Positions 1 through 34,881 of a DNA stretch of 34,881 bases are shown here, one piece after another (the first letter of the stretch is position 1; the number at the start of each line of letters is the position of its first letter). The stretch comes from Planctomycetota bacterium (GTDB lineage Bacteria; Planctomycetota; Planctomycetia; Planctomycetales; Planctomycetaceae). Under the pieces are notes generated by a model. That model saw only the letters and a program-made list of their open reading frames with translations, was not told the DNA's origin and ran no database searches. The stretch spans positions 1 to 34,881 of the forward strand of contig JAQBWV010000046.1 of the NCBI GenBank assembly GCA_027624335.1, read 5' to 3'. The position numbers were made by a program, and so were the translations under genes.

Positions 1-19
1 GCGGCTAGCGCCTTGCCGC

Positions 20-1588
20 TCACTCCTTCGGCGAATGTTTACGATAAGGAAGTCCGAAGTACTCGTGAATAAACGCTTTTCGATCGCCCTCGTGACGAAT
101 CAGTTGCACGAGCGCATACAGTTTCTGTTGATCCCGGCGAAGTTTTTCTTCAAGGCGTGCCTCGTCCATCAGCTGAGCCGGCAATTCTCCAACGATCGTC
201 GGCACGCGACGACTTCGTGCATCCGCGATCACGCCATGTCGATCGAACATCTGCAAGGCGGTGTCTATTCGGTGGTCGTGCCGCCTCTTCGGGTGCAGCG
301 TGTCGCGAACCCACTCCATCCCGAACGCTTCCACCTCTTCTGCACGATGTTGCAGCAAGTCGTAAACTCGCCCGTAATACTCAGCCGTCGGATTGCTCCA
401 CTGAATGAACTCCATCTGCGTCGTCAGGTCATGCTCGTCGTACAGCAGGACACAATCTGACTGCTTGCCGTCTCGCCCGGCGCGGCCGATCTCCTGATAC
501 CAGGATTCCATCGAACCGGGCATCTCCGCATGAATGACAAATCGAATGTCCTCTTTATCGATCCCCATTCCGAATGCGTTTGTGGCGAGCACGAACGCGT
601 TCTGCGATCGCATGAAATCGTTCTGAACGCGACGGCGTTCCCGACGTTCCAGATCGCCGTGATAGCAGAAGTGAGGAACCTGTTTTTTCCGCAGCATCTC
701 ACTGAAAGCGTCGAGTGTTCTGATCAGCGTGAAGTAGACAATGCCGTTCCCGTCGGACTGGTCATATTGCTTCACGATTCTGAGGATATGCTCGAACTTC
801 TCTTCGTTGCCCCATACTTCTTCGACGGAGATGGCAAGATTTGGTCGGTCAATGCCTTCGTGAAACATCGACACATCATTCGACTCCAGCCCGAGCTGTC
901 GCACAATGTCCTGTTGAACTTCAGGTGTCGCCGTCGCTGTCAGCGCGATGGTCGTCGGGTCTCCGACGATCTTTCGAAACTCTTTCAGTCGAGTGTAATC
1001 GGGACGAAAGTCATGTCCCCACTCGCTGATGCAGTGAGCCTCGTCAACGGCCAGCAATTGAATGTTCCGCTGAGAGAGCACATCAACAAATTCCGGCTTG
1101 CGGAATCGTTCCGGCGTGACGTAGAGCAGATCGAACTGCCCTTTTGCGACCTGAGCGTATCGGGTTTCACGCTCCTGACGGTTTAGCGACGAATTGATGT
1201 ACGCGGCACGGATCCCTTTGTCTTCCAGAGCGTCCACCTGATCTTTCATCAGTGCGATCAGCGGCGAAAGCACAACGGTCAACGCCGGCTTCGACCCTGA
1301 CTTTGGCTGTGTCGCATCGTTAGCAATATGCAGCATTGCCGGGATCTGATAGCACAACGACTTCCCGCCGCCGGTCGGCATGATTACCAGCGAGTGTCCG
1401 CCAGCCATCGTTCGATCGATGATCGCTTTCTGCTGGCCCCGAAAAGCGGCGTGCCCGAAGCGGGTATTAAGAATCGAAAGAGCATCCATGTCGCCGTTTG
1501 AAGCCTTCCTGCCGTTCATCCTGAAACCATCCCGGGTGGGGTCTTCATCGCCTTTGTGGGCCATGTTCTTTCTTGAAAGCGGGTTCAC
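20..1588 (-). CDS. Short RecQ-family ATP-dependent DNA helicase
   Basis: A superfamily 2 3'-5' DNA helicase of the RecQ type, which unwinds DNA during repair and recombination. Visible in the 522-residue reading: RecQ motif 0 (FRGQQ, 49-53), Walker A TGGGKS (72-77), DEAHC Walker B (182-186), motif III TATAT (217-221) and motif VI QEIGRAGRDG (385-394). The C-terminal part is atypical. The usual four-cysteine zinc site is missing: the helix that normally starts with Cys reads GDRK before YFG, and the protein stops soon after. No HRDC domain is present. The longest reading starts with GTG at 1588, overlapping the stop of the upstream hydrolase gene by four bases (GTGA). ATG codons at 1564 and 1489 are alternatives, since the helicase domain starts only at about residue 36. 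Family assignment is firm; start and exact role are not. Confidence 0.9.
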   Translation of the reverse strand: MNPLSRKNMAHKGDEDPTRDGFRMNGRKASNGDMDALSILNTRFGHAAFRGQQKAIIDRTMAGGHSLVIMPTGGGKSLCYQIPAMLHIANDATQPKSGSKPALTVVLSPLIALMKDQVDALEDKGIRAAYINSSLNRQERETRYAQVAKGQFDLLYVTPERFRKPEFVDVLSQRNIQLLAVDEAHCISEWGHDFRPDYTRLKEFRKIVGDPTTIALTATATPEVQQDIVRQLGLESNDVSMFHEGIDRPNLAISVEEVWGNEEKFEHILRIVKQYDQSDGNGIVYFTLIRTLDAFSEMLRKKQVPHFCYHGDLERRERRRVQNDFMRSQNAFVLATNAFGMGIDKEDIRFVIHAEMPGSMESWYQEIGRAGRDGKQSDCVLLYDEHDLTTQMEFIQWSNPTAEYYGRVYDLLQHRAEEVEAFGMEWVRDTLHPKRRHDHRIDTALQMFDRHGVIADARSRRVPTIVGELPAQLMDEARLEEKLRRDQQKLYALVQLIRHEGDRKAFIHEYFGLPYRKHSPKE

Positions 1589-2295
1589 TCCTGCGGACGG
1601 ACTGGCAGGTGCTGACAGACAAATGCTGCGACCTGCTTGCTGAGAAGTTCTCTAGCCGGAGTGGTCAGGTGGACGCCATCGCTTCCGATCAGGTTTTCCG
1701 TCGTGTGCGGTGCTGCGGGGCTTGACAGTGCTTTGTGTAGATCATTGATCGGAACTTTCAGCTCCTTCATAACCTTTCTTGCGATGGCGTTGTACTGTTC
1801 GATGCTGGCTCCGAGCAGTTCATAGTCTCGCCCCTGCCTGGTCTTTGCCGCTCGATCGTCGAGGACTGGAGTTGTCGTCGCAAAAATCACGACGGCCCCA
1901 GTTTCCTGGCGAATGCGATTGACGATCTTTCGAAGGTTGGCTTCATACTGTTCGGGAGGAACCTGAAACCTGCCAGTTGCCAGAAATCGCTTCGTGTCGT
2001 GGATGCCACAGTTAAAATGCACGACGGTTGGATTCTCTCGAATGACCCACATGTCGAGATTCTTCACGACATTCTCACTGTCACCGCCATTCGCCTGTGG
2101 GCTGACGACAATCGCCTTGCCTTCGAGTTCCTTTGTCGCCAAAGCCGCATAACTCAACCGGATCGAGTCACCGACAAGAACGATCTTCGGTAGTCCACGT
2201 GTGGCGGCATCGGCAACAGAATCGCCACCGCTCACCCGACCGCTGACGGTAAAGGCAACGAGCAACACAACTGCGGCGAAAAATGAAGGTTTCAT
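1585..2295 (-). CDS. Secreted SGNH/GDSL-type hydrolase
   Basis: A probable exported esterase or lipase-like enzyme of the SGNH superfamily, 236 residues from the ATG at 2295. Residues 1-24 form a signal peptide (MKPSFF then a hydrophobic run). Block I is VGDSI with nucleophile Ser44; block III is NCGIHD (95-100), with His where many members have Asn; block V is DGVHL with Asp206 and His209 as the expected catalytic pair. The frame stays open upstream to 2376, but those residues look non-coding and would bury the signal peptide, so the ATG at 2295 is preferred. The substrate cannot be deduced; carbohydrate acetyl esterase is one possibility. The gene ends inside the start region of the RecQ gene, so the two may be co-transcribed and translationally coupled. 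Confidence 0.82.
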   Translation of the reverse strand: MKPSFFAAVVLLVAFTVSGRVSGGDSVADAATRGLPKIVLVGDSIRLSYAALATKELEGKAIVVSPQANGGDSENVVKNLDMWVIRENPTVVHFNCGIHDTKRFLATGRFQVPPEQYEANLRKIVNRIRQETGAVVIFATTTPVLDDRAAKTRQGRDYELLGASIEQYNAIARKVMKELKVPINDLHKALSSPAAPHTTENLIGSDGVHLTTPARELLSKQVAAFVCQHLPVRPQE

Positions 2296-2488
2296 ACTGT
2301 GCTGATACTTTCTGGAGAGCCTTAGCGCCGGATGATTCCACTTCCGTCTTATGCCTGCAAATTGCGGAAAACACACTTAATAGAACAGATGAAATTCGCA
2401 CTGGGGAATCCGGTTTCGTCATCTGTCCGAGATGACATACGGGAGAGATGTACCGTGTGACCGACCCGAGCCTGTCTGAAATGCGTCA

Positions 2489-2518
2489 GGCCCGGCAGCT
2501 TCTATAAACTGCCGGGCC
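2489..2518 (-). terminator. Hairpin terminator downstream of the tandem vWA genes
   Basis: A perfect 10-bp inverted repeat (GGCCCGGCAG at 2489-2498 and CTGCCGGGCC at 2509-2518) with a 10-nt AT-rich loop. It lies 38 bases past the stop codon of the vWA gene ending at 2556 and before the SGNH hydrolase gene on the same strand. The stem is GC-rich, but there is no strong U-run on either side, so termination efficiency is uncertain. Confidence 0.6.
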
Positions 2519-2555
2519 CGAACTGCATGTTTGATCAAGTCTGTTTCGCATGAAC

Positions 2556-4487
2556 TTAGAACTTCGGAACCTTAATTCGCGTGCCGACTTCAGCATACTT
2601 CGGATCCCAGAAATGCGAATTGAATGAGTACCCGAATCGCCGTCCTTTGTCCCATTTTGCCCGAGCGTCCCAAGGGGTCCCGGTGTGTTCAGCCACTACG
2701 GCGTCGAATGCTTCGTCAGCTTTCTGCATTTCTGAATTCACCAATGCCTGGTACTCAGATTTTGACTGCTTCAATTTAAACGCCTTCTTGATGCGATCGA
2801 ACTGGGCGTCTGTTGGCTCCATGTGGTCTTTCGCCGAACCAACATCCCAGCGGTTGTGTTTGGGATCTTTCGGCTTTCTTCCACTGGCTGCGTGATCGTC
2901 CAGCACGAGCAGATACTGGAAGAGTCGGACACGGTAGGCGAGACATTGAGCGTAGATCAGGTCGTACGCCGCACGCCATCGCTGGGAATCTTCTTTGGCG
3001 CGAAGTGGACGAATATCGTCCATGAGGCCAACAGCTTTATCGAGCTGATTCATGGCATACGCAGCTTTTTCAAATTCCTGCAAACCCTGTTTCTGGAACT
3101 CTTCAGCTTCAACCGAGAAGTGCCAATGTCGCATATTAAGCTTACTGTCCCAGTGCGGGTTGAGATTTCTGATTACGTCCCAGACACCTGTTCGAAACTT
3201 GCTGCGTGCTCGTTGTTCCTCGTAATCGCGTCGTGATAGAAGTAGCGGCTCGTATTCCTTCATGGCCAGCGCTTGAAACTTGCGAGCTTCAATGGCCGCC
3301 GGTCGACCGACGATGTTCTCTTCCTCACCAGGGAGCATGAAATAGACTCCCCCGGTCTCTTTGCAGACACGAACCTGTGAGTACGGTCCGAAGCCACTTG
3401 GCGAACTGTCGTGTCTGGCGTGCAGGCCGTCCCACTGCAGGGCTTCTGGATAAGCCGTCTCGGGTCCGCGGTTAATCCAGACCCAGTGATTCAAATTGTA
3501 GATGGGATCTATCCAGCGGATACGTGCGAATGGATAGCCGAAGACTGCTTCGCGGCCCATGCAGTAAACGGGGATCCTGGCTTTTTCACAGGTCTGAATG
3601 GCCTGCTCGATCTGGCCATAGTCGTTGAGGTTTGTGTCACCGGCATCAGACGGTGATTCGTCGCTGACTACAATGATCACAAGACGGCGTTTTTGACTGC
3701 GAGCTTTCGGCCCGAATTCCTTAACCACATTAAGGATGGCCGCAAACATGTTCTCGTCGCCGCTTTCATCAACCGGGATCTTATCGATGGCTTGTTTGAT
3801 TTCATTGACGTTTGTCGTGGGCGCCTTGGTCAGCTCTCTAACGGACTTCCCGAAGCTGCAAATCGACGTTTGCAGGACTTCGTCACGTGCCTTCAAATCT
3901 TTATCTTTACGACTTTGGATACCGAGCTCTTCGTAGATCTTGTGAAACTTCTGAGCAATTTCCTGTTGGTCGTCTTTCATGCTGTTTGATTCGTCAAACA
4001 GCCAGACCGCCATGACTTTCTCCGTCCGCATCATGCGGATCAGTTCCTGAGTCATTCGCGAAAGAGCGGCTCCGTAGCCCTCGACCATCGCTCCCACTTC
4101 ACCGTTAACTTCGCCGATGCCGAGATCCTGTCCGATCAGATTTTCGCCCGGCAGATCGACAGTGCTGGCGTTGACGTTGAAGTCGACTTCCTGAAGCGAT
4201 TCAGAAGTTTCAACTTTCTGTTGAGCAACGGCTGGTGCGCCCGAGCCACCCACTGCTGTCGAAACAGCGCCACCAGCAATGACATTCTGAGTCTCAGCAA
4301 TTTCAGTTTCTGTTTCTAGCGGCTTTGTGAACTCTTCCTGCTCGCGTTCGTCGTCGAAGACAGTTTCCAGGACGATATCCGGAAGCTTGTCATTCAGCTC
4401 GAAGTGAATCAGAGTCAGGCCAGCGAGCAGAACGACGTGGGCTACCATCGATGTGCCGATAGCCGAAAAGCTAGAGTTGCGGTTCAT
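2556..4487 (-). CDS. Membrane-anchored vWA protein with TonB-like N-terminus (second of tandem pair)
   Basis: A 643-residue protein with one N-terminal membrane segment (about 10-29), a low-complexity acidic/Ala/Gly region (40-140) and a vWA domain (about 155-360). The MIDAS motif is intact: FDESNS gives Asp165, Ser167, Ser169, and VVSDE gives Asp276. A charged helical C-terminal region follows. The membrane segment has the pattern S13-x3-H17 followed by VVLLAGL, closely resembling the TonB anchor (Ser16, His20 in E. coli TonB). ATG at 4487 is preceded by AGGGAG about 12 bases upstream. It is paralogous to the gene at 4562-6478, 74 bases upstream: MTxE, (A/V)VWLFDES, GFGPY/GLGPY and ETGG(V/L)Y blocks occur in the same order. 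The two likely form one operon ending at the hairpin at 2489-2518. Domain call is solid; function is unknown. Confidence 0.85.
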   Translation of the reverse strand: MNRNSSFSAIGTSMVAHVVLLAGLTLIHFELNDKLPDIVLETVFDDEREQEEFTKPLETETEIAETQNVIAGGAVSTAVGGSGAPAVAQQKVETSESLQEVDFNVNASTVDLPGENLIGQDLGIGEVNGEVGAMVEGYGAALSRMTQELIRMMRTEKVMAVWLFDESNSMKDDQQEIAQKFHKIYEELGIQSRKDKDLKARDEVLQTSICSFGKSVRELTKAPTTNVNEIKQAIDKIPVDESGDENMFAAILNVVKEFGPKARSQKRRLVIIVVSDESPSDAGDTNLNDYGQIEQAIQTCEKARIPVYCMGREAVFGYPFARIRWIDPIYNLNHWVWINRGPETAYPEALQWDGLHARHDSSPSGFGPYSQVRVCKETGGVYFMLPGEEENIVGRPAAIEARKFQALAMKEYEPLLLSRRDYEEQRARSKFRTGVWDVIRNLNPHWDSKLNMRHWHFSVEAEEFQKQGLQEFEKAAYAMNQLDKAVGLMDDIRPLRAKEDSQRWRAAYDLIYAQCLAYRVRLFQYLLVLDDHAASGRKPKDPKHNRWDVGSAKDHMEPTDAQFDRIKKAFKLKQSKSEYQALVNSEMQKADEAFDAVVAEHTGTPWDARAKWDKGRRFGYSFNSHFWDPKYAEVGTRIKVPKF

Positions 4488-4561
4488 GGATAAAATACTC
4501 CCTAAAAATGCGACTCAAAAGGTCGCTCCGCAAAGAATTCAGGTGAACGATGGCTTCTGCG

Positions 4562-6478
4562 TCACAGGTTGATGGGCTCGCGCGGAACAAGTTTTTTCTT
4601 GCCGGTCTTCGGATCGACTACTTCAAGGAAGAGCACACCTTTTTTCGGTTCGTTGTTGCTGTTCATTTGCCCAGCTTCGGCATAGTTGATGTATGACTCT
4701 TCCCACGTCCAACCCATCTGCCTTTCCAGCTCCAGTTCGGCGAGATAGGCCCATGGTGTTCCCTGATGGTGGTCGACGACTCGGCTAAGGTATTCAGTGG
4801 CTCTGGTGACGATTTTTCGAACGATCGGACCGGTCTGAACCTCTCCCGATGCCTTCATTGTCCAGGTATTGTTGCCCTCTTTCTCGAAGGTCTTTGGCGC
4901 GACTTTCATCTGAGCGAGCATGACGTTGTAGCCAAGGGCTCGAGCATGGAGAGCAAGGGCACGACCGATTGCGAGATCGTAGGCAGCCTGCCAGCGAGGC
5001 TCCTTAATTTTGTCTCGGTCTTTCTCTCCGGCTTCGAGAATCCTGACGATTTCTGCAACCCGGTGCTCAAGAATCGCCGCTGGTTTCTGAGCGTCTGTGG
5101 CTTCCGCTCGAAGTGCATTATCGGAGTCAGCTCTGAACCGTATAGTTGGAGCGACAACCCGTGATGTGCGAGTGCTCTCGGCTGCCTGAATCAATGCCAT
5201 CTTGGTGGCGCTTCGAGTGACGTCCTGTTCGTAAAGTCGCATGGGCCGATAGTCTGGCAGGTACTCCTTCATTAGAGCCCCGTCGAACTGCTTGCCTCGC
5301 GAATCCTGTGTGATCAGATAGAGGCCGCCGGTTTCTGCGCACAGCCGCGTTAGCGCGTATGGACCAAGTCCTGAAGAAATGCGGCCTGAGTCGACTCCCC
5401 GAGCTCCCCAGAACGGAAGATCAAGGACTTCCATCCGAACGGACTCCGGTCCCTGATCAACAGGAATGTCCTGCTCGAATCCATCAGAGTAAGTCCATCG
5501 GACAAATCCCTTTTCACGACCAAAGGGGGATGAATTGCCGATGCAGTAAACGCGGAATCCGGTTTTTGAACACATCGCGGCGACTGTTTCGAGGTGTTCG
5601 AAGTCGTCCCCTCGCTCGTCAGTCACAATAACAACCATGCAGTTGTGTTTGTTCTTAGCCGACCGAAACCCCTTCCACTTGTTGACGATCTGACCAACCG
5701 CTGAAAAAGCGACTTCCTGACCAGAGTCATCGTCTTTGATTCCGCGGACCAGGTTTACCGCTTTGCCAATGTCGTTAATCGGTTCTGGAGTGTAGAAGTG
5801 AACGTCTTTGCCGAATCCGACGATCGCGGTTTTCAACGGAGAATTCCGCTCGGCTTTCAGGTTGTCGAGCTGGCCATAGATGTTCTCGAAGCGGTCGGCG
5901 ATCTCGTTGCGACGAACCGACAATGACCCGGACTCGTCGAACAACCACACAACCAGAGTCTGCCGTTCTTTCAGCGAGTTGATAACCTCGTAGGTCATCC
6001 GATCAATCGAGCCTTCAACCCCACCAGTTTTTTCTGACGTGCCTGTCGTTTCGACGACACTGGTCATGTCGGCCGCTGAAGGTTGAGTGATTTCGTTGAC
6101 GGGTGGAGCTTCGACTTCGAGCAATTCCTCTTCCAGTTCTCGATTGATCTGTTCCTGCTGGTTCTGATTCACGACTTGCGAGGCCGCCTGCGACGCCGTC
6201 AGCGTATTGACTTCGCTATCGTTGCCGACCATGTCTGCAACGGTGACGTCGAACTTGTAGTCACTTTCATCAAACTCGTCCGCGACGCTTGTGATCAGAT
6301 TGTCGGTGTCGGGACCGGCTGTCACATAGATGATGCTTCGCAGCATCAGCAGAAGAACGACATGCACCGCGAGGCTTACGGCCCAGGCCGGAATTTCGCG
6401 TGTCCCCGACACGGCACCAGAGGCCGGCTCGGCATCCTCAGCAGTGTGGCGATAGCTGTCGTTTGTGAATTGACTCAC
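4562..6478 (-). CDS. Membrane-anchored vWA protein with TonB-like N-terminus (first of tandem pair)
   Basis: A 638-residue paralogue of the downstream gene. The start is GTG at 6478, supported by AAAGGAG eight bases upstream. A cytoplasmic N-tail (1-31) leads into one membrane segment (about 32-52) with S35-x3-H39 followed by VVLLLML, the TonB-type SxxxH pattern. An acidic, Gln/Glu-rich linker follows, then a vWA domain (about 170-380) with MIDAS residues Asp181, Ser183, Ser185 (FDESGS) and Asp287 (VTDE). The rest is a charged helical region ending in a Lys-rich tail. The orientation implied is N-terminus inside with the vWA domain in the periplasmic space. The 227 bases between this gene and pyrK must hold its promoter, but no convincing -35/-10 pair was found. 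Partner ExbB/ExbD genes are not in the window. Confidence 0.85.
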   Translation of the reverse strand: MSQFTNDSYRHTAEDAEPASGAVSGTREIPAWAVSLAVHVVLLLMLRSIIYVTAGPDTDNLITSVADEFDESDYKFDVTVADMVGNDSEVNTLTASQAASQVVNQNQQEQINRELEEELLEVEAPPVNEITQPSAADMTSVVETTGTSEKTGGVEGSIDRMTYEVINSLKERQTLVVWLFDESGSLSVRRNEIADRFENIYGQLDNLKAERNSPLKTAIVGFGKDVHFYTPEPINDIGKAVNLVRGIKDDDSGQEVAFSAVGQIVNKWKGFRSAKNKHNCMVVIVTDERGDDFEHLETVAAMCSKTGFRVYCIGNSSPFGREKGFVRWTYSDGFEQDIPVDQGPESVRMEVLDLPFWGARGVDSGRISSGLGPYALTRLCAETGGLYLITQDSRGKQFDGALMKEYLPDYRPMRLYEQDVTRSATKMALIQAAESTRTSRVVAPTIRFRADSDNALRAEATDAQKPAAILEHRVAEIVRILEAGEKDRDKIKEPRWQAAYDLAIGRALALHARALGYNVMLAQMKVAPKTFEKEGNNTWTMKASGEVQTGPIVRKIVTRATEYLSRVVDHHQGTPWAYLAELELERQMGWTWEESYINYAEAGQMNSNNEPKKGVLFLEVVDPKTGKKKLVPREPINL

Positions 6479-6705
6479 AGCTGGCTCCTTTTCATCGTCA
6501 TTAAAGGACGGCAGGTGCTACCTGAAGAGTTGAGGAAGCTCATCCTGAGATCATGTCCAACTTCGCATGGCGGAACGACGTTCGGACCAGTCGGCACGTC
6601 AAACCCCTTAATACAAACGGGTTAGGTTACCGCATGGGTCTTGCGTCCACAACTCTGAAACCCTGTAGTTACAGCCGTTCGGACTCCAATGTTCTGATGA
6701 AAATC

Positions 6706-7593
6706 CTATGAAAGACACAGTTTCTCAGCAGGGAACACAGGGCCTTCCACACAGGTTCTTCGGTAGTCCGTAGTGCCGTCGTCCATGCGAACTCGAGTGA
6801 CGCAGCTGAAACAGATCCCGAATCCGCAAGCCATGGGTGTTTCCAGGGACAACCAGCAGGGAATCTGGCTGGCGGTGGCGATTTTTCCAACCGCGTGCAT
6901 CATCGGCTCCGGGCCGCAGCAGTAGATGGCCTCTGGCGGAGCGTCGCTGGAGATCTGAGCTCCCAGCAGGTCCGTGACAAATCCATCATGACCGCAACTG
7001 CCATCATCAGTTGATATATGAAGTTCTGCGCCAGATTTCTGGAACAGGTCAACACAGGCGAGGTAGTCATTCGAGCGGACTCCGTAACACAGCGAGACGG
7101 ACTTTGGCTGCCTGTGCAAAACTCGATGGGGCTGGCCGTATGTCTTTCTGCCGAGTGCCTCGTTTGTAACAGCGAGAAATGGTGTCTGCCCGATTCCTCC
7201 TGCCACCAGACACAGTCGATCGACGTCTGGAACCGGAAAGCCGTTCCCGAGTGGCCCCCACATTCTGCACAGATCATTCGGACGCCAGAGTGTCATCAGG
7301 CCAGTCATCTTGCCGATGACCACATATCCGAAGTCGATTCCGGCGGGTTGACCGCTGGCATCTTCCCAGACGTCGAGAAGAGCAAATGGCCTGCCCAGCA
7401 TGGGGTCTGTGGCTCTCGGATCACGCACCATGAAGAACTGGCCAGGCGTAATCTGCCGAGCAAGGTCGGGACACGAAATTCGCATAATCCAGGTATTGCG
7501 AGCCACACACTGGTTGTCGACGACCTGTGCATCGCATTCCAATGCCGTCGGGACGAAGCCTGCCAGATCCAGGTTTGAACAATCGACGTCCAT
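6706..7593 (-). CDS. pyrK: Dihydroorotate dehydrogenase electron-transfer subunit-like protein (PyrK)
   Basis: An iron-sulphur flavoprotein of the ferredoxin-reductase family that passes electrons between the PyrD active site and NAD in class 1B dihydroorotate dehydrogenase (pyrimidine synthesis). In 295 residues: a flavin-binding barrel with GRPFALLDV (67-75), an NAD-binding domain with LVAGGIGQTPF (129-139) and CCGPEPMM (225-232), and a C-terminal [2Fe-2S] site C256-x4-C261-x2-C264-x16-C281 ending in CVEGPVF, as in PyrK. ATG at 7593 has AAGGCGA upstream. No pyrD or other pyr gene is adjacent, so it stands alone here. Other members of this reductase family look similar, but the cysteine spacing favours PyrK. 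Confidence 0.85.
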   Translation of the reverse strand: MDVDCSNLDLAGFVPTALECDAQVVDNQCVARNTWIMRISCPDLARQITPGQFFMVRDPRATDPMLGRPFALLDVWEDASGQPAGIDFGYVVIGKMTGLMTLWRPNDLCRMWGPLGNGFPVPDVDRLCLVAGGIGQTPFLAVTNEALGRKTYGQPHRVLHRQPKSVSLCYGVRSNDYLACVDLFQKSGAELHISTDDGSCGHDGFVTDLLGAQISSDAPPEAIYCCGPEPMMHAVGKIATASQIPCWLSLETPMACGFGICFSCVTRVRMDDGTTDYRRTCVEGPVFPAEKLCLS

Positions 7594-7710
7594 GATTCGC
7601 CTTGCCGTTAAGCCTTGTCATCGAAGAGTCCCCGGTCACGATTTAACTCCGCGAATTGAGTCGCGACACTCATGCGATGCCGGAGTGCCGCAAACAGAGA
7701 GCACGGATCA

Positions 7711-8949
7711 TCACTGGTTTTTCTTTCGCTTTCGATTAGTGGGTTTCGGCCTGGCCGCCTTTTTGACGCCTGCTGATCGCTTTGAGCTGTTTGGCTGTCC
7801 TGAGGCGGACGAACTTTTCTTACCAGATGCTGCATTGCCTTTTTTGCCCTCAGTGAACGGTCGAGGCGAGGCAACCTTTCGTCGTTGTGGGCTGCGGGCC
7901 GCTGCCTCGACGGCAGGTGCAAACGCTGCTTTTTTCGAATTGACGATCGCAGGGTGCCCGGAATAGTGCGTCGACTCGTCGTCATCATTATCGCGAAACC
8001 GTTGTGTCTTTTGATCGCCCTGCTGCGTCGCTGGTCGCTTTCTTCCGGTGAGGTCATGCCCCCCGGCAGTGCCAAACGGGACGACTTCAACAACACGGCG
8101 CTCAGGCCGATCGCGGGGTTTTCTGGCAGCCGCCGGAGCTTTCTTCGAAGTGTTCTTCGTTACCTGAGAACTCGTCACAGCGTCAGCACGACGCTCGCCG
8201 TTCTCGATATAGTCGCGCAGCAGTTTCATCTCTTCACGAGACAGAGCCCGGAACCTGCCAACCGGAACCCCTCGCAGCTGAAGCGGACCGAACGCGACTC
8301 GTTCCAGCTTCATGACCTTGTGCCCGACCCTGGAAAACAGTCGGCGGATTTCGCGGTTCTTGCCTTCGCTCAGTGTGACCTCCAGGATCGTGCTTTTTCC
8401 TCGAGTCCCGGTTTTCTTTGCATTGTCGACTTTGAACCGTCCATCGCTGAAGTACATACCCTCGCGGAGCTGATTCAGAATCTCCGTGGATGGTCGACCA
8501 GCGACCTGAACTTCGTAGACCTTCGGCACCTTGAAACGCGGATGAGCCAGACGGTGGCTCAGTTCACCGTCGTTGGTGACCAGCAGCAGTCCGACCGAGT
8601 TCTCGTCAAGTCGCCCGATCGGGAACACTCGACCTGCGCTGGTGGGAAAAATGTCAACGACACGAGAACGTCCTGAGGGGTCGCTGTTTGTGCAAAGCAT
8701 CCCTTTTGGCTTATTGACCATGTAGCAGACCGGACGTTCCGGGCGGATTGACTCACCGTCGACCGTTACCTTCTGAGCGGTCAGGTCGACTCGGGCACCG
8801 AGTTCCGTAACAGCCACGCCATCGATCGTCACTCTCCCGGTGGTGATGTAGTCCTCACAAGCTCGTCGAGAACCGAGGCCACAACGGGCTAACAGAACCT
8901 GGAGACGTACTGATTCGGATTTCGCGGAGTCTTTACTGGCAGTGGCCAT
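7711..8949 (-). CDS. RsuA/RluB/E/F-family rRNA pseudouridine synthase with long basic tail
   Basis: It converts uridine to pseudouridine in ribosomal RNA. From ATG 8949 the protein has 412 residues: an N-terminal S4 RNA-binding domain (about 13-60, VRLQVLLARCGLGSRR), the catalytic domain (70-245) with MVNKPKG, GRLDENSVGLLL carrying catalytic Asp115, and EGKNREIRRLF, and then about 165 residues rich in Lys, Arg, Ser and Ala. The tail resembles the disordered basic C-terminus of RluB-type enzymes but is longer than usual. The reading frame is open upstream to a GTG at 9075, but that stretch is Cys/Trp-rich and unlike a family N-terminus, so ATG 8949 is chosen. RluB versus RsuA specificity cannot be settled from sequence alone. 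Confidence 0.88.
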   Translation of the reverse strand: MATASKDSAKSESVRLQVLLARCGLGSRRACEDYITTGRVTIDGVAVTELGARVDLTAQKVTVDGESIRPERPVCYMVNKPKGMLCTNSDPSGRSRVVDIFPTSAGRVFPIGRLDENSVGLLLVTNDGELSHRLAHPRFKVPKVYEVQVAGRPSTEILNQLREGMYFSDGRFKVDNAKKTGTRGKSTILEVTLSEGKNREIRRLFSRVGHKVMKLERVAFGPLQLRGVPVGRFRALSREEMKLLRDYIENGERRADAVTSSQVTKNTSKKAPAAARKPRDRPERRVVEVVPFGTAGGHDLTGRKRPATQQGDQKTQRFRDNDDDESTHYSGHPAIVNSKKAAFAPAVEAAARSPQRRKVASPRPFTEGKKGNAASGKKSSSASGQPNSSKRSAGVKKAARPKPTNRKRKKNQ

Positions 8950-9111
8950 GAAACGAGCTTTAACAGAGAAAGTTTGCGCGCATTTCTGCCAGAACTGGCA
9001 GATGGAGAGGCAGTATACGAGGGGTGGCCACACATTGGAATCGGTGCAAACGCTGCATGGGCCGTAGCGCGGCACTCAGAAACGGGGCTTCACGGAATCG
9101 CAAATCGTCAC

Positions 9112-10041
9112 TCAGCGTCGCGAGTCGCTTCGTTCTGGTTCGGCGAGCGCTTCATAATAACGCCGAATCATTTCTTCGTATCGGGGCAGCAGAGTTTCAC
9201 TTCCCACGTTCAGGAGTCGCTCGCGCATGGCAGGGGGAAGATGTCCCCAGACTTCGTCGATCAAGGCCCGGCGTCGAGCCAGGGCGGCAGCACGTTCCTG
9301 AGCCTGTCGAAGGTTCTGCTCCGTGGACTCGCCCGCCTTTCCTGCTTGCGGTCGTTCGCCGGGGCGGGAGGCAGAATCCGCACCGGGTTGATTCTGCTGT
9401 GTGTTTTGGGGCTGAGGTTGCGGTCCTGGTTGTTGATCCTGTTGAGGATTCTCATCTGATGAGTCTGAAGACGGTGGGGGGCCAGGAAGCGGACGGTTCT
9501 GGAGTTTTTCAATCAGCAGATCAATGTTTGAAACGATGCTGGTCTGCAGTTTCTCCGTCTCCTCGGTAAGGCTTTTATTGTCGAGGCGACGACTGACCTC
9601 ACGCATCGCCTCAACGGTTTCATCAAGTTCATCGGCGAGTGGGAGCCGGCTTCTCGACGTCAGTTGTTCCGGTCCTGGTTTGCCAGATTTGTCAACGGGC
9701 AACTCAAGGTCGAGGGGAAGGTCGGGCAGCAGGTCACGGAGCAGCTGGCGGTCCAGGTCTGAGCTGCGTTTTGAGAGTTCCTGGTCGTCGGCGGACTTCG
9801 CGAATGGCGGGACAACCTTTGAAGGTGGCACTGATTGAGTTCTACCGGCCGTTGCCCCGTTCGCATCAGTCGAGACCACTATTTCACGCGGTGGCATTTC
9901 GGACGCAAATGCTGCATCGAATGGAGTCAACAGTCCGACGGCAATCGTCAGACATGTGACTGTGCGCCTGAAAACTGTGCGACTGAAATCGCATTCACAA
10001 TGTCTCAGGCCTGCCTGACCGCTTTGGTGCTGTCTGTTCAT
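9112..10041 (-). CDS. Secreted Pro/Gln-rich protein with C-terminal W-LP-RRYYE module
   Basis: A 309-residue protein with no family I can name. It has an Arg-containing n-region and a hydrophobic stretch (about 27-47), consistent with a signal peptide ending near AFA-SE. A charged region follows, then a helical segment (about 130-185), a disordered Pro/Gln/Asp/Ser-rich linker (about 185-230) and a conserved-looking C-terminal module (about 263-305) with VWGHLPPAMRERLL and RYEEMIRRYYEAL. The same module ends the protein encoded on the minus strand at 32060-32475. ATG 10041 has GGAGAGGA about 8-10 bases upstream. It is probably exported and envelope-associated; function unknown. Confidence 0.7.
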   Translation of the reverse strand: MNRQHQSGQAGLRHCECDFSRTVFRRTVTCLTIAVGLLTPFDAAFASEMPPREIVVSTDANGATAGRTQSVPPSKVVPPFAKSADDQELSKRSSDLDRQLLRDLLPDLPLDLELPVDKSGKPGPEQLTSRSRLPLADELDETVEAMREVSRRLDNKSLTEETEKLQTSIVSNIDLLIEKLQNRPLPGPPPSSDSSDENPQQDQQPGPQPQPQNTQQNQPGADSASRPGERPQAGKAGESTEQNLRQAQERAAALARRRALIDEVWGHLPPAMRERLLNVGSETLLPRYEEMIRRYYEALAEPERSDSRR

Positions 10042-10509
10042 GATCTGGAGTCCTCTCCGTCATCGTAAGCAAAGCTGCGATTGTTCAGCACAAGTGGATT
10101 CTCCTCGGCATCCCGGTCGGCGCACAAGGCTTCCTGCACATCTGGATCCAAATGGGTGCGGACTGCTCAGTCCATTGGGACGCTGGGGATTTGCCGCTTG
10201 AGTATCCGCAAGTGGAAGCGATGAAAGTCCCCGGGACCCATCCTAAACAGTCATCGTACAGCGAGAGAGCCGTAACGAGCTTCCTGCCCAGAGATCTGAT
10301 CTGCTTTAATGTCACCCTTGACGATCCTCCGCGATGGGTCTTCGTGACACCTTGAGACACACCGGGGATCGTCGATTTTCCCGAACGCCACATCGCCAAT
10401 CGGCTGAGATGCGTAACTCACGACGACTACTCGATTTACCTGTCGGCCATTGCCGCCAAGTGGCGATGTCCAATTGATTGGCCCTGAACAACCAGAAGCG
10501 GAGACGAAG
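10042..10509 (+). other. Intergenic region, no confident gene
   Basis: 468 bases between the divergent genes at 10041 (minus) and 10510 (plus). One plus frame is open from about 10044 to 10355 and reads fairly protein-like in places, but it has no supported start (the first ATG, 10152, lacks a ribosome-binding site). The region should hold both divergent promoters; I could not pick a reliable -35/-10 pair. Confidence 0.4.
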
Positions 10510-10866
10510 ATGTCCACTATTAGTCTGTTGGAACCCGGTGCGCGAGTGTTGGTGGTTCACCGGCGCCTGTTCGAACGAGATGATAACAGGCTGTTTGTCG
10601 GCGAAGTCGAAGCGATGAACGACGGCGTGTTTCGCACAACGGGATACACATTCGTACGAGACACCCTGGGCGGCACGATTCGACGGAAGTCCGATCCTCG
10701 CACAAAGCTGCTCTCACTGACGTCAGGCACTCTGATCGTCTATGTCTTGCCGGCAGAACTCGATCTGAGTCGCGTCGAGATTCAATGCGAAGAGACAGAA
10801 GTGTGGCTGACCGATGGCAATGACTTCTCAATGAATCTTTCGGAATGGACACACCGTTCACACTAA
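10510..10866 (+). CDS. Conserved-looking small protein of unknown function
   Basis: 118 residues from ATG 10510, with GGAG six bases upstream, so the start is well supported; a TTG-initiated extension to 10450 is not needed. The protein is soluble-looking, with no signal peptide and no membrane segment. It appears mostly beta: LLEPGARVLVVHRRLFERD, FVGEVEAMNDGVFRTTGY, then RRKSDPRTKLLSL, GTLIVYVLP and a closing VWLTDGNDFSMNLSEW. The alternating hydrophobic pattern and Gly/Asp turns suggest a small beta-barrel, but this is inference. The flanking intergenic regions are long, so it is probably transcribed alone. I do not recognise a named family and assign no function. Confidence 0.72.
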   Translation: MSTISLLEPGARVLVVHRRLFERDDNRLFVGEVEAMNDGVFRTTGYTFVRDTLGGTIRRKSDPRTKLLSLTSGTLIVYVLPAELDLSRVEIQCEETEVWLTDGNDFSMNLSEWTHRSH

Positions 10867-11445
10867 GAGTCCGTCCGGAATTCATTCCGCTTGCTTTGCA
10901 GTGATTCGTGTTGCCGGCATTTGTCGAGGAAATTGTCGTTTTCTGAAAAAAACACCAGCGGAGTTCAAGTTTCCGGGCAGAGTTGGCAACCATGAAACCA
11001 CGTGATTTCGTGGCTCTTATTTCCAGAGAGACTCTCAGCCCACGACAGAGGCACCCGCACCACTTCCAGATTCTCGAAATGGTTGAACGTCTCGTTGAGG
11101 CGAGCGTTGTGTCTGGATTCTGACGCATCCATGTTCGCGTCTCCCTGGCCTGCATGTGAGCACCGTCTGATCGGGTGGACTCGATGGTACAAGGCGGGGA
11201 AGCACAACAGATTTTTCTGTTCCGCGCGAATCCAATTCATCCACGTGCACCAGGCCAGGGCGAGGCTGGTTCTCCGTCATTCCTTGCTTCCGCAGCTCAC
11301 ATTGTCACGCGAAATCGCCAGAACTATCATCCGACCCTGCGGGCGGCACGGATGGCGCGTCTCGAAGTTCTCTTGCTGATGTTTTTCGGTCAGATCACGA
11401 GCTTCGAGTGACTTGTTTCGAGTTTCAACAGCAATTGCAATCAGG
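10867..11445 (+). other. Intergenic region, nothing convincing
   Basis: 579 bases between the small unknown gene and ispF. It contains a weak 5-bp hairpin (CCACG/CGTGG, 10998-11013) and a 43-codon ATG frame at 10992-11123 (MKPRDFVALISRETL...) with no ribosome-binding site. No transposase, RNA or terminator was identified. Longer open frames on both strands have compositions unlike the neighbouring proteins. Confidence 0.4.
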
Positions 11446-11949
11446 ATGAGAGTCCCGCCGCTTCGGATTGGACACGGTCACGACAGCCACCGCCTGGAAG
11501 CAGGTCGATCGCTGGTTCTGGGTGGCGTAACCGTTCCTTTTGAACGCGGTCTGGTCGGACACAGCGACGCCGACGTTCTGCTGCATGCCATCACGGATAC
11601 TCTGCTGGGTGCTCTGGCCCTTGGCGATATCGGCGATTGGTTTCCGAATACCGATCCACAGTGGAAAGACGCGGACTCCGCCGTTTTTCTTCGTGAAGCA
11701 GTCAATGCGGTGCAGGAACGTGGTTGGCGCATTGCCAATCTTGATTGCACGCTCTTTGCTGAACAGCCGAAGCTCGCGCCCTGGCGAAAGCAGATTCAGG
11801 AGAATGTTGCCGAGCTGTTGGGTGTCTCGCCCGATCAGGTAAATATCAAAGCCAAGACAGGCGAGAAAGTCGGGCCGATCGGACGGGGCGAGTCGATCTC
11901 TGCCGACGCCGTCGTGCTGCTCTATCGCGACGCGACAGACTCGACGTGA
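11446..11949 (+). CDS. ispF: 2-C-methyl-D-erythritol 2,4-cyclodiphosphate synthase (IspF)
   Basis: Catalyses formation of the cyclic diphosphate in the non-mevalonate (MEP) isoprenoid pathway, as a trimer in the cytoplasm. 167 residues from ATG 11446, a typical family length. The metal-binding signature is present: GHGHDSHRL with Asp13 and His15, and His47 in VGHSDADVLLHAITDTLLGA. DIGDWFPNTDP (61-71) and the C-terminal KAKTGEKVGPIGRGESISADAV block also match the family. A TTG at 11413 would add 11 residues with no family counterpart. Long non-coding DNA lies upstream; cysS follows after 90 bases on the same strand, so joint transcription is possible. Confidence 0.95.
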   Translation: MRVPPLRIGHGHDSHRLEAGRSLVLGGVTVPFERGLVGHSDADVLLHAITDTLLGALALGDIGDWFPNTDPQWKDADSAVFLREAVNAVQERGWRIANLDCTLFAEQPKLAPWRKQIQENVAELLGVSPDQVNIKAKTGEKVGPIGRGESISADAVVLLYRDATDST

Positions 11950-12039
11950 AGACCGAGGCACAAGAACGCAAAAGTGATCAACGAGTAGACCTCGTGCAGT
12001 TTCTCATTCAGCCACAATTCTCAACTCAACGATTTGACT

Positions 12040-13599
12040 ATGACCCTTCGCATCTACAACACATTGACTCGTGAAAAAGAAGATTTCGCTCCCGTAAACC
12101 CTGGCAAGGTCGGCATGTATCTGTGCGGGCCGACGGTTTACAAACCAGCCCACATCGGGCACATGGTTGGCCCGGTGATCTTTGACACGATCAAGAAGTA
12201 TCTCGCCTACCTGAGCTACGACGTCACCTGGATCGTCAACATCACTGACGTCGACGACAAGCTGATCAACAAGGCCAACGAACTGGGCCGGGACGTCAGC
12301 GATCTCGCCCGAGAGATGACTCAGGATTATTTCGAGAATCTCGCGACGATGGGCGTCGATTCGATCGATCGCTTTCCCTACGCAACCGAGCATATCCCCG
12401 AAATGCTCTCGATGATTGCAACCTTGATCGAGAAGGGGCACGCCTACCCGCTGGATGGCGACGTCTACTTCCAGGCCGAGCATGACGACGATTATGGCAA
12501 GCTCAGCCACCGCAACATCAACGAACTTGTTTCCGGCGAACGCGTCGAGGCGGCTGACCGAAAGAAGCATCCGGCTGACTTCGCGCTGTGGAAGGCTTCG
12601 AAGCCGGGTGAACCATCATGGGAAAGTCCCTGGGGGCCGGGACGCCCTGGGTGGCACATTGAATGTTCCGCGATGAGCATGAAGTATCTTGGCGAAACGC
12701 TCGACATTCATGGCGGCGGACTCGATCTGCTCTTCCCGCACCATGAAAACGAACTGGCACAGTCCGAATGCTGCACCGGGAAAACGTTTTCAAAGTACTG
12801 GCTGCACAACGGTCTGATGCAGGCCAGCGGTCAGGCCGGGAAAGTCGGCGGGCAGCACGACAGGCATGGCGATGTCCCGGACATGGACGCTCAGGTTGCG
12901 GGCAAGCTGGCGGGATCTGCCGGAGCGGAATCCGTCAAGACGGCGGTCTTCTCGAAGCATCACCCCGAGACTGTTCGATTCTTCCTGCTGGCCACTCACT
13001 ACCGCAGCCCGATTGATTTCGGAGACGAGCGAATCGAAGAAGTCGATCGGTCACTCGAAGGATTTTATCGACTGATTGAAACTTTCCAGCGAATTACTGG
13101 TCAGGACTTTTACAGCCTTTCCACTTCTGCGACTCGGGAACAAGCCTGCAGCCTTGAAGGCGAGCCGTCGAGCTTCCTCAGCGAAGTAAAAGCGCTTCGC
13201 GATCGCTACTACGAATGCATGGACGATGACTTCAACACCGGCGGAGCTGTCGGCGTCCTGTTCGATCTGCGAAAGACTATCAACGGTTTCGTCAACGAAG
13301 CGAAACTCGATGGCGCCGGAAAGTCGGACGGGCAGAACATGGCGGCCTTCGTCTCGGCGGCAACAGTACTGAAAGAGCTGGCGGGAATACTTGGAGTCTT
13401 CCGGCAACCGATTCAGTCGGGGCACGGCGGAGCCAGCGACGAACTGGTTGAAGGCTTGATGCAACTGGTGATCAGCCTGCGAGGAAGCCTGCGAGGCGAG
13501 AAAAACTGGCCACTCGCTGACAGGATTCGAGATAGTCTCAACGAACTGAAGATCACTCTCGAAGACCGACCCGACGGAACGCTCTGGCGGCGAGACTGA
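12040..13599 (+). CDS. cysS: Cysteinyl-tRNA synthetase with degenerate KMSKS loop
   Basis: Charges tRNA-Cys with cysteine (class I aminoacyl-tRNA synthetase). 519 residues from ATG 12040; a TTG six bases upstream is the only nearby alternative. The zinc ligands that select cysteine are present (Cys29, Cys209, His234, Glu238), as is HIGH (38-41) in PTVYKPAHIGHM, and GGGLDLLFPHHENE is intact. The odd part is the KMSKS region. After HNGLM there is an insertion of roughly 20 residues (QASGQAGKVGGQHD...), and at the expected place the sequence reads KLAGS (289-293), so the second lysine of the motif is Gly. The anticodon-binding helical domain follows (about 335-519). There is no second cysS in the window, so this is presumably the functional enzyme. 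Confidence 0.94.
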   Translation: MTLRIYNTLTREKEDFAPVNPGKVGMYLCGPTVYKPAHIGHMVGPVIFDTIKKYLAYLSYDVTWIVNITDVDDKLINKANELGRDVSDLAREMTQDYFENLATMGVDSIDRFPYATEHIPEMLSMIATLIEKGHAYPLDGDVYFQAEHDDDYGKLSHRNINELVSGERVEAADRKKHPADFALWKASKPGEPSWESPWGPGRPGWHIECSAMSMKYLGETLDIHGGGLDLLFPHHENELAQSECCTGKTFSKYWLHNGLMQASGQAGKVGGQHDRHGDVPDMDAQVAGKLAGSAGAESVKTAVFSKHHPETVRFFLLATHYRSPIDFGDERIEEVDRSLEGFYRLIETFQRITGQDFYSLSTSATREQACSLEGEPSSFLSEVKALRDRYYECMDDDFNTGGAVGVLFDLRKTINGFVNEAKLDGAGKSDGQNMAAFVSAATVLKELAGILGVFRQPIQSGHGGASDELVEGLMQLVISLRGSLRGEKNWPLADRIRDSLNELKITLEDRPDGTLWRRD

Positions 13600-13730
13600 G
13601 TGCCCTTTGGGACAGTGATCCTCTGACAGAAATCAAACAGGAGAACGCAGAGAAATTGGAGACAGGAATCGAACGCATCGTCGGTTGCCTGTTCAAGCCA
13701 TTCATCCTCAGAAGTCGCTGGTTTAATGAC

Positions 13731-14303
13731 ATGATCGAACCTGCATCCAATCGGCCTCCGCCTGCGGTGGCATTGCCGCGAGTTGTGCGGGTTCTCGGTA
13801 TCGATCCGGGCCTTAATCGAACGGGATATGCGATTATTGAGAAAGTCACAAAGGGAGCGGTGCTTCGCGAGGGGGGAGTCATTCGCTCAACGAAGGAGCT
13901 GGCACTTGCGGAACGTGTTCACGAACTCGCCTGCGGTCTGCGGGAGGTTATTGCAGAGATGAAACCTTCGGTCATGGCGATCGAGCAGGTATTTTCACAC
14001 GTCGCCCATCCGAAGACAGCGATCCTGATGGCTCACGCACGCGGTGTGATTCTGCTCGCCGCCGCCGAAGCGAAGCTGCCAGTCATTCACTACACGCCGA
14101 CTCAGATCAAGAAACTGCTCACCGGAAACGGACATGCGACCAAGCTCCAGATGCAGTACGCGATCCAGCACGAACTACACCTCAAGCAACTGCTGGAGCC
14201 GAATGACGTTGCCGACGCTGCCGCTGTCGCGATCTGCCATTACCACAGCGTGAAGCATGTCATCGCCGACGTGCAGACGCAGTCTCAGGTGCCGAACGAG
14301 TAG
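13731..14303 (+). CDS. ruvC: Crossover junction endodeoxyribonuclease RuvC
   Basis: Holliday-junction resolvase that cuts four-way junctions delivered by RuvAB. 190 residues from ATG 13731. The four acidic catalytic positions are visible: Asp25 in VLGIDPGLNRTGY, Glu85 in AIEQVFSH, and Asp159/Asp162 in EPNDVADAAAVAICH. The conserved YTPTQIKKLLTGNGHATKLQMQ segment is also present. A TTG at 13656 keeps the frame open with a poor leader, so the ATG is preferred, although its ribosome-binding site is weak. ruvA and ruvB are not adjacent. The gene is followed by an 889-base gene-free stretch with decayed mobile elements. Confidence 0.95.
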   Translation: MIEPASNRPPPAVALPRVVRVLGIDPGLNRTGYAIIEKVTKGAVLREGGVIRSTKELALAERVHELACGLREVIAEMKPSVMAIEQVFSHVAHPKTAILMAHARGVILLAAAEAKLPVIHYTPTQIKKLLTGNGHATKLQMQYAIQHELHLKQLLEPNDVADAAAVAICHYHSVKHVIADVQTQSQVPNE

Positions 14304-14359
14304 CAACGCGTCGAATTTCATCCCAGCATTAGAACTCTCCGGAGAATCGCGGGAATGAT

Positions 14360-14610
14360 ATGCGAGATCGGCAAGCTGTTTGGAACCGCACGAATCAACT
14401 CTGGCTCGACAACTCGGGAAACGAGAGTGACGACCAGGGGGAGCAGTTAGATGAGGTCAAGGATGCGGAATTAAAGACATCTCGCGTGTGGGCGATTCGC
14501 GAGCCGTTCCACTGGTTCTGGCACTACGAGTGTGCGCGACCGCGAAGAAGTTCTCCTGTTGCGGGTCCTCGTGGAGTTGTCTGCAGCCAGTGAAGAATGT
14601 GGCGGGATGA
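14360..14610 (+). pseudogene. Decayed ISL3-type transposase fragment
   Basis: An open stretch (14360-14593) reads RTNQLWLDNSGNESDD, then VKDAELKTSRVWAIREPFHW and FWHYE. This matches the characteristic LWL-N-pe, then lKtaRaWaiKe-f--FW-Y segment of IS204/IS1001/IS1096/IS1165 (ISL3) family transposases. Similarity fades after FWHYE; the -1 frame continues with AKKFSCCGSSWSCLQPVKNVA (14542-14604), which resembles the next family segment (a-kFf--W--W---s-l-pvk-va), so a frameshift is likely. No start, no catalytic core and no terminal inverted repeats are present. The family call comes from remembered motifs, not a database search. Confidence 0.55.
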
Positions 14611-14670
14611 TAAAAAGTAGCTGCCGAACGTTCTGACATGGTTACGCCCACTATGGCCCCGGCCAGGTAA

Positions 14671-14790
14671 GTCCGAGAGGCGCTCAAGCCGAAGCTTCAT
14701 GGTCACTATCAGTGCTACGGAGTAAATCACAATCGGTCGAGCCTGACGAAATACCGTGAGGCGACGATTCGCATGGTCATGCGCTGCTGA
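14671..14790 (+). pseudogene. Remnant of a group II intron reverse transcriptase/maturase C-terminus
   Basis: Between two stop codons the frame reads EALKPKLHGHYQCYGVNHN followed by RSSLTKYREATIRMV. This is close to the segment of group II intron-encoded proteins (LtrA type) that reads roughly lr-klrGHy-YYGv-gN---l--fyr-v-r. Only about 40 residues survive; the upstream polymerase domain and the intron RNA are not recognisable, and the frame is closed by TGA at 14788. A dead fragment, by inference. Confidence 0.45.
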
Positions 14791-14830
14791 GGAGATGGCG
14801 ACCACGTAACTCAGACTGCAATCCTTGCAG

Positions 14831-15001
14831 ACATGCCGGAATGTGTGGTCCGAATTGCAAACTTCATCAGCAGCAACTCACTTCGCCGACACTCCTGCAT
14901 CCAACTTGCAGCTCAGGCGAAACGGAACATCCTGCAACGTTGCCATCATCGCCTGCGTTCGAAACATGATCGTCCAATTCAACACAACACCCAGAATCTG
15001 A
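14831..15001 (+). pseudogene. Possible remnant of an IS110-type transposase C-terminus
   Basis: The frame ending at TGA 14999-15001 reads LRRNGTSCNVAIIACVRN then MIVQFNTTPRI. It resembles the end of IS110/IS116-type transposases (r--Gkp-KvAlvAcmRKll--lNam-r). The match covers only about 28 residues and no DEDD or serine-motif region is present. A more conservative reading is unannotated intergenic DNA. Together with the two preceding fragments it suggests repeated insertion and decay between ruvC and glyA. Confidence 0.35.
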
Positions 15002-15192
15002 CTCCCTCGGAAAACTCCGCCTAAGCTCCAGCCTCAACTTGGCAATCGCTACAGTCGCTCTGCGATTTGGACGTGATGCAACGTGCCCATCGATGTCAGA
15101 ACAGTGGCGTCTGGCCCAGGCAGGGGCTATAAGGCCGCCCTTGTCGCATCACCTGACAATCACGTTTCATTCGCTATCAGACCGGCAGAATC

Positions 15193-16434
15193 ATGAGCCA
15201 TCTTCAGCAAACGGATCCCGATATCTGGGCCGCCATCCAGCACGAAGAATCCCGTCAGAAAGAGGGACTCGAACTGATCGCGTCCGAAAATTACACCAGC
15301 GCTGCTGTTATGGAAGCGGCTGGCACATGCCTCACGAACAAGTATGCAGAAGGCTATCCGGAGAAACGCTATTACGGCGGCTGCGAAAATGTCGACGTGA
15401 TCGAGTCGCTGGCTCGTGACCGGGTCTGCGAACTGTTCGGAGCCGAGCACGCCAACGTTCAGCCACACGCTGGCTCGCAAGCCAACATGTCCGTCTATTT
15501 TACGGTCCTCAATCCGGGCGACACATTCCTTGCTATGAGTCTCGATCACGGCGGACATCTCACTCATGGATCGAAGGTCAATTTCTCGGGCAAGATCTAT
15601 AACGCCGTGCCGTACGGCGTAAGGAAAGATGACCACCGCATTGACTTTGACCAGGTCGCGACTCTTGCCCGGGAACACAAACCGAAACTGATCGTCGCCG
15701 GCGCGAGTGCGTACCCTCGCGAAATCGACCACGGGAAATTCGCCGAGATCGCTAAAGAAGTCGGCGCGATGTTCATGGTCGACATGGCTCACTATGCCGG
15801 GCTTGTCGCCGGAGGAGTGCACAACAACCCGGTCGAGGTCGCTGATTTCGTCACTTCAACCTCACACAAGACATTGCGAGGCCCACGATCTGGCTTTGTG
15901 CTGTGTCGCGAGGAACATGCGAAAGGCATCGACAAGACCATTTTTCCAGGCATGCAGGGTGGCCCGCTGTGTCACCTTGTCGCGGCGAAAGCCGTCTGTT
16001 TCGGCGAAGCTCTCCGCCCTGACTTTACTGACTACGCAAGACAGGTTGTGACGAACGCCAAAATTCTGGCGGACTCACTGATGAGCGGCGGAATCTCGAT
16101 TTCTTCCGGTGGCACGGACAATCACCTGATGTTGTGTGACGTCACACAGATCGACCTGACCGGCAAGATCGCCGAGCAGGCACTCGACCGTGCCGGCATC
16201 ACGGTCAACAAGAACATGATTCCGTTCGACCAGCGGTCTCCGTTCGATCCGAGCGGCATTCGCATTGGAACTGCGGCGTTGACGACTCGCGGCATGAAAG
16301 AAGACGAGATGCGGAAGATTGGCGACTGGATCCTTGAAGTGCTCCGCAACGCCGACAACCACGACATCGTCGGCCAGGTCCGGGAAGAAGTCCGAGACTT
16401 CGCCCGAGGCTTTGCTGTTCCGGGCGTCGCCTGA
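15193..16434 (+). CDS. glyA: Serine hydroxymethyltransferase (GlyA)
   Basis: PLP-dependent enzyme interconverting serine and glycine with transfer of the one-carbon unit to tetrahydrofolate. 413 residues, the usual bacterial length. It shows [11 protein letters not shown] (26-36), [13 protein letters not shown] (51-63), [19 protein letters not shown] (186-194), and the PLP lysine Lys226 in [15 protein letters not shown] 15193 follows the leader GGCAGAATC with only a weak ribosome-binding site. The 190 bases upstream, between the IS110-like remnant and the start, hold no clear riboswitch or promoter; a TATAAG at about 15131 lacks a matching -35. The 5-formyl-THF cyclo-ligase gene elsewhere in the window removes a known inhibitor of this enzyme. 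Confidence 0.97.
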
Positions 16435-16466
16435 GGTCACAGCTCGCTGCGTGAGCCGCGGCAAAG

Positions 16467-19400
16467 TCAGTCGACGTAGAGAAACTCGTTTGAGTTCAGC
16501 AGAACGTGACAGAGATCCGTGAGCGAATTCAGATCCAGTCCGCTTTCAGATCGGGCGTTCGACGTGGCGATCTTCAAGTGGTTCGCTGCTGTGGACTGGT
16601 CGCGGCCGGGTGAGTCGGGTGAGTCAAAGTTCCAGAAGCCGGAGATGTCGCGGTGGACTCCGCCGTTGATCAACAGCTGCTCTGAAGTCAGCCGTGCCCG
16701 CGAGACTCGCACGTTATCAATCAAGCCGTCCCAGCGGCTTCGTCGACTGCCGTCGCGATCGCCGATCACCAGGCTCAAGCTGGAAGCAAAATCGCCTCGC
16801 ACCTTGTGAGGAACGCTCGCCGTCTGCACGGGCGAATCCTCTTCGTAGAGATCCTTCAGAAAGAACGTGACGCCCGCGTCGGTCACATCGTCGACATCGA
16901 CAGAGACGGCGACGTAGTAAGGGCGGTTCAGTTCGGGTCGAAGATTGGACGCGATGACTTCATAAGTGGGCTTGTCGGTGCCGGCAGTCGGAGGGTCGCC
17001 ACCGATGAGTTGCAGGATCAGATTGCGAGGCTTGTAGCCGGACTTTGTGCTCGTGACGCCGAAGTTCCAGCCACGGTGAACGGTATCGCCATTCCACTGC
17101 GAGACAATCGTTCGGACATTAGCATCGGGATACAGCGAGTTTAACTGGATGATGGCCTCGATCGTGAAATCTTCCGTGGGAAGAGATTCGGTGCTTCCAG
17201 TCCGGAAAGTGGAACCGTCTTTGGCGTCAACAACTCTGGCTGCCGAGCTGTTCGTTGCCGCGAGCATCTCGGTACTGGGTGGCGGCAACGCTGGCTCGGC
17301 ACCCTGTCGACTAAGGAAACGCATGGCGGATTCGAGTTCCGCATCGTCAGGAATTCTTCCGAGTGCCAGTTGCCAGGCCGTCTCAGCAGCCAGCTGATAG
17401 GGGCTCGCACCGGGGCTGCGGTTCTTTGCGACAGTCTGGTCGACACGTTTCGAAAGCCCTCTGGCCCGGTCCAGAATCCACTGACCATTGATCATCAGCA
17501 ATGACTGCGTGGGAGTGGTCGTGACATCCCGCTGGGCGGTGCTGTTGAATCCGTCGGCAACGTCAAACACCTTCAACATGGGATCAGGAGAGTTGCGCAG
17601 CACTCTGGTATAGATCGACCTTCGCGGAGTTGTCGCGGCGACTGCGGGGCCGCCAGCTTTGGAATCGAGTTCTCCGGAAGCGGAGAGAATGGCATCTCGA
17701 ATCTGCTCGGCCGCCAGACGCCTGACGTCCCATCTCCAGCGCAATCGGTTGAGCGGGTCGATCAGCGAAATCCGCTTCGCTTCCGGGTGCGATGCCGCCT
17801 GGCGATACGTCGCTGAAAGCAGGATCAGTCGATGGAGGGCTTTGAAGCTTTGTCCGTTGTCGACGAAGTTGCTGGTCAACCAGTCGAGCAGTTCCGGATG
17901 GCTCGGCGATTCACCCAGGTGGCCGAAGTCGCTGGATGTTTCGACGATTCCCGAACCGAAGTGGTACTGCCAGATTCGATTGACAATGACCCGTGTGGAG
18001 AGCGGATTGGCGGGATCGGTCAGCCAACGTGCCAGTGCGGCTCGGCGACCGGTTGACTGTGGGGCGGATTCCAGGCGTACGATTTCGGTCGGTTGAGAAT
18101 CCAGTACGCTGAGTTTTCCTGGCAGGATGTCTCGTTTGTTTCGGTCGTCGGGGATGAAGGTCGTCGCGGGTGAAGGTCCGGCGTCGGTGACGGTGAGAGA
18201 AACTGGAAACGGTGCCGGTTTGAGATGGTCGAACTTTTCCAGTTCCTTGTTGAGTTCGTCGACCGTTTTCTGGTCGTCTTCCTTGAGCTTCATGCGGTCG
18301 TATTCGAAGTCGATCTGTCGCTGCACGAGATTCATGAGTTGTCGCTCGAGAGCGGTCCACTGGGCGGTCGGGCGCAGTTCAATTTCGCGGACATCCGGCG
18401 GGAACTTTTCGACTGCCGACTGCCGTTGTTTTTTCATGTAAGGAGCTGTGATGGCGGCCAGCTTATCTCTCAATTCCTGCGTCGCTGCTTCCCATTTGGC
18501 CTGACGTTCTGTGAATGCGGATTTCTCGTCCGGCGTTGCGAGAGCGATGTCGTCACGTGGCTCGATCGAGGAGAAGAATGCCTGGAGCCGAAAATAGTCT
18601 TTTCGCAGAATAGGGTCGAATTTGTGATCGTGACACTTCGCGCATCCGATGCTCAGCCCGAGAAACGCTTCGCCGGTGATGTCGGTCAACTCGTCGATGA
18701 TCGCCTGCCAGTGACCGCGCACGTCTCGCTGGTTGTATTCATAGAGGTACAGCCGCCAGTACGCAGTGGCCACGATGGCGTCAGGGTTGTCCGGATCGAG
18801 TTCGTCGCCGGCGATCTGTTCCCGCACGAACTGATCGTAAGGCTTATCGTTATTGAATGCCTGAATGGTCCAGTCACGGTAGCGCCACATGTCCTCGCGG
18901 TAACCGTCCGCGCGGTAACCGTCGGATTCTGAGTAGCGAACCAGGTCCAGCCAGTGTCGGGCCCAGCGCTCGCCATAGTGTGGGCTGTCCAGGAGCTGGT
19001 CGATCAGTTTTTCGTACGCGTCAGCGGAGTTGTCGTTGACGAAGGCTGCGATTTCTGCAGCACTCGGCGGGAGGCCGATCATGTCGAAGTAGAGCCGACG
19101 GATCAGTGTGTGGCGATCTGCTTCTGCAGCCGGTGAGAGATCGCTCTCGCGAAGTCGCTGAACAATGAACTGGTCGATTTCGTTCCGCGACCAGCCACTG
19201 GAGTCGGTGTCAGGAACCACAGGTTTTGTGACCGGCTGAAACGCCCACCACTGGCGGTCGGTGTCGGTGATTTCCGAGACGGTCGGTGTCTCGTCGCGCA
19301 GGACGGCGTCGTGCGCCGGCCAGAACGCTCCGTCAGCGATCCACTGCGTCAGCAGAGCAATCTCCGCTGCTGGAAGCTTGCCGCTGGGAGGCATCTCGAA

Positions 19401-19751
19401 CGATTCCCAGCGAATAGCCTCGACCAGCAGACTTTCTTCGGGTTTACCAGCGATCAGCGCGGCTCCTGATTCGCCGCCGTTAAGAATCGTGCTCAGCGCG
19501 TCCACACGGAGTCCGCCGCTTTGCTTCTCTTTGCCATGACATTTGAAACAGCGAGCGGCCAGTAGCGGTCGGATCTTCGTCTCGAAGAATTTGGTTTTCG
19601 CCGCCGCGTCTGAGGATTCGAGTTGCAATTTCTCAGCTTCAGCGGACTGTGCCGGGGCTGGCTGTGCAAGGAGAGTCATGGACAGTGCGCCGAGCCATAT
19701 CAGCAAACGCAGAGTTGTCAGACGCGACGCTGTTCGAGAGTGAGCTGTCAT
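16467..19751 (-). CDS. PSCyt1-DUF1549-DUF1553 (PSD1) planctomycete cytochrome-type protein with inserted LamG-like domain
   Basis: A 1094-residue exported protein of the family greatly expanded in planctomycetes. A signal peptide (about 1-37) is followed by a PSCyt1 domain with CFKCH (68-72), DUF1549/PSCyt2 (about 165-400) with a second CAKCH (370-374), a long coiled helical linker (405-510), and DUF1553/PSD1 (about 565-815) including NRIWQYHFG and DFGHLGE. A concanavalin/LamG-like beta-sandwich (about 835-1045: FTIEAIIQL, WNFGV, RWDGLIDNVRVSRARL, GFWNFD) then interrupts the PSD1 end. The conserved tail LCHVLLNSNEFLYVD closes the protein. ATG 19751 is preferred over an upstream GTG at 19847 because it places the signal peptide at the terminus. 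The family is linked to polysaccharide degradation; the usual DUF1501 partner gene is absent beside it. Confidence 0.93.
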   Translation of the reverse strand: MTAHSRTASRLTTLRLLIWLGALSMTLLAQPAPAQSAEAEKLQLESSDAAAKTKFFETKIRPLLAARCFKCHGKEKQSGGLRVDALSTILNGGESGAALIAGKPEESLLVEAIRWESFEMPPSGKLPAAEIALLTQWIADGAFWPAHDAVLRDETPTVSEITDTDRQWWAFQPVTKPVVPDTDSSGWSRNEIDQFIVQRLRESDLSPAAEADRHTLIRRLYFDMIGLPPSAAEIAAFVNDNSADAYEKLIDQLLDSPHYGERWARHWLDLVRYSESDGYRADGYREDMWRYRDWTIQAFNNDKPYDQFVREQIAGDELDPDNPDAIVATAYWRLYLYEYNQRDVRGHWQAIIDELTDITGEAFLGLSIGCAKCHDHKFDPILRKDYFRLQAFFSSIEPRDDIALATPDEKSAFTERQAKWEAATQELRDKLAAITAPYMKKQRQSAVEKFPPDVREIELRPTAQWTALERQLMNLVQRQIDFEYDRMKLKEDDQKTVDELNKELEKFDHLKPAPFPVSLTVTDAGPSPATTFIPDDRNKRDILPGKLSVLDSQPTEIVRLESAPQSTGRRAALARWLTDPANPLSTRVIVNRIWQYHFGSGIVETSSDFGHLGESPSHPELLDWLTSNFVDNGQSFKALHRLILLSATYRQAASHPEAKRISLIDPLNRLRWRWDVRRLAAEQIRDAILSASGELDSKAGGPAVAATTPRRSIYTRVLRNSPDPMLKVFDVADGFNSTAQRDVTTTPTQSLLMINGQWILDRARGLSKRVDQTVAKNRSPGASPYQLAAETAWQLALGRIPDDAELESAMRFLSRQGAEPALPPPSTEMLAATNSSAARVVDAKDGSTFRTGSTESLPTEDFTIEAIIQLNSLYPDANVRTIVSQWNGDTVHRGWNFGVTSTKSGYKPRNLILQLIGGDPPTAGTDKPTYEVIASNLRPELNRPYYVAVSVDVDDVTDAGVTFFLKDLYEEDSPVQTASVPHKVRGDFASSLSLVIGDRDGSRRSRWDGLIDNVRVSRARLTSEQLLINGGVHRDISGFWNFDSPDSPGRDQSTAANHLKIATSNARSESGLDLNSLTDLCHVLLNSNEFLYVD

Positions 19752-20139
19752 TTCGGTTCCGGGATTCAGGAGAGTCGGCGACAATCTCCAGCCACGGTGG
19801 CGACCGGCGCCAAACCACGACTGCTGAAGGTTTGAGTGTACCGTCACGGCCCGCTTTCACGCACCGTGTCTTGTGGCGACCCGATTGATAACCGGACGCT
19901 GGCACGCCAGCGAAGTTTGTCAGGAACTGTCGCCAGACATCCATGAAGGGATCGGGATACGTCTGCGAGTCTGATGACCAATCGGATTGTCCAATACCAA
20001 AGCGAGAGCTTTGACAAGCTAGCCGTAATCTGCGTTCCCTACTACTCTCCTTGATCCGTCACGACGGTGTTTTGCCATCGTGTTGTTGGCCAGCTGACTT
20101 CTTTCAGATTGTCATTCCCCTTCGGAGACTGCGGCGGCG
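19752..20139 (+). other. Divergent intergenic region
   Basis: 388 bases between the divergent PSD1 gene and lhgO, which must hold both promoters. A consensus TTGACA occurs at 20011-20016 but has no -10 element at proper spacing. No RNA gene, terminator or clear operator repeat was seen. Confidence 0.35.
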
Positions 20140-21339
20140 ATGTCAGATTGTGATGTGATAATCCTGGGAGGAGGAATCGTCGGGCTGTCGACCGCCTGGA
20201 GGCTGCGTCAGAGGTATCCTGATTTAAGGCTAAGGCTCATCGAGAAGGAAGAACGACTGGCGTTTCACCAGACAGGCAGGAATTCCGGTGTCCTTCATTC
20301 CGGCATTTACTACCGGCCCGGTTCGCTTCGCGCGACCAATTGCCGTGCCGGTCGTCAGGCGATGGAAGAATTCTGCAGACAGCACGGCATCGCGTTCGAG
20401 TCGTGCGGAAAAGTTATCGTAGCTGTCGCTGAGTCCGAGCTGCCGAATCTGCAGAAAATCTACGAACGCGGCCAGGCGAACGGAGTGCAGTGCGAACTGA
20501 TCGGCGAGGATCGACTGCGCGAGCTGGAACCCCACACAGCCGGTATCAGCGCGATTCATGTCCCGGAAGCAGGCATCGTCGATTATGTCGGTGTGTGTGA
20601 GAAACTTGGCGAGCTGTTGCGAGGATCCGGCACTGAAATTCAGCTGGAATCTCGCGTGCTTGGCATGCAGTCGCAAGCTGGGGGCGTCATCGTGGAAACG
20701 AGCTCCGGAGACCTTGAGTCTCGCTACGTTGTCAACTGCACGGGCCTGTACTGCGACCGAGTGACTCGAATGAGCGGCCAGGAACCCGAAGCGAAGACGG
20801 TGCCGTTTCGCGGGGAATACTTTGAACTGAAACCCGAGGCGGAACATCTCTGTCGAAACCTGATTTATCCGGTCCCGGACCCACAGTTTCCGTTTCTCGG
20901 GGTTCATTTCACCCGAATGGCGCTGGGGGGTGTTGAATGCGGCCCGAACGCGGTGCTGGCGTTCGCTCGGGAAGGCTACAGGAAGAAAGACATCAACATT
21001 CGAGATCTGGTCGAATCTCTCACGTATCCTGGGTTTCTGCGGATGGCGGCCAGGAACTGGAAGACCGGGTGCATGGAGATGTGGCGGTCGTTCAGCAAGG
21101 CGGCCTTTGTGAAAGCACTGCAGCGGCTGATTCCGGAAATTCAGAGCGAACATCTTGACCACGCTCCGTCAGGAGTGCGGGCTCAGGCTTTAGGTCGCGA
21201 CGGGAAACTGCTCGACGATTTTCTGATTCAGGAGACAGACAGAGTCGTCAACGTTTGTAATGCTCCATCTCCGGCTGCGACGGCTGCGTTGAATATTGGA
21301 ACTTTGATTGTGGATCGTCTGGCGGCAAAGTTTGACTGA
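20140..21339 (+). CDS. lhgO: L-2-hydroxyglutarate oxidase (LhgO-type FAD oxidoreductase)
   Basis: An FAD-dependent enzyme of the DAO family that oxidises L-2-hydroxyglutarate to 2-oxoglutarate. 399 residues, matching the family length. The N-terminal dinucleotide motif is [14 protein letters not shown] (7-20), followed by [25 protein letters not shown], the signature of this subfamily. The middle shows VNCTGLY (FAD domain) and [10 protein letters not shown], and the C-terminus has [21 protein letters not shown], the segment typical of LhgO. ATG 20140 follows a weak GGAG. Transcribed away from the PSD1 gene with no operon partner. General DAO-family oxidase is the fallback call. Confidence 0.92.
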
Positions 21340-21697
21340 TAGGGCAGCTCGTTCATTTCCGGTTCACACCGCTCCATCGGTCGACTCGTGAGAACCTGCC
21401 AATTCGGATCGGACCTTGAGCATTCCGCATGCTGCGGGCATGTGGCAGTTGGAAAGTCGTCGGAATGTGGAAAAAATCCTTCTCCACCTTCCACCGTGGC
21501 GGGTAGACTCGTGGAGCGTTCTTTGTCGCTGCTGTGCTGGTCTGTTTCGAAATCCGGGTTTCAGCGGTTCGGTAGCTCACAGAAGGCAACAGATAACGAC
21601 TCGGGTTTCACCCCGAAACATTCGATTACTAATGATAAAGATGGCGAGCGATCACGTTTCACCATCAGCGGAATCCGCGAATTCGGAGAACACCAGT
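21340..21697 (+). other. Intergenic region upstream of the vWA/STN gene
   Basis: 358 bases with no supported gene. An open TTG-started frame (from 21416) runs into the downstream gene but is Cys/Trp/Arg-rich and lacks a ribosome-binding site, so it is treated as non-coding. A small hairpin, TCGGG/CCCGA, lies near 21600-21615. The promoter of the next gene was not identified. Confidence 0.35.
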
Positions 21698-24331
21698 ATG
21701 CCGTCCCGCACTACTCGCGTCGCAATCATGGGTCTTTCTTTAGCCATAGCGTTTGGCGTTGCACCCGTTGCCAGCGTGAATGCCGAAGAGGCTCCGCAGG
21801 CTCGATTGCTCCAGTACCGTGCCGAATCGGGGGCAACGGTCCAGGCCATACTGATGGACGCTCCTGCATCGGCAGCGACCTCAACAGTTCGAGACCATAT
21901 CGTCCTGTTCGACACATCGGCCAGTCAGAATGGTGGACATCGGACCCAGGCACTGGCCTCTCTGGATGCGTTTCTGGCAGATTTGAGCGACGGCAGCCGG
22001 TTCCAGCTCTTTGCGATTGATGTTGCTCCGGAAGAGCTGACGGAAGGCCTGACGCCGACAGTTGGTGCAAAGGCGGACCGTGCTCGTGCGTTGCTGGCTC
22101 GACGTGCTCCTCTGGGAGCAACCGATCTGGAGCGGGCACTACGAAAGGCTCTGGACGCCGCAAAGTCGGCTCGCAACGCCTCCGTTCTGTATATCGGAGA
22201 CGGCGTGAGTGGACTGCGTTTGATTCCTGCGGAGCGTCTGCAGTCGCTCGTTGACGAGTTCCGTAAGAGTCAGGTTCCCGTAAGCAGTTACGCAATCGGA
22301 CCGCGGCGAGACCTGCAGCTTCTGGGCGTTCTGGCCAACTGGACCGGCGGTGACGTAATTCCTGACGATGGGGAAACCGACGCTCGACAGCTTGGACAAC
22401 AGTTGGCTCGCACTGCAGAGCAGACTGTTGTTTATGTTGCCGATGTTCGCGTCGAGCCTGCGGAAACGAATTTGTTTCCTGAAGTCGGCTTGCCGCTACG
22501 AGAAGACAGGGCGACCGTTTACCTCAGTCGCGGAAGCGCTCCGACCTCAGTCGCCGTTCAGACTTCCTCAGGGAATGTTCACTGGTCAGTCGAAATCGCC
22601 TCCCCCGCCGATGAAAATTCATATCTGGCGACCCTGATGCAGCGGGTCGAGCAGTCGCCAATCGATTCGCCATTCGCTGGCGAGCGAATGCTGGCTGCCG
22701 CGCAGGATGCTTTTGCTCGACGTATCGATCAACTGTCTGCTCTCGGAGATGCCGCGTTGCTGGATCGTGATCTTCGACAGGCCGCGACGTTTGGAATGGC
22801 GCTTCAGGAACTCGATCCTGCAAGTGACGAAGCCCGTCGACTGATCAAAGCGGCTGCAAAGTTTCAGACGGTCAGTCAGGTGACGCAGCCAGTGGACCCG
22901 ACTGCTCCAAGTTCCGATGCGATTACACAGCAGCAGACGGGAAGTCTGATCGCTGAAATCGAAGTTCTGCAGGCCATTAAGGGCCAGCAGTTCCAGGCCA
23001 ACGTCTCACGCACGATTCAGAGAGTGCGAAAAGAGGCCGAGGAGGATCCCGATGCTGCTCTCAGTGAACTGAAGCGGGCGATTGGGGCCGTGAGGGCTGC
23101 CGAAGATATCGATCCTGATCTCCGCATTAGCCTTGCTAAAAGACTGCAGGGAGTCCTTGCCGATGTCAAAGGACAGAAGGAAGTTCGCGAGTTGCGGTCC
23201 ATCCGCGCTCAGGAACGAGTCGCTGCCATTGAAGCACAGAGGCGACTGATTGATGACGTCACCATCGCTGATGATCGGATGGAGCGACTGATTGACAATG
23301 TTCGTTCATTGATCGAAACCGCTTCACATGGTGAGCCGGACAAGTACCTGGAAGCTGAAGCAGTTTCGGAAGAAGCCGTCAATCTTCTGCCAGGGAACGG
23401 TGCGGCAACCGCTGCTCAGGTCGTTTCGGAAGCGAGCGGTCAGCTTTATACCGCCTTCTTCCTCCGCACATTGCGAGCAGACCGGTTTCTCGAAACTCTG
23501 GAACAGGTCGAACGGTCTCACGTTCCGTTCCCGGACGAACCGCCGATCCGCTGGCCACGACCGGAAGTGTGGAAGGCTTTGACCGAACGAAGGAAGCAGT
23601 ACGCCTCGGTTGACCTCCACAAACCAACCGTAGCGGAGCGTCGCATCTCAGCCGCGCTGGACGATCAGACTACGGTCAATTTTGCAGAATTGCCGCTGGT
23701 TGACGCGATACAGTTCCTGTCGCGAACTCACGAGATTCCGATCATCCTCGACATCATCTCGATCGAAGAAGCGGGGCTCCTGGTGGATGAGCCGATCAAT
23801 CTGGTGCTTGCCGGAGTCACGCTCCAAAGTGCCTTGAAGATCATGCTTTCAGACCTCGAACTCACGTACATCATCGAGGATGAAGTCATGAAGATCACGA
23901 CGATCGAAGTGGCCAACGAAAAGCTGTCGACCCGTGTTTACCCTGTGGGAGACCTGGTCGTGCAGTTGAATGCTCTTTCGCTGGGTGGAGGTGCGTCCGG
24001 TGCATTCGGCGGTGGCCAGGGAGGCGGCCAGCAGGGCGGCCAGCAGGGCGGTGGATTTGGTGGTGGTGGTGGTGGTGGATTTGGTGGTGGTGGTGGTGGC
24101 CAGTTTGGCATCGCGCCTCAACCGTTGCCCAAAGGCATGGCCAAACCGAAGGATCAGGAAAACGCGCCGCTGAAGTTGCCGGCTGATCCAGAGTTGCAGG
24201 GCATTCTCGATGGCATACTGAAAGAATCAGCATCAACGGTTCAGGCACCTTTCGCCGGGTTTGCTCAAGTGCAGGATCCCGTTTTTCGCTTTGACAACAA
24301 AGCGATCCAGGAGCTGAAAAAAAAACGGTAG
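21698..24331 (+). CDS. Secreted vWA protein with coiled-coil and secretin-N (STN)-like domain; ends at an A9 run
   Basis: 877 residues from ATG 21698, supported by GGAG nine bases upstream and an immediate signal peptide (1-29). A vWA domain (about 66-250) has DTSAS (Asp72, Ser74, Ser76) at the MIDAS. A long helical region (about 330-640) follows, then a compact domain (about 647-752) containing VNFAELPLVDAIQFLS and VTLQSALKIMLSDLELTYII, which resembles the secretin/TonB short N-terminal (STN) fold. A Gly/Gln-rich stretch (about 761-804) and a short tail ending ELKKKR complete it. The stop follows a run of nine A residues. Reading one base back continues without a stop into the downstream gene, so this may be the first half of one larger protein. 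Function unknown; the architecture suggests an envelope or extracellular protein. Confidence 0.83.
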   Translation: MPSRTTRVAIMGLSLAIAFGVAPVASVNAEEAPQARLLQYRAESGATVQAILMDAPASAATSTVRDHIVLFDTSASQNGGHRTQALASLDAFLADLSDGSRFQLFAIDVAPEELTEGLTPTVGAKADRARALLARRAPLGATDLERALRKALDAAKSARNASVLYIGDGVSGLRLIPAERLQSLVDEFRKSQVPVSSYAIGPRRDLQLLGVLANWTGGDVIPDDGETDARQLGQQLARTAEQTVVYVADVRVEPAETNLFPEVGLPLREDRATVYLSRGSAPTSVAVQTSSGNVHWSVEIASPADENSYLATLMQRVEQSPIDSPFAGERMLAAAQDAFARRIDQLSALGDAALLDRDLRQAATFGMALQELDPASDEARRLIKAAAKFQTVSQVTQPVDPTAPSSDAITQQQTGSLIAEIEVLQAIKGQQFQANVSRTIQRVRKEAEEDPDAALSELKRAIGAVRAAEDIDPDLRISLAKRLQGVLADVKGQKEVRELRSIRAQERVAAIEAQRRLIDDVTIADDRMERLIDNVRSLIETASHGEPDKYLEAEAVSEEAVNLLPGNGAATAAQVVSEASGQLYTAFFLRTLRADRFLETLEQVERSHVPFPDEPPIRWPRPEVWKALTERRKQYASVDLHKPTVAERRISAALDDQTTVNFAELPLVDAIQFLSRTHEIPIILDIISIEEAGLLVDEPINLVLAGVTLQSALKIMLSDLELTYIIEDEVMKITTIEVANEKLSTRVYPVGDLVVQLNALSLGGGASGAFGGGQGGGQQGGQQGGGFGGGGGGGFGGGGGGQFGIAPQPLPKGMAKPKDQENAPLKLPADPELQGILDGILKESASTVQAPFAGFAQVQDPVFRFDNKAIQELKKKR
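24009..24100 (+). repeat. Low-complexity Gly/Gln-coding tandem repeats
   Basis: Within the vWA/STN gene: tandem copies of a GGCGGCCAGCAG-type unit (about 24023-24048), then two copies of a roughly 21-base unit made of GGATTTGGT followed by GGT triplets (about 24049-24096). They encode the Gly/Gln/Phe linker. Such tracts change length easily by slippage. Confidence 0.7.
24309..24325 (+). other. Candidate -1 slippage site: AGGAG then A9
   Basis: AGGAG (24309-24313), CTG, then nine A (24317-24325) just before the in-frame TAG at 24329-24331. In frame 0 the codons are CTG AAA AAA AAA CGG TAG. A -1 shift, or one extra A in the transcript, gives AAA AAA AAA ACG GTA GCC and joins the open frame that ends at 25893. 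An A run with a Shine-Dalgarno-like sequence upstream resembles bacterial programmed-slippage sites such as dnaX, though the spacing here is shorter. A homopolymer-length error in the assembly would look the same. Confidence 0.5.
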
Positions 24332-24372
24332 CCCCAAGTGAATCTGCGGGAAATACGAAGAGTCGGCAGACA

Positions 24373-25893
24373 TTGGAGAGGCTGTCGGAAGCCGCGCGAC
24401 CCGACGCGGATGCCGGGAATTCAGCAAGGCAAAAGGCGGCAAGAGGGTTGGGCGACAGTCGCTCCCAGCCCTCTTCTGCTGCGCAAACTGCAGAGGCGTC
24501 CGGGGAAGTCGGGAGCCCCAGAAGACAGGGCACGTTGGCACCCGATGAGATGTGGTTCGAGTATTTCAGAACTCGGAAGCCATCCGCCAGTGACGTCGTC
24601 CGTTCGGTCGGAAAGTTACATGCCAGAGGCGAGCACGACCAGGTCGTTGCCTTGATCAACGGTGCACTCGCGAATCAGCAGTCGCAACCGTGGATGTTCG
24701 AAGTTCTGGCGATGTCAATGAAGCTCGCCGGTCGCTCCGAAAAGGACATTGAGCGTGCGTTGTTGTCCCGTCTCGACTTCACGACGACCGATGTATCATC
24801 GCTCCTGTTTTCTGCCGCGTTTCTGAAACGGCTCGATGGAAACCAGCAGGCATTGCGACTCTACCAGCAGGCATCGACGATCGATCCGACGCGTCCTGAG
24901 CCCTACATTCTGGCTATGAAACTGGCTCAGGAGATGCATGATGTCGACGTCGTACAATGGGCCTGCTCCGGAATACTGGCTCATGTCTGGACGAAAGATT
25001 TCAAGGCTCGCCATCAGGTGGCGGAAGATGTCGCAACCGATACGGAACTGGAACTCCTGAAGGCCGGTCAGAAAGATCGTGCGGCACAGTTTCGAGCAGC
25101 GATCGGTAACGCGCGACGGCGGGATCTTACAGTTCGTGTCGAGTGGTCCGGTGACGGTGATCTGGATTTGTCGGTGAAGGAACCGTTCCAGACAACTTGC
25201 TCGATGCTCAATCCGATGACCGCATCGGGTGGGATTCTGGTGCATGACGGTTTTGGACCGCAACGCGAGAACTGCTATGAGGAGTATGTTTGCGTGCAGG
25301 CAGCCCCGGGCGAGTATCGGCTCCAGATTGACTATCTCGACGGCACGATCGTGGGGAAGCGTTTTGGAGTGACGATTGTCAGTCACGCCGGCTCGCGTCT
25401 GGAAAAGATCACTCGCCAGACGGTTCGGCTGGACGGTCCGAGCGTCACGATCAATTTCAAACTCGAAGGCGGTCGCCGCAAGCAGCCGAGTCCAGAGCGG
25501 GAGAAACAACCGGAACCCGGCAGTGCCGCTAGAACATCGCGACAGGAACTGATCGCTCAGGTTCGGGGAGTTGCCGGTCGGGCGGGCGATGCTGCACCGG
25601 TCGCAGCTCAGGCCGGGGTCGGGGCCAGAGGAGCAGGGCAGGGCGGCGCACCACAGCCGGGATTTCGATTGCCTGCCGGCGCCTTTACTGCGGGAATCGG
25701 GTTTCAGCCGGTGATTGGATTTATCAACGAGGGAGTCTCATTGAGCGCTTTGGCCGTCGTTTCAGCTGATCGCCGATTCGTGCGGATTTCGGTCGCCCCG
25801 TTCTTCAACACGCTGCTCGAGCTTCAAACCTTCAGCTTTCAGGGCGGAGCAGCTGCCCAGCAGGGTGCAGCGCCTCAGGGCGGCGGCCAATAG
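24373..25893 (+). CDS. TPR-like and DUF2135-like protein, probably the second half of the preceding gene
   Basis: The frame is open from before the previous stop codon; the first candidate start is TTG 24373 and the first ATG is 24550, neither with a ribosome-binding site. Contents of the 506-residue reading: a disordered Ala/Ser/Arg-rich lead (1-55), a helical-repeat TPR-like region (about 75-200; GNQQALRLYQQASTIDPTRP), a beta-rich domain (about 225-350) with VEWSGDGDLDLSVKEP, GGILVHDGFGP and GEYRLQIDYLDG that resembles DUF2135/YfaP, then a Gly/Ala/Gln-rich region and a hydrophobic C-terminal domain (FQPVIGFINEG). There is no signal peptide. The lack of a start and the A9 run upstream argue it is normally translated as an extension of the vWA/STN protein, giving roughly 1400 residues in total. 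Confidence 0.7.
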   Translation: MERLSEAARPDADAGNSARQKAARGLGDSRSQPSSAAQTAEASGEVGSPRRQGTLAPDEMWFEYFRTRKPSASDVVRSVGKLHARGEHDQVVALINGALANQQSQPWMFEVLAMSMKLAGRSEKDIERALLSRLDFTTTDVSSLLFSAAFLKRLDGNQQALRLYQQASTIDPTRPEPYILAMKLAQEMHDVDVVQWACSGILAHVWTKDFKARHQVAEDVATDTELELLKAGQKDRAAQFRAAIGNARRRDLTVRVEWSGDGDLDLSVKEPFQTTCSMLNPMTASGGILVHDGFGPQRENCYEEYVCVQAAPGEYRLQIDYLDGTIVGKRFGVTIVSHAGSRLEKITRQTVRLDGPSVTINFKLEGGRRKQPSPEREKQPEPGSAARTSRQELIAQVRGVAGRAGDAAPVAAQAGVGARGAGQGGAPQPGFRLPAGAFTAGIGFQPVIGFINEGVSLSALAVVSADRRFVRISVAPFFNTLLELQTFSFQGGAAAQQGAAPQGGGQ

Positions 25894-26036
25894 GGAACGA
25901 ACACCGTCATCTGATCGTTTTTCAGGAAGGTCCTGACGAACTCGAAATTGCTGAGCTCGCCCCGGATCTGCCGATTTTCGCACGGCGAACTGGTCGAGAG
26001 ATAAGCGTCTCAATACGATTCGCGCCGGATCCGATG

Positions 26037-26056
26037 GAGCCGTCGCGTGACGGCTC
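26037..26056 (+). terminator. Compact hairpin between the DUF2135-like gene and purQ
   Basis: A perfect 8-bp stem (GAGCCGTC at 26037-26044, GACGGCTC at 26049-26056) with a GCGT loop, 143 bases past the upstream stop and 41 bases before purQ. There is no U-run, so it could be a weak terminator or a leader structure. Confidence 0.35.
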
Positions 26057-26097
26057 TGCGAAGTTCAACGCATTAGCGAAAAGTGTACGTTTTTCCT

Positions 26098-26940
26098 ATG
26101 GCTACGCCCCGAGTCTGCGTTCTCCGAGCACCTGGCACCAACTGCGACCCCGAAACCGCACATGCTTTCGAAATGTGCGGTGCAGAGGCCGAGCGGGTTC
26201 ACCTGTTACGCGTTCTGGAAGACCCGGCCGTGCTGGCTGGATTTCAGACGCTCTGCATTCCCGGTGGATTCAGCTACGGCGATGACATCGGCGCAGGTGT
26301 CATTTTTTCAAGCCATCTTCGAGGTCGATTGTCCGAGGCGATTCGGGAATTTCTGACCGCCGACAAACTCGTCCTCGGAATCTGCAACGGCTTCCAGGTG
26401 CTGCTCAAATCGGGAATTCTGCCCGATGGTGCCGCTGGTATATCGTCCAGCACCGAGGACGACCGCGACGCAACGCTCACCTGGAACGACAACGGCAGGT
26501 ACACATCGTTGTGGGTGCGGCTGGCTAATCTGAGTCGCAATAACGTCTTTCTGCGCGGCATCGATCAGGTTGAAATGCCCATCGCACACGCTGAGGGGCG
26601 GCTTGTCGTGCGTGATCCGTCGATCCTTGAAACATGGCAGGAGAACGGTCAAGCCGCGCTTTGTTATTGCAGCGCGTCAGGGTCTACTTCTGATGGAGTA
26701 GGTGGCGGTGACGCCTCTGGCCAATGGCTGACTCAGAAACTGGACTACCCGGAGAATCCGAATGGCTCCTTTGCGAACATCGCCGGCCTCGGCGACTCGA
26801 CCGGGCGAGTTCTTGGTTTGATGCCACATCCGGAACGATTTATCCACGCCACACAACATCCTGAATGGACTCGAAGGAAGTTACGTGGCGACGGAGACGG
26901 CCTCAAGGTCTTCCGGAACGCTGTCGAGTATTTCGCGTAG
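26098..26940 (+). CDS. purQ: Phosphoribosylformylglycinamidine synthase, glutaminase subunit (PurQ)
   Basis: Class I glutamine amidotransferase that supplies ammonia to PurL in step four of purine synthesis. 280 residues from ATG 26098; a GTG at 26083 adds only five residues. It shows APGTNCDPE (11-19), CIPGGFSYGDDIGAG (53-67), the nucleophile Cys96 in LGICNGFQ, and His244/Glu246 in MPHPERF. At 280 residues it is longer than the ~225-residue short PurQ and similar to the longer form found in several phyla, with extra segments around 110-135 and 190-215. purL and purS are not in the window. The next gene, metG, is 217 bases away. Confidence 0.95.
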   Translation: MATPRVCVLRAPGTNCDPETAHAFEMCGAEAERVHLLRVLEDPAVLAGFQTLCIPGGFSYGDDIGAGVIFSSHLRGRLSEAIREFLTADKLVLGICNGFQVLLKSGILPDGAAGISSSTEDDRDATLTWNDNGRYTSLWVRLANLSRNNVFLRGIDQVEMPIAHAEGRLVVRDPSILETWQENGQAALCYCSASGSTSDGVGGGDASGQWLTQKLDYPENPNGSFANIAGLGDSTGRVLGLMPHPERFIHATQHPEWTRRKLRGDGDGLKVFRNAVEYFA

Positions 26941-26975
26941 GAGCAGCTATTGCGATTCGCAGAGACTTTCCACGC

Positions 26976-26995
26976 AATGTGCAGAAATGTGCAGA
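26976..26995 (+). repeat. Perfect 10-bp tandem duplication
   Basis: AATGTGCAGA occurs twice head to tail (26976-26985 and 26986-26995), 36 bases past purQ and just before the larger hairpin element. Confidence 0.6.
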
Positions 26996-27013
26996 CAAGA
27001 CGAATTCTCAAGC

Positions 27014-27074
27014 AATCTGCCGTGTAATTCCGTGTCTTCCGTGGTTCTCTTACGGAAGACACTGGTAGCAGATT
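27014..27074. other. Two-part intergenic stem-loop between purQ and metG
   Basis: An inner perfect 11-bp stem (GTGTCTTCCGT at 27032-27042, ACGGAAGACAC at 27052-27062, 9-nt loop) is enclosed by a 7-bp outer stem (AATCTGC 27014-27020, GCAGATT 27068-27074). The left arm consists of degenerate tandem copies of a CCGTGTNNTT-like unit. There is no U-tract. Possible readings are a mobile palindromic (REP-like) element, a small RNA, or the metG leader or purQ trailer. Confidence 0.5.
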
Positions 27075-27157
27075 CCAGTAACAGCCTTTGCCGATTATCG
27101 CGTTGAGCGTCCTCTCCAGAATTTCCCGATACCATTTCCTGCATACTCGGAACTCTC

Positions 27158-29236
27158 ATGACTGACCGAAGAATCCTCGTGACCGCGGCACTACCGTACG
27201 CGAACGGGCAAATTCACATCGGCCACATGGTCGAGTACATCCAGACCGACATCTGGGTGCGTTTCCAGAAGCTGCGAGGTAACCGCACGGTCTTTGTCTG
27301 CGCCGACGATACACACGGGACGGCGATTATGATCCGAGCTCGTGACGAAGGGCGGACCGAGGAAGAGGTCATCGCCGAAATGGCGCAGGCTCACGTTCGT
27401 GATTTTGAAGCGTTCGATATCGAATTCGACAATTACGGATCCACCAACAGCCCGGAGAATCGTGAACTTTGCGGCGCGATCTGGAAGTCGATTCGCGAAG
27501 CCAGCCTGGTCATCGAAAAGGACATTGAGCAGCTCTTCGATCCGGAAGCAGGTCTGTTTCTGGCAGATCGATTTGTCCGAGGTACGTGTCCGAATCCGGA
27601 ATGTAACGCTCCGAATCAACCGGGCGACAATTGCAGTCGATGCGGGAAGACCTACTCGCCAGCAGAACTGATCGACCCGAAAAGTACGCTTTCGGGAGCG
27701 ACACCAGAAGTACGCACGGCGCGGCATCTGTTTATTGAGTTGAAGCAGTTGCACAGTTTTCTTGACGAGTGGTCACAATCGGGAATGCACCTGCAGTCAG
27801 AGGTCGCCAACAATCTGCGAGGGCAGTTTCTGGGTGATCCGAACTCCGCAGAGGGCGCAAAGGAACTTCGCGACTGGGACATCTCTCGACCAGCTCCGTA
27901 CTTCGGCTTCGAGATCCCTGACAGCCCTGGCAACTACTGGTATGTCTGGTTCGACGCGCCCATCGGATACATGGCTTCGACGAAGCAGTGGTGCGATCGT
28001 ACAGGCGAGAAATTTGATGACTGGTGGAAGAGTGACAACACCGAAATTCACCACTTCATCGGTAAGGACATCACGTACTTTCACACGCTGTTCTGGCCGG
28101 GAATGTTGAAGACGGCGGGCTTCAGCCTGCCCGAGAAAGTTCACATTCACGGCTTCCTGAAAGTCGACGGCGAGAAGATGTCCAAGTCGCAGGGCACTTT
28201 CGTCATGGCGTCCACTTATCTGAAGCATCTGGAACCGGACTGCCTGCGATACTTCTACGCTTCCAAGCTCGGACCTGGCCTGGGAGACATCGATCTCAAC
28301 CTGGAAGAGTTCGTCAATCGAGTGAACTCGCACCTGGTCGGCAACATCGTGAATCTGGCATCGCGATCGGCGAAGTTCGTCAGCGGGGGAACGCTCTGTG
28401 AGAAGTATCCCGACGACGGTGGCTTGTTTGCCGCTGCTGCTGCAAAGGCCGATCAGATTGCCGAACTGTACGAGCAGTGCGATTTCAGCGCGGCGATGCT
28501 TGAAGTGCTGCAACTGGCGGACGAGGCAAACCGCTTCATCAACGACCGAGCGCCGTGGACGCTCCGCAAAGATCCCGAAAAGGCGGAAGAGGTCCGCCAG
28601 ATTTGCTCGATCGTGCTGAACCTGTTTCGCCAGCTGACGGTGTTTCTCAAGCCGGTTCTGCCGACACTCGCAGAGCAGTCGAGTGCGTTGTTGAACTCAC
28701 CGATAACGAACTGGAATGACGTAAAAACTCCGCTGGTGGGAACTCCCGTCAGTGATTTCAAACACATGATGCAACGAATTACCAACGAACAGGTGGAAGC
28801 AATGATTGACGACAGCAGGGTGGACGATGCTGCAGAAGACGATTCTGACGATTCCGATTCGCCGTGGAAAGATGGTCCGGAAGCTCTCGCTGCCGAGCCG
28901 CTGAGCGAAGAATGCACCATTGACGACTTTGTCAAAGTTGACCTGAGGGTTGCTCGGGTGATTGCCGCGAAGGATGTTCCCGAGGCCAACAAACTCCTGA
29001 ATCTGACACTGAGCCTGGGTGGCGGTGAGACCCGCAACGTGTTCGCCGGCATCAAGGCGGCGTACAAACCCGAAGATCTGCTCGGACGACTGGTCATATG
29101 CGTTGCCAACCTGAAGCCACGACAGATGAAATTCGGCCTGAGCGAAGGCATGATCTGCGCGGCAGGGCCTGGGAAGGCGGACGTCTTCCTGCTGGGCGTC
29201 GACGACGGAGCCGTGCCGGGACAACGGATCCATTAA
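27158..29236 (+). CDS. metG: Methionyl-tRNA synthetase (MetG)
   Basis: Charges initiator and elongator tRNA-Met; class I synthetase. 692 residues from ATG 27158. HIGH is HIGH (20-23) in [14 protein letters not shown] four-cysteine zinc knuckle lies in the connective peptide (Cys144, Cys149, Cys159, Cys162). [12 protein letters not shown] and a canonical KMSKS (340-344, [11 protein letters not shown]) follow, then the helical anticodon-binding domain. After an Asp/Ser-rich acidic linker (about 555-575) comes a C-terminal tRNA-binding OB-fold (about 590-692: [26 protein letters not shown]), as in dimeric bacterial MetRS. It is a useful internal contrast to the CysRS in this window, whose KMSKS is degenerate. 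Confidence 0.97.
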
Positions 29237-29249
29237 GGCCGCGTGACAC

Positions 29250-29273
29250 TTCAGTCGCCGCGGCGAGACTGAA
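29250..29273 (+). terminator. Weak hairpin terminator after metG
   Basis: TTCAGTC (29250-29256) pairs with GACTGAA (29267-29273) around a GC-rich loop that can add about three inner pairs. It starts 14 bases past the metG stop. The following sequence (ATAATC) is AT-rich but not a U-run. Confidence 0.35.
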
Positions 29274-29355
29274 ATAATCGGGATGCAGTTGTTTCTCTGA
29301 TGCCACAGGCTCCGAAATGAGTTCGGAGCAGCAATCTCACAACAAGGAATGGGTA

Positions 29356-30474
29356 ATGTCGTATTCCAAAGGAGATCCCGTTCCCTGGTTCAGTGCCGAT
29401 ACGCATACGACTTCCCAGTTTCAGTTCAACGCTGCCGCCGGTCGTTACGTGGTATTGAGCTTTCTGGGATCTACATCGCGTGGAAGTTCATTGCGGGTCG
29501 TAAGAGACGTCGAGAAGCATCGGACCGAGTTTCACGACGAGCGTGTCTGTTTCTTTGGAGTGATCACTGACCCGAAAGACTTTGACGACAGGCAAGTTCG
29601 GGAATTTCTTCCGGGTGTGCGCTACTTCAAGGACTTCAACCAGCACGTCAGTGAGGGGTACGGCGCTGTTTCAAAAGGAATCAGCGGGTCGCAGGCGATC
29701 GCCCAGTACCGTCCGTTTACTCTGGTTCTCGATCAGAGACTCAGGACGCTGGCCAGTTTCCCGATTGAAGATTCTGGTGAAGGGCATCTTGCGAAAATCC
29801 TCGAAGTCGTTCGGCCAATGCCGGAATTGGGGGAACATGCTGCCGCTCAGGTCCAGGCGCCGGTGCTGATTGTCCCTGATATCTTCGAGCCGGAGTTCTG
29901 TGAACAGTTGGTCGAGATTTACAACTCGGGTGAGTCAGAAGATTCCGGATTCATGCGGGATCATGGGGGCAAGACCGTCGGTGTCTACGATTATGCGACC
30001 GAACGCCGGCGCGACTGTGTGATTGAGGATGAAGCCGTTCGCAGGAAGTGCATGTTTCGAATTCACGATAGACTGGCGCCTGAAATTCGCCGCGCCTACC
30101 AGTTCAACGCGACCCGAATGGAGCGGTACATCGTCGCCTGTTACGAAGGTGAACACGGCGGACACTTCCGAGCCCATCGCGACAATACGACAAAGGCAAC
30201 GGCGCATCGCCGGTTTGCGGTTTCGTTGAATCTGAACGACTCATACGACGGCGGTTGTGTCTGGTTCCCTGAGTTCGGTCGTCAACTCTTTAAGCCGCCA
30301 GCCGGTGGGGCCGTGGTATTTTCATGCTCGCTGCTTCACGAAGCGACGCCAGTTACCCGGGGGAAACGGTACGTGTTTCTTCCGTTTCTATACGATGACG
30401 AGGCTGCAAAGGTTCGGGAGTCGAAACAGCAGTTCCTTGGCGGAAATGTTAACGCTCCGCCAATCCAGGCCTGA
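29356..30474 (+). CDS. 2OG-Fe(II) oxygenase (PiuC/prolyl-4-hydroxylase type) fused to a cysteine-less redoxin domain
   Basis: 372 residues from ATG 29356, chosen because AAGGA lies seven bases upstream; an ATG at 29317 has no such site. The N-terminal half (about 5-155) has the layout of a peroxiredoxin/redoxin fold (GDPVPWFSADT, YVVLSFLGS, VCFFGVITDP, YRPFTLVLDQ), but the catalytic cysteine position is occupied by Ser/Thr/Gly (SFLGSTSRGSS). The C-terminal half (about 165-350) is a double-stranded beta-helix oxygenase: iron ligands His274 and Asp276 (FRAHRDN) and His328 (SLLHEATPV), with Lys337/Arg338 positioned for 2-oxoglutarate. The substrate is unknown; hydroxylation of a protein or peptide is possible. 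The DUF1080 gene follows after 25 bases, probably in the same transcript. Confidence 0.87.
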   Translation: MSYSKGDPVPWFSADTHTTSQFQFNAAAGRYVVLSFLGSTSRGSSLRVVRDVEKHRTEFHDERVCFFGVITDPKDFDDRQVREFLPGVRYFKDFNQHVSEGYGAVSKGISGSQAIAQYRPFTLVLDQRLRTLASFPIEDSGEGHLAKILEVVRPMPELGEHAAAQVQAPVLIVPDIFEPEFCEQLVEIYNSGESEDSGFMRDHGGKTVGVYDYATERRRDCVIEDEAVRRKCMFRIHDRLAPEIRRAYQFNATRMERYIVACYEGEHGGHFRAHRDNTTKATAHRRFAVSLNLNDSYDGGCVWFPEFGRQLFKPPAGGAVVFSCSLLHEATPVTRGKRYVFLPFLYDDEAAKVRESKQQFLGGNVNAPPIQA

Positions 30475-30499
30475 TGCAAATTCTGAAAGAAGGACGTCC

Positions 30500-31177
30500 A
30501 TGAAATACTCGGCGATGGTCTTTTGCCTGCTTGCTTCTTCCCTGTTGATGAATTCGAGCTCGAATGCCGCTGATGGAAAGCTCGAACCTGGGTTCGTGTC
30601 CTTGTTCGACGGCGAGACACTGAAAGGCTGGGAAGGGAATCTGAAGATGTTCCGAGTCGATCACGGCTCGATCGTTGCCGGGACTCAGAATGAGCGTATT
30701 CCGAATAACGAGTTTCTCTGTTCCCGAAAAACCTACGGCGACTTCGAATTGAGACTGCAGGCGAAACTCGTCGGCAAAGGGACAAATGCCGGAATTCAGT
30801 TTCGTTCCCAACGCATTCCAAACCATCACGAGGTCATTGGTTTTCAGGCGGACATCGGCGTGTCCGGAAAGGACCATTCCATCTGGGGAGCTCTTTACGA
30901 TGAGTCTCGCCGTCGAGTGTTTCTGGTGGAGGGAGATCAGGTGGAACTTCAAAAGGCAGTTCGGGGCAACGACTGGAATGATTTCGTCATTCGTTGCGAA
31001 GGCCCGCGCATTCTGATTAGCGTGAATGGCTACCAGACCGTCGACTATGTTGAGAAAGACGCCGACATCGCCGCCTCAGGCATCATCGGCCTGCAGATTC
31101 ACAGCGGAGAACCTGCCGAAGCCTCGTACCGACACGTTCGAATCAAGGAGCTGAAGTCGGAGTCGGCGAAGAATTAG
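30500..31177 (+). CDS. Secreted DUF1080 (3-keto-disaccharide hydrolase-type) protein
   Basis: 225 residues from ATG 30500, which has AAGGA five bases upstream. A signal peptide (about 1-24) is followed by the beta-sandwich DUF1080 fold: FVSLFDGETLKGWEG (35-49), GDFELRLQAKL, GTNAGIQFRSQ, and a C-terminal SGIIGLQIHSGEPAEASYRHVRIKEL. This family is abundant in planctomycetes and is annotated as 3-keto-disaccharide hydrolase or a glucanase-like domain. It lies directly downstream of the 2OG oxygenase, so the two may be co-expressed although their products act in different compartments. The frame is open upstream within the previous gene, but the signal peptide and ribosome-binding site fix the start. 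Confidence 0.92.
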   Translation: MKYSAMVFCLLASSLLMNSSSNAADGKLEPGFVSLFDGETLKGWEGNLKMFRVDHGSIVAGTQNERIPNNEFLCSRKTYGDFELRLQAKLVGKGTNAGIQFRSQRIPNHHEVIGFQADIGVSGKDHSIWGALYDESRRRVFLVEGDQVELQKAVRGNDWNDFVIRCEGPRILISVNGYQTVDYVEKDADIAASGIIGLQIHSGEPAEASYRHVRIKELKSESAKN

Positions 31178-31264
31178 CCGCCTGGACGCCATGCCCACAT
31201 GCGAGCCACCTTACTCGATCACTCCGCCGAATGGCTCAAGTGGACGACAATTCTTCACTGCCGC

Positions 31265-31906
31265 TTACGCAAGTTCGTCCTTACGACCGATCCCGTCGTA
31301 GACGGCTGATTCGGTGATGACTTTGTCCATGAAAATGTCGTGGGACTGCATCGGGATTTCCGGAAACATCTGACAGTCAAATGCCAGAGCGATCAGCGGG
31401 CAGTCTGGGCGGGCGTGTTCCAGGAGCTTGTCGTAGTAGCCCTTGCCGTGCCCCGTGCGACCACCGCGTTTGTCGAAGGCGACGCCTGGGACCATGATGA
31501 GGTCGATCGCGGCGGGCTCGACGACCTTTTCAGGAAGGTGGCGCAGTTCAGGCTGCGGTTCCAGAATCCGGTACATGCCTTCGGAAAGCTCGTCCACACT
31601 TTCCATGTGGAACAGTTCCAGTTCGCCTTCCGCGTTGCACCACGGGACGACGATCTGTTTGCCGGTAGCCAGAGCCTGCGAAAACGCGTGCCGGGTTCGC
31701 ACTTCTGCTCGAACATCGACATAGAACAGAACGGTTTGAGCGACTTCAAATTCGGGCAAAGTCATGAATCGTGCGACAATGCCTTTGCTCAGCTCGTCTT
31801 TGCCTTCCTGGTTCCGCCGGTTCTCGTGAGCCTGCGCTCTGATCTGCGTCTTCAGTTCAGCCAGGTCGGTTGTTGGTACGGTTCCCGCTGGTGTCGGCGA
31901 AGTCAT
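31265..31906 (-). CDS. 5-formyltetrahydrofolate cyclo-ligase
   Basis: ATP-dependent enzyme returning 5-formyl-THF to 5,10-methenyl-THF. 213 residues from ATG 31906, preferred because GGGAG lies eight bases upstream; ATG 31951 and TTG 31975 would lengthen it. Family features: LKTQIR at the N-terminus, VPWC, the central IDLIMVPGVAFDKRGGRTGHGKGYYDK (135-160) with the ATP-binding GGRTGHGKGYYD, and LIALAFDCQ. It converges with the DUF1080 gene; the 87 bases between them contain only a weak inverted repeat (GAGCCA/TGGCTC, 31203-31237). Functionally tied to GlyA, which makes and is inhibited by 5-formyl-THF. Confidence 0.93.
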   Translation of the reverse strand: MTSPTPAGTVPTTDLAELKTQIRAQAHENRRNQEGKDELSKGIVARFMTLPEFEVAQTVLFYVDVRAEVRTRHAFSQALATGKQIVVPWCNAEGELELFHMESVDELSEGMYRILEPQPELRHLPEKVVEPAAIDLIMVPGVAFDKRGGRTGHGKGYYDKLLEHARPDCPLIALAFDCQMFPEIPMQSHDIFMDKVITESAVYDGIGRKDELA

Positions 31907-31946
31907 CCTTGGCGCTCCCTGAAGTCTGGAAAACAGTTGGAGCGGG

Positions 31947-31975
31947 ACCATACCCAGGTACGAGAACGTTTTCAA
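31947..31975 (-). promoter_or_regulatory. Candidate sigma70-type promoter of the cyclo-ligase gene
   Basis: On the minus strand TTGAAA (31970-31975), a 17-base spacer and TATGGT (31947-31952). It predicts transcription starting near 31940 with a leader of about 30 bases containing the GGGAG ribosome-binding site of ATG 31906. This supports the shorter start for the gene. Based on consensus matching only. Confidence 0.4.
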
Positions 31976-32059
31976 ATCGTCCAGAACCCTTGACAGACAT
32001 GTTTCGAAATCGGGCCGAGTTCATCGGTTTCGTTGCCGCTTCACGGCAGCGTGCTGCTA

Positions 32060-32475
32060 CTACTCCAGACTTTCAAAGTATCGTCGCAGGCGGTCTTCGT
32101 AGGCTCGTGGCGCGCGACGCTGGCTACCGGCGAGAATGGCGTTGCGGAGTTCGGCAGGAAGTTTGGCAATCCATGCCGCTTCGCGTAACTGCCTTGCTTC
32201 AATGTTTCGAGTTCGATCACTGGACGTCGGCGTTCGACCGTCGCTGGATGGCGTCGCCGTGTCTACAACGTTCAAGGGGTCGTCTTTTGTTGCCTGGTTT
32301 TCGGTGGGTTGCCCGCCTTCTGATGCGCCGCCACCTTCAGAGGTCTGTGAGGCTTGCGCGTTCTGTGGCGGCTGAGTGCTGGTCGGTGACTGACTGGGAG
32401 GCGGTGGCGAACCGGTTGGCTGGCCTGTTTCCGTCGCTGCGGCCTGGGCGGCGGCTGAGTTGCCGTCCTGAGCGT
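32060..32475 (-). pseudogene. Out-of-frame C-terminal end of the Ala-rich coiled-coil protein
   Basis: One base after the Ala-rich frame loses its character (near 32471), a second minus frame continues with the same composition: QDGNSAAAQAAATETGQ, a Pro/Ser/Thr/Gln-rich linker, then the module WIAKLPAELRNAILAG ... YEDRLRRYFESLE and a stop at 32060. Meanwhile the original frame turns Arg-rich and stops at 32337. No start codon with a ribosome-binding site precedes this piece. I read it as the true C-terminus separated by a +1 frameshift, either a real mutation or a sequence error. The terminal module matches the one ending the protein at 9112-10041. Confidence 0.65.
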
Positions 32476-34881
32476 GCCGCCTCCAGCATCTCCGAAAGCT
32501 GGCTGAGCAATTCAGGATCGGCCATCAGCCGTGCAGTCGCTTCCGGAGAATCAGGTACGAAACCGGTTCCCAGTTGTGCGGCCTGTGGAGTTCCTGGTTG
32601 AGGAGTTCCCGATTGTGGGTTGCCCGGTTGCGCCGATCCTGGCTGCCCCTGAGGCTGTCCGTTCGCCGGCTGCCCCGCCGCAGGTTGACCTGCCGGAGTT
32701 TCTCCCGACTGCGGAGCTCCCGCTGGGTCCGAATCAGTTGGCTGGTCGCCGTTGGCAGGTGGGGCCGCTGTTCCCTCGGCGGCAGGCGTTTCCGAACCGT
32801 CGGCTGGTGTTGCAGGGTTCTGTGCGGCTGGTTCTAGTGCTGCCAGTTGCTGAGGCTGGTCGCCGGGTGGAGCGGGCGAGGGCTTCAGAAGCTCAGACGC
32901 CAGATCGAGCGCCTCGCGAATCGGCTGGTTCGCGACTTCTTTCTGACCAGACAACTCGACCGCCCCCTCTCCGGTGAGCCGCTGTGATTCTGAGAATTGC
33001 TGCATGGCCTGAGCCAGCTTCTGCGCGGCACTTTTCCGGTCGGGAGTTCCCGCTGGCGGTGCATCTGCAGGAGCCTCTCCGGAATTCGGATCATTGTCTG
33101 GTTCGGCCCCGCCCGCGGGCCTGGCAGGATCTTTAAGACCGTCGCGAGCGTCAGCAATCTGGTCGACGGATTCCTGTTGAGACTTTGCAAGCTCGGCGAG
33201 GGCTTGAGCGAGTGCCTGTTCGCGCTCCAACTGCTGCGCCCTGGCGGCGAGATCGGCGGCGGCTCGTTCAAGATTTTCGGCGATCTTCTCGTCGGCACCC
33301 GCAGCCTTTAACTCGGAATCGGGAATGCTGCTGTCGGGGGTGGCACCTGGTTTATCGGCCTCGCCAGGTTCCGTTGCCGTGGCGGCAACCGCTTTTGCCG
33401 CTGCCTTCGCCACTTCGGAAGCCTGCTGAGCCTCTCGGACCGCAGCCGCAGCGCTGGCGTCGACTTCGGCTGACTTCTGAGCGGCGCTGTCAGCCTTCTT
33501 TGAGACCTCTGCCAGTTCGGTCGCCTGCTGTTTTGAGAGTTCCCTGGTCGCGTCATCGAGCGCCGTGGCAGCTTCAACCAGAGCGTCCGTTGTTTTCTGC
33601 TGAGAACTCTTTGCCAGTTCCGGAAGATCTTCGCCCAGTTCGCCGGCAGCCTGTTTCGCGGCATCGGCTGCTTTGTTGAGCGAATCGGCCGCTTCTCCGG
33701 CGTCGGCCTGAGCCAGTTCACCGGCGGCTTGAGCCTTGGCGGCAACTTCCTGCTGAGCTTTCCGATCGGGTTTGCCGGTGGGTTCGGCACTCGCGGCCTT
33801 GTCAGCCTCGGCGACGGCCACCTTGAGAGCGTTGGCCAAAGCTTCGCGAGCCTGTTCGCGAGCAGCTTCCGCTTCCTCGGCATTTCCATCGAGAGCCTGC
33901 CTCGCGGCTTCTGCGGCGGCCTGTTGAGCCTGCTCCAGCGCTGCGGCCAGAGCGTCCGGCTTATTTTCCGCGCGAGCGGCTTCAGCCTGAGGTCGCTGAG
34001 CGGCTGTTTTCGCCATTTGCTGAACGGCGTCTGAAACGCCGAGCTGTGTTGTCGCGGCCTCCAGTGGAGTCGCTGCAACGCCGGATTCAACTTCCTGCGA
34101 CGCCTTGTCCGCAGCATCCTGCGCGGCCTGAGCCTGCGCGACCTGACGAGCCAGATCCATGGCGTCGGCAGCCTCGGGCCGACCCTCAGCTCGCTGCTGA
34201 TCGGCGAACGCTTCGGCGACCTGTTGACGTGCTTCCGAAAGTGTGTTCAGGCGATCTGACAGCGACTTGCCGGCTTCCTGAATGGTGTCGTCGACTGCCG
34301 TCTGCGCTTCCTTCACTTTCGCCAGTTGGTCTTCGGTGAGGGCAGCGAGTTGCTGAGCAGTTTCAGCAATTTCGTCGCGAAGCCCTTTTGCGGCGGCGGC
34401 CAGTTCGGTGGCTGCCTCGCTGGCTTTCTCCGCGGCTTGCTTACCGGCATCAGCGGCTTTCTGACTGGCAACCTGCTCCGTCTGCTCAGCTGTCTTCCTG
34501 GCGTCCTCGTTGTTCTGGTCGGCGGCCTGCTGTCCCGCTTTCTGAGCGGCTTCGACCTGCTTCGCGGCATCGGCGATCTGATTGAGCGGAGCCTTTGCTT
34601 CCTGCGCTTTGGCACTGGCCTGCTTCAAGGTCTCGGCGACTTCAGGCGACGTATCCTTCACGCCTTCCGCGATCCGATCGGCGACGGCCTGAACGGTTTC
34701 TTGTTCTTCGGCGAGTTCCTGCGCCGCTTCCGGGGCGACTGCTTCTCCTGCGGCGATTTCGTTAGCCGTTTCGGCGATTTTCCGCTCAGCAGCGGCGGCA
34801 CGTTCGAGAGCTTCGGCAGCGCGAGCGAGTTCTCCGATCTTGACGGCCGCTTCCATTCGCTGTGCTTCGGCGAGTGATTCC
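32337..34881 (-). CDS. Very Ala/Glu/Gln-rich coiled-coil protein, 5' end outside the window, frameshifted near its 3' end
   Basis: The frame is open to the window edge (ESLAEAQR precedes the first Met at 34856), so the N-terminus is missing. About 560 visible residues are Ala-, Glu-, Gln- and Lys-rich helix with many AA-AE-A patterns, predicting a long coiled coil or single alpha-helix. A Pro/Gly/Gln/Thr-rich region follows (around 32580-32860), then PELLSQLSEMLEAAR. From about 32471 the frame becomes Arg-rich and looks shifted; the natural continuation is the piece at 32060-32475. No enzymatic motif is visible. Possible roles are structural or envelope-associated. The high GC third positions make antisense frames long and misleading here. 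Confidence 0.7.
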   Translation of the reverse strand, partial: ESLAEAQRMEAAVKIGELARAAEALERAAAAERKIAETANEIAAGEAVAPEAAQELAEEQETVQAVADRIAEGVKDTSPEVAETLKQASAKAQEAKAPLNQIADAAKQVEAAQKAGQQAADQNNEDARKTAEQTEQVASQKAADAGKQAAEKASEAATELAAAAKGLRDEIAETAQQLAALTEDQLAKVKEAQTAVDDTIQEAGKSLSDRLNTLSEARQQVAEAFADQQRAEGRPEAADAMDLARQVAQAQAAQDAADKASQEVESGVAATPLEAATTQLGVSDAVQQMAKTAAQRPQAEAARAENKPDALAAALEQAQQAAAEAARQALDGNAEEAEAAREQAREALANALKVAVAEADKAASAEPTGKPDRKAQQEVAAKAQAAGELAQADAGEAADSLNKAADAAKQAAGELGEDLPELAKSSQQKTTDALVEAATALDDATRELSKQQATELAEVSKKADSAAQKSAEVDASAAAAVREAQQASEVAKAAAKAVAATATEPGEADKPGATPDSSIPDSELKAAGADEKIAENLERAAADLAARAQQLEREQALAQALAELAKSQQESVDQIADARDGLKDPARPAGGAEPDNDPNSGEAPADAPPAGTPDRKSAAQKLAQAMQQFSESQRLTGEGAVELSGQKEVANQPIREALDLASELLKPSPAPPGDQPQQLAALEPAAQNPATPADGSETPAAEGTAAPPANGDQPTDSDPAGAPQSGETPAGQPAAGQPANGQPQGQPGSAQPGNPQSGTPQPGTPQAAQLGTGFVPDSPEATARLMADPELLSQLSEMLEAARSGRQLSRRPGRSDGNRPANRFATASQSVTDQHSAATERASLTDL

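Follow-up and report, generated by a model that had tools for sequence, protein, structure and literature searches.

Two overlapping frames and the protein they encode

The gene described here lies in a 34.9-kb stretch of DNA, called the window below. Two long frames follow one another at the locus (Table 1). The first ends in CTG AAA AAA AAA CGG TAG, and the frame at −1 to it is open from position 24295 to a TAG at 25891-25893. The two frames overlap by 37 nt, and the run of nine A's (A9) is found within this overlap, downstream of an AGGAG at 24309-24313. The first-pass annotation had proposed that the two frames are joined by a −1 shift at this run, and both the coordinates and the frames were confirmed. 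The window contains no other run of at least eight nucleotides. In the 7.08-Mb genome, exact A9 runs number seven, the one at the junction included, and at most one of the other six falls inside a credible coding sequence. Another A9 of this genome (L158, 2002-2010) reads as T9 on the opposite strand, close to where a peptidase-like ORF of 569 codons encodes an N-terminal hydrophobic stretch. Elsewhere in the window (16467-19847), a planctomycete cytochrome protein with PSCyt1, PSCyt2 and PSD1 domains together with Laminin_G_3 supports the planctomycete origin of the DNA.

Table 1. Features of the locus, with positions in the window and the basis of each assignment
Feature	Position	Strand	Basis
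First frame: secreted vWA/STN protein, 877 aa, short form	21698-24331	+	GGAG SD-like site at 21685-21688; signal-peptide-like N-terminus
vWA domain, MIDAS motif DTSAS	21899-22351	+	Pfam VWA_3, 4.3e-17
STN (secretin N-terminal)-like region	23615-23968	+	likeness to the secretin of the same genome; Pfam STN weak in several relatives
Gly-rich stretch	23981-24121	+	sequence; disordered in the structure model
A9 slippage run (putative)	24317-24325	+	sequence; length kept across orthologous junctions
Stop of the unslipped frame	24329-24331	+	early stop kept among relatives, position variable
TGA closing the third frame	24339-24341	+	early third-frame stops in relatives too
Second frame (−1): C-terminal half of the long form, 522 aa	24325-25893	+	sequence
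TPR helical array	24541-25116	+	model pLDDT mostly >90; TPR profiles in most members; Foldseek TPR matches
Beta-sandwich, DUF2135-like (weak)	25120-25464	+	model; DUF2135 in 7 of 84 members, best E 0.005
Secretin-like C-terminal segment	25675-25839	+	62% identity over 55 aa to the secretin of the same genome

The first half of the protein is composed of a signal-peptide-like sequence, which is also present in relatives, a vWA domain, long helices, the STN-like region and the Gly-rich stretch. The MIDAS motif of the vWA domain is intact, and residues D72-Q77 are invariant or nearly so. According to the structure model, the second half consists of a disordered linker and the TPR array, followed by a beta-sandwich and, at the C-terminus, a beta-hairpin, and in the window gene no signal peptide was found in this half. 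The domains named in the first-pass annotation held to different degrees. The vWA assignment is strong and TPR repeats were recovered by both profile and model, DUF2135 stayed weak, and STN is weak by Pfam but clear when the region is compared with the genome's own secretin. Foldseek returned generic TPR matches for the C part and vWA/Sec23-like matches for the N part, and the matches of both parts gave no function.

The secretin of the same genome (L050, positions 943-3165 of contig C126; PF00263 match, 1.9e-23) resembles the protein in two places. The STN-like region is 30% identical to it over 137 aa, and the C-terminal tail, which corresponds to a barrel-side segment, is 62% identical over 55 aa. 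Unlike a bacterial secretin, however, the planctomycete protein carries vWA, long helical and TPR regions, and a profile search gave no match to the PF00263 Secretin domain in either half. Of the two secretin-related pieces, the short form contains the STN-like region alone and the long form contains both. The presence of these pieces suggests a partner of an envelope secretin. Our best guess, drawn from the homology of the two segments alone, is an envelope protein that would act with the secretin, slippage determining how many short subunits are made relative to long ones. The same secretin-like tail is shared by other large proteins in relatives.

Conservation of the run and of the frames around it

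The source genome is a draft of 481 contigs, and an error therefore had to be weighed first. We read the orthologous junctions of 139 genomes of the same family (f1) and of 28 genomes of another family in the class (f93). The second half was matched in all 150 searched genomes of the first family, which represent 58 genera. Its true homologue nearly always occupied an open frame about 380-660 aa long, a length indicating that it is not fused to the first half. Among the 135 readable junctions of this family, the run was A9 in 128, A8 in four and A10 in three, and when four loci were added exact A9 was present in 132 of 139. In the second family, in which GC content reaches 72%, exact A9 was found in 27 of 28 loci, and the −1 relation was observed in all 26 A9 loci with both frames readable. 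Overall, 159 of the 167 orthologous junctions have a run of exactly nine, 19 of them from single-contig genomes. Chance would hardly place an A9 within a frame overlap of 37 nt, and the observation is settled by the conservation of the run across these junctions. The −1 relation is also retained in the A8 variants G034 and G144 and in the A10 variants G010 and G106, and only two genomes (G075 and G549) combine A10 with a continuous frame.

The 30 nt flanking the run are 32-34% identical between loci; with flanks so diverged, the conserved element is the run itself. The mean share of AAA among local Lys codons is 0.41, and it is 0.2 or lower in seven of the eight genomes of the second family that were tested. 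Under local Lys usage, the occurrence of three AAA codons in 147 of 147 loci has a probability of about 1e-202, a value which, like our other conservation statistics, treats related genomes as independent and gives the scale only. On these comparisons, the run is kept beyond what protein and codon constraint would require.

The frames downstream of the run differ sharply. Between the run and the TPR domain, the second frame comprises 10,139 codons across the loci without a single stop, versus 3.1% and 4.9% of stops per codon in the other frames. The second half is at −1 relative to the first nearly always, and at +1 in a few lineages. The first-pass annotation would have held it against slippage if homologues always existed as two properly started genes, and the two A9 families do not show this arrangement. 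Indeed, no start is conserved in the second frame: of 147 linkers, 26 have an ATG before the domain and 19 have a start with an SD-like site. The unslipped frame reaches a stop at a median of 4 codons past the run, as against 35 at control positions, and within 9 codons in the −1 loci. The third frame is also closed at a median of 4 codons, versus 18 at control positions. Both off-frames are thus closed early, as in Thermus dnaX, a pattern that makes the short product look selected rather than incidental.

Routes into the second frame

We consider it highly probable that the locus is a single gene in which programmed slippage at the A9, most likely by RNA polymerase, gives rise to a short and a long product. 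The idea of a short and an extended product made through slippage at the A run was already present in the first-pass annotation and finds strong support, at the level of sequence, in the comparative data. In the scenario we propose, an mRNA transcribed without slippage (A9) would be translated into the secreted 877-aa protein, which would end just past the run and comprise the vWA domain, the helices and the STN-like region. If RNA polymerase added one A, the resulting A10 mRNA would lead ordinary translation into the second frame, and the long form of about 1,400 aa would gain the TPR array, the beta-sandwich and the secretin-like tail. Transcripts slipped to the third frame would terminate within a few codons. 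Since the second half has neither a start nor a signal peptide of its own, slippage would be its sole evident route to the cell envelope. We infer from these comparisons the slippage itself, its timing during transcription, its efficiency and its role.

Several known systems bear on this scenario. In E. coli, most insertions made by transcription in A/T runs add one nucleotide, and they rise with run length (PMC5574713); the insertion of a single A gives exactly the −1 frame. Baranov et al. reported that, in a large fraction of bacterial genomes, such runs are selected against at length nine (PMC1088944). The dnaX gene of Thermus thermophilus (tau/gamma) likewise has an A9 inside the gene, early stops in both alternative frames and two expected products (PMC5009743, PMC1088944), and its slipped mRNAs are heterogeneous, the off-frames being closed (PMC5009743). 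However, the genomic frame in Thermus encodes the long form and slippage leads to the short one, whereas here the genomic frame encodes the short form and the long one would need slippage; the planctomycete protein is, moreover, a different one and secreted. For the comparison with dnaX made in the first-pass annotation, the transcriptional system of Thermus is a better fit than the ribosomal one of E. coli. In mxiE and spa13 of Shigella and in IS elements, slippage at an A/T run also joins frames and the extended product depends on the slip (PMC5009743). Those genes are plasmid-borne or mobile, whereas the planctomycete gene is present in every searched genome of one large family, and no homologue was found in the plasmids searched.

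Programmed −1 ribosomal frameshifting on A_AAA_AAA, by which the long form would be made from ordinary A9 mRNA, is the explanation that comes closest to slippage by RNA polymerase, and we regard it as rather unlikely. The heptamer is contained in every A9, whatever the register, so that ribosomal slippage would be possible in the −1 lineages, and a reporter cassette with a run of nine A's gave 40% frameshifting in E. coli (PMC3711429). E. coli dnaX shares with the planctomycete gene a −1 relation at an A run and a pair of short and long forms. However, nine A's are conserved and not seven, and the heptamer is insufficient for the +1 lineages, as in genus g4 (see below). The AGGAG upstream of the run in the window, which the first-pass annotation took for a dnaX-type stimulator, does not gain support from the relatives, in which the frequency of SD-like motifs ahead of the run is 12%, versus 6-16% at control positions, and thus shows no enrichment. 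RNA folding upstream and downstream of the run is not stronger than in control windows (mean downstream MFE −15.2 versus −15.9), and an Rfam search of positions 21400-26100 gave no family. In contrast to E. coli dnaX, the planctomycete site thus has no conserved SD-like element or RNA structure, is an exact A9 and not A_AAA_AAG, and is associated with +1 in some lineages. Altogether, the exact length of nine, the use of all three codon registers (119, 14 and 14 among 147 loci), the two shift directions and the lack of an SD or RNA-structure signal speak for transcription rather than the ribosome.

The conservation, frame and start data led us to reject three further explanations, namely independent initiation, phase variation and assembly error. 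Two translationally coupled genes, the second half being reinitiated near the first stop, are very improbable. True separate genes do exist in families f105 and f101 and in genome G041, but they begin with a signal peptide, which the second half lacks here; in addition, the linker is free of stops from the run onward and no conserved start or SD follows the run. Phase variation at the DNA level, in which the genomic run length would toggle the long form, is no better placed. Homopolymeric runs in surface-protein genes are often phase-variable, and the two genomes with an in-frame A10 would agree with such a switch. A contingency locus should, however, vary in length and frame, and nearly all genomes have exactly nine A's and the same off-frame state. 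Least credible of all is a single ORF that was misread during sequencing or assembly, or that recently suffered a frameshift mutation, as the first-pass annotation had also suggested: the draft state of the genome and the proneness of homopolymers to sequencing error speak for it, and it is refuted by the split and the A9 being common to about 160 genomes of two families, the 19 finished single-contig ones included, with diverged flanks and early stops after the run.

Natural variants, evolution and significance

In most other families of the class, the same protein is encoded by one ORF of about 1,330-1,650 aa without the A run. Two families (f105, locus L200; f101, locus L211) have two separate genes, the second of which opens with a signal-peptide-like sequence. 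In one genome of the first A9 family (G041, locus L164), the run is missing and separate genes encode the first half, whereas the second half has acquired a start that resembles a signal peptide. In these three cases the same protein has apparently been split by independent events. Where slippage is absent, the parts are thus either one ORF or two genes, the second having its own signal-peptide-like start, and we count this as support for programmed slippage at the A9. A further variation concerns the direction of the shift. In the three species of genus g4 (L081, L076 and L036), the second half is at +1 after an intact A9, which suggests that the slip direction needed has changed while the run was retained. 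A +1 relation is probable in G025 and G045, in which the path crosses the Gly-rich region, where an unrelated indel could mislead; it is firm only for the three-species genus. Automatic shift calls for G054, G083, G100 and G127 were left out as unreliable, owing to an upstream indel or to contig ends.

In the tree of both halves, the first A9 family (f1) forms a single clade, its sister being a large group in which the gene is mostly fused, and the second (f93) is placed on the other side with the fused families f94, f95 and f97. These positions fit either of two histories: the A9 may be ancestral, with several losses, or it may have evolved twice.

In the openly accessible literature, our searches found neither slippage nor programmed frameshifting reported for this gene or for planctomycetes. 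The GeneTack survey itself included only two planctomycete genomes (PMC3711429). Mechanisms of this kind are known; what is new, as far as we could find, is the gene itself, how deeply the run is conserved and how exactly its length is kept.

What such a device does for the cell can be proposed tentatively. In a secreted, secretin-related protein found throughout the class, RNA-polymerase slippage at an exact A9 might be a fixed means of setting the ratio of short to long forms in an envelope machine. This device could date back to the ancestor of the class and have disappeared through fusion or gene splitting, or could have evolved twice, and its direction may have been switched in some lineages. 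To our knowledge, most sites of transcriptional slippage documented in bacteria concern one gene, a mobile element or a narrow lineage. In the present case, mutation would be expected to break up the homopolymer, yet its length is kept at exactly nine in about 160 genomes from two families, which provides an unusually rich natural data set on the requirements of RNA polymerase slippage. Gene callers will split or truncate the protein in these genomes, and half of a conserved envelope protein is therefore likely to be mislabelled. Finally, fused ORFs, two-gene arrangements, +1 lineages and the variants with A8 or A10 serve as natural controls, which allow direct tests of what the short form does.
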